Source: Embleya scabrispora
Lineage (GTDB): Bacteria > Actinomycetota > Actinomycetes > Streptomycetales > Streptomycetaceae
DNA length: 64,000 nucleotides
Reading direction: 5' to 3'
Assembly: GCF_002024165.1 (NCBI RefSeq)
Contig: NZ_MWQN01000001.1
Location: 1,984,001-2,048,000 of the forward strand
The position numbers and the translations under genes are program-made. Positions within the stretch are counted from its first letter, which is position 1, and each line of letters begins with the position of its first letter. Positions 1 through 64,000 of the stretch are shown here, piece by piece. The notes beneath the pieces were generated by a model, which was given only the letters and a program-made list of their open reading frames with translations, was not told the DNA's origin and did no database searches.

Positions 1-275
1 GCGTGCGTCTCCATCCGGCGGTGGCGCAGCAGCGAGTGGGCCGTGTAGATCGCGAAGAAGATCGCGGCGAGCAGATACGGGAGGCCGCCGGGGCCGATCC
101 GGTCCCGGGCGCGCTCGACCACGGTGCGGAGGCGGAGGTCGTGTTCACCCGATCGGGGGGCGATGATCGCCCCGTCCGCGACCGCCGGGGCGGTTGGCGC
201 GTCGCCCGGCGCGGCCGGTCCCGATGCCTCGAACCGCTCGTGAACAGCGCCGTGCGCCATCCCCCTGTCGTCCAT
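1..275 (-). CDS. membrane protein, 5' part only (DUF2079-like N-terminus)
   Basis: This is the first ~91 codons of a gene that leaves the window on its left side. The ATG at 275 follows a GGAGAG ribosome site. The product begins with about 65 polar, Ala/Pro-rich residues and then a hydrophobic stretch (PYLLAAIFFAIYTAHSLLRH). That pattern, a first membrane helix followed by a Leu-Arg-His end, resembles the start of DUF2079 multi-pass membrane proteins of actinomycetes. The family assignment rests on this short segment only. A second in-frame ATG at 260 is possible. The gene is transcribed away from the hydroxyacid dehydrogenase. Confidence 0.5.
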   Translation of the reverse strand, partial: MDDRGMAHGAVHERFEASGPAAPGDAPTAPAVADGAIIAPRSGEHDLRLRTVVERARDRIGPGGLPYLLAAIFFAIYTAHSLLRHRRMETH

Positions 276-364
276 GTCTCTCCGTCCCGGTCGCGTGCGC
301 GGGGCACACCGTATCGGTGGCGGCCCCACGCCCCAGCAGAGCGCGACCGTACGGTCCGAGTCGC

Positions 365-1315
365 TCAGCGACGCACGATGTTGACCGGAGTCACCCCTTC
401 GGACCAGCGTTCGAGCTGCCGACGGATCAAGCGCAGGGCGCGCGGCAGGAAGGCGGACGAGCTGCCGCCGACATGCGGGCTGATCAACACGCCGGGGGCG
501 AAGCGCAGCGGGTGGTCGGCGGGCAGCGGCTCGGGATCCGTGACGTCCAGGGCGGCCCGGAGCCGCCCGCTCCGCACCTCGGCGAGCAGCGCCCCGGTGT
601 CCACGACGGGGCCGCGCGCGACGTTGACCACCAGCGCGCCGTCGGGCAGTCGGGCCAGGAAGTCGGCGTCGACCAGGGCGCGGGTGTCCTCGGTGAGCGG
701 GACGGTGAGGATGATCACGTCGGTGTGCGGCAGCAGGTCGGGCAGTTCGCCCATCGCCCGGACCGGTCCGTGCACGCCGTCGCGCGGGGTGCGCGCGACC
801 CGGACCACGTCTACCTCGAAGCCCTGGAGCCGGCGGTCGACGGCCTCGCCGATGGCGCCGTACCCGAGGATCAGCACCCGCTTGTCGGCCAGCGCGGGGT
901 AGAACCCGGAGCGCCACTGCCCCGCGTCCTGACCGCGGACGAAGCCCGGGATGTCGCGCAGCGCGGCGAGGGTCAGGGCGAGGGCGAGTTCGGCGGTGCT
1001 GGTCTCGTGGATGCCTCGGCCGTTGCACAGCAGTACGCCGGGCGGCAGGTACGGCAGCACGTGCTCGTAGCCGGCGGTGAGCGTCTGGATCAGCCGCAGG
1101 CGGGGCATGTCCGCGATCCGCTCCAGCGTGTGCGGGGCGAACGTGTAGGGCAGCACGTACAGCTCGACCTCGGCGGCGGTGTCGGGGATCGGGCCGTCGG
1201 CTCCGTCGTAGACGTCGATGCGGGAGCCCGCGCCGCCTTCGCCGCTCAGTGCGGTGGGGATGGGGGCGAGTTGTTCGAGGCTGTAGGGGACCCAGATTCT
1301 GCCGTCGCTGACCAT
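365..1315 (-). CDS. NAD(P)-dependent D-2-hydroxyacid dehydrogenase
   Basis: A 316-aa cytosolic oxidoreductase expected to interconvert a 2-hydroxyacid and a 2-oxoacid with NAD(P). The Rossmann motif is LGYGAIG in mid-protein. The catalytic triad is readable: Arg in NVARGPVV, Glu in DPEPLP and His in SPHVGGSS, all in family order. The ATG at 1315 gives the family's usual length; an upstream in-frame ATG at 1366 would add a basic Pro/Arg tail unlike the family. It is divergent from the lipoprotein gene at 1396, with about 80 bp between them. The substrate cannot be read from sequence; phosphoglycerate, glyoxylate or another 2-oxoacid are all possible. Confidence 0.88.
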   Translation of the reverse strand: MVSDGRIWVPYSLEQLAPIPTALSGEGGAGSRIDVYDGADGPIPDTAAEVELYVLPYTFAPHTLERIADMPRLRLIQTLTAGYEHVLPYLPPGVLLCNGRGIHETSTAELALALTLAALRDIPGFVRGQDAGQWRSGFYPALADKRVLILGYGAIGEAVDRRLQGFEVDVVRVARTPRDGVHGPVRAMGELPDLLPHTDVIILTVPLTEDTRALVDADFLARLPDGALVVNVARGPVVDTGALLAEVRSGRLRAALDVTDPEPLPADHPLRFAPGVLISPHVGGSSSAFLPRALRLIRRQLERWSEGVTPVNIVRR

Positions 1316-1395
1316 GGCAGGAACTGTAGATGTCGGGCGGCGAGCCGTCCGCCGGGGCGGGGGCACATTAGGGTCGAGGAGTCCCGAGATGGTGG

Positions 1396-2568
1396 GTGGT
1401 GTTTCCGGTGCGCAGTAGGCGTCCGAGGGCTGGCTGGTCCTCCCTCGTGCTCGTCGTCGCGCTGGCGACCGGGCTCACCTCGTGCGGGGGTGGCGGCGAG
1501 TCGGACGATCACCGGGTCACGCCGGTGCGTTCGGCCACGCCCGTGCCCGGGACCGGGGCGCCGAACGTGCCGGCCGGGCCGACCGCGACCGCGCCGCCCG
1601 AGCCGGTGGTCGCCGGGGAACTGGCCCGAGACCTGAACACGCCGTGGGGTGTCGCGGTGCTGCCGGACCGGGACGCGCTGGTGTCCTCGCGCGACACCGG
1701 GACGATCACCCGGTTCGGACCGGGCACGGTGCCGCCGGTGCCGGTCGGGACGGTGCCCGGCTCCGTGCATCGTGGGGAGGGGGGTCTGCTGGGGATCGCG
1801 GTGTCGCCGAGGTTCGCGACCGATCACTTCCTCTACGCGTACCTCACCACCGATCGGGACAACCGGATCGTCCGGATGACCTACGTGCCGGGGCAACCGC
1901 TCGGGCAGCCCGAGGTGTTGCTCGACGGGATCCCGGCCGGCTCGAACCACAACGGCGGCCGGATCGCGTTCGGCCCGGACGGCATGTTGTACGCGGGCAC
2001 GGGCGAGGCCGGTCGCAAGGAGGCGGCGCAGGACAAGTCGTCGCTCGGCGGCAAGATCCTGCGGCTGACCCCCGAGGGCAGGCCCGCGCCCGGCAACCCG
2101 TTTCCGAACTCGCCGGTGTGGAGCCTGGGGCACCGCAATGTGCAGGGCCTCGCCTGGGACTCCACCGGGCGGTTGTGGGCGAGCGAGTTCGGTCAGGACA
2201 CCTGGGACGAGCTCAACCTGATCCGTTCCGGCGCCAACTACGGCTGGCCGGAAGTGGAGGGCGCGGGCGATCGGCCCGAGTACATGAACCCGGTCGCCCA
2301 GTGGGCCACCGACGACGCGTCACCGAGCGGTATCGCAATCCTGGGCGACGTGGTCTACCTGGCCGGCCTCAAGGGCGAGCGGCTGTGGCGGGCGCCGATC
2401 ACGGGGTCCACCGTGGGCGAGCCGAAGGCGTATTTCCAGGGCCGTTACGGCCGGTTGCGCACGGTGGTCGCCGTGGGCGGCGAGTTGTGGCTGGTCACCA
2501 ATACGACCGATGGCCGGGGCACGCCCCGGAAGGGCGACGACCGGATCCTGCGGCTGGTGCTGAGCTGA
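1396..2568 (+). CDS. soluble PQQ glucose/sorbosone dehydrogenase-like lipoprotein
   Basis: A 390-aa exported protein. The N-terminus has Arg residues, a hydrophobic run and a lipobox-like LTSC followed by glycines, so it is probably a lipoprotein. A Pro/Thr linker follows, then a beta-propeller of the GSDH (PF07995) type with landmarks LNTPWGVAVLPD, GEGGLLGIAV, SNHNGGRIAFGPDG, GHRNVQGLAWD and GANYGWPEV. These enzymes oxidise aldoses outside the membrane, usually with PQQ. The His in SNHNGG matches the family's base region. The start is chosen among clustered GTG codons at 1396, 1399 and 1408; a GAGGAG lies about 14 bp upstream of the first, so the exact start is uncertain. Confidence 0.85.
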   Translation: MVFPVRSRRPRAGWSSLVLVVALATGLTSCGGGGESDDHRVTPVRSATPVPGTGAPNVPAGPTATAPPEPVVAGELARDLNTPWGVAVLPDRDALVSSRDTGTITRFGPGTVPPVPVGTVPGSVHRGEGGLLGIAVSPRFATDHFLYAYLTTDRDNRIVRMTYVPGQPLGQPEVLLDGIPAGSNHNGGRIAFGPDGMLYAGTGEAGRKEAAQDKSSLGGKILRLTPEGRPAPGNPFPNSPVWSLGHRNVQGLAWDSTGRLWASEFGQDTWDELNLIRSGANYGWPEVEGAGDRPEYMNPVAQWATDDASPSGIAILGDVVYLAGLKGERLWRAPITGSTVGEPKAYFQGRYGRLRTVVAVGGELWLVTNTTDGRGTPRKGDDRILRLVLS

Positions 2569-2641
2569 GGATCGGCCGGAGGGGCGCCTCGGGCCGGCGT
2601 CCGAGGCGGGCGTTAGCGTGTGCGCCCGAGGGAGGGCATAC

Positions 2642-4495
2642 ATGGACCGGGGCCTGGTGTTGGTGCTGCGCGAGCTTTCCGAAGCCGACGCGGCGGAAGT
2701 CTTCCCGCGTTTGGCGGGACTGCGCGGGATCGACGCGATGATGCCGAACGAGGTGTGTCTGTCGGACGCGGTGGTGGCCGAGATCGCCCGGATCGGCAGT
2801 GGCGCGGAACTGGTGCGGGCCGCCGCCAACCCTCGATTGACGGCGAGTCAGCTGTGCCGGCTGATCGAGGCCGGGGGCGCCGCGGTGGTGGCCGGGGCCT
2901 TTCCTCCGGACGTCGAGTCGCCGGGGGGTGCGGCGCCGGCGGGTGGGTCTCCGGCCGGTGCGGGCGGCGAGGGCTCGGTGGACGCAGCCTCGCCGGACGA
3001 GGACTCGCCGGACGAGGACTCGACGGACGTGCTCGATCGGGCGCGGGCGGAGCTGCGGCGGCCCGGCACATCCGCCGAGCGGGCCGTCGAGCTGTTGCGT
3101 GCCCACCCGGTCCTCGCGCACACCGCGCGCCAGGCCGGCAGCGTGCGCCTGTTGCACTCGCCCGGCGCGCCGATGACCCGTACCGAGGCCCTGGACCAGG
3201 CCGGATCGGCGTTGCGGGCCGGGGTGTTGGCGCCGCGCGAGATCCTGCTCCGGATGCGCCCGGCCCGGGTCGCGGCCCAGGTGCTCGCGGTGGTCGCGCG
3301 CGAACACGCCTATGTCACCGGTGAGATGGCCGTGCACGAACTGCTGCGGCCCGCGATCGTGGATACCCTGGGGACGAGTTCGGGCGCGTGGGCGCATCTG
3401 GCCCGGGCGCTCGGGCGATTCGCGGGTACGCTGCCCGAGCTGTTCGCCGAGTCGGCGGCGCACACCGGCGAGGCCGCGATCCGGGTGCCGGCCGCCGTAC
3501 GCCCGTCGGTGGGCTTCCTGCTGCGCCGACTGGACGAAGACGAACTCACGTCCCTCATACCGCACTTGGACGATGCGACGGCCGTCGCGCTGCTCCCCGG
3601 TAACGTCCCGCCGCTGACCCACGTCGCCGAGGCGGCGCTGCGGTGCGGCCACCGCGCGCTGTTGGCCGCGTTGGCCGAGCACCAGCATGTGGGACGGCAG
3701 TACGCGACCCGGCTTCGCGACCTCGGCGACGACGGGCTCGACCTGCTCCTGGTGGACAACGACTCGGGGGTCACCGCCGAGCTGCGCCGGGAGATCTACA
3801 CCGGCCGGCGACCCGGGCGACCTCTTGCCCCGATGCATCCGGATCTGCGCACCCGGCTCCTGGAGGCTCCGGCCTACAGCGCCGAGTACGAGGCGATGGC
3901 CCGGTCCGGCGATCCGGCCGTGGTGGACTTCGCGCTGCCGCGCTGCGAGGCCCGCAAGCTGCGGCGCATCGACTGGATCGACGTGGTGCTGAACCTGTGG
4001 GAGCGCGCCGACTCCCGGGTCGCGCACGATGTCTTCACCCGTCACCGCGACCTGTTCCCGGACCGGATCCGGGCCACGGCCGAGGCGGCCCTGACCGCCG
4101 AAGACCCGGCGCCGCTGCGCGAGTTGCGCGCCAAGTGGGACCGGGGCCCACGCGCCGAACCCCCCGTCCCGGATCACCGCCGCCCACCGGGCGAGCGACT
4201 GCGCGACAGCCCCCTCGAACAGTGGCACTCCTGGCTCGTCGCGGCCGCCTCGGACGGCGACGTCGACTGCGAGGAGATCGTCCACCACGCCCGCCCGGTC
4301 CGCTTCGCGCTGGCGGCCCTGGCCTCGATAGACGCCAACCATTGGTCCAAGGCCGCCCCCCGCCCGGCCCTCGCACAACTCGCAAAACGAATAGGCCCCA
4401 ACCCGGAAGCCTGGGTCGTCTTCACCACCCTGACCCCCGACTTCGAGGGCACCCTCACCGAACTCGCCGACGTCTGCGCGGCGGCCGCGGGGTAG
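2642..4495 (+). CDS. unrecognised 617-aa protein
   Basis: The ATG at 2642 follows GAGGGAGGG. I recognise no family. The protein is rich in Leu, Ala and Arg and looks largely alpha-helical, with repeated amphipathic helices of the type seen in HEAT/ARM-like proteins. An acidic low-complexity insert near residues 95-130 contains a PDEDSPDEDS repeat. There is no signal peptide or membrane segment, so it is probably cytosolic. Codon usage is like its neighbours. It ends 10 bp before the convergent DUF397 gene. Homologues probably occur in related actinomycetes, but no function should be inferred from the sequence. Confidence 0.75.
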   Translation: MDRGLVLVLRELSEADAAEVFPRLAGLRGIDAMMPNEVCLSDAVVAEIARIGSGAELVRAAANPRLTASQLCRLIEAGGAAVVAGAFPPDVESPGGAAPAGGSPAGAGGEGSVDAASPDEDSPDEDSTDVLDRARAELRRPGTSAERAVELLRAHPVLAHTARQAGSVRLLHSPGAPMTRTEALDQAGSALRAGVLAPREILLRMRPARVAAQVLAVVAREHAYVTGEMAVHELLRPAIVDTLGTSSGAWAHLARALGRFAGTLPELFAESAAHTGEAAIRVPAAVRPSVGFLLRRLDEDELTSLIPHLDDATAVALLPGNVPPLTHVAEAALRCGHRALLAALAEHQHVGRQYATRLRDLGDDGLDLLLVDNDSGVTAELRREIYTGRRPGRPLAPMHPDLRTRLLEAPAYSAEYEAMARSGDPAVVDFALPRCEARKLRRIDWIDVVLNLWERADSRVAHDVFTRHRDLFPDRIRATAEAALTAEDPAPLRELRAKWDRGPRAEPPVPDHRRPPGERLRDSPLEQWHSWLVAAASDGDVDCEEIVHHARPVRFALAALASIDANHWSKAAPRPALAQLAKRIGPNPEAWVVFTTLTPDFEGTLTELADVCAAAAG

Positions 4496-4505
4496 GGAAC
4501 GAGGG

Positions 4506-4703
4506 TCAGCCCGTACGCAGCGTCGACAGCAGCGCCGACCAGGACGCCGGGGCGACGGTCAGCCAACCGATGCTCGGGTCCTTCGAGTCGCGAACCGGGA
4601 CGCCGGCGAAGCCGGGGGCAACCTCTACACACTCCTGCCCTTGAGGAGCGCTGTAGCTCGACTTACGCCACGCCGCACAGCTGAGTTCGGGCTCAAGGAT
4701 CAT
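4506..4703 (-). CDS. DUF397 protein, partner of the XRE regulator
   Basis: A 65-aa protein with the DUF397 signature: WRKSSYS near the N-terminus, a CVEVAP strand, VPVRDSKDP, and the C-terminal APASWSALL. The family accompanies XRE/DUF5753 regulators in actinomycetes and behaves like a small partner or antagonist of them (the whiJ-type arrangement). Its ATG at 4703 overlaps the stop codon of the XRE gene as ATGA, so the two are translationally coupled. Together with the small gene at 5657 it forms a module that recurs at 19.5-21.1 kb. Confidence 0.93.
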   Translation of the reverse strand: MILEPELSCAAWRKSSYSAPQGQECVEVAPGFAGVPVRDSKDPSIGWLTVAPASWSALLSTLRTG

Positions 4704-5530
4704 GTTCTGAACTCCTTCATCGCTGCCTTGATCATGCCTGCCGACTCCCTCGGCGACGGAGCGCGGGAGCACACGCGATCGTACGCTCGTTGCCGTCGTC
4801 GCACCTCGTTCATGTCCTCGATCAACTGCCCGCTCTCACTGCCTTCCAGCCATGCGCCGGTAATCCCGTCGGACAGCGTCAACAGCACCGTCGTTCCGCC
4901 GAGTAGCGGATGCCCACCGAGTGCGAGTGGCCATACCTGAATCGTGGTGTGGATCGTGTCCACACGCGGCAAGAGCGAAGCCAGTTGCTCGTATGTGGTC
5001 TTGCTACTGCCGATCACCCGGTGCAACACGGCTTCGTCGAGCACAGCCGAGTAGGCGGGCGGATCGTCGCGCGTGAGCAAGGACTGCCGAGCGACGCGCT
5101 CCCGTGTGGCGTTGTCGATCTCGTCATCAGTCCCGTAGAGCTCGCCGTCGACGAGCAACGCCCTCGCATAGTCGGGAGTTTGCAGTAGTCCGGGGACAAC
5201 CTGCGGGGCATAGGTGCCGATCCGCACCGCCTGCGCCTCGTAGTCGGCCAGCAAGCGCCACCGTCCGGGATGCCGATCGTCCTTGATCATTCGGTACATC
5301 GACCGGAACATACGGCCCGTCCCGAACAGTTCGTCGAGCTTGGGCGGAACGTCGGGGGGAATCGATCGCTCGGCACGCTCGAATCGCGAGACCGCGGACG
5401 CGTCGTAGCCGAGCTTTGTCGCGACGAACTCCAATGACAACTCGGAGTCCTCGCGGTACTCCCGCATCAACTCGCCATATGTGCCGCGGGGTCCGATCCC
5501 GGGGTCGATGGGTCGTGGCTTGAATCGCAC
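4700..5530 (-). CDS. XRE-family regulator with DUF5753 domain
   Basis: A 276-aa DNA-binding protein. The N-terminal helix-turn-helix (about residues 18-70) contains LGYDASAVSRFERAERSIP. The remainder is the DUF5753 ligand/partner domain with the hallmark PQVVPGLLQTPDYARALL and, later, VWPLALGGHPLLGGTTVLL. The GTG start at 5530 follows a GAGGAG site. It is coupled by ATGA to DUF397 downstream and divergent from the Cys-motif gene at 5657 across 126 bp, where the control region must lie. Such pairs act in development and antibiotic regulation in Streptomyces; the target here is unknown. Confidence 0.93.
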   Translation of the reverse strand: MRFKPRPIDPGIGPRGTYGELMREYREDSELSLEFVATKLGYDASAVSRFERAERSIPPDVPPKLDELFGTGRMFRSMYRMIKDDRHPGRWRLLADYEAQAVRIGTYAPQVVPGLLQTPDYARALLVDGELYGTDDEIDNATRERVARQSLLTRDDPPAYSAVLDEAVLHRVIGSSKTTYEQLASLLPRVDTIHTTIQVWPLALGGHPLLGGTTVLLTLSDGITGAWLEGSESGQLIEDMNEVRRRQRAYDRVCSRAPSPRESAGMIKAAMKEFRT

Positions 5531-5656
5531 GCCCGTTCTCCTCGCCCTTGCCAGAAAAAGTTGTCAACGGTCACGAGCTTTCGACCCTACAGAGAGTCGC
5601 GTCATCATCGCAGTACTCCCAGTGAAAGCCGCTGTTGACGATGGAGGCGTACAGAC

Positions 5657-5890
5657 ATGGACCCCTCTCGGCACGATCGGGTGACCACCGCCCCGGCTCC
5701 GGACATCCCGGAAGGTGGGATGAGGCTCACCGTCTACCGAGTCGACACCGCCGGGACCCGCGTTATCAAGCCACTGACGTGGTACCGGCGGTCGGTCTCG
5801 CTGCCGTGGCCGTTCGGCGACGGGATCCCGGACCCGAACCCGCCGTGCGAGTGCTCGCCGAACTGCCCGTACCCGCGAATCGGGTCGTGA
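5657..5890 (+). CDS. small protein with PPCxCSPNCP motif, divergent from XRE
   Basis: A 77-aa protein starting at ATG 5657, nine bases after GGAGG. The core reads LTVYRV..AGTRVI and the C-terminus carries PNPPCECSPNCPYP, three cysteines in a compact CxCxxxC arrangement. A clear paralogue (VYRV..EGVRVL, then DPPCRCSPNCP at the C-terminus) lies at 19512-19736, again divergent from an XRE/DUF397 pair and with a nearly equal intergenic distance. I do not recognise a named family. The cysteines could bind metal or form a disulphide. Its repeated placement suggests it belongs to the XRE/DUF397 module. Confidence 0.8.
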   Translation: MDPSRHDRVTTAPAPDIPEGGMRLTVYRVDTAGTRVIKPLTWYRRSVSLPWPFGDGIPDPNPPCECSPNCPYPRIGS

Positions 5891-6438
5891 TGAAACGGTC
5901 CGTATGGCGCGACTTCGTACCGCCCGCCCCGGCCGGCGACGAACCGCCGGTGCAGGATTCGGCCGCGGTCGTTCCGCCGTATCTGCTGACCCCGACGGAA
6001 CTCGCCGCACGGCGACGGTGGTTGGCCGAGGCTCCCGGCTACCCGTCCACCAGGTGCAGCCGATGCGCTACCGCGGCTGCTTCGCCCCGGCCGGTGACCT
6101 GGAGTTTGGCCAGGATGTTGGAGACGTGGACGCTGGCGGTCTTGGCGCTGATGTACAGCTCCTCCGCGATCTGGCGGTTGCTGCGGCCGTCGGCGACCAG
6201 CCGCAGGACGTCGATCTCGCGTGGGGTCAGGGCCGGCAGCGTCGTGTCCGACTCGCCCGGGGTGAGCGGGCCCACCCGGGCTCGGCGGCTGAGCAGGTCT
6301 ATGTGTTCGCGCAGCGTCCTGGCGTCGAGCCGGGCGGCCGTCTCGGCGGCCTCGGCCAGGCGTCGGGCGGCGGCCTCGCGGTTGCCGGTGGCGAGCAGGG
6401 TCTCGGCGTGGCGGAAGCGGACCCAGGCCGTGCGGTAG
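5890..6438 (+). CDS. possible small gene coupled to the Cys-motif gene; 3' end doubtful
   Basis: An ATG at 5890 overlaps the stop of the preceding gene as TGATG, which argues for coupling. The first ~55 codons (MKRSVWRDFVPP..., then LLTPTELAARRRWLAEAPGY) have ordinary composition. Beyond about 6040 the frame runs antisense through the regulator gene at 6039-8981 and becomes Arg/Ser-rich shadow sequence up to the stop at 6438. Either the real product is tail-extended because the original stop was lost, or this is not a gene. I recognise no family. Confidence 0.25.
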   Translation: MKRSVWRDFVPPAPAGDEPPVQDSAAVVPPYLLTPTELAARRRWLAEAPGYPSTRCSRCATAAASPRPVTWSLARMLETWTLAVLALMYSSSAIWRLLRPSATSRRTSISRGVRAGSVVSDSPGVSGPTRARRLSRSMCSRSVLASSRAAVSAASARRRAAASRLPVASRVSAWRKRTQAVR

Positions 6439-8981
6439 GGCTGTTCGGTCAGCTCCCAGGCGCCGGCGGCCAGGCCCCACAGTTCGGCGTCGTCGGTGCC
6501 GGCCGCCCGAGCCGACTCGGCCTTGACCAGCGCGGCGTAGGCCGCGTCGAGCGGGCAGTCGATCTTCAGCGTCGCGGCCATCGCCGCGATCCGGTCGGCG
6601 ATGTCCTGCCGGGTCTTGAGCTCCGATTCGCGCGGGCGCACGGTCGAGGTGCGGGCGTCGGCCTCGTGCGCGGCGGCGTCGGCGAGCAGGGGCCACATGT
6701 AGCGCTGGTGGCCGGGCGGGCAGCCGGCGGCCAGCGCCGCGACCAGCGCCTCGCGTGCCTCGTCCAGCCTGCCCTGCGCCTCGGCCACCCGGATCTCCGC
6801 GCGGGCCAGCGGGATCGCGTACTGCGCCTCGACATAGCGCGAACCGGCGGCCAGCCGGGACCGCCGCAGGTGCGCCTTGGCGCCCCGCACATCTCCCCGG
6901 GCCAGGCACAGGTCGACGAGTTGCAGTTCGAGGTGGCGGGTGGTCTGCGGGCCCGGGTCGAGGTCCAGGGTCTTTTCCACCAGCGTCGCCAGGTCGGCCC
7001 AGTCGCCGGCCGACAGCAGCGACTCGGCGAGGTTGCCCAGCGCGAACGAGCCCGACGTGCGGGTGAGTCCGCGCTCGGCGGCCAGCTCCATCGCGCGTCG
7101 CGCGGCCACCGTGCTCTCCCGGTGCCGGCCCAGCCCCTCCATGAGCGAGGCCTTGTTGCTCAGCACGTGCACGAGGCTGTCCGGCTCGCTGCTGCGGATC
7201 GCGGTTTCCTCGGCCAGCGCGAGCTGTGCCATGCCCTCCTCGAGCCGGCCGATATGGACCAGGCCGCAGGCGAGGGTCTTGCGCGCCTCGGACTCGATGT
7301 CGGGGCTGTCCACGAGCTGCGCGCGCTCGAGCGCGATCAGCGCGTCGGCGACCACCTCGCCGCCCTCGCCGTCGAGCATGCGGTCCCGGGCGATGTGCGC
7401 GAGCACCCGGGCCTGCTCCTTCGACGGCGGCAGCCCGTCCAGGATCTCCTTGGCCCGGTTCAGCTCCGGCCGGCCCGACGAGCGGCACAGGTTGCGCAGG
7501 CCCCGGGCCTTCTCCCGCCACAGGAACGCGGCCAACTCGGGTTCGGCGACCGGGTCGACCAGTTCGATGGCGCGCTTGCAGAAGTGGATGGCCAACTCGC
7601 GCTCGCTGCCCAGCCGGGCCGCGGTGACCGCCTCGATGTAGATGTCGAGCAGCCGCCGACCGCTCAACCGCTCCGGATCGGGCACCTGCTCCCACAGCAG
7701 CAGGGCCCGCTCCAGGAGCCGGGTGCGCTCGTCGAAGGCATAGCGCTCACGGGCCGCCTCGGCCGCCGCGAGCACCGCCGGCAGCGCCTTGACCGCCTTG
7801 CCGGCGTGGAACCAGTAGGTCGCGATCCGTCCGCGCAGCTCGTCGGCGCCGACCAGGTCGGGGCAGCGCTCCAGGGCCTCGGCGAAGGTCGCGTAGAGCC
7901 GGACCCGCTCGCCCGGCATCAGGTCCTCCCGGACGGCGGTGCGCACCAGGGCGTGCCGGAACTGGAACTCGTCGCCCGTCGGCACCAGGACGTGCGCGGA
8001 CACCGCCGTGCGCAGCGCCTCCTCCAACCGGTCGGGGTCGAGCCAGGAGACCTCGGTGAGCAGCCGGTGGCCGACCGTGACCCCGCCGATCGCGGCGAGC
8101 CGGATCACCTTCTGCGCGTCCTCGGACAACTCCTCGATCCGGATCAGCAGCAGGTCGCGCAGCGTGTCGGAGATGCCGGTGAGTTGGCCGTCGCGGATGC
8201 TGCACGCCAGCTCCTCGACGAAGAAGGCGTTCCCTTCCGACTTCTGGAAGATCTGCCGGATCAACCGGCGCGGCGGCTCCTCGCGCAGGATGCCGCGCAA
8301 CTGGTCGCCGACCTGGGCCCGGGTGAGCCGGGAGAGGTCGATCCGGGCGACGTTGTGCACCCGGTCCAGCTCGGCCAGGAACGAGCGCAGCGGATGGCGG
8401 CGGCCGACCGCGTCGGCGCGATATGTACCGACGATCAGGATGCGGCCGGTGCGCAGCAGGCGGAACAGGAAGCCGAGCAGTTCGCGCGTGGACGAGTCGG
8501 CCCAGTGCAGGTCCTCGATCGCGATCACCAGGGTGCGGTCGGTGCCGAGCCGCTCCAGCAGGCCGAGCATCAGTTCGAACAGGCGGACCCGGTCGAACTC
8601 GCCGTCGCGCGCGATGGTGCCCGGCGCCAGGTCGGGCAGCAGCCAGGCGAGGTCGCGCTCACGGCCGGCGGCGGCCTCGGCCAGTTCGGGGCCCATCCGG
8701 CGCGAGAGGGTGCGCAGCGCGGCCGAGATGGGCGCGAACGGCAGGCTCTCCGCTCCCAGTTCCAGACAGCCGCCGACGGTGGTGACCGCGCCCTGCTCCT
8801 CGGCGCGCTGGAGGAACTCCTGAAGCAGCCGGGTCTTGCCCACGCCGGCCTCGCCGCCGACGAGCACCACGCCGGGCGTGCCCTCGTCGGCTTCGCGCAG
8901 GGCCGTGCCGAACCGCGCCATTTCCAGGGACCGGCCTACGAACACGGGGGAAACCGAAATACTCGCCACGGTGCCGAGCAT
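6039..8981 (-). CDS. LAL-type LuxR-family ATP-binding transcriptional regulator
   Basis: A 980-aa large regulator. The N-terminal AAA ATPase has Walker A GGEAGVGKT at residues 42-50 and a Walker B-like LVIAIEDLHWAD. The long middle region is helical and TPR-like. The C-terminal ~65 residues are a LuxR helix-turn-helix (LTPREIDVLRLVADGRSNRQI, then ASVHVSNILAKL). LAL proteins are ATP- and ligand-dependent activators, often of catabolic or secondary-metabolism genes. The ATG at 8981 follows GAGGGACG. Nothing nearby identifies the target. Confidence 0.93.
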   Translation of the reverse strand: MLGTVASISVSPVFVGRSLEMARFGTALREADEGTPGVVLVGGEAGVGKTRLLQEFLQRAEEQGAVTTVGGCLELGAESLPFAPISAALRTLSRRMGPELAEAAAGRERDLAWLLPDLAPGTIARDGEFDRVRLFELMLGLLERLGTDRTLVIAIEDLHWADSSTRELLGFLFRLLRTGRILIVGTYRADAVGRRHPLRSFLAELDRVHNVARIDLSRLTRAQVGDQLRGILREEPPRRLIRQIFQKSEGNAFFVEELACSIRDGQLTGISDTLRDLLLIRIEELSEDAQKVIRLAAIGGVTVGHRLLTEVSWLDPDRLEEALRTAVSAHVLVPTGDEFQFRHALVRTAVREDLMPGERVRLYATFAEALERCPDLVGADELRGRIATYWFHAGKAVKALPAVLAAAEAARERYAFDERTRLLERALLLWEQVPDPERLSGRRLLDIYIEAVTAARLGSERELAIHFCKRAIELVDPVAEPELAAFLWREKARGLRNLCRSSGRPELNRAKEILDGLPPSKEQARVLAHIARDRMLDGEGGEVVADALIALERAQLVDSPDIESEARKTLACGLVHIGRLEEGMAQLALAEETAIRSSEPDSLVHVLSNKASLMEGLGRHRESTVAARRAMELAAERGLTRTSGSFALGNLAESLLSAGDWADLATLVEKTLDLDPGPQTTRHLELQLVDLCLARGDVRGAKAHLRRSRLAAGSRYVEAQYAIPLARAEIRVAEAQGRLDEAREALVAALAAGCPPGHQRYMWPLLADAAAHEADARTSTVRPRESELKTRQDIADRIAAMAATLKIDCPLDAAYAALVKAESARAAGTDDAELWGLAAGAWELTEQPYRTAWVRFRHAETLLATGNREAAARRLAEAAETAARLDARTLREHIDLLSRRARVGPLTPGESDTTLPALTPREIDVLRLVADGRSNRQIAEELYISAKTASVHVSNILAKLQVTGRGEAAAVAHRLHLVDG

Positions 8982-9103
8982 GTCACGTCCCTCGCCCCGA
9001 CAGCCGGGTATTTCACGCCCGGCGAAACCCGTTTACGCAGGTCAACCACAGGGTTCCCCCGGGCGTGGCCGGCATCACGTGCCGGTCCGCGTCCGTCGCG
9101 CTT

Positions 9104-9328
9104 CTACCGCGCGAACAGGCGCAGATGGGATATCCGCCGGCCCGATACGCCGCGATCGGAACTGAGACCGCCCGCACCGTGGCCGCTTCGCCGCTCCTCG
9201 CGCCGGGCCGCCCGTGCGGCCTTGGCCGCGAGCCGGTTCGTGCGCAGCGCCTCGCGGACCACGCGGTCCCGCTCGGCGGTCGCCCGCAGTTCGAGTTCGC
9301 GGGTGCGGAAGAGTTCGTATTCCAACAT
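9104..9328 (-). CDS. small charged conserved-type protein
   Basis: A 74-aa product from ATG 9328, preceded by GGAGG at good spacing. The N-terminal ~45 residues (MLEYELFRTRELELRATAER, then VVREALR) look like one long charged alpha helix, with a basic Ala/Arg segment after it. Small proteins beginning MLEYEL with this helical pattern are common in actinomycetes, but no function is known to me. The C-terminal ~25 residues are less typical. It is a single-gene unit between the LAL regulator and gatB. Confidence 0.6.
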   Translation of the reverse strand: MLEYELFRTRELELRATAERDRVVREALRTNRLAAKAARAARREERRSGHGAGGLSSDRGVSGRRISHLRLFAR

Positions 9329-9672
9329 GGTGTTCGACCTCCGGGTCACCGAGCCGGTCCGTCCGGCTCGTGGTACGAGCTTCGCGTCCCAGGGGGCCTA
9401 CGGGCATCGGTCGGATGCCGCATCCGGGATCACTCGGCCCGCCCGATACCGATCTAAGGCGCCTCGGAAGAACCCGATAAGGGGGTCGAACAGACCTAGG
9501 ACGAACCTCGGTGGAACTTCAGGCACACCGAGGTACTTCCCGACCACGCACGGTGAAGAGCCGCTGAACGGGGGTCAAAGAGCGTCGAACACCGCCCCGC
9601 TACCGGAGACCGAGGGAGGCCGCAGCGCCCCGGACGCGGAAGAGCCCGGGGCGGCCGGCGAAGCCCACCGCG
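9329..9672. other. intergenic region without a recognised gene
   Basis: About 340 bp between the small helical protein and the gatB terminator. Open frames exist on both strands but lack good starts and have mixed third positions. A weaker hairpin (CCCCGG and CCGGGG arms near 9625-9655) lies just before the strong terminator. The promoter of the small gene at 9328 should lie here. Confidence 0.5.
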
Positions 9673-9725
9673 GATGCCGAGAGAGCCCCCGACCGCACGC
9701 GGCGGTCGGGGGCTCTCTCGGCATC
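9673..9725 (-). terminator. strong hairpin terminator after gatB
   Basis: A perfect 24-bp inverted repeat (arms 9673-9696 and 9702-9725) with a 5-nt loop ends 19 bp downstream of the gatB stop on the minus strand. There is no T tract, as is usual in high-GC actinomycetes. Confidence 0.9.
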
Positions 9726-9744
9726 GTCCGGAGGAGGCGGTCGG

Positions 9745-11247
9745 TCAGGACACGCCCAGGCGCTCCAGGATCAGTTCCCGCACGCGGGCCGCGTCGGCCT
9801 GCCCGCGCGTGGTCTTCATCACCGCGCCGACCAGCGCGCCCACCGCCTGCACCTTGCCGCCGCGGATCTTGTCGGCGATGCCCGCGTTGGCCGCGATCGC
9901 CTCGTCCACGGCCGCGCCGAGCGCGGAGTCGTCCGAGACGACCTTGAGCCCGCGCGCCTCGACCACCGCGTCCGGCTCGCCCTCGCCGGCCAGCACGCCG
10001 TCGATCACCTGGCGGGCCAGCTTGTCGTTCAGCTCGCCGCCCTTGACCAGCGCCGCCACGCGCGCGACCTGGGTCGGGGTGATCGGCAGCGTGGCCACCT
10101 CGACGCCGCGCTCGTTGGCGCGCCGGGACAGCTCGCCCAGCCACCACTTGCGCGCCGCGTCGGCGTCGGCTCCGGCGTCGATCGTCGCCAGGATCACGTC
10201 GAGCACGCCCGCGTTGACCATCGACTGCATCTCGAAGTCGTTGACGCCCCACTCGGCCTGGAGCCGGGCCCGGCGCAGCGACGGCAGTTCCGGCAGCGTG
10301 CCGCGCAGTTCCTCGACCCACTCGCGCGAGGGCGCGACGGGCACGAGGTCGGGCTCGGGGAAGTAGCGGTAGTCCTCCGCCTCCTCCTTGATCCGACCGG
10401 CGGTGGTGCTGCCGTCGTCCTCGTGGAAGTGCCGGGTCTCCTGGACGATGGTGCCGCCGTCGGAGAGCACGGTGGCGTGCCGCTGGATCTCGAACCGGAT
10501 GGCCCGCTCGACCGAGCGCAGCGAGTTGACGTTCTTGGTCTCGCTGCGGGTGCCGAACTTCTCCCGACCCTTGGGCCGGAGCGACAGGTTCGCGTCGCAG
10601 CGCATCTGGCCGAGTTCCATCCGGGCCTCGGACACCCCGAGCGCGCGGATCAGCTCGCGCAGTTCGGCCACGTACGCCTTGGCGACCAGCGGGGCCAGCT
10701 CGCCCGCGCCCTCGATCGGCTTGGTGACGATCTCGATCAGCGGGATGCCGCACCGGTTGTAGTCGAGCAGCGAGTAGTCGGCGCCGTGGATGCGGCCGGT
10801 CGCGCCGCCCATGTGCAGCGACTTGCCGGTGTCCTCCTCCATGTGCGCGCGCTCGATCTCGACCCGCCAGGTCTTGCCCTCGACCTCGACGTCGAGGTAT
10901 CCGTCGAACGCGATCGGCTCGTCGTACTGCGAGGTCTGGAAGTTCTTCGGCATGTCCGGATAGAAGTAGTTCTTCCGGGCGAAGCGGCACCATTCGGCGA
11001 TCGAGCAGTTGAGCGCGAGACCGATCCGGATCGCCGACTCGACCGCGGTCGCGTTGACCACGGGCAGCGCGCCGGGCATGCCCAGACACGTCGGACAGAC
11101 CTGGCTGTTGGGCGCGGCGCCGAACTCGGTGGAGCAGCCGCAGAACATCTTGGTGGCGGTGCCCAGCTCGACGTGGACCTCCAGGCCCATCACCGGGTCG
11201 TAGGTCTCCAGCGCGTCCTCGTAGGACATCAGGCTGGTGGTACTCAC
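9745..11247 (-). CDS. gatB: Asp-tRNA(Asn)/Glu-tRNA(Gln) amidotransferase subunit B
   Basis: A 500-aa subunit B of the GatCAB enzyme, which amidates Glu-tRNA(Gln) or Asp-tRNA(Asn) using ammonia from GatA. The zinc site (CGCSTEF..., then VCPTCLG), the cradle motifs ([25 protein letters not shown]) and [11 protein letters not shown] are all present. The C-terminal GatB_Yqey tail begins about residue 350. The GTG start at 11247 overlaps the stop of the upstream small gene as GTGA. A 24-bp stem terminator follows. Order on the minus strand is gatC, gatA, small gene, gatB, as in other actinomycetes. Confidence 0.98.
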
Positions 11248-11480
11248 AGGGCGTCGGCCTCCGTCAGCTCGTCGTCGGTCTCGCGCATCGCCCGGATCAG
11301 CAGCGCGAAGCCGGTGACGACGGCGGCGGCGCTGATCACGGCGTCGGCCAGTTCGAGCTTGTCGTTCTTGCCGCGCGCCTCCTTGATCTGCTTGATCACG
11401 CCGAAGGCGCCGACGAGTTGCATGCCGACGCTGAAGACCTTGCCGATGTTGCTCTTGGGGGCTTTCTTCTTCTTGGCCAT
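11244..11480 (-). CDS. small Lys-rich protein with one hydrophobic segment, between gatA and gatB
   Basis: A 78-aa protein beginning MAKKKKAP, followed by an amphipathic region and a hydrophobic stretch ([16 protein letters not shown]) that could be a membrane helix, with an acidic C-terminus. It starts 39 bp after gatA and overlaps the gatB start by four bases. It is probably co-transcribed with the amidotransferase genes, but I know no role for it in tRNA amidation. Its location, not its sequence, is the main clue. Confidence 0.8.
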
Positions 11481-11519
11481 ATCGACTCCTCGAAAAGTCG
11501 CCGGGAAGGTCGGGAAGGA

Positions 11520-13013
11520 TCAGAGCGCGGGCGCGCGGTCGAGCAGCGGGGCACCCCAGCGGGCGAGGTAGCCGGCCTCGACGGCGGCGCCCACCCGGTA
11601 CAGCCGATCATCGGCCATCGCGGGCGCGATGATCTGCAGGCCCACCGGCAGGCCGTCCTCGTCCGCGAGGCCGCACGGCAGCGACATCGCCGCGTTGCCC
11701 GCGAGGTTGGACGGGATGGTGCACAGGTCCGCGAGGTACATCGCCATCGGGTCGTCCGCGCGCTCCCCGATCGGGAAGGCGGTGGTCGGCGTGGTCGGCG
11801 AGACCAGGACGTCGACCTGCCCGAACGCGGCCTCGAAGTCGCGCGTGATCAGCGTGCGGACCTTCTGCGCCTGGCCGTAGTACGCGTCGTAGTAGCCGGA
11901 GGACAGCGCGTACGTGCCGAGCATGATCCGGCGCTTGACCTCGGCGCCGAAGCCCGCCTCGCGGGTCAGCGACATGACCTCCTCGGCCGAGTGCTCGCCG
12001 TCGTCGCCGACCCGCAGGCCGTAGCGCATGGCGTCGAAGCGGGCCAGGTTGGAGGACGCCTCCGAGGGCGCGATCAGGTAGTAGGCCGGCATCGCGTAGG
12101 TGAAGTTGGGACAGGAGATCTCGACGATCTCCGCGCCCAGCTCGCGCAGCAGTTCGACGGCCTCGGCGAAGCGCGCCAGCACGCCCGCCTGGTAGCCCTC
12201 GCCGGCGAACTCCTTGACCACGCCGACGCGCAGCCCGCGCACGCTCCCGGAGCGGGCGGCCTCGACCACGTTCGGCACCGGGGCGTCGATCGAGGTCGAG
12301 TCGAGCGGGTCGTGACCGGCGATCGCCTCGTGCAGCAGCGCCGCGTCGAGCACGGTGCGCGCGCACGGGCCGCCCTGGTCGAGCGAGGAGGAGAAGGCGA
12401 CCAGGCCGTAGCGGGAGACCCCGCCGTAGGTCGGCTTGACGCCGACCGTGCCGGTGAGCGCGGCGGGTTGGCGGATCGAGCCGCCGGTGTCGGTGCCGAT
12501 CGCCAGCGGCGCCTGGAAGGAGGCGATGGCGGCGGCCGAGCCGCCGCCGGAGCCGCCGGGGACCTTCGTGGTGTCCCACGGGTTGCCGGTCGGGCCGTAG
12601 GCGGAGTTCTCGGTCGAGGACCCCATGGCGAACTCGTCCATGTTGGTCTTGCCGAGGATGACCACGCCCGCGTCCTTGAGCCGGCGGGTCACGGTCGCGT
12701 CGTACGGCGGCCGCCAGCCCTCCAGCATCCTCGACCCGCAGGTGGTCGGCACGCCCTTGGTGGTGAACACGTCCTTGAGCGCGAGCGGTACGCCGGCCAG
12801 CGGGCCGAGGCGGTCGCCGCGCGCGCGGGCGTCGTCGACGGCCCGCGCCGCGGCGAGCGCGCCGTCGGCGTCCACGTGCAGGTAGGCGTGCACCTTGGCG
12901 TCGACGGCCTCGATGCGGTCCAGGTGCGCCTGGGCGACCTCGACGGCGGTGACCTTGCCGTCGGCGATGGCGGAGGCGGTCTCGGCCGCGGTCCAGCGGA
13001 TGGTCTCGGTCAT
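11520..13013 (-). CDS. gatA: Asp-tRNA(Asn)/Glu-tRNA(Gln) amidotransferase subunit A
   Basis: A 497-aa amidase-signature subunit that hydrolyses glutamine and channels ammonia to GatB. The Ser-cisSer-Lys triad is visible: Lys in [10 protein letters not shown], cis-Ser in [11 protein letters not shown], and the nucleophile Ser in [12 protein letters not shown]. The ATG at 13013 lies 5 bp after the gatC stop. Length and order are typical. The C-terminal [19 protein letters not shown] is also a family landmark. Confidence 0.98.
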
Positions 13014-13018
13014 GGCCG

Positions 13019-13315
13019 TCACTCCTCTCCCAGGATCCGGGGCACCCGGAAACGCTGCTCTTCGGCGGCCGGCGCACCGGACAGCGCCTCCTCGGGGGTG
13101 AGCCCGGGGCGGACGACGTCCGGCCGCATGACGTTGGTCAGCGGCAGCGGGTGCGAGGTCGGCGGGATGTCGTCGGCCGCGACCTCGGCGACGCGGGCCA
13201 CCGCGCCGATGATGTCGTCGAGCTGGGCCGCGAGGTGGTCCAGCTCCTCGGCCCCGAGCTCGAGGCGCGACAGCCGGGCGAGGTGGGCGACCTCCTCGCG
13301 CGTGATGCCAGGCAT
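13019..13315 (-). CDS. gatC: Asp-tRNA(Asn)/Glu-tRNA(Gln) amidotransferase subunit C
   Basis: A 98-aa subunit that wraps around and stabilises GatA. It begins [20 protein letters not shown], the family signature, and ends with FRVPRIL. It is the first gene of the gatC-gatA-small-gatB unit, with 5 bp between it and gatA. The unit's promoter should lie in the 360-bp region upstream (13316-13674). Confidence 0.97.
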
Positions 13316-13674
13316 GCAGGCGGGTTCCTTCGGTTTCGTCGGGTGTGGGGGCCAAGTCTATGGCGAAGCGGAAACGGATTCCGTGACGGACCGATCGGCC
13401 CGGGACACGGCCGGTCCGAGGTGCTCCGACGGCCGCGACGGGGCTCCGGAGGCCCGGGCAGGTGCGAATATTTCCGGCCGGACGGCACATCTCGTCGAAC
13501 AACCCGGAAGTAACTTCACTCAAATGCCAACTTCCGTTACCGACTGGGTAAGAGAACCTTGCGAAGCCACTCTCCGGTCTGCGTCCCCCCGCGTCGATCG
13601 GCCCTTCGCACAACTCTTGGGCCCGGCGTCCGAGAGCGCGCTCGTCAAGGACTCGGGGCTTGGGAGGGGACACG
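13316..13674. other. intergenic region with palindromic motif, upstream of gatC and a hydrolase gene
   Basis: This 359-bp divergent region holds the promoters of gatC (minus) and the hydrolase at 13675 (plus). I see no gene. It is locally less GC-rich around 13500-13560. There GAAGTAACTTC (an 11-base near-perfect palindrome) is followed after ~17 bp by the related ACTTCCGTTAC, a plausible repressor-site pair. Confidence 0.5.
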
Positions 13675-14595
13675 ATGGCCGCCATCGTGCTGGTACACGG
13701 GATCGCGCAGGAATACAGGTCGGCCCACACGCTCGAGGAGGAGTGGGTCCCACGACTGGCCCGGGGAGTGAAGGCCGCAGGTTTTCCCGAGGTCGCGGAC
13801 CGTCTGTGGAAGTACCGCCACACCCGTCGCGGGATCGACGCGCGGATGGCGTTCTATGGTGATCTGCTCCGCCGGCACCCGTCGCAGAGCGAGATGATCG
13901 ACGAGGACATCCAGCACGAGGTGACCGCGCGGATAGGCCGCGAATGGCTGGATCGGGCCGCGGTTCGCGGCTCGGTGCCGCCGGAACGGCAGCGCGCGGC
14001 ACGGGAGATCGCCCGCCTGGAGGGCGGGCCCGGGGAGACGGGACGCACCGTCGTGCTCTCCCCCACGTGTGGACTCGCGGGCCTGCGCTGGTTCGCGGCC
14101 GACGGCCCGGGCTCGGCCGGCGGATTCGTGAACAAGGCGCTCACCCAGCTCACCCGCTACCTGACGGACGATCAGACCCGGAACCGGGTGCTGGACCGGG
14201 TCGGTGCCGAGATCGGCTTCGACACCAAGGTGGTGATCGGGCATTCGCTCGGGGCGGTGGTGGCGTACGAACTCGCGCATCGATTGCGCAGACCGCTGCC
14301 GCTGCTGATCACGCTCGGGTCGCCGCTCGGCCCGGACACGGTGGTCGACTCGTGGGTGCGGCCGCAGCCGGCACAGCCGCCGGCGTTCGTGGAGAACTGG
14401 GTGAACCTGGCCGACCGGGACGATCTCGTGGCGGCCGATCCGACGTTGGCGCGGATGTTCCCGGTGCCCACGGAGGGCGGGCCGGTGCTTCGGGGTGGGT
14501 ACACCGGGGAGCACGGGGCGGAGCCGCACAAGGCGTGTTTCTACCTGCAGCGGCGGGAGATAGGGCGGTCTGTGGGGTTGGCCTTTGGGGTTTGA
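13675..14595 (+). CDS. lipase-like alpha/beta hydrolase
   Basis: A 306-aa protein from ATG 13675, preceded by GGGAGGGG. It opens with [10 protein letters not shown] (oxyanion strand and HG motif) and carries the nucleophile elbow [17 protein letters not shown] near residue 190. The C-terminal half has LITLGSPLG and a WVNLADRDD segment typical of PGAP1/lipase-like serine hydrolases, with a late His ([13 protein letters not shown]) as possible triad member. There is no signal peptide, so it is cytosolic. Substrate unknown. It has no co-directional neighbour. Confidence 0.75.
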
Positions 14596-14605
14596 GTCGG
14601 GGGGC

Positions 14606-14845
14606 GGCCGGGCTGCGGCCGACTGGTGGCGTGGCCGGGCTGCGGCCCGGTTGTTGGCGTGGCCGGCCTGCGGCCCGCTCGTCCTCGAGCGCCGGACGGG
14701 CCACTTGGCCTCAAACGCCGGCCGGGCTGGAATGTGCTCGGTCGGCGTTCGAGGTCGGCGTTTGAGGATCGCGATCGAAGTCGGCGATCGAGAATCGCGG
14801 TCGAGGATCGCCGGTCGAGGTTGCCGGTCGAGGTTGCCGGTCGGG
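14606..14845. repeat. intergenic short repeats, including a Streptomyces-type dispersed element
   Basis: Three near-copies of GGCCGGGCTGCGGCC start at 14606, 14633 and 14661 (27-28 bp apart). They are followed by GTCCTCGAGCGCCGGACGGG (14681) and the related CCTCAAACGCCGGCCGGGCT (from about 14709), which resemble the extremely common intergenic 'CGCCGGACGGGC' element of Streptomyces genomes. From 14766 to 14845 a run of GGTCGAGGATCGCCGGTCGA-type degenerate tandem units continues. No gene is seen in 14596-14888. Confidence 0.6.
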
Positions 14846-14888
14846 TGAGAGTGGCGGACGGGGTGCCTGGGCTGGTGCGGGGGTGTGC

Positions 14889-16565
14889 TCAGGGGGTCGT
14901 CGACAGGATGTCGTGGACTATGGGGCCGGCCGAGCCGCTGCCGGTGATGCCGGCTTCGACCAGGCAGGCGATGGCCACGTTGCCTCGGTAGGCGACCAGC
15001 CAGCCGTTGTTGGGGCCGGTCTCGGTCACCTCGGCGGTGCCGGTCTTGGCGCCGACGTCGCCGGGGAGGTCGGCCAGGATCTTGGCGGAGCCGTCGGTGA
15101 CCGTGGCGCGCATCAGGCCGCGCAGGTCGGCGACCACCGACGCGGGCAGGTCGCGGCCCTTCGCGGTGGGCCGTTGGCCCTTGATCACCACCGGCTGACG
15201 GAACGTGCCGGACACCGCCGTCGCCGTCGCCGATGCCATGACCAGCGGGTTCGCCTGTACCGTGCCCTGGCCGAACATCGCCGCCGACTTGTCGGTCTCG
15301 TCCACCGGCAACGGCACCTTGCCGTCGAACGAGGCGATCCCGGTCTTCCACTCCTGGCCGATCCCGAAGTGGTCGTTCGCGAACCGGCTCAGTTCGTCGT
15401 CGCCGAGTTTGCCGCGCAGCGAGACGAAGGCCGTGTTGCACGAGTGCTTGAAGTCCTCGCGGAACGTCGCACCGCGGATCTCCGAGGTCTCCACGTTGTG
15501 GAACTGCTTGCCCACGGTCAGGTACTTCGGGCAGTCCACCACGTCGGTCGGCTTCACCGCGCCCTTGCTCAGCAGCGCCGCGGTGGTGATCACCTTCATC
15601 GTCGAGCCGGGTGCGTACCGGCCCATGAAGGCCCGATTCATGCCCGTGGTCGGCGCGTTCGCGAGCGCCAGCACCTCGCCCTTGTCGATGCTCACCGCGA
15701 CCAGCCCGACCAGGCGCCCGTTCGCGTGCTTCGCCACTGCCGCGTCCGCCGCGCGCTGGAGCCTCGGGTCGATCGTGGTGGCCACCGGACCGCCGCCGGG
15801 GGCCGGCTTGACCGCGCCGAACTCGGCCTCGGTCGAAACGACTTCGCCGGTGGCCCGGCTGATCAGCTGTACCGACCCGGCGCCGGATCCGGCCCCGCCG
15901 CCGGCGGCGGCGAAGATCGGGGTCAGCGACGGGTGGTCGGCCGGGGACAGGACACCGCCGTCGCGGTCCAGCACCTTCGCCGCCGGCGCGCCGGCCGCGC
16001 CCTTGGTCAACCGGAACTTGGCCTCGGCGCCGAGCTTGGGGTGGACCAGGGCAGGCTGCCACTTCACGATCCAGCCGCCGTCGCCCTTGGCGAGAGTGAG
16101 GGCCGAGTCGTAGTTCCAGGCGCCGAGTCCGGCCACCGGCATCGCCGCGCCGAAGGGCACCGTGACCGCGCCGGCCGCCGCCGTCCGGGCCGGGCCGGGA
16201 GTGAACGTGGGCTCGGTGATCTCCAGGCCGACGGTGAAGCTGCGCAGCGTGGTCTCGGCGGTCGGCGGATCGTCGGTCAGTCGCGCCGCCTCCGCCCAGC
16301 GCCCGGCGGCCCAGTGGTCGAGGAAGGTACGCGCGGCCCGATCCGCCTCACCGCTCGCCGTGCCGGGGGTTGCGGCCGAGCCGAGCCGGTCGTCGTCCCC
16401 GCCCCCGAACCAGCGATCGGCGGCGGCCCAGCCGGCACCGGCGAGGACCAGCGTGGCCGCCATTCCGAGGGCCCAGGCCCGACGGGGCCGCCTCGGCCGC
16501 CGCCTGGCTCGGTCGTTTGCATGCGGCCCGGATGATCCGGACCCCGCGTTCACTCCGTGCGTCAT
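14889..16565 (-). CDS. penicillin-binding protein with NTF2-like N-terminal domain
   Basis: A 558-aa membrane-anchored transpeptidase for peptidoglycan cross-linking outside the membrane. An Arg-rich cytoplasmic tail precedes one membrane helix (ALGMAATLVLAGAGWAAAD). An MecA_N/NTF2-like domain follows (FLDHWAAGRWAEAARLTDD), then the transpeptidase domain with SxxK (PGSTMK), SxN (SCNTAF) and KTG (GAKTGTAEV), so it should be catalytically intact. The ATG at 16565 follows GGGGAGGA. It is divergent from the LysR/beta-lactamase-like operon, which suggests a shared response to cell-wall stress or beta-lactams. Confidence 0.93.
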   Translation of the reverse strand: MTHGVNAGSGSSGPHANDRARRRPRRPRRAWALGMAATLVLAGAGWAAADRWFGGGDDDRLGSAATPGTASGEADRAARTFLDHWAAGRWAEAARLTDDPPTAETTLRSFTVGLEITEPTFTPGPARTAAAGAVTVPFGAAMPVAGLGAWNYDSALTLAKGDGGWIVKWQPALVHPKLGAEAKFRLTKGAAGAPAAKVLDRDGGVLSPADHPSLTPIFAAAGGGAGSGAGSVQLISRATGEVVSTEAEFGAVKPAPGGGPVATTIDPRLQRAADAAVAKHANGRLVGLVAVSIDKGEVLALANAPTTGMNRAFMGRYAPGSTMKVITTAALLSKGAVKPTDVVDCPKYLTVGKQFHNVETSEIRGATFREDFKHSCNTAFVSLRGKLGDDELSRFANDHFGIGQEWKTGIASFDGKVPLPVDETDKSAAMFGQGTVQANPLVMASATATAVSGTFRQPVVIKGQRPTAKGRDLPASVVADLRGLMRATVTDGSAKILADLPGDVGAKTGTAEVTETGPNNGWLVAYRGNVAIACLVEAGITGSGSAGPIVHDILSTTP

Positions 16566-16649
16566 CTGCGTCCTCCCCGATCTGCGCGTGCCTCGACAGG
16601 AGAACAGGGATCCGACCGGGAGGTCCAAGAGTGCGATCGCACCGGTATC

Positions 16650-16667
16650 GATAGGCGATTGACTATC
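16650..16667. promoter_or_regulatory. candidate LysR operator between divergent genes
   Basis: The inverted repeat GATAG-N8-CTATC lies 11 bp before the LysR start, in the 112-bp space between the LysR and PBP genes. This is the usual position of an autoregulatory LysR site, so it may control both directions. No direct evidence beyond the symmetry. Confidence 0.5.
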
Positions 16668-16677
16668 ATTGCTGCTC

Positions 16678-17625
16678 ATGGACCTCCTTCGGCACCTCCG
16701 GTATTTCCGGACCGTTGCCGAGGAAGGGCACGTCGGCCGAGCCGCCGAGCGGCTGCGGGTGGCTCAGCCGTCCCTGTCGCAGCGCATCCAGCGGCTCGAA
16801 CGCGAACTGGGTGTGCGCCTGTTCGATCGCAACAGCCGAGGGGTCGCGCTGACCCCGGCCGGGCGGGTCGTCCTGGCCGAGGCGGCCGAACTGTTGGCCG
16901 CCGCCGATCGGCTCGGCGCCGCGGTGGCCGGGTTGCGCGGCGGGGTCACCGGCGCGATCCGCGCGGCCGTACCGCCGGATCTGGGCGGCGCGGCCGTCGC
17001 GGCGATCCTGACGGGATTCCCGGACCGCTCACCGGGCGGCGCGTTGGAGCTGCGCGAGCTGACCACCGCCGGGCAACTGCGCGAGTTGGCGGCCGGCACC
17101 CTCGACGTGGGCGTACTGCGCCACCCGTGTGCGGTGGCCGATCTGGAGCTGGGGCCGATGTCGTACCAGCCGCTCGGGGTGCTCCTGGCCGCCGGGAACG
17201 CGCTCGCGGACTCGACCGAGATCGGGCTCGCCGACCTGACGGGGTGTGAGCTGGTGCTGTTCCCCCGGGAGTTCGCCCCCGCGCTGTACGACGAGACGCT
17301 GACCGCGTGCGCCCGGCACGGCTGTACGCCGGCGGCGGTGCACGACGTCCCGGCCGGCGACTTCGCCCGGGCGCTGGTGTTGTCCGGCGCGGCGGTGGCA
17401 CTGCTCCCCGCGACCGCACCCGAACCCGGCACGGTGTGGCGGCCGTTGGCCGGCACGCCGCTCGCGTGGCGTACCTCGACGGCCTGGCCGCGCGGCGCCG
17501 ATGGGCCGGCCGTGCGGGCGTTCACCGAGACCGCGCAGGACGCGCTGCGGCGCCACGCCGGGGTGCTCGCCGAACGTCCCGGCCGACCACTCTTCCCGCG
17601 CCCCGCCTCGGAGTTCCCGCTGTGA
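16678..17625 (+). CDS. LysR-family transcriptional regulator
   Basis: A 315-aa regulator. The N-terminal winged helix-turn-helix (LRYFRTVAEEGHVGRAAERL, then QPSLSQRIQRLERELGVRLF) is classical. The C-terminal periplasmic-binding-like effector domain is shorter on conserved motifs but of normal length. The ATG at 16678 is chosen because it precisely precedes MDLLRHLRYF. Its stop overlaps the GTG of the serine hydrolase gene (GTGA), so the two form an operon. The AmpR-like arrangement suggests it controls that gene and perhaps the divergent PBP. Confidence 0.93.
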   Translation: MDLLRHLRYFRTVAEEGHVGRAAERLRVAQPSLSQRIQRLERELGVRLFDRNSRGVALTPAGRVVLAEAAELLAAADRLGAAVAGLRGGVTGAIRAAVPPDLGGAAVAAILTGFPDRSPGGALELRELTTAGQLRELAAGTLDVGVLRHPCAVADLELGPMSYQPLGVLLAAGNALADSTEIGLADLTGCELVLFPREFAPALYDETLTACARHGCTPAAVHDVPAGDFARALVLSGAAVALLPATAPEPGTVWRPLAGTPLAWRTSTAWPRGADGPAVRAFTETAQDALRRHAGVLAERPGRPLFPRPASEFPL

Positions 17626-18545
17626 CCGATCCCCGCACCGCACGTACCGGCTCCCCGGCCACCGGCGCCCTGCGCTCGGTCCGAGGGCGCATCACCGCCG
17701 CGTTCGCCGACGCCGGCGTCAACGGTTCGCTGCACGCGCTCGACATCGACACGGGTCGCGAGGTCGAGGTGGGCGCGGACACGCTGTACAGCACGGCGAG
17801 TCTGCACAAACTGTGCCTGGTCACCACGCTGTTCCGGGAGGCGGAGGCGGGCCGGGTGGAGCTGACCCGGCGGCTCGAACTGCCCGCCGGCGACGGGCGT
17901 TCGCCGGGCGGTACCGGCGTGGCCGCGATGCTGGATCCGGTCACGATGTCGCTGCGCGACCTGGCCTCGCTGACGGTGGCGGTGAGCGACAACGCGGCGG
18001 CCGACGCGCTGTGGGACGAGCTGGGCCTGGACACGGTGAACGCGACCATGGTCAAGCTGGGCCTGACCCGGACGGTGGCGATCGAACCGCTGCGCGAGCT
18101 GTACGCGGGCATGCGGGAGGACGCCGGCCCGAACGGCCCCGCGGCGCTGGTCGACCCGGCCGTGGTGGGCCGCCTGCGGGCCCTCGACCCGAACCGCTCG
18201 AACCGGGGCACGCCGCGCGACCTGACCCGGCTGCTCGCGGCGATCTGGCGGGACGAGGCGTGCGGGGGCGAATACGGGGCGGGGCTGCGCCGGGTGCTCG
18301 GCCTCCAGGCGTGGTCGCACCGGTTGGCGTCCGGTTTCCCGTTCGACGACGTCCGGGTCTCCGGGAAGACCGGCACGCTGCCGACGATGCGACACGAGGC
18401 GGGCGTGGTCGAATACCCGGACGGCGGCCGCTACGCGATCACGGTCTGCACCCACTCGGCGGACACGGCAGCCGCCCTGCCGGCCGCGGACGCGGTGATC
18501 GGGACGGTGGGGAGGCTGGCGGTGGACGCGCTGAGGGTGCGGTGA
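17622..18545 (+). CDS. serine hydrolase, class A beta-lactamase-like
   Basis: A 307-aa protein with the SxxK motif (STASLHK), the SDN motif (AVSDNAAAD) and KTG (SGKTGTLPT) in class A order and spacing. The omega-loop ExxLN motif that carries the deacylating Glu is not readable; only IEPLREL occurs near the expected place. No export signal is evident from the GTG start, which overlaps the LysR stop. It may therefore be a cytosolic esterase/peptidase-like relative rather than a true secreted beta-lactamase. Regulation by the upstream LysR is likely. Confidence 0.85.
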   Translation: MTDPRTARTGSPATGALRSVRGRITAAFADAGVNGSLHALDIDTGREVEVGADTLYSTASLHKLCLVTTLFREAEAGRVELTRRLELPAGDGRSPGGTGVAAMLDPVTMSLRDLASLTVAVSDNAAADALWDELGLDTVNATMVKLGLTRTVAIEPLRELYAGMREDAGPNGPAALVDPAVVGRLRALDPNRSNRGTPRDLTRLLAAIWRDEACGGEYGAGLRRVLGLQAWSHRLASGFPFDDVRVSGKTGTLPTMRHEAGVVEYPDGGRYAITVCTHSADTAAALPAADAVIGTVGRLAVDALRVR

Positions 18546-18577
18546 GCGGGGGCGGGGGCGGTGTCACTCGTCACTCG

Positions 18578-19378
18578 TCACTCGTCGAGCAGCGTCGCCC
18601 AGCGCGCCACGCCGGGCGCGGCGGCCTTGTCCCCCAGGAGGTCGACCTCCTGCCGCTGCCGGGCCGCGACGAAGGCACCCAGCGCGGCGCGACCGGCATG
18701 CCGCCACGCGTGGAAGCGGCCCAGCCAGGCCCGGGCCGACTCGGGCGAGTGGCCGCCGAGCAGCAGCCGGTCGTAGAGCCCGGCATACTCGGCCCATGCC
18801 GGCCCGATCGCCGCGCGGCCCCAGTCGAGCAGGTACAGCCGACGGCCGTAACCGGCGTACCTGATCATCAGGTTCTCCGAGACCAGGTCCGTGTGCACGA
18901 GCGCGTCGCCGGCCAGGAGGGAACGCTCGTCGCCGGTCAGGTACTTCTCCCACCGCTCGGCAAGGGCCGGCAGTTCGATGCCGTACGGCGGGTCGATGGT
19001 CTGCACGTCCTCCAACGTCTGCGCCAGCACGTCCAGTTCGTCGGAGCCGGGCGAGAGGTCGACGTGCGTCCCCTCGACGTACTCGAACACGAGCACGCGC
19101 CATCCGTCGACGACGAGGTCCCCGAGCAGCGGCGCCGCGAACCGCCCCAGCACCGGCGACACCACGGCTTCACGACGCAGCCCCTCGGCCGCCTCGGAGT
19201 CCCCCACCGGCGCCCCCTTGGCGAACGCCCGACCACCCTCGGCGGTGGCCAACGTCGCGACGAAGGGCGACGTGTAGAAGGTCTCCGGGCTCACGGCCCC
19301 GACGACCGACCCCACCACCGACTCGACGCGCCGACGAACGGCGCGGGGCAACTCGTCCCATGTGCAACGCGCGCTCAT
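18578..19378 (-). CDS. aminoglycoside phosphotransferase-family kinase
   Basis: A 266-aa protein with the APH/choline kinase-like catalytic loop ALVHTDLVSENLMI (catalytic Asp and the Mg-binding Asn) and the following LLDWGRA in place of the usual DxD/DWE. The N-lobe Lys may be in GGRAFAKGAP. The ATG at 19378 follows GAGAGGA; an upstream GTG is less well placed. Substrate unknown: such genes in actinomycetes phosphorylate antibiotics or metabolites, and resistance should not be assumed. Confidence 0.82.
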   Translation of the reverse strand: MSARCTWDELPRAVRRRVESVVGSVVGAVSPETFYTSPFVATLATAEGGRAFAKGAPVGDSEAAEGLRREAVVSPVLGRFAAPLLGDLVVDGWRVLVFEYVEGTHVDLSPGSDELDVLAQTLEDVQTIDPPYGIELPALAERWEKYLTGDERSLLAGDALVHTDLVSENLMIRYAGYGRRLYLLDWGRAAIGPAWAEYAGLYDRLLLGGHSPESARAWLGRFHAWRHAGRAALGAFVAARQRQEVDLLGDKAAAPGVARWATLLDE

Positions 19379-19511
19379 GCATTCCTCTCGATTCACATCG
19401 ATTGATCCGTGTCTCGCCCCACACCCTCGCCCGCGTCATCGGCGCTCGGCTCCCGAGACTTGAGCCCGAACGCCGATCCATGGGCCATGCCGTGGGGACG
19501 AAGAAGGCGGT

Positions 19512-19736
19512 TCACCGCATCGGGCAGTTCGGCGAGCACCGGCAGGGCGGATCCGGGGTGGGCCACGGATCCCGCGCGGAACGCTTGTGCCGCTCCGGCG
19601 GAACAAGGACGCGGACACCCTCCGGGCCGACCCGATACACGGCGATCGTGATGCCGCTGCCCGGCGGCTCGGGGACGGATTCGGCTTCCGTGGCGGCGAG
19701 TTGTGGGGCGGCGGGTCTCCGCAAGGGGTGGGTCAT
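19512..19736 (-). CDS. small protein with PPCxCSPNCP motif, paralogue of the 5657 gene
   Basis: A 74-aa protein. The ATG at 19736 follows GGAAGG; an upstream TTG would only add a short tail. The core ITIAVYRVGPEGVRVL and the C-terminus PDPPCRCSPNCPMR match the product of 5657-5890, while the N-terminus differs. It is divergent from the XRE gene at 19866 across 129 bp, almost the same distance as at the first locus (126 bp). Function unknown; the conserved cysteines and context imply a role with the XRE/DUF397 pair. Confidence 0.78.
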   Translation of the reverse strand: MTHPLRRPAAPQLAATEAESVPEPPGSGITIAVYRVGPEGVRVLVPPERHKRSARDPWPTPDPPCRCSPNCPMR

Positions 19737-19865
19737 GCCATAGTGCCTTCCGTCGACATACAAGCTCAATGCAGTCGTTTGTATGCCAAGCGTGACGAGA
19801 AGTGCCTATGATCGGCTGGGGCCGGGGTTGACTTCGTTCGCTTTCAACACATTTCTGGGGGCACT

Positions 19866-20681
19866 GTGTCCGCCGCCACCGAACTGGACCCCTCGGCGTC
19901 CGTTCTCAAGTACTACGCGACCGAGCTGCGTCGCGAGCGCGAGAAGATCAACATGACCCAACGAGCGATGGCGAAGCGCGCCTGGATGGCCCCATCGCTC
20001 CTCAACAAGATCGAGGCCGCCAAGCGCCTCCCGACCGAAGACCTGTCGAAGCCGGCCGACGAACTCTTCGCAACGGGCGACCGCTTCCAGCGCCTGTGGC
20101 CACTGGTGATCCGGTACGCGTACCCGACCTGGTTCAGGCCGTTCGTCGAATTGGAGGAGGCGGCGACGATCATCAGGTCGTTCGAGGTACAAGTGGTGCC
20201 TGGATTGCTTCAGACGGAGCGCTATGCACGTGCGATTCTGGGGGCAGGGCGCCTGGATCTCAAGGATCTGGACGAGCAGGTCACCGCACGTCTCCAACGC
20301 CAGCGCATCCTCGAAAGCCAGGATCCGCCCGAGTTCCGTGCCGTACTGGATGAGAACGTGCTACGTCGCGTTTGGGGTGAGCGTGACGTGATGCGCGAAC
20401 AGCTCGAACGGCTGCTTGAGTTCGCCGACCAACCACGCTTCGTTATCCAGGTGCTTCCGTATGAATCGGGTGCCCACGCCGGGGTCGGCGGACCGTTCGC
20501 AGCGCTTACGCTGGACGAAGGACCAGACGTGGTCTACGTGGACGGATTTCTGCAAGGGCAGATCCTGGCAACTCCGGCAGACGTGAAGGCGGCTCAGCGC
20601 GTCTACGATCTCCTGGTTGCTGAGGCCCTTTCGCCCACGCGGTCAATCGATCTGATCGCCTCCGCGCTGAAGAGACTGTGA
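19866..20681 (+). CDS. XRE-family regulator with DUF5753 domain
   Basis: A 271-aa regulator with an N-terminal HTH (LRREREKINMTQRAMAKRAW, SLLNKIEAAKRLP) and a DUF5753 domain (VQVVPGLLQTERYARAIL, QRILESQDPPEFRAVLDENV, VQVLPYE-type ending with PFAALTLDEGPDVVYVDG). GTG start. DUF397 follows after 4 bp and a second DUF397 copy 73 bp later. Same family and gene order as the 4700-5530 regulator but clearly diverged, so this is a separate module rather than a recent duplication. Confidence 0.93.
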   Translation: MSAATELDPSASVLKYYATELRREREKINMTQRAMAKRAWMAPSLLNKIEAAKRLPTEDLSKPADELFATGDRFQRLWPLVIRYAYPTWFRPFVELEEAATIIRSFEVQVVPGLLQTERYARAILGAGRLDLKDLDEQVTARLQRQRILESQDPPEFRAVLDENVLRRVWGERDVMREQLERLLEFADQPRFVIQVLPYESGAHAGVGGPFAALTLDEGPDVVYVDGFLQGQILATPADVKAAQRVYDLLVAEALSPTRSIDLIASALKRL

Positions 20682-20685
20682 GCCC

Positions 20686-20886
20686 ATGATCACAAAAGCC
20701 ACCACGCCGCCCTCCCGTTGGCGCAAGAGCAGCTACAGCAGCAACAACGGCGGCAACTGCGTCGAGGTCGCAACCGCCCTCGCCACCATCCCAGTCCGTG
20801 ACAGCAAGACCCCCAACCTCGGCCACATCACCATCACCCCGGCCTCCTGGTCAGCCCTGCTGACCACCCTGCACCACACATCCTGA
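20686..20886 (+). CDS. DUF397 protein, first of two tandem copies
   Basis: A 66-aa DUF397 protein: RWRKSSYSSNNGGNCVEVA, then IPVRDSKTPNLGHITITPAS. It starts 4 bp after the XRE stop. The next gene (20960) is a diverged copy with an almost identical middle, so a tandem duplication within the operon is likely. Confidence 0.93.
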   Translation: MITKATTPPSRWRKSSYSSNNGGNCVEVATALATIPVRDSKTPNLGHITITPASWSALLTTLHHTS

Positions 20887-20959
20887 CCACCCACCGGCGC
20901 TCCGCCGCCCACGTCCGGACGGCGGAGCCCGGTCAGCCGACACAAGGACCCGTGATCCC

Positions 20960-21148
20960 ATGCCCCAGACCACGCCCTCCGGTTGGCGTAAGAGCACCCA
21001 CAGCGGCAACAACGGCGGCGACTGTGTCGAGGTAGCAACACCCCTAGCCACCATCCCAGTTCGCGACGGCAAGACCCCCAATCTCGGCCATCTCAACATC
21101 ACTCAGGCCTCCTGGTCAGCAATGCTGACCATCCTGCGGGCGACCTGA
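20960..21148 (+). CDS. DUF397 protein, second tandem copy
   Basis: A 62-aa DUF397 protein (GWRKSTHSGNNGGDCVEVA, IPVRDGKTPNLGHLNITQAS). It shares the central TPNLGH segment with the preceding copy, and conservation also extends at DNA level (ACCATCCCAGT, AAGACCCCCAA). It ends at the border of the long non-coding repeat region. Confidence 0.92.
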   Translation: MPQTTPSGWRKSTHSGNNGGDCVEVATPLATIPVRDGKTPNLGHLNITQASWSAMLTILRAT

Positions 21149-21776
21149 CCCCACCTCGCAGATCTCCCAAGGGCCCACATTTCCAGGCGACACTGGCACG
21201 TTGTTCCGCGAAAGGGCGCAAGTAGACGCGTAGTTCGAGACAGACGAGTTGGCTCGTCCGGAGGCACTTCCGAGCGGGTCGGCGCGTTTCGAGGGGTGTT
21301 TTCGGGGAGTGGGGTTCGAAACCGAATCGCGGTGGGTGCTTTTCGGCTGCGAGTTTCCGTGACCTGCGGTTGCGCGATCGGTGCGGAAGGTCGAGCGTTG
21401 AGCGCCGGCTTCGTGCACTCCGGCCCCTCAACGCCGCTGTGAAGACCGAAGACTTCCCGGTCGGCGCCGGCATCGCACGCTCCTTCCCTCACAGGGGCCG
21501 CCGAGGAGACCAAAACTGCTCGGCAGGAACCGAAACCGGATCCCGCGGCACCCGAAACGGCGTCCACTCGCGCCGACCTGCGGTTTTCTCCCACCTTGAC
21601 GCTCCGACGCCCCAAACAATCCGGGTTCGTGAAGCTTCGCCACCCACACTCCCACCGCCCACCGAAGCACCCCGACCCACTCGGGAAGACGCCGGCGAAC
21701 GCAACCCGGCTCCGTCCCCCGCTCCCCCGTTGCCAGCGCCTTTCCCGCCAACCAACGCTCCGCGTAGCAGGCCAGG
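21149..21776. other. gene-free region before the repeat block
   Basis: About 630 bp, less GC-rich than its surroundings. Frames stay open on both strands but none has a good start, codon bias or a recognisable product. It contains short related phrases (GGTTCGAAACCGAATCGC and GAACCGAAACCGGATCCC) but no clear structure. It may be decayed sequence. Confidence 0.5.
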
Positions 21777-22080
21777 ATCGCGAGGTAAGCAGAACGCGCA
21801 ACCGCAGTCGCGACGGGAGCAAAGGGCGGGGCCGGAGTCGCAACGCGAGCGAAGCAGGGCACCGGAGTCGTGAGACGAGCAAAGAGCGCAGCCGAGTCGC
21901 AAAGCGAGCGAAGGGTGAGGTTTGAGTCGTGAGGTGAGTGGAGCATGGCACCGAAGGCGTGAGGCGAGCAAAGCACGGCAGCCGGGTCGTGAGGTGGGCG
22001 ACCGGGTGGGCCGGAGTCGTGAGATGAGCGACCGCGTGGGCCGGAGTCGTGAAGTGAGCGGGTCGGGTGGGCCGGGGTCG
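21777..22080. repeat. left array of ~30-bp degenerate tandem repeats
   Basis: About ten units. The phrase GTCG(T/C)GAG recurs at 21807, 21837, 21867, 21896, 21926, 21957 (as GGCGTGAG), 21986, 22016, 22046 and 22077, i.e. every 29-31 bp. A typical unit is GTCGTGAGGTGAGCG followed by a more variable GC-rich half ending CCGGA. The units are too alike over their whole length to be CRISPR spacers. They point towards the inverted repeat at 22077. Confidence 0.85.
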
Positions 22081-22305
22081 TGTCGGCGGCGGCGGCTTTT
22101 TATTGGGCGCTCCGCGCCGGCTCGCGAGGCACCACTTTTTCTCTCCCCCGCTTCGCTCCTCCGAGAAAAAGCGGCCCCTCGCTCGGGGCCGGCTGTCCCT
22201 CCGCTTCGCTCCGGGCCATCCGACCCACAACACCGCGGCTCCGCCGCTCTCCGCGCTGCGCGCGTCGATCACCACCTCGACCAGGGTCGTGGGCGCTGAC
22301 GCGCC
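22077..22305. repeat. left arm of a long imperfect inverted repeat (pairs with 22447-22680)
   Basis: A ~229-bp arm beginning GTCGTGTCGGCGGCGGCGGC and ending GGGCGCTGACGCGCC. It matches the reverse complement of 22447-22680 over nearly its whole length with scattered substitutions. It is packed with short hairpins (GGCGC-TCC-GCGCC, GCGGC-TCC-GCCGC, CGCGC-TG-CGCG) and one larger stem, CTTTTTCTC pairing with GAGAAAAAG around a CCCGCTTCGCTCCTCC loop. Confidence 0.85.
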
Positions 22306-22446
22306 GACGGGATGCGCCGACGACTCGGCTCACCGGGCAAGGCCCACATCGCGACGGTGGCGGGTGAGGCCCGTGTCGCGAGGGTGGTCGCCCCGGGAGT
22401 GGCCCGCGTCGTGCCGCGAGCCTGGCCTCCCCGCCCCTCACCCCAT

Positions 22447-22680
22447 GGCGCGTCAGCGCCCACGACTCGGGCCGCCCACGCGATCGACGCGCGAAGCGCG
22501 GAGAGCGGCGGAGCCGCCGCTTGTTTTTTTAGGCTGGGCGACCCGGAGCGAAGCGGAGGGGCGCACAGCCGCGAGCGGGGTGCCGCTTTTCTGCGGAGGA
22601 GCGAAGCGGGGGAGCAGAAAAGCGGTGCCTCGCGAGCCGGCGCGAAGCGCCCAATAAAAAGCCGCCGCCACCGCCACGAC
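22447..22680. repeat. right arm of the long inverted repeat (pairs with 22077-22305)
   Basis: A ~234-bp arm, reverse complement of the left arm. A 141-bp unpaired centre (22306-22446) separates the arms. Where the left arm has the stem CTTTTTCTC/GAGAAAAAG, this arm, read in the same orientation, has GCTTTTCTGC/GCAGAAAAGC: both strands of the stem changed together. A loop change from TCC to TTC in the GGCGC hairpin is also seen. Confidence 0.85.
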
Positions 22681-23212
22681 CCCGGCGCGCCGACCCGCTC
22701 ACCTCACGACCCCGGCTGCCGTGCTCCGCTCGCCTCACGCCTTCGGTGCCATGCTCCACTCACCTCACGACTCCGGCGCCACGCTCCACCCACCCCACGA
22801 CCCCGCCCTCACCCGTCGCTCACCCCACGACCCCGACTGCCGCGCTCCGCCCGCCTCACGCCTTCGGTGCCATGCTCCACTCACCTCACGACTCCGGCCC
22901 ACCCGGCCCGCTCACCCCACGCCCCCCGGCTACCGTGCTCCACTCACCTCACGACTCCGGCGCCACGCTCCACTCACCCCACGACCCCGGCCCCACCCAT
23001 CGCTCACCCCACGAACCCGGTGCCGTCCCCGCACACTTCACGCCTCCGGCGCCACACTCCACTCACCCCACGACCCCGGCCCCACCCATCGCTCCACCTC
23101 ACGACTCAGGTGCCGTGCCCTGCCCACGTCACGACTCCGCCCCCGCCCCCGCCCCGCCCTCCCCCACCTCGCGACCCCGGCTGCCCCTTCCGCCCGCCCT
23201 GCGATCCTGGCC
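22681..23212. repeat. right array of ~30-bp repeats, opposite orientation
   Basis: About 17 units, reverse complement of the left array units, with CTCACCTCACGACTCCGG-type cores. CACGAC or a variant recurs at steps of 29-33 bp from 22677 to 23132 and less regularly to 23202. The block ends about 90 bp before the VOC gene. Long open frames across it arise only because the repeat contains no stops. Confidence 0.85.
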
Positions 23213-23304
23213 GCCCATACGGTTAGGCTTGGGGAAGCATCGCGTGTCGGTCGCCGGCTGGGTGAGGCATGGAGGTGCCGGGAGATGCCCCCTGGAGGCA
23301 TTCC

Positions 23305-23694
23305 TTGTCTGTCGAGTTGAATCACACCGTCGTCCACGCCCGGGACAACCGGGAGTCCGCCGAGTTCCTCGCGGATCTGTTGGGACTCGAAATCTCCGGC
23401 GAGTGGGGGCCATTCGTCGCGGTCGCACTCGGCAACGGCGTCACGTTGGACTTCGCCACCATCCCCCCGGACAAGATCACCCCTCAGCACTACGCCTTCC
23501 TGGTCTCCGAGCCGGAGTTCGATGCCGCGTACGCGAAGATCAAGGAGCGCGGGATCGAGCACTACGCCGACCCGCGTCAGCAACATCCCGGCACGATCAA
23601 CCACAACGACGGTGGCCAGGGCGTGTACTTCCTCGACCCCGCGGGCCACTACATGGAGTTGATCACCGTGCCGTACGGCGGTTGGCCCACGTAG
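23305..23694 (+). CDS. VOC (glyoxalase/bleomycin-resistance fold) protein
   Basis: A 129-aa protein of the vicinal-oxygen-chelate superfamily: an N-terminal VELNHTVVHARD strand with the first metal His, a central DFATIPPDKITPQHYAFLV, and the C-terminal GVYFLDPAGHYMELIT with the metal Glu. The TTG at 23305 has GGAGG at ideal spacing; an ATG at 23269 would add 12 residues. Metal-dependent dioxygenase, isomerase or drug-binding roles are all possible in this fold. Confidence 0.85.
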   Translation: MSVELNHTVVHARDNRESAEFLADLLGLEISGEWGPFVAVALGNGVTLDFATIPPDKITPQHYAFLVSEPEFDAAYAKIKERGIEHYADPRQQHPGTINHNDGGQGVYFLDPAGHYMELITVPYGGWPT

Positions 23695-23815
23695 GCACGC
23701 CGTCGGGGCAGCCGGCCCGCCGATGGAGCGCGGGATCCGCACCGCATCGACGCGGGGAACCTCGGGCAAGTCTCGCTGGGCGGACGGGTAAAGCGCTTGA
23801 GGTAACCCATCGGGG

Positions 23816-24073
23816 TCAGGCGTGGTGGTTTTGGAGCAGGGCGGCCATCTCTTCGAGTGAGACGGACCCGTCCGTTCCTTCGGCTGCAACCTCGTCTGCC
23901 GACTTGTTGAGCCGGAAGTCCTCGGCCCGCTCGGCCAACAGACGCAGGCGGGGGAACTCGTCGATGTCGAGCACGACAGCTTCGTGCTTGCCACGCCGCG
24001 TAATGATGGTCGGAGTCTCATCGCGTCGAGCGCGGTCGAGGACATCCGCGAGATGGTTGCGAACGTCGGCCAT
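23816..24073 (-). CDS. orphan Phd/YefM-type antitoxin
   Basis: An 85-aa protein matching the Phd/YefM fold: VRNHLADVLDRARRDETPTI, then ITRRGKHEAVVLDIDEF. It begins MADVRNHL, so the usual first beta strand is missing; an in-frame TGA just upstream excludes a longer start. No toxin gene (Doc, YoeB, RelE, PIN) is adjacent: the VOC gene and a TetR gene flank it. It may be a remnant, a transcriptional repressor, or act with a distant toxin. Confidence 0.85.
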   Translation of the reverse strand: MADVRNHLADVLDRARRDETPTIITRRGKHEAVVLDIDEFPRLRLLAERAEDFRLNKSADEVAAEGTDGSVSLEEMAALLQNHHA

Positions 24074-24082
24074 CGCGACAAC

Positions 24083-24862
24083 TCAGATGCGTAGCCGGGC
24101 GGCCAGGCCGTCGAGGAGGGCGTCGAGGCCGGTTTCGAAGCGCCATTGGTGGTCGTCCTTGCGCTGAGCCGAGGCCAGGTAGTTCCGGAAGGCCGGGTAG
24201 TGGCCGGTGCCGATGAGCCAGGTCATCTCCGGGGCCAGCGACGTGCGCAGGGCGTTGGCGTCGTCGGGGGCGCCCTGGGCCGCCATCAGGTGCCGCGTCG
24301 CGATCTCGGCGGCCGTGCGGCCATGGACGTACGATCCGACCGCCTCGACGGCGGCCATCGCCTCGTCGGCGGACAACCCGGCCTCCGCCAGTTCGCGCAG
24401 GCCCCACTCGGCCACCGCCATCCGGTTCGGGGTCGGGGCGACCGCCGCCCGGGCCGACGGCAGCCGTACCAACCACGGGTGGCGCAGCACCAGTTCGCGC
24501 GTGTTCACCGCCGGGTCCCGCAGCGCCGCCCGCCACCCCGCGCCCGGCTGCGGCGCAACCAGTTCGCCGTAGGCGCGGTCGACCATCAGCTCCAACAGGT
24601 CGTCCTTGCCCGACACATACCGATAGGCCGCCATCGGCGCGACGCCCAACTCGGTCGCCAGCCGCCGCATCGTCACCGCCTCGATGCCCTCGGCGTCGGC
24701 GATCCCGACGGCGACCTCGGCGATGCGCTCCGGCGTCAGCACGGCACGGGCGGCCGGGGCCGGGGCGGCCAGTCGCGCCCACAGGGAGGTGCGCGGCGCG
24801 GCGACGTCCGGGGCACCCGCCCCCGCCTCGGCCGGAGGCGACTTCTTCTTCTTGCCGGCCAT
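24083..24862 (-). CDS. TetR-family repressor (TetR_C_1 type)
   Basis: A 259-aa regulator with an unusual Lys-rich start (MAGKKKKSPP) and a ~40-residue linker before the HTH (LTPERIAEVAVGIADAEGIE, then TMRRLATELGVAPMAAYRYV). The C-terminal ligand domain resembles the tetracycline-repressor subclass. It is divergent from a flavin reductase/MFS pump operon, with inverted repeats between them, so it probably represses that operon and itself until a drug-like ligand binds. Confidence 0.92.
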   Translation of the reverse strand: MAGKKKKSPPAEAGAGAPDVAAPRTSLWARLAAPAPAARAVLTPERIAEVAVGIADAEGIEAVTMRRLATELGVAPMAAYRYVSGKDDLLELMVDRAYGELVAPQPGAGWRAALRDPAVNTRELVLRHPWLVRLPSARAAVAPTPNRMAVAEWGLRELAEAGLSADEAMAAVEAVGSYVHGRTAAEIATRHLMAAQGAPDDANALRTSLAPEMTWLIGTGHYPAFRNYLASAQRKDDHQWRFETGLDALLDGLAARLRI

Positions 24863-24910
24863 GGCGACGGCTCCTTCCGGGACGTACGACGCTCTGTTGT
24901 GCGTACGGAT

Positions 24911-24983
24911 GTGTACAACGTATCAGGAGTGGACGGCGTACACCCTTCTGTGTACGTTGTATTTCGATCGATACGACGTACAC
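24911..24983. promoter_or_regulatory. TetR operator sites
   Basis: GTGTACGTTGTAT (24950-24962) and ATACGACGTACAC (24971-24983) form an inverted repeat with an 8-bp spacer and one mismatch. A further half-site-like GTGTACAACGTAT lies at 24911-24923. All are in the 155-bp space between the divergent TetR and reductase genes. Confidence 0.75.
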
Positions 24984-25017
24984 ATCCATGCAAGTGATCG
25001 AGCACCCTGGAGTCCCC

Positions 25018-30517
<5,500 letters not shown>

Positions 30518-30650
30518 TAACCCTCCCTAGTCGTGCCGGAACGACCTACCCTGGGCACGAGCTTGCCCCACCCGGGGGGCTCGGTGCCCCACAGGCGTAC
30601 CCGTCCCGGCGCCCGGGATGCCGTCCGACGAGGCCGCAGGGAGCAGGCGC

Positions 30651-32759
30651 ATGGGTCGGATCGGCAGGACGGACCTGTCGCGACTGGCACGACCGCGCGC
30701 GTTCTTCATCCATACCGGGATCGTCGCGCTGGCGGGCGTGCTCGCGCTCGTCGTCCCGCCCACGACGAATCTGATCGACGGCCGCAGTCCGGTCCCGGCG
30801 ACCCCGGGCGTGTGGATCATGCTCGCCCTGGTGTCGATCGACGGGGTCTACACGGCGATGACGCGCCGGGGGTTGTACATCCCCGGCGCGATGCCGTCGA
30901 TCGCCATCACGTTCGGTCTGCTGCTCGTGCACGGGTGGCAGGTCGCGGCGCTGTGGCAGACCGTCCCGGTCCTGGTGTCCGGGCTGCTCCGGGGTGATTC
31001 GTGGTGGCGGATCGGCTACACCGTGGGCCATTACGTGCTGGGTTTCCTGGCCGCCGACGCGGTGCTCGGGGTGTTCGGGATGGATCCGGGGCCGGACTCC
31101 GCCCGGGCGCTGCACGTGGTCGACTTCCCCGTGGTCGCGCTGGCCGGCCTGGCGATGTCGGCCGTCTCGCAGACCTCGGGCTGGTTGACCAGGGCGAATT
31201 GGCGCGGGGTCAGCGTGCTTTCGCTGGCCCGCATGGAGATTCGGGCCCGCGCCGTCTCGCACGGCGCGCTGATCGGACTGTCCCCGCTGATCGCTGTCAT
31301 CTGCGCCGAACAGCCTTGGCTGCTCCCGCTGTTCGTGGTCCCGCTGCACACCCTCTACCGCAGCACGATGGTCCGCTTCGACCGCGAGCAGGAGTCGCGG
31401 CACGACGCGCTCACCGGGCTGCCGAATCGGCGCCTGCTGCTGGAGCGCGGCGAGGAGGCGCTGGGTCGGGTCGGCGGCCGTGGTGGCCGGGTCGCCCTGT
31501 TGCTGCTCGACCTGCATCGGTTCCACGAGGTCAACGACACGCTGGGGCACGTCGCGGGTGATCGGCTGCTCCAGCAGGTCGGCGCGCGACTGGCCACGCT
31601 GGTCCGTCCCGGGGACACGGTGGCCCGACTCGGCGGTGACGAATTCGCGCTGCTGTTGCCGGGGTTGGACATGGGCACCGACCGGCTCACCGCGCAGGAG
31701 GTGGTCCTGGGGCTGGCCCATCGCATCGTCGACCGGCTCGGGGAGCCGTTCGATCTGGACGAGTTGACCCTGGACGTGGAGGCCAGCGTCGGCGTGGCGA
31801 TCTTCCCCGACCATGCCTCCGACGTGCTGGGATTGCTGCAATTCGCCGACGTGGCCATGTACTTGGCCAAACGCTCGCGCAGCGGGGTGGAACTGTACGA
31901 CGACACGCGCGACGTGAACACGCGGGACAAGCTGCTGCTGCTCGGCGACCTGCGGCGGGCCTTGGACAACCACGAGGTCGAGCTGCATTATCAGCCGAAG
32001 ATTCGGCTCGCGGACGGTCGGGTGGACGGCTGCGAGGCGCTGGTGCGGTGGCGGCATCCGACCAGGGGGCAGGTTTCCCCCGAGGAGTTCGTGTTGCTCG
32101 CCGAGCAGACCGGCCTGATGCCCCGGCTCACCCGCTACGTGGTCGACGTCGCGCTCGACCAGGTCGCACGCTGGCATGTGGAGGGCATCGACGTCACGGT
32201 CGCGGTGAACATCTCCGCGCGCGACATCCACGTGCCCTCGTTCGCCGACTCGGTGGCCGCCGGATTGCGCGAACACGACGTCGCGGCGGGGGCGTTACAG
32301 CTGGAGATCACCGAGCGGGTGCTCCTGGAGGAACCGCAACGCGCGGCCGAGTCGCTGGACGCGCTGCGCCGGCTGGGCGTGCGGTTGTCGCTCGACGACT
32401 TCGGGACCGGCTACTCCTCGCTCGTACACCTCCGGCACATCCCGGTCAGCGAGATCAAGATCGACCGCTCGTTCGTGGCGCGGTTGACGATGAACGAGGA
32501 GGACGCGGCGATCGTCTGCTCGATCGTGCAATTGGCCCACTCGTTGGGTTTGCGGGTGGTCGCCGAGGGCGTCGAGGACGAGGCCACCTACCAGCGCCTG
32601 CGCGAACTCGGCTGCGACGCGGCCCAGGGCTGGCTGATGTCCAAGGCGCTGCCCCGCGACGAGGCCACCGCCTGGCTCCTCCGCCACGGCGCGGGCGCCC
32701 ACGCAACCCCGGCCGCCCCAACCGAAATCCACCACCATCGCCGCGCAGACGTGAGCTGA
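30651..32759 (+). CDS. membrane-anchored GGDEF-EAL c-di-GMP enzyme
   Basis: A 702-aa protein. The N-terminal ~250 residues contain about eight hydrophobic helices. The diguanylate cyclase domain has an intact ARLGGDEFALLL, and the phosphodiesterase domain has intact CEALVRWRHP, NISARDI, EITERVL, LDDFGTGYSSL, KIDRSF and AEGVED. Either activity is therefore possible. It controls c-di-GMP, which in Streptomyces sets the timing of development through BldD. The ATG at 30651 follows AGGGAG. No sensory domain outside the membrane part is visible. Confidence 0.95.
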   Translation: MGRIGRTDLSRLARPRAFFIHTGIVALAGVLALVVPPTTNLIDGRSPVPATPGVWIMLALVSIDGVYTAMTRRGLYIPGAMPSIAITFGLLLVHGWQVAALWQTVPVLVSGLLRGDSWWRIGYTVGHYVLGFLAADAVLGVFGMDPGPDSARALHVVDFPVVALAGLAMSAVSQTSGWLTRANWRGVSVLSLARMEIRARAVSHGALIGLSPLIAVICAEQPWLLPLFVVPLHTLYRSTMVRFDREQESRHDALTGLPNRRLLLERGEEALGRVGGRGGRVALLLLDLHRFHEVNDTLGHVAGDRLLQQVGARLATLVRPGDTVARLGGDEFALLLPGLDMGTDRLTAQEVVLGLAHRIVDRLGEPFDLDELTLDVEASVGVAIFPDHASDVLGLLQFADVAMYLAKRSRSGVELYDDTRDVNTRDKLLLLGDLRRALDNHEVELHYQPKIRLADGRVDGCEALVRWRHPTRGQVSPEEFVLLAEQTGLMPRLTRYVVDVALDQVARWHVEGIDVTVAVNISARDIHVPSFADSVAAGLREHDVAAGALQLEITERVLLEEPQRAAESLDALRRLGVRLSLDDFGTGYSSLVHLRHIPVSEIKIDRSFVARLTMNEEDAAIVCSIVQLAHSLGLRVVAEGVEDEATYQRLRELGCDAAQGWLMSKALPRDEATAWLLRHGAGAHATPAAPTEIHHHRRADVS

Positions 32760-32802
32760 CAGCGCCCGACACGGCCTACCCCGGTCGGGCGGCGCGCGCC
32801 GA

Positions 32803-32852
32803 AAGGAGGCCAAACCGCTTCCCCGGTGCCCGGGGACTCGTTTGGCCTCCTT
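32803..32852. terminator. bidirectional terminator between GGDEF-EAL and VOC genes
   Basis: A 13-bp perfect stem (arms 32803-32815 and 32840-32852, AAGGAGGCCAAAC) has a second GC stem (CCCCGG/CCGGGG) in its loop. It lies between two convergent genes. Confidence 0.88.
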
Positions 32853-32856
32853 CCTC

Positions 32857-33255
32857 TCAGGTGGATTGGGCTGTGGTGCGGTCGGATTTGCTTGCCTCGA
32901 TGCAGAATTCGTTGCCGGCCGGGTCTGCGCAGACCACCCACCCTCGGCCGTCGGGCTTGCGCATGTCGGCGACGACCGTTGCGCCCAGGGCCAGGATGCG
33001 CTCCAGTTCCTGCTCGCGGGTGGTGTCCGGCTCCAGGTCCAAGTGGACCCGGTTTTTGCCGGCCTTGGCGTCCGGCACCCGCACGAACAGCAACATCGGC
33101 CGGCCGTCGCCGGTGATCACGGCCGCCTCCGGGTCGCCGGGGAAGTCGTCGGGGCCGAGCGGGAGTTCGAGCACTCTGCTCCAGAACAGGGCCAGGTCGT
33201 ACGGCTCGTGCGGTGCCGCGCAGTCGATGGTGATGTGTCGGACGGTGGAACCCAC
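32857..33255 (-). CDS. VOC-family protein
   Basis: A 132-aa glyoxalase-fold protein: STVRHITIDCAAPHEPYDLA at the N-terminus, LELPLGPDDFPG in the middle, and GWVVCADPAGNEFCIEAS at the C-terminus with the terminal metal-ligand Glu. The GTG at 33255 has GGGAGA at 7 bp; an ATG at 33300 would add 15 residues. The 'KNRVHLDLEP' segment is typical of the subgroup. Substrate unknown. Confidence 0.85.
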   Translation of the reverse strand: MGSTVRHITIDCAAPHEPYDLALFWSRVLELPLGPDDFPGDPEAAVITGDGRPMLLFVRVPDAKAGKNRVHLDLEPDTTREQELERILALGATVVADMRKPDGRGWVVCADPAGNEFCIEASKSDRTTAQST

Positions 33256-33355
33256 GCGGTTTCTCCCGAGGTGCTGCGGCGGTGCTACAGGGCCCGTCAT
33301 TGTCCGCTCCCGCCCGGGCGTTCGACAACGGGTATGGACGAGGCCGCGTCGACGG

Positions 33356-34543
33356 TCAGTGCGGAGCGTGCAGCGGACGCGGCGGCGTGGGCGGCATGGT
33401 CGGCGGTGAACCCGGCCACGCACCCGCGCGCCCGCGCCCGCGCCCGCGCCGGCGCCGGCCACGCCACCACACGCCTGCGGCCGCCGCGACGACCGCGAGG
33501 CCGCCCCCCGCCGTGAGCAGCCACGCCGGCACCCCGCCGACGGTCAGCAACTCGTCCCGATACGTGGCCCGTTGATAGCCCGTGTCGTGTGCCGTCGGGC
33601 GCAGTTCGTGGTCGTCGTCGATCGCGGACGGGGTGGAGAAGTTCTGGTCGATCGCGGTGAGGAAGGCGGGTTTGCCGTCGATCGGGGCCCGTACGTCGGC
33701 GTCGCCCGCCCGCAGGTCCGGCCGGCCCGCGTACAGCACCTTGGGCGGCGCGCCGCCGATGTCCGAGCGTGGTTGCATCCGGTGCGCGGCGAGCACGTAC
33801 AGCCGCAGGTGCTGCGGCACCTTGGCCAGGCGGGACAGCCGCATGGGGTACACCAGCCGGTCCGAGGCGAAGCTCAGCCGCAACGGGTCCAGGTCGCCCC
33901 GCAGCGTGGTCGGCCCGCCGGCCGCCACCTCCGGGGCGAGGCGGATCGCCACGTACTCCCAGCGCTGTCGCACGTAGGGTTCGAGCGCCGAGGCCAGCGC
34001 GTCGGGCAGGTGGAAGCCGTTGTCCGCGAGCCAACTCCCCAGCGCACGCGGGTCCGTGGCCGCCAACCGCGCGACGTCGAACGCGCCCAGCCGTTCCCGC
34101 CCGACCACCTCGACCCCGCCCGCCGCGGGCGGCGCCGCCGCCCGGACCGACTGCCGGTCATCCGAACCCCCACCGAACGGCCAGTCGTCCGAGTTCGGCC
34201 AGAAGTGGTGCCGCACCCGCTCGACGGGCGCCACCACCCGCTCCAGCTCGCCGAACAGCGCGTCGTCGCCCAGCGCGAGGGTGGCCCGTGTGGGCACCGG
34301 CATGATCCACGCCGCCCGCTCGGCGTCCCCCGACACGCTGAGCCGCATGTCGATGCGCTCGACCCGCCCGTCCCAGCGCACCACCGAGGTCTCCCGACCC
34401 ACGCTCAGCGTGCGCCCGTCGGCGGGCACCGCCGCACCGCATCCGCAGGCCCAGGCGGGCTGGGCGATCATCACCACCTGAATCGACACCACCGCCATCA
34501 GCAGCCGCAACACCCGGTCCCACCAGGTCCCCCGCATGCCCAT
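33356..34543 (-). CDS. DUF2330 secreted, C-terminally anchored protein
   Basis: A 395-aa protein with an N-terminal signal peptide (LRLLMAVVSIQVVMIAQPAWA) directly followed by CGCGAAVP, as in DUF2330 proteins. It has a large extracellular domain, a C-terminal membrane helix (WLLTAGGGLAVVAAAAGVWW) and an Arg-rich tail that would stay in the cytoplasm. The function of the family is unknown; the cysteine pair after the signal peptide may form a disulphide or lipid anchor. It ends the block before the polyketide cluster. Confidence 0.82.
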   Translation of the reverse strand: MGMRGTWWDRVLRLLMAVVSIQVVMIAQPAWACGCGAAVPADGRTLSVGRETSVVRWDGRVERIDMRLSVSGDAERAAWIMPVPTRATLALGDDALFGELERVVAPVERVRHHFWPNSDDWPFGGGSDDRQSVRAAAPPAAGGVEVVGRERLGAFDVARLAATDPRALGSWLADNGFHLPDALASALEPYVRQRWEYVAIRLAPEVAAGGPTTLRGDLDPLRLSFASDRLVYPMRLSRLAKVPQHLRLYVLAAHRMQPRSDIGGAPPKVLYAGRPDLRAGDADVRAPIDGKPAFLTAIDQNFSTPSAIDDDHELRPTAHDTGYQRATYRDELLTVGGVPAWLLTAGGGLAVVAAAAGVWWRGRRRRGRGRGRAGAWPGSPPTMPPTPPRPLHAPH

Positions 34544-34763
34544 CACACCGTCCCCGCAGCCGTTCCGCAGCCGTTCCGCAGCACCGTCCGCGTGTGCGAA
34601 CAGCACTGCGACGCGGCGTCCGCGAATCCGGTTCCGGGTGTCCGTATCCGCCGACGTCCGGCAAGGACCGACGACTTTCGGGAGCGCATCAGCTCCTTTC
34701 GCCGATCGTGCGACGGCCTCGGCGATAGCGCCCGGCCGACGGTCGTCGGGAGGCGCGGCGGTT

Positions 34764-34792
34764 TTCCAGTGATGTTCCACGCGGATTCGAGC
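34764..34792. promoter_or_regulatory. candidate SARP site upstream of the aromatase gene
   Basis: TTCCAGT (34764), TTCCACG (34775) and TTCGAGC (34786) are heptads repeated at exact 11-bp steps, about 65 bp before the aromatase start. Spacing matches SARP boxes. Two of the three heptads lack the TCGA core, so this one is weaker than the others. Confidence 0.55.
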
Positions 34793-34856
34793 GGGGGCCG
34801 TGAGGCTCGGTGCTGGGAATGCTGTGCTGTCGCCGAATCGTGAAGGGATATCAGAT

Positions 34857-35789
34857 ATGCCGATTGTGGGTGAGGGTGTCGTCCGGCATACCGCGGTGGT
34901 CGCCGCGCCGGCGAACGAGGTATTCGATCTGCTCGCGGAGCTGCGCGAGTGGTCGCAATTCCATCGTCCTTCGGTGCACGCGCAGTCGTTGGGCGTCCGG
35001 GACGGAGCGGAGTCGTTCCGGCACTGGTGGGTGCTCGACGAGCACACGGTACGGACCTGGCAGGCGAGTTGGCGGTTCGACCGGGAAGCGCTGCGGATCG
35101 AGTACGAGTGGGAGCCGGCCGAGCCGCCGGCGGCCGGATCGCGCGGGGTGTGGACGTTTCGCCCGCTGTCCGCCTCGTCCACCGAGGTGACGGTGGATCA
35201 GGCGGCGCTCGGCGAGGGCGGATTCGACGCGGAGCGGGTCGACCGCGAGTCGGGCGAGTTCTTCGCGGGCCTGATCGAGGCCGCCGAGCAGACGCCGGAG
35301 CAGCGGGATCTGGCGGTCGATTTCGAGGACCCGTTGTTCGTGGCGGGCTCGATCGACGACGCCTACGCCTATCTGTACGAGGCGGACAAGTGGCCGGAGC
35401 GGATTCCGCACGTTTCCCGGTTGGTGCTGGAGGAGCCCGTCCCGAACATCCAGTTCTTCGACATGGACACCGAGACCCCGGACGGCTCCGCGCATACCAC
35501 TCGGTCGGTACGGGTCTGTCTGCCGGGCGAGTTGATCGTGTACAAGCAGATCCACCTGCCCAAGTTGTTGACCGGCCACACCGGTCACTGGCGGTTCACC
35601 CCGACTCGTGAGGGTTTCGTGCTCGCCGCCAGGCACACCGCGACGATCGATCCGTCCGCGCTGTCGATCCTGGGCCCGGGGACGTCGGTGCTCGACGCCC
35701 GCAAGTACCTGCGTCGGGTGCTCAGCGCGAACAGCATGTCGAACCTGCGGCTGGCGAAGGCGTTTGCCGAGGAGCGTGCCGGTGTCTGA
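34857..35789 (+). CDS. didomain polyketide aromatase/cyclase
   Basis: A 310-aa protein made of two START/SRPBCC-fold domains (about residues 8-145 and 160-305), the ActVII/DpsF/SnoaE-type aromatase/cyclase. The second domain contains the hallmark YEADKWPERIPHVSRL. It should form and aromatise the first ring of the ACP-bound poly-beta-ketone. The two-domain type is associated with reducing pathways, in which the C9 carbonyl is reduced first. Its last codons overlap the methyltransferase start by 8 bp, so the two are translationally coupled. It is the leftmost gene of the cluster. Confidence 0.92.
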   Translation: MPIVGEGVVRHTAVVAAPANEVFDLLAELREWSQFHRPSVHAQSLGVRDGAESFRHWWVLDEHTVRTWQASWRFDREALRIEYEWEPAEPPAAGSRGVWTFRPLSASSTEVTVDQAALGEGGFDAERVDRESGEFFAGLIEAAEQTPEQRDLAVDFEDPLFVAGSIDDAYAYLYEADKWPERIPHVSRLVLEEPVPNIQFFDMDTETPDGSAHTTRSVRVCLPGELIVYKQIHLPKLLTGHTGHWRFTPTREGFVLAARHTATIDPSALSILGPGTSVLDARKYLRRVLSANSMSNLRLAKAFAEERAGV

Positions 35790-36459
35790 GCATGCGGAGG
35801 CCGGCCCCACCCGGGATCGCATCCTCGCCGGGACGGCGACGTACACGCGGCGCTGGTTGTCGCTGTACGACCTCGTGGTGCTCGGGGTCATCTGCCGATG
35901 GGTCTGGCGCTGCGATCGCGCCGAGATGTTGGCCGGGTACGACCGCAACATCGGTGCGCGGCACCTGGATCTGGGGCCGGGCACCGGGTTCTTCCTCGAT
36001 CGCTGCCGGCACCGTTCGCCCAGGCCGCAGATCGCGTTGGTGGATCTGAATCCGACGGTGCTCACCAAGGCATCCACCCGGTTGCGTCGGTTCGGGCCGG
36101 ACACGTTCGAACGTGACGTGCTCTCCCCGTTCGAGCTCGACGGGAAGCGGTTCGACTCGGCGGGGTTGAACTTCCTGTTGCACTGTCTTCCGGGTGGGAT
36201 GGCGCACAAGGCGAAGGTGTTCGACCACGCACGCGCCCATGTGGTGCCCGGCGGCCGGATTTTCGGCAGCACCGTGTTGGCGACGGGTGTCGCGCACGGC
36301 AAGCGTGCGCGGAAGCTGTTGGGCGAGCTCAACGAGAAGGGCACGTTCGACAACCGGGGCGATGCGCTGGCCGACCTGGAGGCCGAACTCGCCGCCAGGT
36401 TCACCGATTACCGGCTGACCGTGCGGGGCTCGGTGGCACTGTTCGAGGCCCGGGTGTAG
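35782..36459 (+). CDS. class I SAM-dependent methyltransferase
   Basis: A 225-aa enzyme with glycine-rich SAM loop HLDLGPGTGFFLDRC and an acidic loop VDLNPTVL. The N-terminal LSLYDLVVLGVICRWVWRCD segment is characteristic of a small-molecule methyltransferase subgroup. The GTG at 35782 has GAGGAG at 7 bp and overlaps the aromatase stop. Probably acts on the polyketide (O- or C-methylation). It differs from the three sugar methyltransferases of the cluster in size and motifs, so an aglycone role is favoured. Confidence 0.85.
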   Translation: MSEHAEAGPTRDRILAGTATYTRRWLSLYDLVVLGVICRWVWRCDRAEMLAGYDRNIGARHLDLGPGTGFFLDRCRHRSPRPQIALVDLNPTVLTKASTRLRRFGPDTFERDVLSPFELDGKRFDSAGLNFLLHCLPGGMAHKAKVFDHARAHVVPGGRIFGSTVLATGVAHGKRARKLLGELNEKGTFDNRGDALADLEAELAARFTDYRLTVRGSVALFEARV

Positions 36460-36489
36460 CCGGCCGGCGGCGTGCGCCGCGCGCGGCGG

Positions 36490-37050
36490 TCAGTCTCCGT
36501 AGAAGCCCGCCACGTCGATGGCGGTGATCTCGATCCGGTCGGGATCGGGCGGTGTGGCGGGTTTCGCGTTCGAAGAGCGCAACTCGACGGCCAGTACCGG
36601 GCGTTCGTCCAGCTGTTGGGACAGCGCGTAGAGCGTGGTCAGCACGTGGACGCAGGGGCGTTGCCGGGTTCGGCATTCGCAGCCGGCGTCCAGGTCGGCG
36701 AGGGCCGGCGCGATGCCGACGTCGTGGTGTCTGAGATCCGCCTCCAATGTGTCGGGCAGGTCTCCGGGCGCCAGTCCGCGGTGGTCGGCGAGGGCTTCGG
36801 CGATCAGCCGCTCGGCGTCCGCCTGTTCCCTGGCGGACCAGCGCGGAACATCGATCCGGACCCGGTGGGGTCGGCCGGACGTGACCACGGCGGCGTCGAT
36901 CCGACCACCCTCGACGGTCAGCGTGACGGCGTGGTTGCGCGCGAGACTGCGCGCCTTCGGAAGGAGGGGGTTGGGTGCGGCCACCACGGTGGATTCCACC
37001 GTACGCATCCAGACTCGGCCCCAGGGAGTGGCTCCGAATTCGGCGGGCAT
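36490..37050 (-). CDS. SWIM zinc-finger protein, partner of the SNF2 ATPase
   Basis: A 186-aa protein with a SWIM zinc finger (CECRTRQRPCVHVL: C-x-C, then C-x-H). The ATG at 37050 shares a base with the SNF2 stop codon (TGATG). SWIM/SNF2 pairs are common in actinomycetes. The two genes form the tail of the MFS operon, which is opposite MarR. The function is probably DNA binding, guiding the ATPase. Confidence 0.9.
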   Translation of the reverse strand: MPAEFGATPWGRVWMRTVESTVVAAPNPLLPKARSLARNHAVTLTVEGGRIDAAVVTSGRPHRVRIDVPRWSAREQADAERLIAEALADHRGLAPGDLPDTLEADLRHHDVGIAPALADLDAGCECRTRQRPCVHVLTTLYALSQQLDERPVLAVELRSSNAKPATPPDPDRIEITAIDVAGFYGD

Positions 37051-38906
37051 CAGGTGAGGGCTCCGAGGTCGAGGTCGAGTACGGCGTGCAGTTGCTCGTC
37101 GGACAGGTCGGCCAGCGCGGCTTCGGTGTTGCCGGAGACGATGTCGGCCAATCCGCGTTTGGTGTCGTGCATCTGTGCGATGTGGTCTTCGATCGTGCCT
37201 CCGGTGACGAGGGTGTGGACGTTGAGGGTGCGGTCCTGGCCGATGCGGTGGGCCCGGTCGGTGGCCTGCTCCTCCACCGCGGGGTTCCACCAGCGGTCGT
37301 AGTGCATGACGTGGGTGGCGCGGGTGAGGTTGAGCCCGAATCCGGCGGCGCGCAGGCTCAGGAGCAGGACGGGTGGCGCGTCGTCGTCCTCCTGGAAGGC
37401 CCGAACGAGCCGGTCTCGCCGTTCGAGGGAGAGGCCACCGTGCAGGAACGGGATGCGCCCGGTGCCCAGGGTGGCGGACAGGGAACCGGAGAGCAGTTCG
37501 CCCATCGCCCGGTACTGGGTGAAGACGAGGGCGCGGTCGCGCTCTTCGACGATTTCGGCCAGCATCTCCGTGGCCCGGTCGAACTTGCCGGAACGGCCGG
37601 GTGTCGCGGTTTCCTCACGCAGAAACTGGGCGGGGTGATTACAGATCTGCTTGAGCGAGGTGAGCAGCGCCAGGATCCGGCCCCGCCGTCCGATGCCGCC
37701 GCCGAACCCCTCGGTGAAGGCCCGGTCGACGGCTTCCCGGTACAGGCGGGACTGCTCCTCGGTCACGGTGCACACGATCGTCGAGTACTGCTTGGCCGGC
37801 AGTTCGGTCGCCACCTCGGATTTGGTGCGACGGAGCAGCCGCGGTGCGACCAGTGCGTTCAGGGCCGCCGCCGCGGTCGCCGAGCGGCGTTGTTCGATGG
37901 GGGCCGCGAAGCGTTGTCGAAATCGGGCGCGGCTGCCCAGCAGGCCGGGGCTGGTGACGTTGAGGATCGACCAGAGTTCCTCGAGGTGGTTCTCCACCGG
38001 GGTGCCGGTCATGGCGATCCGGACCTCGGCGGACAGGCGATTGGCGGCCTTGCTGACGAGCGCGTCCGGATTCTTGATCTGCTGCGCCTCGTCGAAGATC
38101 GCCACGTCCCATTTGGTCTCCGTCAGAATGCCGTCCGCGCGAAGCATGGGATAGCTCGTGACGACCACGGATCCGGGCGGGAGGGAGTCCGGAAGGGTAC
38201 GGCGCGATCCGTGATAGCCGATCACGGGTGTGTCCGGCGCGAAGCGGGCCAGTTCGCGTTGCCAGTTGCCGATCAGGGAGGTGGGGCAGACCACCAGGTG
38301 CGGGCCGGTGGGCGGGCGGGTGGCGAGCAGGCAGATCGCCTGCAGGGTCTTGCCCAGTCCCATCTCGTCGGCCAGGATCGCCCCGCCGCCCAGACCGGGC
38401 ACGCTGCGGAGCCAGGCCACGCCGTGGATCTGGTAGGGGCGCAGTTCCGCCCGGATGCTCGTGGAGCGCAACGCGGTGTGGGTGGCCACCGTCTGTCGGA
38501 AGCGGCCGAGCAGAGCGGAGGCCGAGAAGATGGTGGTCTCCTGGAAGCCGAGGAGCGCGTGCGCGGCCGTGGGCATGCGCGCGCCCAGTTCCGCGAAGGC
38601 GTCGTCGGCGTCGTGCGGCAGGGTGGCGGCGACCCGCCAGGCCCGCATGGAGGCACCGATCGTCGGGCGGTCGGGGTCGAGGGCGGACAGGGCCGGCAGC
38701 GCGTCGTCGAGTTCCGCGAGTCGAATCGCGACGGTGGCCGGCACCGCCCGGTCCCCGTCGGGAAGGGCGAGGCGACAGGTGCTCGGACGGCCTTCGGGCA
38801 GCCCGTGTTCGCGCACGGCCGGTTCGAGGTCGGTGACACCCCACCAGGCCATCGCGCTCTCGGCGGGGACGAAGACGGCTTGCAGTCGTCCGGGCAGCTC
38901 AGGCAT
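37050..38906 (-). CDS. SNF2-family DNA translocase/helicase-like ATPase
   Basis: A 618-aa ATPase with all main motifs: I (LADEMGLGKTLQAI), II (DEAQ in VAIFDEAQQIKN), III (MTGTPVENHL), V (SLRAAGFGLNLT) and VI (ATDRAHRIGQ). The N-terminal segment is short compared with longer family members, so this is a compact form. It overlaps the MFS gene end by 8 bp. Co-transcription with a drug exporter suggests a self-protection role, remodelling or repairing DNA exposed to the antibiotic. That is an inference from position only. Confidence 0.92.
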   Translation of the reverse strand: MPELPGRLQAVFVPAESAMAWWGVTDLEPAVREHGLPEGRPSTCRLALPDGDRAVPATVAIRLAELDDALPALSALDPDRPTIGASMRAWRVAATLPHDADDAFAELGARMPTAAHALLGFQETTIFSASALLGRFRQTVATHTALRSTSIRAELRPYQIHGVAWLRSVPGLGGGAILADEMGLGKTLQAICLLATRPPTGPHLVVCPTSLIGNWQRELARFAPDTPVIGYHGSRRTLPDSLPPGSVVVTSYPMLRADGILTETKWDVAIFDEAQQIKNPDALVSKAANRLSAEVRIAMTGTPVENHLEELWSILNVTSPGLLGSRARFRQRFAAPIEQRRSATAAAALNALVAPRLLRRTKSEVATELPAKQYSTIVCTVTEEQSRLYREAVDRAFTEGFGGGIGRRGRILALLTSLKQICNHPAQFLREETATPGRSGKFDRATEMLAEIVEERDRALVFTQYRAMGELLSGSLSATLGTGRIPFLHGGLSLERRDRLVRAFQEDDDAPPVLLLSLRAAGFGLNLTRATHVMHYDRWWNPAVEEQATDRAHRIGQDRTLNVHTLVTGGTIEDHIAQMHDTKRGLADIVSGNTEAALADLSDEQLHAVLDLDLGALT

Positions 38907-40380
38907 TGACCACCTCGACGTCGGGTGCCGGGGCCGCAACCGGTCCACGCGGCAACAGGAAGCTACTGGCGAACGCAACCGCGAGCAGGCCCACTCCCAG
39001 CCACAACGAGGTCGCCATCGCACTGCCGTACCCGTCGGCGAGCTCGGCGGAGGTCTGCCCGACGCCCTTGAGTTCGGTGAAGAAGACGGTACCGATCACG
39101 GCCACACCGATCGAGGCGGCCAACTGGGTGACGGTGTTGTACAGGGCCGATCCCGATCCGGCGAACTCGATCGGCACATCGGTCAGGGTCAGTTGCATCA
39201 GCGGGGCCACGAGCATGCCCATGCCCGCGCCGCCGACCAGCACGCCCCAGAACATGTCCGTCCAGTCGGTGGCGGGGGTGGCGCCGCCAGCGGCGAGCGC
39301 GACCATGGCGAAGCCGATCGCCATCACGACCAGTCCGATCTGCGCGGTCATCCGACCGATCCTGGGCAGGAGCACCGCCGCGGAGAGGGTGGCGAACACC
39401 GGAACCGCCACCGACCAGGGCAGCATCGTCAGACCCGCACGCATCGGGCTCATGCCGATGCCGTTCTGGAGGAACAGCATGAAGACCAGGAAGAAGCCCA
39501 TCGCGGGGACGAAGAACAGCAGTTGCAGGAGCAGGCCGCCCTGTACCGAGCGGAACCGGAACAGCGACATCTCCACCAGGGGGGACCCACCGCGACTGCC
39601 GACCCGCCGTTCGTAGAAGACGAATCCGACGAGTACGGCCACACCCGCCAGGATGGATCCGTACGTCCACGCCGGCCACGGGGTCTTGCCCGCCGAGTCG
39701 ATCAGCGGATACAACACCAGGACCAGGCCCACCGACGCGAGGATCACGCCCGGCACGTCGATCCGGGCCGCGTGGGTCGCCCGACTTTCCGGGAGCAGTT
39801 TCCACGAGGCCACCACGACGAACAGGCCGAGCGGGACGTTCACCCAGAAGGCCATCCGCCAGCCGGACCCGGCCAGGTCCGACTTGAGCAGTAGCGGACC
39901 CAGGACGGGCCCCAGCGTCGCGGCGAGACCGGACAGCGACGAGTAGGCCGCCATCGGGCCGCCGCGTTCGTTCGAGGCGTACATGATCTGGATCTGGGAC
40001 AGGACCTGGGGAATCACCAGCGCGGCGAACAAGCCCTGCACCACTCGCCCGCCGACCAGCATTTCCGGTCCCACCGACAGTGCGCACAGGGCCGACGAGG
40101 CCGCGAAGCCCGCCATGCCGGCGATGAAGACGCGTTTGTGGCCGAGCATGTCGCCCAGCCGGGCGCCGCTGACGATGCCCACCGCCAGCACCAGGGTGTA
40201 ACCCGCCTGCATCCACTGCAGCTGGGCCGGGCTCGCGTCCAGATCGGTTTGAATGGACGGGAGGATGACGTTGAGGACGGTGACACCGATGAGGTCGATG
40301 AATGTCGCGAGCAGGATGACGACCAGGGCCAGGGTGCGGCCTCGGGTCACCGTCGGTGCGGTGGGCTCGATGGACAACAC
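38899..40380 (-). CDS. DHA2-family MFS exporter, probable polyketide pump
   Basis: About 493 aa, 14-helix proton-coupled transporter with LIGVTVLNVILPSIQTDL in helix 1, motif A GARLGDMLGHKRVF and WRMAFWVNVPLG. The GTG at 40380 or the TTG at 40377 are both possible starts after GAGGAG; GTG is given. Its promoter faces the MarR gene with TTGTGCG-type repeats between. Exporting the cluster's product is the likely role, since pumps of this type confer resistance in anthracycline and related clusters. Confidence 0.92.
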   Translation of the reverse strand: MLSIEPTAPTVTRGRTLALVVILLATFIDLIGVTVLNVILPSIQTDLDASPAQLQWMQAGYTLVLAVGIVSGARLGDMLGHKRVFIAGMAGFAASSALCALSVGPEMLVGGRVVQGLFAALVIPQVLSQIQIMYASNERGGPMAAYSSLSGLAATLGPVLGPLLLKSDLAGSGWRMAFWVNVPLGLFVVVASWKLLPESRATHAARIDVPGVILASVGLVLVLYPLIDSAGKTPWPAWTYGSILAGVAVLVGFVFYERRVGSRGGSPLVEMSLFRFRSVQGGLLLQLLFFVPAMGFFLVFMLFLQNGIGMSPMRAGLTMLPWSVAVPVFATLSAAVLLPRIGRMTAQIGLVVMAIGFAMVALAAGGATPATDWTDMFWGVLVGGAGMGMLVAPLMQLTLTDVPIEFAGSGSALYNTVTQLAASIGVAVIGTVFFTELKGVGQTSAELADGYGSAMATSLWLGVGLLAVAFASSFLLPRGPVAAPAPDVEVVNA

Positions 40381-40407
40381 TTGCTCCTCGAATCGAACGC
40401 AATTATA

Positions 40408-40452
40408 TTGCGCAGCACACTTGTTGTGCGGCGCACCTATTGTGCGACGCAA
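40408..40452. promoter_or_regulatory. MarR operator: three repeated half-sites
   Basis: TTGCGCAGCACA (40408-40419, inverted), TTGTGCGGCGCA (40424-40435) and TTGTGCGACGCAA (40440-40452) recur at 16-bp steps between the divergent MFS and MarR starts. Repeats of this kind are what a MarR dimer would bind. They could couple pump synthesis to ligand release. Confidence 0.75.
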
Positions 40453-40480
40453 TCTAGTGAGACGATCGGGTCGTGTCAAC

Positions 40481-40984
40481 ATGACGAAGAACCAGCAGGA
40501 AAACGCCGAAAACGACGCATCCAGAGAGGACCTCGCATCTCGGGTCATTACCGCGCTGCCGGAATGGATCACCCAGCTGATCCAGATCAACGGCTTGATC
40601 GCCGACCGCATGGGGGTCGTGGCGACCGACTTCCACTGTCTGCACGCGTTGCACCAGGACGGGCCGGCCACCTCCAGCGTCCTGGCCAGACGGGTGGGCC
40701 TCACTCCCGGCGCGGCGTCGCGGATGATCGACCGGCTCACCGAGGCCGGCTGCGTCAAGCGGGTTCCGGACCCCAACGACCGGCGACGGGTCGTCATCGA
40801 ACCGACCATGGAAGGACTCGACCGGATCACCGCCTACTACGCGGGCCTGACCGCGCGCACCCGCGACGACCTGACGCCCTTCGACGACGACCAACTCCGT
40901 ACCCTGCTGCGCTTCGTCGAGGTGGCCCGCGACAGCGCGGCCGCGGAGGTCGACCGGCTGCGGTCCGCGCATCCCGACGGCTGA
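40481..40984 (+). CDS. MarR-family regulator
   Basis: A 167-aa winged-helix regulator with the recognition segment SVLARRVGLTPGAASRMIDRL and wing PNDRRRVVIEP. It is divergent from the MFS-SNF2-SWIM operon and has repeated operator-like sequences between. Expected to repress the exporter operon until the antibiotic or an intermediate binds. The ATG at 40481 has no strong ribosome site, which is common for regulators transcribed near their start codon. Confidence 0.9.
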   Translation: MTKNQQENAENDASREDLASRVITALPEWITQLIQINGLIADRMGVVATDFHCLHALHQDGPATSSVLARRVGLTPGAASRMIDRLTEAGCVKRVPDPNDRRRVVIEPTMEGLDRITAYYAGLTARTRDDLTPFDDDQLRTLLRFVEVARDSAAAEVDRLRSAHPDG

Positions 40985-40999
40985 GCGCGTAAAGCGATC

Positions 41000-41017
41000 T
41001 TCCACCGAACTTCGAGA
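41000..41017. promoter_or_regulatory. candidate SARP site upstream of the P450/FAD-oxidase operon
   Basis: TTCCACC (41000) and TTCGAGA (41011) are 11 bp apart; TCCGATG begins 11 bp further on (41022). They lie ~60 bp before the P450 start and just after the MarR stop. Confidence 0.55.
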
Positions 41018-41078
41018 GGGATCCGATGGGATGCATCGGAACCTCCGTCTCCTTCCGCAACGCGAGGAGTGAAGCTCG

Positions 41079-42266
41079 ATGGGTGGACCGCACATCTCCG
41101 AAGAGATGCAGGAACTGTTCACGCTGTTCCGGCACAAACGGCGCACCGAGCCGGTCGGCCTGGACGAGGAAACCGGGCGGTGGCGGGTCTTCCGCTTCGC
41201 CGACGCGATGACCGTCGCAACCGACGCGCACTCCTTCTCCAACGACCTCAGCGAGTTCATCCCGTACCACGAGGACCTGGCCACGTTCTCGAAGGGCAAC
41301 TTCCAGAACATGGACCAGCCGCGCCACCGAGAACTGCGCGGCCTGGTCAGCCAGGGCTTCACGCCCCGCTTCGTCACCGGGCTGGCACCGCGGATCGAAG
41401 CGGTGGCGGCCGAACTGCTCGACACGATCGGCGACCGCGAGCGCATCGACCTGGTCGCCGATCTGGCACATCCCCTGCCGGTGACCGTCATCGCCGAGGT
41501 GATGGGCCTGCCGGTGTCCGACCGCGGGCTCTTCCGGAAGTGGGCGGACGCGCTGCTCGTGGACAACGGCATCGACGCCATCTTCAGCGAGGAGGGCGTG
41601 GCCGCGATGGCCCCGTCGATTCGCGAGATGAACGCGTACCTGCTCAACCACGTGCGCGAATACCGCACTTCGAAGCGAGAGGGCCTGATCGCCGACCTGA
41701 TCGCCGCCGAAACCGACGGCGTGACGCTGGACGACCAGGAGATCGTGGGCTTTCTCGCCCTGCTGCTGATCGCCGGCCACCTGACCACGAGCACGCTGTT
41801 GGGCAACGCGATCCTGTGCCTGGACGAAAACCCCGAAGCCGCTCGGCAGTTGCGCGAGGACCCGGCACTGATCCCGGCGATGATCGAGGAAGTGCTGCGC
41901 TACCGCTCGCCGCTGGTGTGGCTGGACCGCAAGGCACTTCGCACGGTGCACCTCGGAGGTGTGGACATACCCGAGGGATCGCAGGTCAGCGTGGCGCTCC
42001 CGTCGGTCACCCGGGACGAGAGCGAATTCGAGAACCCGGACACGTTCGACATCCACCGCGACCCGATCCGGCATCTGTCCTTCGGCATGGGCGTGCACTT
42101 CTGTCTCGGCGCGCCGCTGGCCAGGCTGGAGGTCAAGATCGCGCTGCGCGCCCTGCTGTCCCGCTACCGCGATTTCGAGGTGCCCGCCGGCGAGCGGCTC
42201 GTCTACCACGATCCGCGGGGCTTCCAGGGCGCCAAGGTGCTCCCGCTCGACCTGTTTCGCGCGTGA
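41079..42266 (+). CDS. cytochrome P450 (tailoring monooxygenase)
   Basis: A 395-aa P450. The haem-ligand motif is FGMGVHFCLG with Cys at about residue 342. The I-helix motif is AGHLTT (residues 232-237), where the usual acidic residue after His is replaced by Leu, as in some macrolide P450s. ExxR lies in EVLRYR. The ATG at 41079 follows GAGGAG. It is followed by the FAD oxidase after 18 bp, so the two are probably co-transcribed. It should hydroxylate the polyketide or its sugar. No ferredoxin or reductase is encoded nearby. Confidence 0.93.
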   Translation: MGGPHISEEMQELFTLFRHKRRTEPVGLDEETGRWRVFRFADAMTVATDAHSFSNDLSEFIPYHEDLATFSKGNFQNMDQPRHRELRGLVSQGFTPRFVTGLAPRIEAVAAELLDTIGDRERIDLVADLAHPLPVTVIAEVMGLPVSDRGLFRKWADALLVDNGIDAIFSEEGVAAMAPSIREMNAYLLNHVREYRTSKREGLIADLIAAETDGVTLDDQEIVGFLALLLIAGHLTTSTLLGNAILCLDENPEAARQLREDPALIPAMIEEVLRYRSPLVWLDRKALRTVHLGGVDIPEGSQVSVALPSVTRDESEFENPDTFDIHRDPIRHLSFGMGVHFCLGAPLARLEVKIALRALLSRYRDFEVPAGERLVYHDPRGFQGAKVLPLDLFRA

Positions 42267-42284
42267 ACCGGCCCGGAGCCTGCC

Positions 42285-43907
42285 ATGACTGACGTATCCC
42301 GCAGAGGACTGCTGGCCGGAGGGGCGGGGCTGTACGGTCTCGCGACCGGCCTCTCGCCGGCCGAGGCCGCCGCCGCGTCGCCGGCCGACTTCTCGACCCG
42401 AGCGTGCGCTCCGGTGTTCGGCCCGGTCGCGGTGGCCCCGGGCGACCCCCGCTACGCCGAATTGACCACCGCGGGCAACGCCCGGTTCCACTGCCGTCCC
42501 CGGGAGGTCCGGGTGGTCGGCTCGACCGCTCAGGTGGTGCGGGCGGTCCAGGACGCGGTGCGTACCGGCGCCAGGGTGGTGGCCCGCAGCGGCGGCCACT
42601 GTCTGGAGGACTTCGTCGACTCCCCCGCGACCCAGGTGCTCGTCGACCTGTCCGAGATGACCGCCGTGGGCTACGACGAACAACGCGCCGCCTTCGCCAT
42701 CGAGCCCGGTGCGCTGCTCGGCAACGTGTACCGCACCCTCCTCAAGGGCTGGGGGGTGACCATCCCCGCCGGGCAGACCTCGACCGTCGGCATCGGCGGG
42801 CACGTGCTCGGCGGCGGCTACGGCCCGCTGACCCGGCTGCACGGTTGCGTCGTGGACCACCTGTACGGCGTCGAGGTCGTCGTGGTGGACCGCTCGGGCA
42901 CCGCCAAGAGCGTGGTGGCCACGCGTGAGCCCACCGACCCGAACCGGGAACTGTGGTGGGCGCACACCGGCTGCGGCGGTGGGAACTTCGGCATCGTCAC
43001 CCGGTACTGGTTCCGCACCCCCGGGATCGACAGCCGCGACCCCGCCCGACTGCTGCCCGCCCCGCCCGCCGAGGTGCTGGACAGTTACGTGCAATGGTCG
43101 TGGCCACAGATGACGCCACAATCCTTCCGGCGACTGCTGCGCAACCACGGACGCTGGCACGAACGGCACAACGAACCGGACGCACCGCACGCGGCGCTGT
43201 TCAGCATCATGACCGCCTTGCGCAAGCAGTCGGGTGTGTTCACCCTGAGCACCCAGATCGACGCCGGACTCCCGGGCGCCGAGGGGCTGTTGCGCGACTA
43301 CCTGGCGGCGCTCGACGACGGGGTCGGGGTGCCGTACACGCACGACGTGCGCACCACACCGTGGCTGCGGTCGATGTTGTACCCCCGCGGGGGCGGCAAC
43401 GTCTTCGGGTTGCGTGCCAAGTGCAAGGCGGCGTATCTGCGGAAGGCGTTGGCCGACTCCCAGATCGACGCCGTCCATCGCCGACTGGTGGACGAGAGCT
43501 ACGACAACCCCGCCGCCGGTGTCCTGTTCGCCGCCTACGGCGGGAAGGTCTCGGCGGTGCCACCCGATGCCACGGCCACGGCGCAGCGGAGCGCGGTCCT
43601 CAAGGCGTTCTATCTCGACACCTGGACCGATGCCGCGGCGGACGACCGGCACATCGCCTGGATCCGCGGGTTCTATCGGGACGTCTACGCCGACACGGGC
43701 GGCGTCCCGGTCCCCGGCGAGATCAACGACGGCTCCTACATCAACTACCCGGACACAGACCTGGCGGATCCGCGCTGGAACACCTCGGGCACGCCCTGGC
43801 ACACCCTGTACTACAAGGACAACTACCCGCGGCTGCAACGGGCGAAGGCGCGTTGGGATCCGCGGAACGTCTTCCGGCACGGCCTGTCGATCCGGCCGCC
43901 GGACTGA
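42285..43907 (+). CDS. exported FAD-linked oxidase, berberine-bridge/AknOx-like
   Basis: A 540-aa flavoenzyme. The twin-Arg N-terminus (SRRGLLAGGAGLYGLA) indicates Tat export. The FAD domain has RSGGHCLEDF, whose His (residue 105) should be the covalent 8-alpha-histidyl site. In bicovalent relatives such as BBE and AknOx a Cys lies before PTVGVGG; here the matching position is Thr165 (PAGQTSTVGIGG), so only one covalent link is expected. The C-terminal BBE domain (SYINYPDTDLADPRWN, then YKDNYPRLQRAKARWDP) is intact. AknOx oxidises a sugar after export; the role here may be analogous or on the aglycone. Confidence 0.92.
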   Translation: MTDVSRRGLLAGGAGLYGLATGLSPAEAAAASPADFSTRACAPVFGPVAVAPGDPRYAELTTAGNARFHCRPREVRVVGSTAQVVRAVQDAVRTGARVVARSGGHCLEDFVDSPATQVLVDLSEMTAVGYDEQRAAFAIEPGALLGNVYRTLLKGWGVTIPAGQTSTVGIGGHVLGGGYGPLTRLHGCVVDHLYGVEVVVVDRSGTAKSVVATREPTDPNRELWWAHTGCGGGNFGIVTRYWFRTPGIDSRDPARLLPAPPAEVLDSYVQWSWPQMTPQSFRRLLRNHGRWHERHNEPDAPHAALFSIMTALRKQSGVFTLSTQIDAGLPGAEGLLRDYLAALDDGVGVPYTHDVRTTPWLRSMLYPRGGGNVFGLRAKCKAAYLRKALADSQIDAVHRRLVDESYDNPAAGVLFAAYGGKVSAVPPDATATAQRSAVLKAFYLDTWTDAAADDRHIAWIRGFYRDVYADTGGVPVPGEINDGSYINYPDTDLADPRWNTSGTPWHTLYYKDNYPRLQRAKARWDPRNVFRHGLSIRPPD

Positions 43908-43995
43908 TCCGATTCCCGGATGCGGCCCCGGATGCGGCCTCGGAGCCCGCGCCGGGATGGCCGCCGTCTCGATGCGGCGCGGCCGCAGGCGGGCA

Positions 43996-44039
43996 CGGTC
44001 GCCGGGGACGAGGACGAGTGGGCCCGTCCCCGGCGACCG
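43996..44039. terminator. terminator hairpin 1 between convergent genes
   Basis: Perfect 15-bp arms (43996-44010 and 44025-44039) with a 14-nt loop, downstream of the FAD oxidase gene on the plus strand. Confidence 0.8.
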
Positions 44040-44057
44040 CATCGGCCCGAGAACAGC

Positions 44058-44097
44058 GGTTCCGGTTCCCGCCGCGAACGCGGCGGGAACCGGAACC
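44058..44097. terminator. terminator hairpin 2 between convergent genes
   Basis: Perfect 18-bp arms (44058-44075 and 44080-44097) with the loop GAAC, just past the Rieske gene's stop on the minus strand. With the preceding hairpin it forms a double barrier between the converging operons. Confidence 0.88.
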
Positions 44098-44124
44098 CGA
44101 CATCTGCCCCGTTCCGCCGCTCCG

Positions 44125-45303
44125 CTAGGCCGGGTCCGCCTCGGTCAGCGCGAAGGCCAGATTCCGGTAGAAGGCGAGGAGCCCGGGCTCCTTGGGGCTG
44201 AGGTGCCCGCGCTGGATGAAACGCGACCCGACCGTGCGCTGGACGGCTTCGAGACCGCGCCGGTCCTCGGCGTTGATCACGCCCGTGAACGCCTCGGTCT
44301 GCTTGCGGATCGCCTCCACGTCGGCGCCTTCGAGCGCCGCCGCCGGCATCAGCGTGCCGCCGCGCACCTCCGTCCGATCGAGGGAGAGCGGGATGAGGCT
44401 GATCCACGCGACGCTCTCGCCGAAGGTCGCGACGCTGCTGCACGGGAACAACCGGAAGCTGAAGAGGATCTTCTTCTCCTCGTCGGTCAACGGCAGGACG
44501 GACGTCTCCATCGGCACCTCCGTCCGGGTGAGCAGTCGCGTCATCAACGTCGAGTCGGCGCGCACCTCCATGTCGATGCCACCCGTCATGAGGGGTTTGA
44601 CGGTATTCGGATGGAAGCCGATCGCGTGGTAGTTCTCGTGGCCGTTCTCCACCGCGATCTTCCAGTTGCACTTCCATTCCTCGGTCCACGAGACGACCTG
44701 GACCATCTCGTCGAGGCGGTAGTTGGCCAGGTCTCCTTCCACATCGGCCATCCAGCCGTCCAGGGGAGCGGCGCCGGCGTCGAGGTTGACGAACACCAGG
44801 CCGTGCCATTCCGCGACGGCGAAGCCGGGCAGCCGGCAGGCGGCGGGGTCGAAGTCGGGGTTGCCGCGCATGTGGGTCGCGCCCGCGAGGGTGCCGTCCA
44901 AGTGGTAGCGCCACAGATGGTAGGGACAGGTGAAGTCCTTGGCGCTCCCGGCGCCGGATTCCACCAGCGGCATCATCCGGTGCCGGCAGATCGGCGACAT
45001 GCCGTGCAGCCGCCCGTCCTCGCCGCGTGTGACCATCACGGGTTCACCGGCGATGTCCAGCGCGAGGTAGTCGCCGGGATTCGCCAACTGGTCCCGGTGC
45101 GCCACCATGATCCACGAACTCCCGAAGATCCGGGCCCGTTCGGCTTCGTACAGTCGGGGCGAGGTGAACACCTGCGGCGGCAGCCCGATCGCGGGCGGGT
45201 CCGGCCGGAGGTACTCGCGTAATTCCGCCAGCAGTTCCGCGGTCGACGGATCCGACTCGACGTCGCCCGGCGTGCTCTTGTGCAAAGGCCGGCTCTGACC
45301 CAT
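44125..45303 (-). CDS. Rieske non-haem iron oxygenase, large subunit type
   Basis: A 392-aa oxygenase. The Rieske cluster ligands are C106/H108 in CRHRMM and C126/H129 in CPYHLW. The mononuclear iron region ENGHENYHAIGFHP provides H226 and H231. Enzymes of this class dihydroxylate, hydroxylate or demethylate aromatic rings with electrons from a ferredoxin. No ferredoxin, reductase or small subunit lies next to it. The ATG at 45303 follows AGGGAGAAG. It is the last gene of the operon that starts with the P450-like helper. Rieske oxygenases are unusual in type II polyketide clusters. Confidence 0.93.
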   Translation of the reverse strand: MGQSRPLHKSTPGDVESDPSTAELLAELREYLRPDPPAIGLPPQVFTSPRLYEAERARIFGSSWIMVAHRDQLANPGDYLALDIAGEPVMVTRGEDGRLHGMSPICRHRMMPLVESGAGSAKDFTCPYHLWRYHLDGTLAGATHMRGNPDFDPAACRLPGFAVAEWHGLVFVNLDAGAAPLDGWMADVEGDLANYRLDEMVQVVSWTEEWKCNWKIAVENGHENYHAIGFHPNTVKPLMTGGIDMEVRADSTLMTRLLTRTEVPMETSVLPLTDEEKKILFSFRLFPCSSVATFGESVAWISLIPLSLDRTEVRGGTLMPAAALEGADVEAIRKQTEAFTGVINAEDRRGLEAVQRTVGSRFIQRGHLSPKEPGLLAFYRNLAFALTEADPA

Positions 45304-45332
45304 GCTGCTTCTCCCTCTGTCTCGGTCCGCCG

Positions 45333-46508
45333 TCAGTCCGCCGACGGAGGTATCGCGCCCAGGGCGATCCACGCCTCGTCGTCCATCCACCGAGGAATGC
45401 CGTCCTCCCCGTTGACGCCCTTCTCGATGAACGCGACGTTGCGATACACGCGCACTCCGACCACCGACTCCTCGGTCACGCTCGTCGGGTGCCCGGGATA
45501 CGTCGCGTGCTCCCGGTGGTGGAGGTCGTCCAGCAGGCTCTTGACCAGCCCGACCGAGGTCTTCGAGCCGGCGACCTTGTCGGCGGTGCCGCCGAACCTG
45601 GGGAAGTAGGACGTCTGGAGGTCCTCGATGACGTACAGGCCGCCGCTGCGCACATAGGGGAACAGGGCCTCGAACGAGACGCGGACGTGCTCGTTCTCGT
45701 GGCTTCCGTCGTCGATGACGATGTCGAAGGGGCCGTGCTCGCGGGCGAGGGCGACCAGTCCGTCGGTGTCGCCCTGGTCCCCGGTCAACGCGGTCAGCCG
45801 GGGCTGGTTCAGCTCGGACTTGTCGAACAGGTCGAGTCCGAAGACCGTGCCGCGGTGGAAGTACCTCTTCCACATCTTCAGCGACGACCCACCCAGTTCA
45901 CCGGAGAATCCGCCGATGCCGATCTCCAGGATCCGCACCGGCCGGTCACGGTACGGGGCGAACTCCTTCTCGTAGTGCGCCGTGTACCAGTGGAAGCTCG
46001 CCCACTTGTCCGAGCCGTACGCGACGGAAAGCGCGCCCAGGTCGATCCGCGGAACGGTGCAGCCCGACAGCAGGGCGCCGGAGGCCTGGTTGGTCGAGGC
46101 GAAGATCTCCGGCAGTTCGGTCAGGTCGGCGGGTCGGGTCGGCAGGAACGCGTCGTGGAAGTCGCCGGTGCGCGGGTGGTCCGCCCGCCCGTACAGCCGG
46201 CGCACCAGATCCACCACGTTCATCCGCAGTTCTCGCCGGATCACCGGTTCCTCGCCGTCCAGGATCGCGATCGGCCGGTCCCGGACCATCCGGAAGACGG
46301 TCCGATGCCGCTCGCTCTCGTGCGTGACGTCCAGGGCGATGTCGACGGGCATCACGTTGATCGGCGCGTCGCAGCGGAACAGGATCTCCTCGACGAGGAC
46401 GCCGACGACGGCCCCGAGTCCGGCGTCCTCGACCACGGCGAAGATCTCCGCGTCGGGCGCGGTCCCCGCCTGGACGACGCGATCGAGCAGGGCGGTGTCG
46501 GCGGTCAT
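45333..46508 (-). CDS. MycE-like sugar O-methyltransferase
   Basis: A 391-aa enzyme of the mycinamicin MycE type. An N-terminal ~150-residue domain precedes the SAM domain with LEIGIGGFSG, LDLFDKS, a metal site VIDDGSHENEH and IEDLQTSYFP. MycE methylates the 2''-hydroxyl of a 6-deoxysugar and needs Mg. The ATG at 46508 overlaps the upstream isomerase-like gene's stop (ATGA). A second MycE-like gene lies at 49622 on the other strand. Exact sugar position cannot be read from sequence. Confidence 0.88.
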   Translation of the reverse strand: MTADTALLDRVVQAGTAPDAEIFAVVEDAGLGAVVGVLVEEILFRCDAPINVMPVDIALDVTHESERHRTVFRMVRDRPIAILDGEEPVIRRELRMNVVDLVRRLYGRADHPRTGDFHDAFLPTRPADLTELPEIFASTNQASGALLSGCTVPRIDLGALSVAYGSDKWASFHWYTAHYEKEFAPYRDRPVRILEIGIGGFSGELGGSSLKMWKRYFHRGTVFGLDLFDKSELNQPRLTALTGDQGDTDGLVALAREHGPFDIVIDDGSHENEHVRVSFEALFPYVRSGGLYVIEDLQTSYFPRFGGTADKVAGSKTSVGLVKSLLDDLHHREHATYPGHPTSVTEESVVGVRVYRNVAFIEKGVNGEDGIPRWMDDEAWIALGAIPPSAD

Positions 46509-46843
46509 GCGCGGCCTCCCGTGGAATCGTCCCCGAACGGCTCGGCCCACTTGAGGAGGTAGGCCGCCGGGTCGAAGCTCCCGGCCTCGGCAAGCGGAAT
46601 CACCTCGAAGCTCAGATGCGGGCTGACCGGGTTGCCGTACAGCGCGGCCAGCAACTCCTCGTGCGAGTCGACGTCGTAGATGTTCAAGCCGCCGCCCGCA
46701 CCGACCCGGACCCAGCTGTGCCGGATCACTCCCTTGTCCACCAGGTTCTTCGTGTAGGCGAACCCTTCCGGCAACCGCCGTCGAAACTCCTCGCCTTCGC
46801 CCGCGGCAGGTGCTTGCGTCGCCAGTACGGCGAACAACGCCAT
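46505..46843 (-). CDS. muconolactone-isomerase-like ferredoxin-fold protein
   Basis: A 112-aa protein with the muconolactone isomerase/YciI-type pattern: a central VIRHSWVRVGAGGGLNIYDV followed by SHEELLAALYGNPVSPHLSF. GAGGAGGAG precedes ATG 46843. Small proteins of this fold in polyketide clusters act as cyclases or isomerases of the nascent aglycone. It overlaps the methyltransferase downstream and is the first gene after a candidate SARP site. It could supply the second- or late-ring cyclisation step. Confidence 0.78.
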   Translation of the reverse strand: MALFAVLATQAPAAGEGEEFRRRLPEGFAYTKNLVDKGVIRHSWVRVGAGGGLNIYDVDSHEELLAALYGNPVSPHLSFEVIPLAEAGSFDPAAYLLKWAEPFGDDSTGGRA

Positions 46844-46958
46844 CGCTCCTCCTCGTTGATGGGTACCGATGTCACGGGCGGCGGGACACGTCCCCGTGCT
46901 GTGCGAGGCGTTCGCCGCTCCGGCCAGCAAAAGCTATGGGAGCGAAATACAGGACGGA

Positions 46959-46976
46959 TCGAACAGGACTCGAAGA
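46959..46976. promoter_or_regulatory. candidate SARP site upstream of the isomerase-like gene
   Basis: TCGAACA (46959) and TCGAAGA (46970) are exactly 11 bp apart; CGGACGT follows at another 11-bp step (46981). They lie between the GT stop and the isomerase-like gene, ~115 bp before its start, suggesting an internal promoter for the isomerase-methyltransferase-Rieske genes. Confidence 0.65.
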
Positions 46977-46994
46977 ATCCCGGACGTACGCCGC

Positions 46995-48257
46995 TCACCC
47001 GCGCGCTGTGCGGTGCCGGCCGGCCAGTTCCACGAGGGTGGGCACCACGTCGGCGGGGCTCGGCTCGGCCGCGATCACGGCCTGCAGGCGTCGGGCGTCC
47101 TCCCGGAAGGACGGCTTGGTCAGCAGTTGTTCCAGGCCGTCGCGCAGCCCGGCCGCGGTGAGTTCGTCCGGCGGCAGGAACAGGCCCGCGCCCAGATCCG
47201 CCAGTCGCCGGGCCCGATACACGTTGTCCCACATCCCGGCGATCACCAGTTGCGGCACCGCGGACGCCGCGGCGGTCGACCAGGTGCCGGCACCGCCGTG
47301 GTGTATCGCCGCCGAGCAACCGGGCAGCAGCGCGTGCAGCGGCACGAAGTCCACGACGCGAGTGTTGTCCGGTACCCGCGTCACCTCGGCGCGCTGCGCC
47401 GCGTCGAGCGTCGCGACGACCTCGATGTCGAGGTCGGAAACCGCTTCGAACACCTCGTCGAGCGACACCGGATTCGGATGGTCGGTGTCTCGCGAGGTGA
47501 TCCCCAGGGTCAGACAGACCCGCGGTCGTCGCGGCGGCTCGCGCAGCCACGCCGGCACCACCGCCCGGCCGTTGTACGGGACATAGCGCATCGGCACGGT
47601 CGGCCGATCCGACGGCAGCCGGACGCCGGGCGGCATCTGGTCGATGTTCCACTGGCCGACCACCACCTCCTCGTCGAAGGCGCAGCCGAAGCGGTCGAGA
47701 GTCCAGGTCAACCACTCCTCCAGCGAGTCGTCGTGCGACTCCGCCGGCAGGAGCTCCATCCGCCGCCGAAACGCCGTCCGCATCCGCAGGAACAGATCCG
47801 GTCCCCAGAGCAGCCGCGCGTGCGCGGCCCCGCAGGCTCGTGCGGCCACCGCGCCCGCGAAGGTGAACGGCTCCCAGATCACCAGATCCGGCTGCCAGTA
47901 CCGAGCGAAGTCGACCAGTTCGTCCACCATCGAGTCGTTGTTGGCCTGCGCGTAGAACGTCGCGGTGAGCAGCGTGTTGGCGCCCTTGAGTGCGACGTAG
48001 TCGTCGCCGCGTTCCCCGGTGAAGTCGATGTCGCGGTAGAAGGTGTCGAGTTCGGCACCGAGGTCGCGGACGAGTTCGTGGTGGACGTGGTCGGTACCCA
48101 CCGGCACGGCGGTCAGTCCGGCCCGGGTGATGCTCTCGGTCAGCGCCGGATGGCTCGCCACCCGGACCTCGTGCCCGGCCGCGCGCAGTGCCCACGCCAA
48201 CGGGACCGCGCCGTTGAAGTGTGCTTCGACGGCGAGCGATGTGATCAGAACACGCAT
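46995..48257 (-). CDS. DesVII/EryCIII-type glycosyltransferase (GT1)
   Basis: A 420-aa GT-B enzyme. N-terminal acceptor domain begins RVLITSLAVEAHFNGAVPLA; the C-terminal nucleotide-sugar domain has the signature HHGGAGTWSTAAASAVPQLV. The subfamily transfers TDP-deoxyhexoses to polyketides and usually needs a P450-like partner. Exactly such a partner is encoded 48 bp upstream. It should attach the sugar methylated by the cluster's O-methyltransferases. The activated sugar must be made elsewhere in the genome, because no NDP-sugar genes occur in this window. Confidence 0.93.
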   Translation of the reverse strand: MRVLITSLAVEAHFNGAVPLAWALRAAGHEVRVASHPALTESITRAGLTAVPVGTDHVHHELVRDLGAELDTFYRDIDFTGERGDDYVALKGANTLLTATFYAQANNDSMVDELVDFARYWQPDLVIWEPFTFAGAVAARACGAAHARLLWGPDLFLRMRTAFRRRMELLPAESHDDSLEEWLTWTLDRFGCAFDEEVVVGQWNIDQMPPGVRLPSDRPTVPMRYVPYNGRAVVPAWLREPPRRPRVCLTLGITSRDTDHPNPVSLDEVFEAVSDLDIEVVATLDAAQRAEVTRVPDNTRVVDFVPLHALLPGCSAAIHHGGAGTWSTAAASAVPQLVIAGMWDNVYRARRLADLGAGLFLPPDELTAAGLRDGLEQLLTKPSFREDARRLQAVIAAEPSPADVVPTLVELAGRHRTARG

Positions 48258-48305
48258 GGTGCGGGACCTTCCAGAGGGGGGTGGCTCGCTGCGGGGGTGC
48301 GCATC

Positions 48306-49457
48306 TCAGCAGGCGACCGGAAACCGCACGATGCCCTGGGTGACCGGGGCCCGAAGGCGTCGCACCACGGGTCCGGCCCGGCGCACGGCCGGCAGCCGAG
48401 CGGCCAGCACCCGCAACACCGCCACCGTCGAGGCCCGCACCAGCGGTGCGACGACCGCGAAGGGCGGCCCGCCGGACAGGGAGAGGTGGTCGGCGGCGGT
48501 TTCCCGTCGCAGATCGAAGTCCTGGGGGTCACGGTGCAGTTCGGGGTCGGTGTGCGCCGCTTCGAGGCACACCACGACCTCGCTGCCCGCGGTGATCGCC
48601 CGCCCGGCGAGTTCCAGATCCTCGTTCACGATCCGACTGTCCAGCCGCACCGGCGGATCGAGCCGCAACGTCTCCTCCACCGCGCTGTGCGCCCACGTCG
48701 GGTCGGCACACACAAGCCGCCACCGGTCCGGTCGGTTGAGCAGGGCGAGCATCGTGTTCGCGAGCAGGTTCGCCGTCGTCTCCAAGCCCACCACGGAGGC
48801 CGTCATCGCGAAGGCGAGCAGTTCCTCGTCCGGACCGGTCGACCGGGCCGACAGGGAGCGAAGGCCCTCGACCGCGTCGATCAGCGCGCGGGCCCGCGGC
48901 AGTGTCGGCGGGCACAACACGGCGTCCAACGCCGTCGCCGCCGAACCGCACCACCGGCCGAACGCCGCACGCTCCGCCGAGGGCACGGCGAGGACCTCGC
49001 CGACCACGCCGACCAGGACCGGGCGCACCAGATCGGCTACCAGGTCGAAGGAATCGCCGAGCCGGCCGAGCACCGCCGCGCACCGACGCTCGGCGAAACT
49101 CGCCCACCGGTCGGGATCGGCCGACTCCCACGCCGGAACGAACCCGACCGCGGGAAGAGCGGAAAACACCTCGCCCGGCTCCGGGCCGCCCGCCCAGGGG
49201 CCGTGCAGGACGCGGGAAACCAGCCGCGGATCACCGAGGATCTCCCTGCCGAGCGCGTGGTTCCCGCTCACCCACGCGCCGGAGTGACTGCGGTGGAGCG
49301 GCCCGAGTTCGCGGATCCGCGCGGTCGTCGTCGCGCGGTCGTCGTCCTCCGCGCGGATCAGCACGGCGTAGGGGTCCCCGCCGTGTGCGTACAGCCATTG
49401 CATACCCCGCTCCGTCAGAAGGGACCGGCCGAGTTCACTGTCCGTCCGTATCGCCAC
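48306..49457 (-). CDS. P450-homologue glycosyltransferase helper (DesVIII/EryCII/AknT-like)
   Basis: A 383-aa P450-fold protein that has lost the haem ligand. At the expected FGxGxHxCxG position it reads LSGGPPFAVVAPLV, without Cys. The N-terminus (TERGMQWLYAHGGDPYAVLI) resembles EryCII and DesVIII, which activate a partner glycosyltransferase without catalysis. It is directly upstream of the DesVII-like transferase on the same strand. The pair matches EryCII/EryCIII, DesVIII/DesVII and AknT/AknS. The GTG start at 49457 is 164 bp from the divergent methyltransferase, with heptad repeats between. Confidence 0.92.
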   Translation of the reverse strand: MAIRTDSELGRSLLTERGMQWLYAHGGDPYAVLIRAEDDDRATTTARIRELGPLHRSHSGAWVSGNHALGREILGDPRLVSRVLHGPWAGGPEPGEVFSALPAVGFVPAWESADPDRWASFAERRCAAVLGRLGDSFDLVADLVRPVLVGVVGEVLAVPSAERAAFGRWCGSAATALDAVLCPPTLPRARALIDAVEGLRSLSARSTGPDEELLAFAMTASVVGLETTANLLANTMLALLNRPDRWRLVCADPTWAHSAVEETLRLDPPVRLDSRIVNEDLELAGRAITAGSEVVVCLEAAHTDPELHRDPQDFDLRRETAADHLSLSGGPPFAVVAPLVRASTVAVLRVLAARLPAVRRAGPVVRRLRAPVTQGIVRFPVAC

Positions 49458-49480
49458 TCCCCCACCGTGGACCGCGGCCC

Positions 49481-49509
49481 TCGAATCGTCCTCGGGACGC
49501 CCTCGAACA
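49481..49509. promoter_or_regulatory. candidate SARP site, triple heptad in divergent promoter
   Basis: TCGAATC (49481), TCGGGAC (49492) and TCGAACA (49503) lie at exact 11-bp steps. They sit between the P450-like helper (minus) and the MycE-like methyltransferase (plus), and could serve either or both. Confidence 0.72.
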
Positions 49510-49621
49510 GTCCGAGGTGATCAAGCACCCCTTGAGCGGCGTCCGAGGAATCGGGCCTAGCGTCCCGAGTGACCCTAAGCGCGCCGTTATGCCCGCACGA
49601 CTATCTCCAGGGGAGTGAGCC

Positions 49622-50800
49622 ATGAAGCCGATCATGGACGACCACCGACTGAGCGAGCTGATCACCGCGGCCGACCTACCACCGGCCGACACGGACGCCG
49701 CGATCGCGGAACTGGGCGCCGCGGCAGTCGCCGAGGCTCTCTTGAGCGAGATATCGGCTCGGACCCGGCTGCTTCCCGAGCCCATCGAGAAGACGACGGT
49801 GCAGTTGGATCTCGGGTTCGACGACAAGCGGTTGCACTACCTGTTCACCCTCGGCGCGGGCACGTGCGAGGTCGAGGCGGGCCGGGCACCACGGCCGCCG
49901 GCGACCTACCGGCAGGATCTGTCGGAGCTGCTCCGTGCGGTGTTCTCTCCGGGCCGTCACGACGGCACCCGCGAGCTGGTGATCGCGGATTCGACCGAGC
50001 CGCACGGCCTTGCCGCCGACGACCCGTGGCTGCGGCAACGGCGGTCCGCCGTACTGGCCGCCCATCAGCTCGTGGAGGCGATCTCTCGGCGGTTCACCGA
50101 CCTCACCGAACTCGCGGTGCGCTTCGACGCGGACAAGTGGGGCGGGCACTGGTACACCCCGCACTACCAGCACTACCTCGAACCGTTGCGGGACCGGCGG
50201 GTGAAGGTGCTGGAGATCGGGGTCGGGGGGTACGACGATCCGAATCTCGGCGGCGCGTCGCTGCGCATGTGGAAGCACTACTTCTGGCGGGGCCGGATCT
50301 ACGGACTCGACATCTACCCCAAGACCGGCATCACCGAGCCCCGGCTGCGGACCGTGCAGGGCGACCAGGGCGACGCCGAGTTCCTGGCCGGGTTCGCCCG
50401 CGAACACGGTCCGTTCGACGTGGTGATCGACGACGGCAGCCACTTCAGTGAGCACGTGCTCACCTCGTTCACACAGCTCTTCCCGCATGTGCGGCCGGGC
50501 GGGCGGTACATCATCGAGGACACCCAGTCGTCCTACTGGCCGGGTTGGGGCGGAAGCACCGACTTGGACTCGACCACCACCTCGATGGGATTCGTCAAGA
50601 AGCTGCTCGACGGGCTCAACCATCAGGAGCAGATCCGCCCGGCGGATCATGCGGCCTCGGCGACCGAGCTGACGGTGACCGGCGTCCACGTGCACCACAA
50701 CGTCGTCGTGCTCGACAAGGGCGTCAACACCGAGCAGGGCCCGCCGTCGTGGGTTCCGCGCACCGAAGACCCTCGGCTGTGGTACGCGGGCGAGTCCTGA
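49622..50800 (+). CDS. second MycE-like sugar O-methyltransferase
   Basis: A 392-aa MycE-type enzyme with KVLEIGVGGYDD, LDIYPKTG, the metal site VIDDGSHFSEH and IEDTQSSYWPGWGG. It shares the whole two-domain architecture with the 45333-46508 gene but is diverged. Presence of two such enzymes plus a TylF-type one suggests methylation of two or three sugar hydroxyls. The ATG at 49622 follows AGGGGAG. It is divergent from the glycosylation operon and ends in a strong terminator. Confidence 0.88.
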   Translation: MKPIMDDHRLSELITAADLPPADTDAAIAELGAAAVAEALLSEISARTRLLPEPIEKTTVQLDLGFDDKRLHYLFTLGAGTCEVEAGRAPRPPATYRQDLSELLRAVFSPGRHDGTRELVIADSTEPHGLAADDPWLRQRRSAVLAAHQLVEAISRRFTDLTELAVRFDADKWGGHWYTPHYQHYLEPLRDRRVKVLEIGVGGYDDPNLGGASLRMWKHYFWRGRIYGLDIYPKTGITEPRLRTVQGDQGDAEFLAGFAREHGPFDVVIDDGSHFSEHVLTSFTQLFPHVRPGGRYIIEDTQSSYWPGWGGSTDLDSTTTSMGFVKKLLDGLNHQEQIRPADHAASATELTVTGVHVHHNVVVLDKGVNTEQGPPSWVPRTEDPRLWYAGES

Positions 50801-50840
50801 CCCGGTCGACACCCGGCGTGCCCGCCCCGCCCGCTTGCCA

Positions 50841-50879
50841 CAAGGCGCCGCCACCCTCGACGAGGGTGGCGGCGCCTTG
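50841..50879. terminator. bidirectional terminator between methyltransferase and ACP genes
   Basis: Perfect arms of 18-19 bp (50841-50859 and 50861-50879) with a minimal loop around GAC. It separates two convergent transcription units. Confidence 0.9.
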
Positions 50880-51006
50880 GTGAATCGGACTCGGGGGTTC
50901 GGTCTCGGGGCTGTTCGGCCCGCGCTGTTCGGCCTCGGGCCGCTCACTCTCGGGCGGTTCACACCGGGGAGTCGTGCGAGCCGCCGCAGGACGACCCGCG
51001 TCCTCG

Positions 51007-51264
51007 CTACGCGGTCTCCGCGAGCGATCGGTTCACCAGGTGCAGCAGCACACGCGGACTGGTGGCCTCGGCCACTTCCTCGTCGGACAACACCACGCCG
51101 TACCGGATCTGAATCCGGGACGCGGTCTCCAGCATCGCGATCGAGTCGTATCCCAGCTCGCCGAACTCCGCGTCCAGGATGTCCCCGTCCAGGTTCGAGG
51201 TCTCGTCCTCACCCGCGCATTCCCGAAGGATCGTGACCAGGTCGGTCAGCCTCAACTCACTCAT
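51007..51264 (-). CDS. type II PKS acyl carrier protein
   Basis: An 85-aa ACP. The phosphopantetheine attachment Ser41 is in LGYDSIAML. It carries the growing poly-beta-ketone chain between KS and cyclases. It starts 21 bp after the chain-length factor and is the last gene of the minimal PKS operon. No phosphopantetheinyl transferase or malonyl transferase is encoded nearby; these are normally shared from elsewhere. Confidence 0.96.
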   Translation of the reverse strand: MSELRLTDLVTILRECAGEDETSNLDGDILDAEFGELGYDSIAMLETASRIQIRYGVVLSDEEVAEATSPRVLLHLVNRSLAETA

Positions 51265-51285
51265 TCCGTCCGTCTCCCATCGTCT

Positions 51286-52509
51286 TCAGCCGGCACTCTT
51301 TCGCCTCGTCACCACCATGGCGGCGTTGAATCCGCCGTAACCACGCGCCACCACGAGCACGGCCGAGGCGACCGTGGGCCGCGGCTCGGTCACCAGGTCG
51401 AGTTCGTACTCCGGGACCGGACGGGACACGTTCACCGTGGGCGGGATCTCCCCGTGGCGCATCGTCAGCAGGGCGGTGGCCAGGTCGAGGGCGGCTCCAC
51501 CGGCACCGAGCCTCCCGGTCATGGTCTTGGGCACGGTGACCGGCACGCCGTACGGCCCGAACACCGCGCGCAGCGCATCCGCCTCCACGCGGTCGAGGTC
51601 GGGCAGGCCCGAGCCGTCCGCGAACACCACGTCGATCTCGTCCGCCGCGATGTTCGCGTCGGCGAGGGCGAGTTCGATCGCCCGGCGCAGCGTCGACGGC
51701 CGGTCGGAATCCGGCGGCGGGTCGAACGTGGCGGCGTACCCGGCGATTTCGCCGTGCCACGAGGTCGCGCCCCGGTCCCGTGCGGCTTCCTCGGCCTCCA
51801 GCACGAACAGTGCGCCGCCGTCGCCCGGCACGTACCCCGCGGCGTCGACATCGAAGGGCAGGTACGCGCGCAGCGGATCCTCGGAGGTGCTGATCCGGCC
51901 GCCGGCAAGGTGCGCCACCCAGCCCCACGGACAGGGCGAGCCGTCGACCGCGCCACAGACCATCGCCGCCGTACCGTCGCGGACCCGTCGCCGGGCCTGC
52001 GCGATCGCGTCGAGACCACCGGCCTGTTCGGTCACCAGGACACCACTCGGGCCGCGCAGTCCCTCGCGGATCGAGATCTGGCCGGTGTTCACCGCGTAGA
52101 ACCACGCGAACGACTGGTAGGCGCTGACATGTTCCGGTCCCTTGCGCCACAGCTTGTCCAGTTCGCGGTGGCCGAACTCGAAACCGCCGGCCGAACCGGC
52201 CGTCACGACACCCATGCCGAACTCCGGGAGGGACGCGACCTCCACCGCCGCGTCCCGCAGCGCCCAATCGGCGGCCACCAGGGAAAGTTGGGTCATGCGA
52301 TCGGTCTGCGGAAGCAGTCGCTTGGTCAGGTGATCGGTGGGCACGAACCCGCTGATCTCACCCGCCAGCGTGCTGGAATAGCGTTGCGGGTCGAAGGCGG
52401 TGATCCGGCCGATCGCGGCCTCCCCGCGCATCGTGCGGGCCCAGTGTTGTCGGGTCCCCAGACCCGTCGGCGCCACCACGCCCATCCCGGTCACCACGGC
52501 CACCGTCAT
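51286..52509 (-). CDS. type II PKS chain-length factor (KS-beta)
   Basis: A 407-aa KS-fold protein without catalytic Cys: the position is Gln162 in [12 protein letters not shown], the normal CLF substitution that decarboxylates malonyl-ACP to prime the chain. It dimerises with KS-alpha and sets polyketide length. Its ATG overlaps the KS-alpha stop (ATGA), giving coupled synthesis. Chain length cannot be assigned by eye. Confidence 0.97.
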
Positions 52510-53774
52510 GACGGGTTCCGTTCCGGGTTGCGCAGCACCATCGCGCTCTGGAACCCGCCGAATCCGCTGCCCACGGTGAGCACGGTGTCCACCCGCTGGT
52601 CCCGTGCTTCGAGGGGCACGTAGTCCAGGTCGCATTGCGGATCCGGCTCGTGCAGGTTGGCGGTGGGTGGCACCATCGAGTGCTCCATCGCGAGTGCGCA
52701 CGCGGCGATTTCGAGCGAGCCGATGGCGCCCAGCGAATGGCCGATCATCGACTTGATCGAGCTGATCGGCGTCGAGTACGCGTGTTCGCCGAGACTGCGC
52801 TTGAAGGCGGCCGTCTCGTGGCGGTCGTTCTGGATGGTGCCCGAGCCGTGCGCGTTGATGTAGTCGATGTCCTCCGGCCTCGTCTCGGCCTGGGCCAGGG
52901 CGATCCGAATGGCCTCGGCCATCTCCTTGCCGTCCGGCCGCAGACCGGTCATGTGGAAGGCATTGCTGCGCGAGGCGAACCCGGCGATCTCGGCATACAG
53001 GTGGGCGCCTCGCCGGCGTGCGTGGTCGATGTCCTCCAGTACGAACATCGCCGTCCCTTCGCCGAGCACGAACCCGTTCCTGGTCCGGTCGAACGGTCGC
53101 GACGCGGTGGCCGGATCGTCGTTTCTCGGCGTGGTCGCCTTGATCGCGTCGAAGCACGCCATGGTGATCGGGGAGATCGGCGCGTCGGTCGCGCCCGCGA
53201 TCATCACGTCCGCGGCCCCGTCCGCGATCAGTTCCACGGCCTGCCCCACCGAGTCCAGACCCGACGTGCATCCGGTGGAGATCGTCGCGACCGGACCCTC
53301 CGCCGCGACCTCCCAGGCGACCTCGGCCGCGATGGAGCTCGGCACGAAGTAGTTGAACAGGTGCGGCACGGCGTACTCTTGGTCGACCTCCCACATGCGA
53401 CCGCCGTCGCTGACGACCACGTACTCCTCCTCCAGGCCCATCGTGCAGCCCACCGCGCTGCCGACGGTCACGCCGATCCGCGCGGGATCGAGCAGTCCCA
53501 GATCCAAGCCGCTGTCGGCCAACGATTCCCGGGCGCTGACGACCGCCAGTTGCGCGGCCCGGTCCATCCGCCGGATCTGTTGCGGAGAAAGCCCCTCGGC
53601 CGCCGGATCGAAGGCGCACTCGGCGGCGACCTGCGACCGGAAAGGGGCGGGATCGAAGAACGTGATCCGCCGGGTCATGGTGCGCCCCGAGGAAATCACG
53701 TCCAGGAATCTTTTGGTACCGGTGCCGCCCGGTGCGACGACTCCGATTCCGGTCATTACGACACGACGCTTCAT
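52506..53774 (-). CDS. type II PKS ketosynthase (KS-alpha)
   Basis: A 422-aa ketosynthase. The active-site Cys169 is in [10 protein letters not shown], with His in INAHGSGT and [10 protein letters not shown]. It condenses malonyl-ACP units to build the aromatic polyketide backbone. The next gene upstream is the ABM oxygenase, 97 bp away. Overlap with KS-beta is 4 bp. No KSIII or acyltransferase for an unusual starter is present in the cluster, so an acetate starter is the simplest expectation. Confidence 0.97.
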
Positions 53775-53871
53775 TTCTGACCGCCCTCACAACACGCTCG
53801 GCGTATGGCCTCGGCTTTCGGGACCGTCCCCGCCGCGGATCCGGCGGCCCGGCGGACCCGCGGCGGGGAAT

Positions 53872-54207
53872 TCACTTCACCGAGAAGGCTTGCCGCGGGG
53901 CGTACAGGTTGCCCTCGTTCGTCGATCGGGCCCGGATCTCCTTGGCGTGCGACTGGAAACCCGGATGTGCGACGGCGTTCCGCCAGGACTCGACGTCCGT
54001 CCACAGGGCGATGTTGACGTACCGATCCTGTTTGTCCTCGTCGACGTGCCGAGAGAGGGAGTACGAGATGAAGCCCGGCTGGGCGGCCATGAACTCGGAT
54101 ATCTCGACGAACACCTTCTCGAACTCCTCCGGCGGGCAGTGCACCGTGAAAGTGTTGACGAAAGTGATCACACCGCTGCCGGTGGCATCGTAGTTGTCGC
54201 TCGACAT
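53872..54207 (-). CDS. ABM-type cofactor-independent oxygenase (TcmH/SnoaB-like)
   Basis: A 111-aa protein of the antibiotic biosynthesis monooxygenase family: VITFVNTFTVHCPPEEFEKV at the N-terminus and VNIALWTDVESWRNAVAHPG in the second half. Family members such as TcmH, SnoaB and ActVA-Orf6 oxidise anthrones to anthraquinones. The ATG at 54207 follows GAGGAG. It leads the KS-alpha/CLF/ACP operon, and TCGA heptads lie upstream. Confidence 0.9.
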   Translation of the reverse strand: MSSDNYDATGSGVITFVNTFTVHCPPEEFEKVFVEISEFMAAQPGFISYSLSRHVDEDKQDRYVNIALWTDVESWRNAVAHPGFQSHAKEIRARSTNEGNLYAPRQAFSVK

Positions 54208-54288
54208 GTGCAGCACTCCTCGACATTCGGATGGAATCGACATTCGTACCGGTGGCACCAACGTTGCCCCGCATCTCTCGCAAGCGGG

Positions 54289-54314
54289 TCGACGTTGACT
54301 CGACTGCTCGAAGC
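54289..54314. promoter_or_regulatory. candidate SARP site upstream of the minimal-PKS operon
   Basis: TCGACGT (54289) and TCGACTG (54300) are 11 bp apart, followed by TCGAAGC at 54308. A second direct repeat, TCGACATTCG, occurs at 54220 and 54237, nearer the gene. All lie in the 170-bp space between the SDR stop and the ABM gene start. Confidence 0.6.
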
Positions 54315-54377
54315 CGGCGTGCGGACGAACCGATCCACACGTGGCCCGACGCTTTTCGGACGATGCTCGCGACTTTT

Positions 54378-55145
54378 TCAGACGATGCTCGCGCCGCCGT
54401 CGACGGCGAATATCGTGCCGGTCGCGAAGCCGGCTTCCGGCTCGGCGAGTTGACGTACCCACCAGGCGATCTCCTCGGGTCGCCCGACTCGGCCGAGCGG
54501 GGTGCGCGGTTTCATCCCTTCCAGAAATTCCGCGTACTCCGCCGGCGTGGAGCCCATGCGCAGACCCATGCCCGTGTCGATCACCCCGGGGGCGACGGCC
54601 ACGACGCGAATACCGCGCGGCGCGAGTTCGACGGCCCAGGTTCTGGTGAGGAAGTCGATGGCGACCTTGCCCGCACCGTAGAGCGAGAAATACGGCCACG
54701 CGCGGCGCCCGAGCGAGCCGGCGCTGCTGAGGTTCACCACCGTGCCGCGGGTCTCCGCAAGCGCGTCGAGTGCCCGCCGGGTGAGCAGGATCGGCGCACA
54801 CAGGTTCACTTCGAACTGTTCCCGGGCCGTCGCCGCATCGATCTTCTCCAACGGCGCCGGAACGGCGATCGAGGCGTTGTTCACCAACACGTCGATCCGT
54901 TCGCACGTATTCAGCGCCGTACTCACGATCGACTCGGCGGCATCCGGGTCGGTGATGTCGACGGACAGGGTATGGATATTCGGGTATCCCCGGGCGGTCT
55001 CCGCGAGCGTGTCCTCGCTGCGGCCCACCACGAGAACCCGGTCGTGGTGTTCGGCGAATGCCCGAGCGGTGGCCCGACCGATACCGGTGCCACCGCCGGT
55101 GACGATCACGCCGCGCGGAGAGGTGCTCTTCTTGGAATCGATCAC
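54378..55145 (-). CDS. short-chain dehydrogenase/reductase
   Basis: A 255-aa classical SDR. The cofactor loop is VTGGGTGIGRA, the catalytic Ser is in LSSAG, and Tyr156/Lys160 are in YGAGK. It could be the polyketide ketoreductase, but the PGG motif found after the NNAG segment in ActIII-type C9 reductases is absent (NNASIAVPAP). It may instead reduce another carbonyl. GTG start without a strong ribosome site, 41 bp after the NTF2-like gene. Confidence 0.88.
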   Translation of the reverse strand: MIDSKKSTSPRGVIVTGGGTGIGRATARAFAEHHDRVLVVGRSEDTLAETARGYPNIHTLSVDITDPDAAESIVSTALNTCERIDVLVNNASIAVPAPLEKIDAATAREQFEVNLCAPILLTRRALDALAETRGTVVNLSSAGSLGRRAWPYFSLYGAGKVAIDFLTRTWAVELAPRGIRVVAVAPGVIDTGMGLRMGSTPAEYAEFLEGMKPRTPLGRVGRPEEIAWWVRQLAEPEAGFATGTIFAVDGGASIV

Positions 55146-55186
55146 GTCACGAAAGGTAGATACCGCCGCTAGAGCCGGAGTCGATT

Positions 55187-55624
55187 TCAGCTGCAGTCGT
55201 CGCGGGTCACCACGCGCTCGCGCACCTTGAGTTCGCCGTCCTCACGCACCAGCACGTCCTCGCATACGCACATGGCGTGCAGGACCGACTCACCGCCCCG
55301 GGTCCGGACGACCTGTACATAGGCCCGGACGAACAATCGACCGTCCGGCTGCGGTTCCACCGTCATCATCGTGTGACAACGCCGATAGCGCACCCCTTCC
55401 GCGCGCAACGTGTCCGCGGCTTCCCGCAAACGGGCACCGAGTTCCGCACGGCCGCGAATCGGCTCGGCGATCTTCGGCGGGGACAGCATGAAGGCTTCCT
55501 CGGCAAAGGTCAGTGCCGCCTCTTCCGCCCGGCCCTCGTCCATCAGCTGGATGTGCCGGGCGTAGAACTGCTGAACTTCGGCGTAGATCTTTTCGAAATT
55601 CGGATGATCGATCCCTACGGACAC
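55187..55624 (-). CDS. NTF2-like (SnoaL_4-type) protein
   Basis: A 145-aa alpha+beta-barrel protein: FYARHIQLMDEGRAEEAALT, then EPIRGRAELGARLREAAD. The GTG at 55624 has AGGAG at good spacing. The fold includes SnoaL-type cyclases, scytalone-dehydratase-like proteins and the beta subunits of Rieske ring-hydroxylating oxygenases. A ring-closing, dehydrating or Rieske-subunit role is therefore open; it does not look like a close SnoaL/AknH homologue. First gene of its operon, divergent from the cyclase at 55797. Confidence 0.75.
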   Translation of the reverse strand: MSVGIDHPNFEKIYAEVQQFYARHIQLMDEGRAEEAALTFAEEAFMLSPPKIAEPIRGRAELGARLREAADTLRAEGVRYRRCHTMMTVEPQPDGRLFVRAYVQVVRTRGGESVLHAMCVCEDVLVREDGELKVRERVVTRDDCS

Positions 55625-55688
55625 GGTTCTCCTGCCTTCCGTCGCGGTACGGGAACGGCCTGCGTGTCCGCACGCTGCCACAGACGGT

Positions 55689-55706
55689 TCGAACCTCACT
55701 CGAGTC
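55689..55706. promoter_or_regulatory. candidate SARP site in a divergent promoter
   Basis: TCGAACC (55689) and TCGAGTC (55700) at 11-bp spacing. They lie between the NTF2-like gene (minus) and the cyclase gene (plus), within the 172-bp divergent region. Confidence 0.65.
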
Positions 55707-55796
55707 GGCGTTACAGCGATGCTCCAACGCACCTCTAGCGACCGGCGGCAACATTTCGGGCGACGGTGCGTCCTGTCGAGACACCCGGAGGTGGCC

Positions 55797-56576
55797 GTGC
55801 GAATCATCGATCTTTCCTCGCCCGTGGATGCCGGGGGTTATGAGGCGGATCCCGTGGTGCACGAGGTACTCACGCCTCGGGAGGGTGCCCTGCACATGAG
55901 CGCGGAGATGCGCGAACATTTCGGGATCGAGTTCGACCCGGACGAATTGCCCGACGGTGAATTTCTCTCCCTGGACCGGATCACCCTCACCACCCACACC
56001 GGCACCCACGTCGACGCCCCTTCGCACTACGGGTCCGTGGCCGGCTACGGCACCGGGGTTCCGCGGCACATCCACGAGATGCCGGTGGAGTGGTTCTACG
56101 GTCGCGGCGTCGTGCTCGACCTGACCGACGCCGAGGTCGGAGCGGTCGGAGTCGCGTATCTGGAGAAGGAGTTCGCCCGCATCGCCTACACGCCTGCCCC
56201 GAACGACATCGTGCTGCTGCACACCGGAGCCGACCAACGGGCGGGCACCCCCGCATATTTCACGGATTTCACCGGCCTCGACGGTCCGGCCGTACACCTG
56301 CTGCTCGATCTGGGGGTACGGGTGATCGGCACGGACGCGTTCAGCCTGGACGCTCCGTTCGGGAACATCATCGAGCGGTACCGCGAGACCGGTGACCGGT
56401 CGGTGTTGTGGCCGGCCCACGTCGCCGGCCGTGACCGCGAGTACTGCCAGATCGAACGCCTGGCCAATCTCGGCGCGTTGCCCGAGCCATTCGGCTTTCT
56501 GGTGTCCTGCTTTCCGGTGAAGATCACCGGCGCGGGCGCCGGTTGGGCCAGGGCGGTCGCGATCATGGAGGACTGA
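55797..56576 (+). CDS. SnoaM/DpsY/MtmX-like polyketide cyclase (kynurenine-formamidase fold)
   Basis: A 259-aa protein of the cyclase family PF04199. The metal-binding motif is HTGTHVDAPSH (His67, His71, Asp73, His77). Relatives SnoaM, DpsY, AknW and MtmX close the second/third ring in anthracycline and aureolic acid biosynthesis, which fits the didomain aromatase and ABM oxygenase in this cluster. GTG start with GGAGG upstream. The secreted-protein gene follows. Confidence 0.85.
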   Translation: MRIIDLSSPVDAGGYEADPVVHEVLTPREGALHMSAEMREHFGIEFDPDELPDGEFLSLDRITLTTHTGTHVDAPSHYGSVAGYGTGVPRHIHEMPVEWFYGRGVVLDLTDAEVGAVGVAYLEKEFARIAYTPAPNDIVLLHTGADQRAGTPAYFTDFTGLDGPAVHLLLDLGVRVIGTDAFSLDAPFGNIIERYRETGDRSVLWPAHVAGRDREYCQIERLANLGALPEPFGFLVSCFPVKITGAGAGWARAVAIMED

Positions 56577-56717
56577 CAGCGGGCCGCCCGAGTCTCGCCC
56601 GGCACCACCGGGGCTCTCCCCGAGGTGACGCGCACCCGAAGCCGAACCCGACACAGGACGCAGGCGCCTGCGCACTACGCACGACTCTCCACCCCGACGA
56701 CAACAAGGATGATCGCC

Positions 56718-57278
56718 ATGTCTCACACGGTTCGAAGCAGGATCACGACCACCGTTTCGGCGGCCGTCCTGGCCGTCGCCCTGGGCGTATCGCTTCCCAC
56801 TCCCGCGGCTGCCCACGGGGCGGAGGCTCCGCCCTCGTCCACCGGTTCGACGCCGATCGGGACGTGGGACGCCACGGTGACGCTGCCGGACAGCGGGCAT
56901 CAGGCCACGTTTGCCTTCGCCGCCGGCGGGGTGGCGTGCATGAGCTTCGGCGGGCCCGGCGAATTCGGCGGCAGCGGCCTGGGCACGTGGTGGCGGACCG
57001 GGACGAACCGCTTCTCGTTCAAGATCCTGCACGACGTGCACGACCCGTCGGGCACCGTCGTCGGTTGGGTCGGTGTGAACCAGCAGGCCCTCCAGCAGGC
57101 GGACACGTTCACCGGTTCGGGTGTCTCGCAGCTCTACGCCGCCGACGGGACCCAGACGGGCACCACGTCGGCCCGGGTTTCGGCCACGCGCAGGAGTACG
57201 ACGCGGGCGGATTCCGCGCATTCACCCGTTACCACGACCCGCCCCGCGCGCACCCTGCAATGCGGCGAAGGGACGTGA
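56718..57278 (+). CDS. secreted protein of unknown function
   Basis: A 186-aa protein with an N-terminal signal peptide (TTTVSAAVLAVALGVSLPTP, cleavage near AAA-HG). The mature part has beta-rich, lipocalin-like repeats: GTWDATVTLPDSG, GTWWRTGTNRFSFKI. The C-terminal ~35 residues after VSATRR are Thr/Arg/Ser-rich and unlike the rest, as though a natural stop was lost or a frameshift occurred. AAGGA precedes ATG 56718. Lying between a cyclase gene and the SARP, it may bind or shuttle the product outside, but no function is known. Confidence 0.75.
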   Translation: MSHTVRSRITTTVSAAVLAVALGVSLPTPAAAHGAEAPPSSTGSTPIGTWDATVTLPDSGHQATFAFAAGGVACMSFGGPGEFGGSGLGTWWRTGTNRFSFKILHDVHDPSGTVVGWVGVNQQALQQADTFTGSGVSQLYAADGTQTGTTSARVSATRRSTTRADSAHSPVTTTRPARTLQCGEGT

Positions 57279-57467
57279 TACTCATCATTTGGAGAGCATG
57301 ACGATCTCACGAATCATCAGGTTCGAATTTCACATCGAGAGATGAAGGTGTCACTGTCGGCAGCGCTCGCTCTCGTGCCAGGGTTGGGTGACCGGAGATT
57401 GCACGCCTTACCCTGCCGGGGCAACCCCGTGAGCGGACAGGGGACTACCGAAAAGGAATTACCTGTC

Positions 57468-58316
57468 GTGCGGATCAAGATCCTGGGACCACTCGTCGCA
57501 CAGGAAAACTCTGTTTCCCTGACCCCCAGCGCAAGCAAGCCAAGGCAGGTTCTTTCCCTGCTCGCCTTGAATGCAAACCGCGTGATCAGCGTCTCGACCC
57601 TCATCGAGGAGATATGGGGTGACAATCCACCCCGTAGCTCCGCGACGACTCTCCAGACCTACATATTCCAACTGCGCAGGAAGCTCGACGCGGCACTGGC
57701 TCGGGAGCGTCGGCGGACGGCCAAGGACGTCATCGTCACGCGGCACGGCGGCTACCTTCTCCTCGCCGAGCCCGGAGATGTCGATGTCCACCGGTTCGAA
57801 CGCCTCTCGAACGAAGCCCGCGCGGCTGTCGATTCCGGTCACGACAGCCTCGCTTCGGACCTGTTCACCCAGGCACTGAGCCTGTGGAACGGGCCACCGC
57901 TGGTCGACGTGCAGGTCGGGCGGATCCTCGAACCGGAGGTCATGCGACTGACCGAGGCCCGGATCGGTGCGATGGAGGGGCGCCTGACGGCCCGGCTCAG
58001 GATGGGGCGGCACGCCGAGCTGCTCAGCGAGCTGACCGCACTGACCGCGCAATATCCGATGCACGAGAACCTGTGCGCCCAATTCATGATCGCCCTGCAT
58101 CGTTCGGGCCGATCCTGGAACGCCCTGGAGAGCTACCGCAAACTGCGGGACACGATGATCGAGGAGTTGGGCCTGGAACCCTCGCCTCGGTTGCGCCGCC
58201 TGCACCGGGCGGTGCTGGTGGGCGACCCTCTGCTGGATTCGTCCGAGGTGGCGGACGGGCTCGACTTCGAGCGGCACGCGATCGCCTGCTCGGTACCGGC
58301 GCAATCCTGCTTGTAA
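57468..58316 (+). CDS. SARP-family pathway activator (DnrI/ActII-ORF4-like)
   Basis: A 282-aa activator. An OmpR-type winged-helix DNA-binding domain (IKILGPLVAQENSVSLTPSA, then TLQTYIFQLRRKLD and ITRHGGYLL-type wing) precedes the BTAD domain (AENLCAQF-like MHENLCAQFMIALHRSGR). SARPs bind 11-bp-spaced heptads and recruit RNA polymerase; several such heptad arrays are found in this cluster. The GTG at 57468 gives the family's length and has AGGA upstream; an ATG at 57342 would add 42 residues unlike the family. No TTA codon was noticed in it. Confidence 0.93.
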   Translation: MRIKILGPLVAQENSVSLTPSASKPRQVLSLLALNANRVISVSTLIEEIWGDNPPRSSATTLQTYIFQLRRKLDAALARERRRTAKDVIVTRHGGYLLLAEPGDVDVHRFERLSNEARAAVDSGHDSLASDLFTQALSLWNGPPLVDVQVGRILEPEVMRLTEARIGAMEGRLTARLRMGRHAELLSELTALTAQYPMHENLCAQFMIALHRSGRSWNALESYRKLRDTMIEELGLEPSPRLRRLHRAVLVGDPLLDSSEVADGLDFERHAIACSVPAQSCL

Positions 58317-58371
58317 CCCTGTCGAGGAGGTCCGGCCCCGGTGGAACGGCACGCAGGCGGCCGGGCACCGG

Positions 58372-58400
58372 GGACGGGTGCCGGATTCGCACACCCGTCC
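58372..58400. terminator. terminator between SARP and response-regulator genes
   Basis: A 9-bp stem GGACGGGTG/CACCCGTCC (58372-58380 and 58392-58400) with an 11-nt loop between two convergent genes. Confidence 0.65.
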
Positions 58401-58437
58401 GAAGAACCGTTGCACCGTGGGTTGCGGTCGGCACTTG

Positions 58438-59031
58438 TCACGGTAACCACCCCGCCTGGGAGGCGATCCTGATGGCATCCACCCGGTTCCTCGCATCGAG
58501 TTTGGTGACGACGCTGGTCAGATAGTTGCGGATGGTGCCCACGGACAGGGACAGGGATCTGGCGATGTCGATCGACTCCGCTCCGCTGGCGAGCAGTCGC
58601 AGCACCTCCAACTCCCTGGCCGTCAGCGGTGTCCCGTCCGTGTCCAGTGCCCGCAACATGAGGTCCGGGTTGAATATCCGTTCACCGGCCACCACCTTTC
58701 GGATCGTCTCCGCCAATTGGGCAGGTGGTTCATCATTGAGAATGAACCCCGACACATGCGCCGAGAGCGCCTGTCGAAGGAGCCAGGGCCGGGCCTCCGA
58801 CGCCAGCACCAGCGTGTGACATTCCGGTAATTTGCGATGTAATTCGGCGGCGACAGTCATCCCGTCGGAAGTCAGGATCGCCACATCCGGACGACTGGCC
58901 ATGGCGGTCCGGACAATCGAATCCTGGCGATCCACCTCGGCGACCAATTGCATGTCCGGTTCCAACCGGAGAAGTGCAGCCAGGGCACCTCGGATCATGT
59001 GCTTTTCTTCTGCGATCAGCACTCTAGGCAA
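58438..59031 (-). CDS. LuxR-type regulator with degenerate receiver domain; two TTA codons
   Basis: A 197-aa NarL/LuxR-family regulator. The HTH (LTARELEVLRLLASGAESI, then GTIRNYLTSVVTKL) is intact. The receiver is degenerate: the phospho-acceptor Asp is replaced by Thr54 (PDVAILTSDGMT), and the conserved Lys by Asn (GFILNDEPP), while the acidic pair is EE. Phosphorylation-independent control is expected, as in JadR1- or RedZ-like proteins. Leu64 and Leu68 are encoded by TTA (58840-58842 and 58828-58830), so translation should need bldA tRNA. It starts at TTG 59031. It may activate the neighbouring SARP gene, as DnrN does dnrI. Confidence 0.92.
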   Translation of the reverse strand: MPRVLIAEEKHMIRGALAALLRLEPDMQLVAEVDRQDSIVRTAMASRPDVAILTSDGMTVAAELHRKLPECHTLVLASEARPWLLRQALSAHVSGFILNDEPPAQLAETIRKVVAGERIFNPDLMLRALDTDGTPLTARELEVLRLLASGAESIDIARSLSLSVGTIRNYLTSVVTKLDARNRVDAIRIASQAGWLP

Positions 59032-59523
59032 TTTCTTCCCCTTCGACCTGCCGCGACAATTCGTCGAGCATCATCGGACCGTGCCGCTGCCGACAGGAGA
59101 TCGTGAGCTGCCTCGCTCGACGAGGTGCCCGTGAACCGGCTTATCGGAACATCGGCGACCGTCCGTCCATGGACGTCCTGTGGCCGGTCCGCAGCGCGCA
59201 TCGGCTCGCGCCTCGGCGGTCACGCACACCGATGGCGGAGCCTGCGGACTACGCCCGACTCGACCGACCGTGCACATCCGGCCTGCGGCCGGGGCACGGT
59301 CTCGGACTGTCGAGAGCGCAATGGGCAAAGTGGTCGACGACGCTGGACCCGATTCGAGACACCCCGTTGGTCATGCCCATGACGGTAATCGGCCCCGTCA
59401 CCAGCGGGAAGACGTCCACAGGCAGGACAAGTTCACAGTCTGCGCGGTTCCCAACGCAATGGGTTATCTTTCTCCGGACGCCGTGAGCACGCGCCGGCCG
59501 GGCGCCGGCGGGGAACACGCAAG
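59032..59523. other. gene-free region upstream of the response regulator
   Basis: About 490 bp containing the promoter of the response-regulator gene (minus). Overlapping open frames exist on both strands but have neither ribosome sites, codon bias nor recognisable products. Composition drops in GC around 59380-59470. Confidence 0.5.
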
Positions 59524-59559
59524 CAGGGGCCGGCAGCCGGGATCGGCCGCCGGCCCCTG
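59524..59559 (-). terminator. terminator after the TylF-like methyltransferase
   Basis: An 11-bp stem (59524-59534 and 59549-59559, CAGGGGCCGGC) with a 14-nt loop lies just beyond the stop of the methyltransferase gene on the minus strand. Confidence 0.8.
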
Positions 59560-59574
59560 TGGGCACACATGTTG

Positions 59575-60342
59575 TCAGGCGTCGCGGCGCCAGAACACGC
59601 TGTGCTCGTCGATCGTGCGGACCGCGTCCTCGATACCGTTCCGCTCCCGGAAGTCGTCGACGGCCTTTCGACAGGCCGGCACGACGTAGTCGTCGATGAT
59701 CACGAACCCGCCGGGGGACAGCTTGGGGTACAGGTGCTCCAGCGCGTCCATGGTGGACTCGTACAGGTCGCCGTCGAGCCGCATCACGGCCAGTGCCCGC
59801 ACCGGCGCGTCCGGCAGTGTGTCCTTGAACCAGCCCGGCAGGAACCGGACTTGGTCATCGAGGAGACCGTAGCGCTCGAAATTCCTCCGTACCGTTTCCA
59901 GCGAGACACCGAGCACTTCGTTGGCCTGGTGCAGCGCCATCTCCCGATCCAGGGGATGGCCGTCCGCGCCGGTGTCGGGGATGCCCTCGAAGGAATCGGC
60001 GACCCAGACCCGCCGGTCCGTGATGCCGTGCGCCTTCAGGAATCCGCGAGCGAAGATGCAGACGCCACCGCGCCACACACCGGTTTCGATGAAATCACCG
60101 GGCACACCGTCCTCGACGACCCGGTCCAGCACGTGGCGCACATTGCGGATGCGTTTGAGCCCGACCATCGTGTGGGCGATGCTCGGCCAGTCCTGGCCGT
60201 TCTCGCGATGCTCGGGGTTGAAGCTCGTCTCGGGTACCCACTCGTTCGGGATGGGGGCGTCACCGTAGACGAGATTGGTGACCACCTTCTCCAAAAGGTC
60301 GAGATAGAGCTCTCCCTCGGACAGCTGCCCGTCCGGCTTCAT
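59575..60342 (-). CDS. TylF/MycF-like sugar O-methyltransferase
   Basis: A 255-aa metal-dependent methyltransferase of the TylF family (PF05711): LVYGDAPI near the N-terminus, [17 protein letters not shown] for SAM, and the metal site [17 protein letters not shown] plus [14 protein letters not shown]. MycF and TylF methylate the 3''-hydroxyl of 6-deoxy sugars after a MycE-type enzyme has acted, which fits the two MycE-like genes here. AAGGA precedes ATG 60342. It is the rightmost biosynthetic gene, with a triple heptad array upstream. Confidence 0.92.
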
Positions 60343-60482
60343 GGGATGTCCTTCCTCGTGTCGACCGGTCCGGCCGCCGACGGCGGCCCGCTTCCGTTGG
60401 TCACCGCCGGCAAACACGGCCAGTCGTCGCCATGCTTTCGCCGCAGCCATCCGCCGGATCGCCCCAAGCTCACAGACCGGCC

Positions 60483-60511
60483 TCGAACTCCTCTCGAACC
60501 CGCTTCGAGCG
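60483..60511. promoter_or_regulatory. candidate SARP site, triple heptad upstream of the TylF-like gene
   Basis: TCGAACT (60483), TCGAACC (60494) and TCGAGCG (60505) are direct repeats at exact 11-bp steps, about 140 bp upstream of the methyltransferase start and between it and mnmA. The clearest SARP array of the window. Confidence 0.75.
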
Positions 60512-60547
60512 CCACCGCAGGCGGTCACCCTGCCGGCCCGCCGCCGG

Positions 60548-61660
60548 CTACGCCGTGGCGTCGATCGTCGCCGACCCGATCACGCGCGTCCCGGCGTACA
60601 GCACCACGGCCTGTCCCCGCGCGATGCCGCGGATCGGCTCCGCCAACCGCACCCGGACCTGTCCGTCGACCACCTCGGCGACCGCCGCCGTCTCCTCGCC
60701 GTGCGCCCGGACCTGGGCGGTGCAGTCCACCACGCCCGCCGGGGCCGGCCCGCACCACCGCGGCCGGATGCCGACCAGCCGGTCCACGTCCAGCGCCTCG
60801 ACCGGGCCGACCGTGACGGTGTTGTTCACCGGCGAGATGTCCAGCACGTAGCGCGGCTTGCCGTCGGCCGCCGGGTGCCCGATGCGCAAACCCTTGCGCT
60901 GGCCGATCGTGTACGCGTAGGCGCCGTCGTGTTCGCCGAGCTTGGTGCCGCTCGCGTCCACGATGTCGCCGCGCTCGGTGCCCAGATGCTTCGCGAGGAA
61001 GCCCTGGGTGTCCCCGTCGGCGATGAAGCAGATGTCGTGGCTGTCCGGCTTCTTCGCCACCGCCAGGTCGCGCCGCTCCGCCTCCAGGCGCACGTCGCCC
61101 TTGGTGTCGCCGCCGAGCGGGAACATCGCGTGCGCGAGCTGGTCGGAGTCGAGCACGCCGAGCACGTACGACTGGTCCTTGCCCATGTCGACCGAGCGGT
61201 GCAGTTCGCGCGAGCCGTCGGGGTGCTCCACGATCCGCGCGTAGTGCCCGGTGCACACCGCGTCGAAGCCGAGCCCGAGCGCCTTGTCCAACAGCGCGGC
61301 GAACTTGATCTTCTCGTTGCAGCGCAGACACGGGTTCGGGGTGCGCCCGGCCTTGTACTCGGCGACGAAGTCGTCCATGACGTCCTCGCGGAAACGCTCG
61401 GCCATGTCCCATACGTAGAAGGGGATGCCGATCACGTCGGCGGCCCGCCGCGCGTCCCGGGAGTCCTCGATCGTGCAGCAGCCCCGGGCGCCCTCGCGCA
61501 GCGTCGCGGGTTTCGCGGAGAGTGCGAGGTGGACACCGACCACGTCGTGTCCGGCCTCGACCGCTCGCGCGGCGGCAACGGCGGAGTCGACCCCGCCGGA
61601 CATGGCGGCGAGCACCCGGAGGCGGCGGCCGTTGGCGGGAGGAAGCATGTGATCAGACAT
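60548..61660 (-). CDS. mnmA: tRNA-specific 2-thiouridylase
   Basis: A 370-aa enzyme that thiolates U34 of tRNA. The PP-loop is SGGVDS (residues 21-26). The catalytic cysteines are in [14 protein letters not shown] and [13 protein letters not shown]-terminal tRNA-binding beta-barrel region with [18 protein letters not shown] closes the protein. It receives sulphur from a cysteine desulfurase, which lies just upstream (61726-62913), so the two form a functional pair. It marks the right border of the polyketide cluster. Confidence 0.97.
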
Positions 61661-61725
61661 AGCGCCTCAAGAGTACGTGCTCACCCGTGCGAGCCCCGAG
61701 CGGATTACCCCACACCCCGGTGCCG

Positions 61726-62913
61726 CTACCGGCGCGCCGACACCGACCCCGCCGACCGGGCCCGGGTCACCACCGGCAGGATCGCCTCGCCCAGTTCGGC
61801 GACCTCCGCCTCCGTCGTGGTGTGCCCCAGGCTGAACCGCAGCGACCCGCGCGCCCGGGCACTGTCCGCGCCCATCGCCAGCAGCACGTGGCTGGGCTGC
61901 GCGACCCCCGCCGAGCAGGCCGAGCCGGTCGAGCACTCGATCCCGCGCGCGTCCAGAAGCAGCAGCAGCGAGTCGCCCTCGCACCCGGGGAAGGAGAAGT
62001 GCGCGTTGCCCGGAAGCCGGTGGGCCGGGTCGAGCCGCCGGTCCCCGTTGAGCTGCGCGTCGGGCACCGCGGCCAGGATCCGGCGCACCAGTTCGTCCCG
62101 CAGCGCGCCCACCCGCCGTGCGTATTCGGCCTGTTCGCGCACCGACTCCTCGGCCGCGACGGCCAGGGCCGCGATCGACGCGGTGTCCAGCGTGCCCGAG
62201 CGCACGTCGCGCTCCTGGCCGCCGCCGTGCAGCACCGGCACCGGGGTGATGCCGCGCCCGAGCACGAGCGCCCCGCAGTTGCCCGGGCCGCCGAGCTTGT
62301 GCCCGGTCACCGTCATCGCGTCCAGGCCGGTCGCGGAGAAGTCGACCGGGATCTGCCCGACCGCCTGGACCGCGTCGGAGTGGAAGGGGATGCCGAACTC
62401 GTGCGCGATCTCGACCAGCTCGGCGATCGGCTCGACCGTGCCGACCTCGTTGTTGGCCCACATCACCGACACCAGCGCCACCGACGCCGGATCGCGCTCG
62501 ATCGCCGCGCGCAGCGTGTCCGGCTGCACCCGCCCGTCGGCGTCCACGTCCAGCCACTCGACCACCGCGCCCTCGGCCGACTCCAGCCACAGCACGGGGT
62601 CGAGCACGGCGTGGTGCTCGACCGGGCTGACCAGTATCCGCCGCCGGGCCGGGTCGTCGGCGACCCGCGACCAGTAGATCCCCTTGATCGCGAGGTTGTC
62701 GGCCTCGGTTCCGCCCGCCGTGAAGACGATCTCGCTCGGCCGCGCGCCCAGCGCATGGGCCAGCGACTCGCGGGACTCCTCCACCGTGCGGCGCGCGCGT
62801 CGCCCGGACGCGTGCAACGAGGACGGGTTCCCGAGTTGGGCAAGCTGTACGGTCATCGCCCGGATTGCCGAAAGGCGCATCGGGGTGGTCGCCGCGTGAT
62901 CGAAGTAGGCCAT
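61726..62913 (-). CDS. IscS/NifS-type cysteine desulfurase
   Basis: A 395-aa PLP enzyme converting cysteine to alanine and enzyme-bound persulfide. It begins [12 protein letters not shown]. The PLP Lys is in [16 protein letters not shown], and the mobile-loop Cys in [18 protein letters not shown]. The nearby mnmA gene 65 bp downstream makes sulphur delivery to tRNA thiolation its likely task. Confidence 0.95.
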
Positions 62914-62926
62914 CGCACTGCGAAGC

Positions 62927-63169
62927 TTAGTCGGGTACCCGCGGGCGCCGGCGGGGGCGGCCGTACACCCGCCCGTAGCGCGGCCCTCCGGGCAGGAATC
63001 GGTCGAGCCACAGGCGCATGGAAAGCACCGACGCGGTCGCGTACGCCACGAGTCGCCGAAGCGGGCCCCTGCCCTTCGGATCGGGTTCGGTCGACCGGTG
63101 GTCGTAGGTCAACGGCTGCTGGATCTCCCACACATCCTGGTGCAACGCGCACCGGGGCGGGTTGGGCAC
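62927..63169 (-). CDS. small basic protein of unknown function
   Basis: An 80-aa frame from GTG 63169 ending 13 bp before the desulfurase start codon on the same strand. It has G/C third positions throughout and aromatic/basic composition ([34 protein letters not shown]). The middle [16 protein letters not shown] is weakly hydrophobic. It may be a genuine short gene of the desulfurase-mnmA operon; I recognise no family. Confidence 0.5.
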
Positions 63170-63243
63170 GGTCCACTCTTACGGGTGGCCGGGTCGGGCC
63201 CGGCGGCGCGGTCCGTGCCGTCCCGGTCGGCGGGGGTCCCGGG

Positions 63244-63918
63244 TCACTGCTCCTCGGCGCTGGTGCCGGAGTTGCGGCGCCACGCGCGTGGCGCGCGCCA
63301 CCCGCGCCGCAGTGCGAGCACCCGGAACGAGAAGGCGAAGGTGACCGCCGCGGTCGCGGTGACCGGGCCGAACAGGTCGAATTCGATCAGCGCGGCGGTG
63401 ATGCCGGCGCCGAGCAGCGCGGGGAAGGTGTAGATCTCCTTGTCCCAGCGCAGCACCATGGGTACTTCCCGGGCCAGCACGTCGCGCAGCGCGCCGCCGC
63501 CGACGGCGGTGGTCACCCCGAGGGCGGCAGCCGGGATCGGATTGAGGCCGTACGCGTACGCCTTCGCGGTGCCGATCACGCAGAACAGGCCGAGGCCGGC
63601 GGCGTCCAGCACGTCGATCGCCGACATGATCCGCTCGACCTGGGGATGCAGGAAGAAGACCAGCCCGGCGGCGAGCAGCGGGGTGCCGAAGTAGCCGAGG
63701 TCGGTGAAGGCCGCCGGAGGGACCGCGCCGATGAGCACGTCCCGGATCACCCCGCCGCCGAGGGCGGTGACCTCGGCGAGCAGGGTGATGCCGATGACAT
63801 CGAAGTTCTTCCGAACGGCCATCAGCGCGCCGGCCGCCGCGAAGACGAAGATGCCGAGCAGGTCGAGGACCTGCTGAAGCTGATGGTGGAAGATCTCGGG
63901 CGGCACCTCGGGCGACAT
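63244..63918 (-). CDS. TRIC/UPF0126-family cation channel
   Basis: A 224-aa membrane protein with two copies of the UPF0126 repeat: the first with VTALGGGVIRDVLIGAVPP, the second with TTAVGGGALRDVLAREVP. About seven helices are expected. Prokaryotic TRIC proteins form trimeric K+/Na+-conducting channels. The C-terminal tail is Arg-rich. It is the last complete gene; the remaining 82 bp to the window end show no clear feature. Confidence 0.93.
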   Translation of the reverse strand: MSPEVPPEIFHHQLQQVLDLLGIFVFAAAGALMAVRKNFDVIGITLLAEVTALGGGVIRDVLIGAVPPAAFTDLGYFGTPLLAAGLVFFLHPQVERIMSAIDVLDAAGLGLFCVIGTAKAYAYGLNPIPAAALGVTTAVGGGALRDVLAREVPMVLRWDKEIYTFPALLGAGITAALIEFDLFGPVTATAAVTFAFSFRVLALRRGWRAPRAWRRNSGTSAEEQ

Positions 63919-64000
63919 AACGGATGTTCTACACCGCCGGGTCCGGCCCGATACTCATGGGGCGGATGTGGGCGGTGTGTCCTTCCCGGGGGCCTTCGGG

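Follow-up and report, generated by a model that had tools for sequence, protein, structure and literature searches.

Among described systems, two come closest to the repeat reported here. REP, REPIN and BIME repeats (GTAG and CGTC families) are dispersed intergenic palindromes, according to PMC3733652. In streptomycete telomeres, the stems of the palindromes vary between classes and the loops are usually 3-4 nt long, mostly GAA, GGA or GTA (PMC8743542); Tap is described as binding hairpins of the single-stranded telomere 3′ overhang (PMC4513846). The Embleya repeat stands between REP-like repeats and telomere palindromes and is, by the tests made, a member of neither. With REP/REPIN/BIME it has in common dispersed intergenic palindromes that occur both singly and as inverted dimers (PMC3733652); however, those palindromes are 20-40 bp long, whereas its unit measures ~205 bp and forms about six hairpins, comes with no Y1 (RAYT) transposase and has ~30-bp arrays alongside. 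It resembles the telomere palindromes (archetypal, Sg2247 and other classes) in its one-strand row of hairpins, variable stems and GAA/GGA/GTA-type loops (PMC8743542), whereas it is internal, lies at 33 sites and at no end, and has stems and a hairpin order unlike those of the ends compared by eye. The Y1 profile PF01797 gave no hit in the E. scabrispora genome and was positive in 5 of 14 control genomes; in a rough test, a GTAG or CTAC tag lay near either end of 1/52 copies. REP/REPIN of the GTAG type was rejected on the lack of a Y1 transposase and of a 20-40-bp GTAG-tagged palindrome. Phage records held no match to the repeat, and plasmid records at E 1e-5 matched in Embleya sp. NBC_00888 only.

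The window, a stretch of 64,000 nucleotides, corresponds to G000:C1:1984001-2048000 of Embleya scabrispora, whose genome (G000, 10.96 Mb) is assembled in 8 contigs, C1 to C8. At positions 21777-23212 it contains an imperfect inverted repeat with arms of ~240 bp, a centre of 141 bp and arrays of ~30-bp units beyond both arms. The outer arms (22066-22230 and 22527-22691, 165 nt) are 84% complementary and the inner arms (22235-22305 and 22447-22517, 71 nt) 86%, with a gap of exactly 141 nt. The left half-element (22103-22305), whose hairpins are read on the minus strand, was delimited by an alignment of 35 copies and by BLAST to other copies; the right one (22447-22654, plus strand) aligns with other family copies, and the centre between them (22306-22446) has relatives in other doublets and doublet pairs. 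The left array (~21797-22082, minus strand, ~9-10 units) and the right array (~22675-23212, plus strand, ~17 units) each lie on the 3′ side of the folding strand of their half-element; their units run in opposite orientations with a spacing mostly of 29-31 bp, and the self-match at lag 30, taken over 300 bases, reaches z 12.1 on the left and 7.8 on the right relative to mononucleotide-shuffled versions of each stretch. Arm coordinates, unit counts and array orientation thus bear out the first-pass annotation, which had described a mirror-like block with about ten units on the left, about 17 on the right and a period of 29-31 bp. That the 1.4-kb block is itself the unit did not hold: its structure is real, but it is one member of a dispersed family whose true unit is the half-element of ~205 bp. 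The neighbouring genes (23269-23691 and 19866-20678) are ordinary and encode a glyoxalase-family protein and a DUF5753 helix-turn-helix regulator, respectively. Left of the block, a second repeated stretch (21270-21734) is 65.7% identical to L019 4023-4495; within it, 21547-21688 is 86% identical to L018 3015-3148, and 21534-21588 matches L041.

Searching the block against its own genome by BLAST gave at least 118 matches at no fewer than 37 places, the block included, with the best 40 of 312 candidates scored. A pattern spanning hairpin H4 (see below) found 52 copies with up to 2 mismatches, and the reversed-pattern control none. The copy number that the annotation had left to be determined by BLASTN is therefore 52 half-elements at 33 sites, comprising 20 singles (17 on C1), 12 head-to-head doublets like the window block and one 8-copy cluster (L031), with fragments at four further places (L017, L032, L035, L042). 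Half-elements at 32 other sites, fragments at four more, their spread over three contigs and their presence in other Embleya genomes speak against an assembly artefact, and the 33 scattered sites argue against a partition centre, which had been one of the functions proposed. All copies of the H6 apex are internal to C1-C3, with none on C4-C8, and the 20 singles lie 14 on the plus and 6 on the minus strand, a distribution with no clear meaning. The centre common to the 12 doublets and to a head-to-head pair inside the L031 cluster measures 114-150 bp; the 12 other centres are 0.66-0.88 identical to that of the window in the better orientation and 0.55-0.63 in the other, and lie opposite to it in L016, L029 and L039. 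At L031 5500-7710, six tandem half-elements follow one another ~317 bp apart, two types alternating with a period of 635 bp. At L033 (about 3640-3980), a ~79-bp tandem repeat lies 5′ of the half-element and also matches repeats in draft G003 of a relative.

About six hairpins, their stems covarying and their purine loops fixed, can form on one strand of the half-element. On the plus strand of the right half-element these are H1 (22447-22460, GGCGC-GTCA-GCGCC), whose pairs are invariant in 35/35 aligned copies; H2 (22488-22500, CGCGC-GAA-GCGCG, the loop being GAA or GCA in the family) and H3 (22505-22517, GCGGC-GGA-GCCGC), both recognised by alignment and stem-pairing analysis; H4 (22532-22570), a covarying stem around CCC-GGA-GC-GAA-GC-GGA-GGG, and H6 (22577-22631), a covarying stem of 18-20 bp, both from the stem-pairing analysis; and H7 (22639-22651, GGCGC-GAA-GCGCC), which is lost in the G003 copies read. 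The H6 apex, GGAGGAGCGAAGCGGGGGA (22595-22613, plus strand), occurs in G000 at 52 places, 33 forward and 19 reverse, and is exact in all of them even though 2 mismatches were allowed. When 87 distinct halves were anchored on this apex, standard pairs amounted to 97.9% in H6, against 77.4% after arm shuffling (highest 82.1%), and to 85.3% in H4, against 70.8% (highest 73.6%); one H4 position is a purine-purine mismatch in 84/86 copies. In a structural alignment of 35 halves (37 were chosen and two dropped because H1 was not found), 97.6% of the cells of the named structure pair, compared with 91.6% in shuffles, and 109 cells are changed on both sides, compared with 41.1, a count reached in 0/500 shuffles. 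Shifting the partner by 1-3 columns lowers pairing in this alignment to 32-53%. The structure tested on these 35 halves was drawn from one of them, and two of five covariation measures do not exceed the shuffles (pairs changed on both sides, 11 against 10.2; pair types, 25 against 26.8). The relatedness of the copies inflates the covariation counts, and one arm of a hairpin may serve as template for repairing the other (quasi-palindrome correction). The covariation is therefore evidence that the hairpins are maintained, but does not tell the reason. An intrinsic terminator was considered and rejected: a run of at least 5 T follows H3 immediately in 26/52 copies of the genome and is therefore not a constant part of the repeat.

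The loops set one strand, hereafter the GNA strand, apart from its complement. In DNA, C(GNA)G loops and GGA/GGA mismatches are exceptionally stable, and GNA loops can occur in RNA as well. On the GNA strand, the loops of H2, H3, H4 and H6 are GAA, GGA or GCA closed by C-G, as is that of H7 in 75 of 82 copies parsed; the loop of H1 is GTCA. Folding with DNA parameters the 85 of 97 halves that were long enough gave a mean of 3.80 GNA triloops among 6.34 hairpin loops per copy on the GNA strand and 0.00 triloops on the complement, against 0.03 in 291 random window segments and 0.10 in 60 shuffled halves. Of the two strands, GNA has the more stable fold in 72/77 copies with DNA parameters and in 54/77 with RNA parameters.

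The arrays, too, have a side. Downstream of the 52 halves, the self-match has a mean z of 4.2 at lag 30 and 2.8 at lag 60, and the other lags between 8 and 70 stay between -0.8 and 1.0. In 15 of the 20 single G000 copies the 28-32-bp self-match is stronger on the 3′ than on the 5′ side (Wilcoxon p 0.002), and in these copies lags 28-32 stand above the others (p 0.006). Among copies from the relatives, restricted to those with 300 bases on both sides and after 11 duplicate or overlapping loci had been dropped, the 3′ side is stronger in 11/17, a trend (p 0.089), lags 28-32 are not above the others (p 0.24), and G001 taken alone shows no side bias (6/12, p 0.68). The unit sequences change between sites, orthologous ones included (L040/L238, L028/L234), to the point that the units of L028 are 15 bp long and those of L234 29 bp; the window, L018 and L030 have units in common. 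Reading the arrays as coding sequence was rejected, given that the 29-bp periods of some of them would break the frame.

To relate the arrays to replication, the position of dnaA (C1:3.33 Mb) was taken as the only origin, and the L031 cluster and three singles on C2/C3 were left out; this test was devised after the arrays had been seen. Single copies on C1 with the GNA strand on the lagging template have a median z of 6.1 (nine copies), compared with 1.6 for the eight others (p 0.027). In the doublets, the lagging-template arm has the stronger array in 9/12 cases, which is significant by the Wilcoxon test (p 0.042) but not by the sign test (p 0.15), and singles and doublets pooled give p 0.015. 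Arrays with z>5 are not significantly more frequent on lagging-template arms (13/21) than on others (7/20; p 0.12). In G000, the arrays thus favour the lagging-template orientation of the GNA strand, a result that is suggestive and no more.

We consider, with a probability of roughly 0.5, that these copies belong to a selfish-like repeat which folds as single-stranded DNA on the lagging-strand template, and that the arrays are scars of slippage. The GNA strand, when exposed on that template, would fold; a polymerase entering from the array side would stall at H7/H6, slip back and duplicate the stretch just copied, and repeated slippage could build the one-sided arrays. New or doubled copies might arise by a candidate, perhaps single-strand, route, and the copies of a genome seem to be kept alike by recombination between them. 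We take the repeat to be non-autonomous and to use or imitate the hairpins that telomere proteins recognise, rather than to be a regulatory element of the host. If true, this would link three things that are usually separate, namely dispersed palindromic repeats, the hairpin code with which linear chromosomes end, and the origin of tandem repeats where replication is blocked; with arrays at some forty arms, a single chromosome would then offer a natural experiment on folding strand and slippage direction.

The history of the sites bears on this reading. Strong matches were found in 4/4 genomes of the genus among 61 searched, the other 57 giving none better than E 7.5e-5, and related copies occur in E. 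scabrispora, E. hyalina and Embleya sp. NBC_00888. The apex is present 16, 33 and 10 times in drafts G001, G002 and G003, once in a 5.7-Mb Embleya replicon and not at all in a 3.1-Mb one. Both flanks of six G000 sites (L026, L027, L030, L031, L033, L036) were searched in the relatives. In G001 the element is present at L027 and, by one flank at a contig edge, at L031; it is absent from L026, L033 and L036, and L030 coincides with a contig break. In G002 it is present at L027 and, at contig edges, at L026 and L030; it is absent from L031 and L033, and L036 coincides with a break. G003 has it at L026, the apex being absent at the five other sites. Some sites therefore persist in several species, L026 in G000, G002 and G003, and L027 in G000, G001 and G002. 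Comparison of filled and empty L027, L030, L031, L033 and L036 revealed no clean junction or target duplication, the intergenic sequence being too diverged. Conversely, 14 of the 16 places of G001 could be compared with G000, and 12 of the 14 have a counterpart there; L231 and L232 correspond to a single G000 site, and for L261 the match is through one flank only. Such old shared sites would be expected of a conserved function no less than of a parasite, which counts against the selfish reading. Ten orthologous G000/G001 cores are 0.878-0.945 identical, compared with 0.945-0.982 for the best paralogues within the genome, and in 1/10 pairs the orthologue is the closest of 13 G001 copies. That paralogues are closer than orthologues would seem to reflect concerted evolution, or replacement in place. 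L039 is a doublet in G000 and a single copy in G001, and the G000 counterpart of L230 (G001) has ~3.3 kb more beside the copy.

Mosaic presence of this kind is also what a REPIN- or MITE-like non-autonomous transposon would leave, moved in trans by a conventional transposase, with doublets as the mobile form, singles as remnants and no special link to telomeres or replication. Consistent with this somewhat doubtful alternative, the doublets share a centre, found in both orientations, and our own simple gene caller placed no gene within any of the 33 sites. Against it stand the lack of a Y1 transposase, in a search that covered Y1 only, the lack of target duplications at the compared sites, where divergence is high, and the 12/14 G001 places shared with G000. 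Of the three functions suggested in the first-pass annotation, a non-autonomous mobile element nevertheless fits best, given the 52 halves, the turnover of sites between species and the lack of a gene of its own; the expected target duplication and enzyme were not found.

A transcript that folds into the same hairpins, as an untranslated region or a small RNA, would account for the strong covariation, and the folding strand is the gene strand in 6/8 single copies between co-directional genes. The 33 sites divide into 16 between co-directional, 11 between convergent and 5 between divergent genes, with one unassigned, compared with 102, 30 and 31 for background gene pairs in the same loci; the convergent and divergent sites count against a structured RNA element, as do the lack of an Rfam match near the gathering score and the one-sided DNA arrays, which it leaves unexplained. 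The loops, which we take not to be common RNA tetraloops, point the same way, and we consider such an element unlikely. Thus, of the structured transcript first suggested, the structure is real and covarying, and loop style and array sidedness point rather to folded single-stranded DNA. The first-pass annotation saw no likeness to a CRISPR, IS or tRNA array, and this held as far as spacers and Rfam families are concerned: the ~30-bp units run head-to-tail without spacers, and the Rfam scan of 20000-25000 gave only two sub-threshold microRNA matches, with no family over its gathering score.

A bolder possibility is that telomere-like hairpin cassettes have invaded the interior of a linear chromosome, that Tap/Tpg-type proteins recognise them as folded lagging-strand DNA and copy or spread them, and that stalled forks write the 30-bp arrays, each site recording the passage of forks on its 3′ side; we judge this decidedly unlikely. 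Bearing on the main reading as well as on this one, the repeat has several hairpins, 3-4-nt GNA-type loops on one strand and variable stems, as streptomycete telomeres do; its copies are internal to C1-C3, not at the end of a linear replicon capped by a terminal protein. The 3′ strand has 1-5 GNA triloops among 6-8 loops in 7/8 telomere-type ends folded (none in the eighth) and the opposite strand none in 8/8, in a sample that is biased because four ends are contig ends found through the searched motif and a fifth was picked after its end had given a weak match. None of the 16 contig ends of the G000 draft has a GNA-rich 3′ strand, the strain's own telomeres being absent from the assembly. In G000, a match to Tpg (51% identity, E 1.8e-55) lies next to one to Tap that exceeds the curated cut-off, and G003 likewise has both. 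G001 and G002 have no Tap over the cut-off, and Tpg is broken in G001 and not found in G002; both drafts carry copies of the repeat, and the link to telomere proteins is therefore weakened, even allowing for their draft state. The apex style found in Nocardia and others away from telomeres also counts against this link. We regard the resemblance as one of loop style, and a telomere-protein link as a testable idea rather than a finding. The tap-tpg pair lies at G000:C4:628892-631875 (L287, L292), far from a contig end and on a contig without repeat copies; the beginning of tap is matched separately, by another segment in the same frame. In Embleya sp. NBC_00888, the 5.7-Mb linear replicon has the same sequence at its two ends (L196, L197) throughout the 6,000 bases retrieved, starting with palindromes that have GTA/GGA loops but differ in sequence from the Embleya repeat.

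Finally, a site of chromosome architecture or replication control to which a host protein binds (nucleoid, fork barrier or single-strand origin) is very improbable. The invariant apex, the persistence of L026 and L027 across species and the near-fixed ~30-bp period of the arrays agree with it, but copy number is 0-1 in the 3.1- and 5.7-Mb Embleya replicons against 52 in 11 Mb, and array sequences vary between sites.

The 19-nt apex reaches beyond Embleya. Its exact sequence occurs in 10/296 genomes of the class, namely G000, eight of family f28 and one of family f15, and is missing from all 27 genomes sampled in genus g9; sampled f28 genomes hold 0-7 copies. A constant apex on unlike stems in different actinomycete families points to a protein or mechanism that selects a DNA hairpin cap. 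The hairpin repeats of f28 and Flexivirga have the identical apex on other stems; unlike the Embleya repeat, they and those of Nocardia have 1-2 hairpins per copy, and the short stretches examined showed neither doublets nor arrays. In 15 of 16 f28 loci read the stem is of the type CGGGGTCCCCGCGGCGTTGTTC...GAAGAACGTCGTGGGGTG, and in L265-L273, L275-L278, L280-L282 and L284, all from other actinomycete families, the identical apex caps a stem unlike that of Embleya. In the open-access papers searched, the motif GGAGCGAAGCGG turned up in a single, unrelated paper and no description of the Embleya repeat was found. This motif is found near the ends of contigs L112, L120, L151 and L153. With Embleya included, 109 of 220 distinct sites of the motif, among at least 119 stretches, have at least 3 pairs just outside it, against 27.9 expected by arm shuffling among the matches listed. 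In the Nocardia repeats L076, L081 and L085 the sides of the apex are swapped (GGGGGAGCGAAGCGGAGGA or close) and a second hairpin is built around CCGGAGCGAAGCGGAGG. Dactylosporangium repeats (L101 6204-6356, L111, L117) have two GGAGCGAAGCGG hairpins, by eye apparently between a stop and a start codon and once in tandem, and in the cyanobacterium Tychonema (L077, about 200-420) units resembling GGGCGGAGCGAAGCGGAGGGATT form a tandem array.
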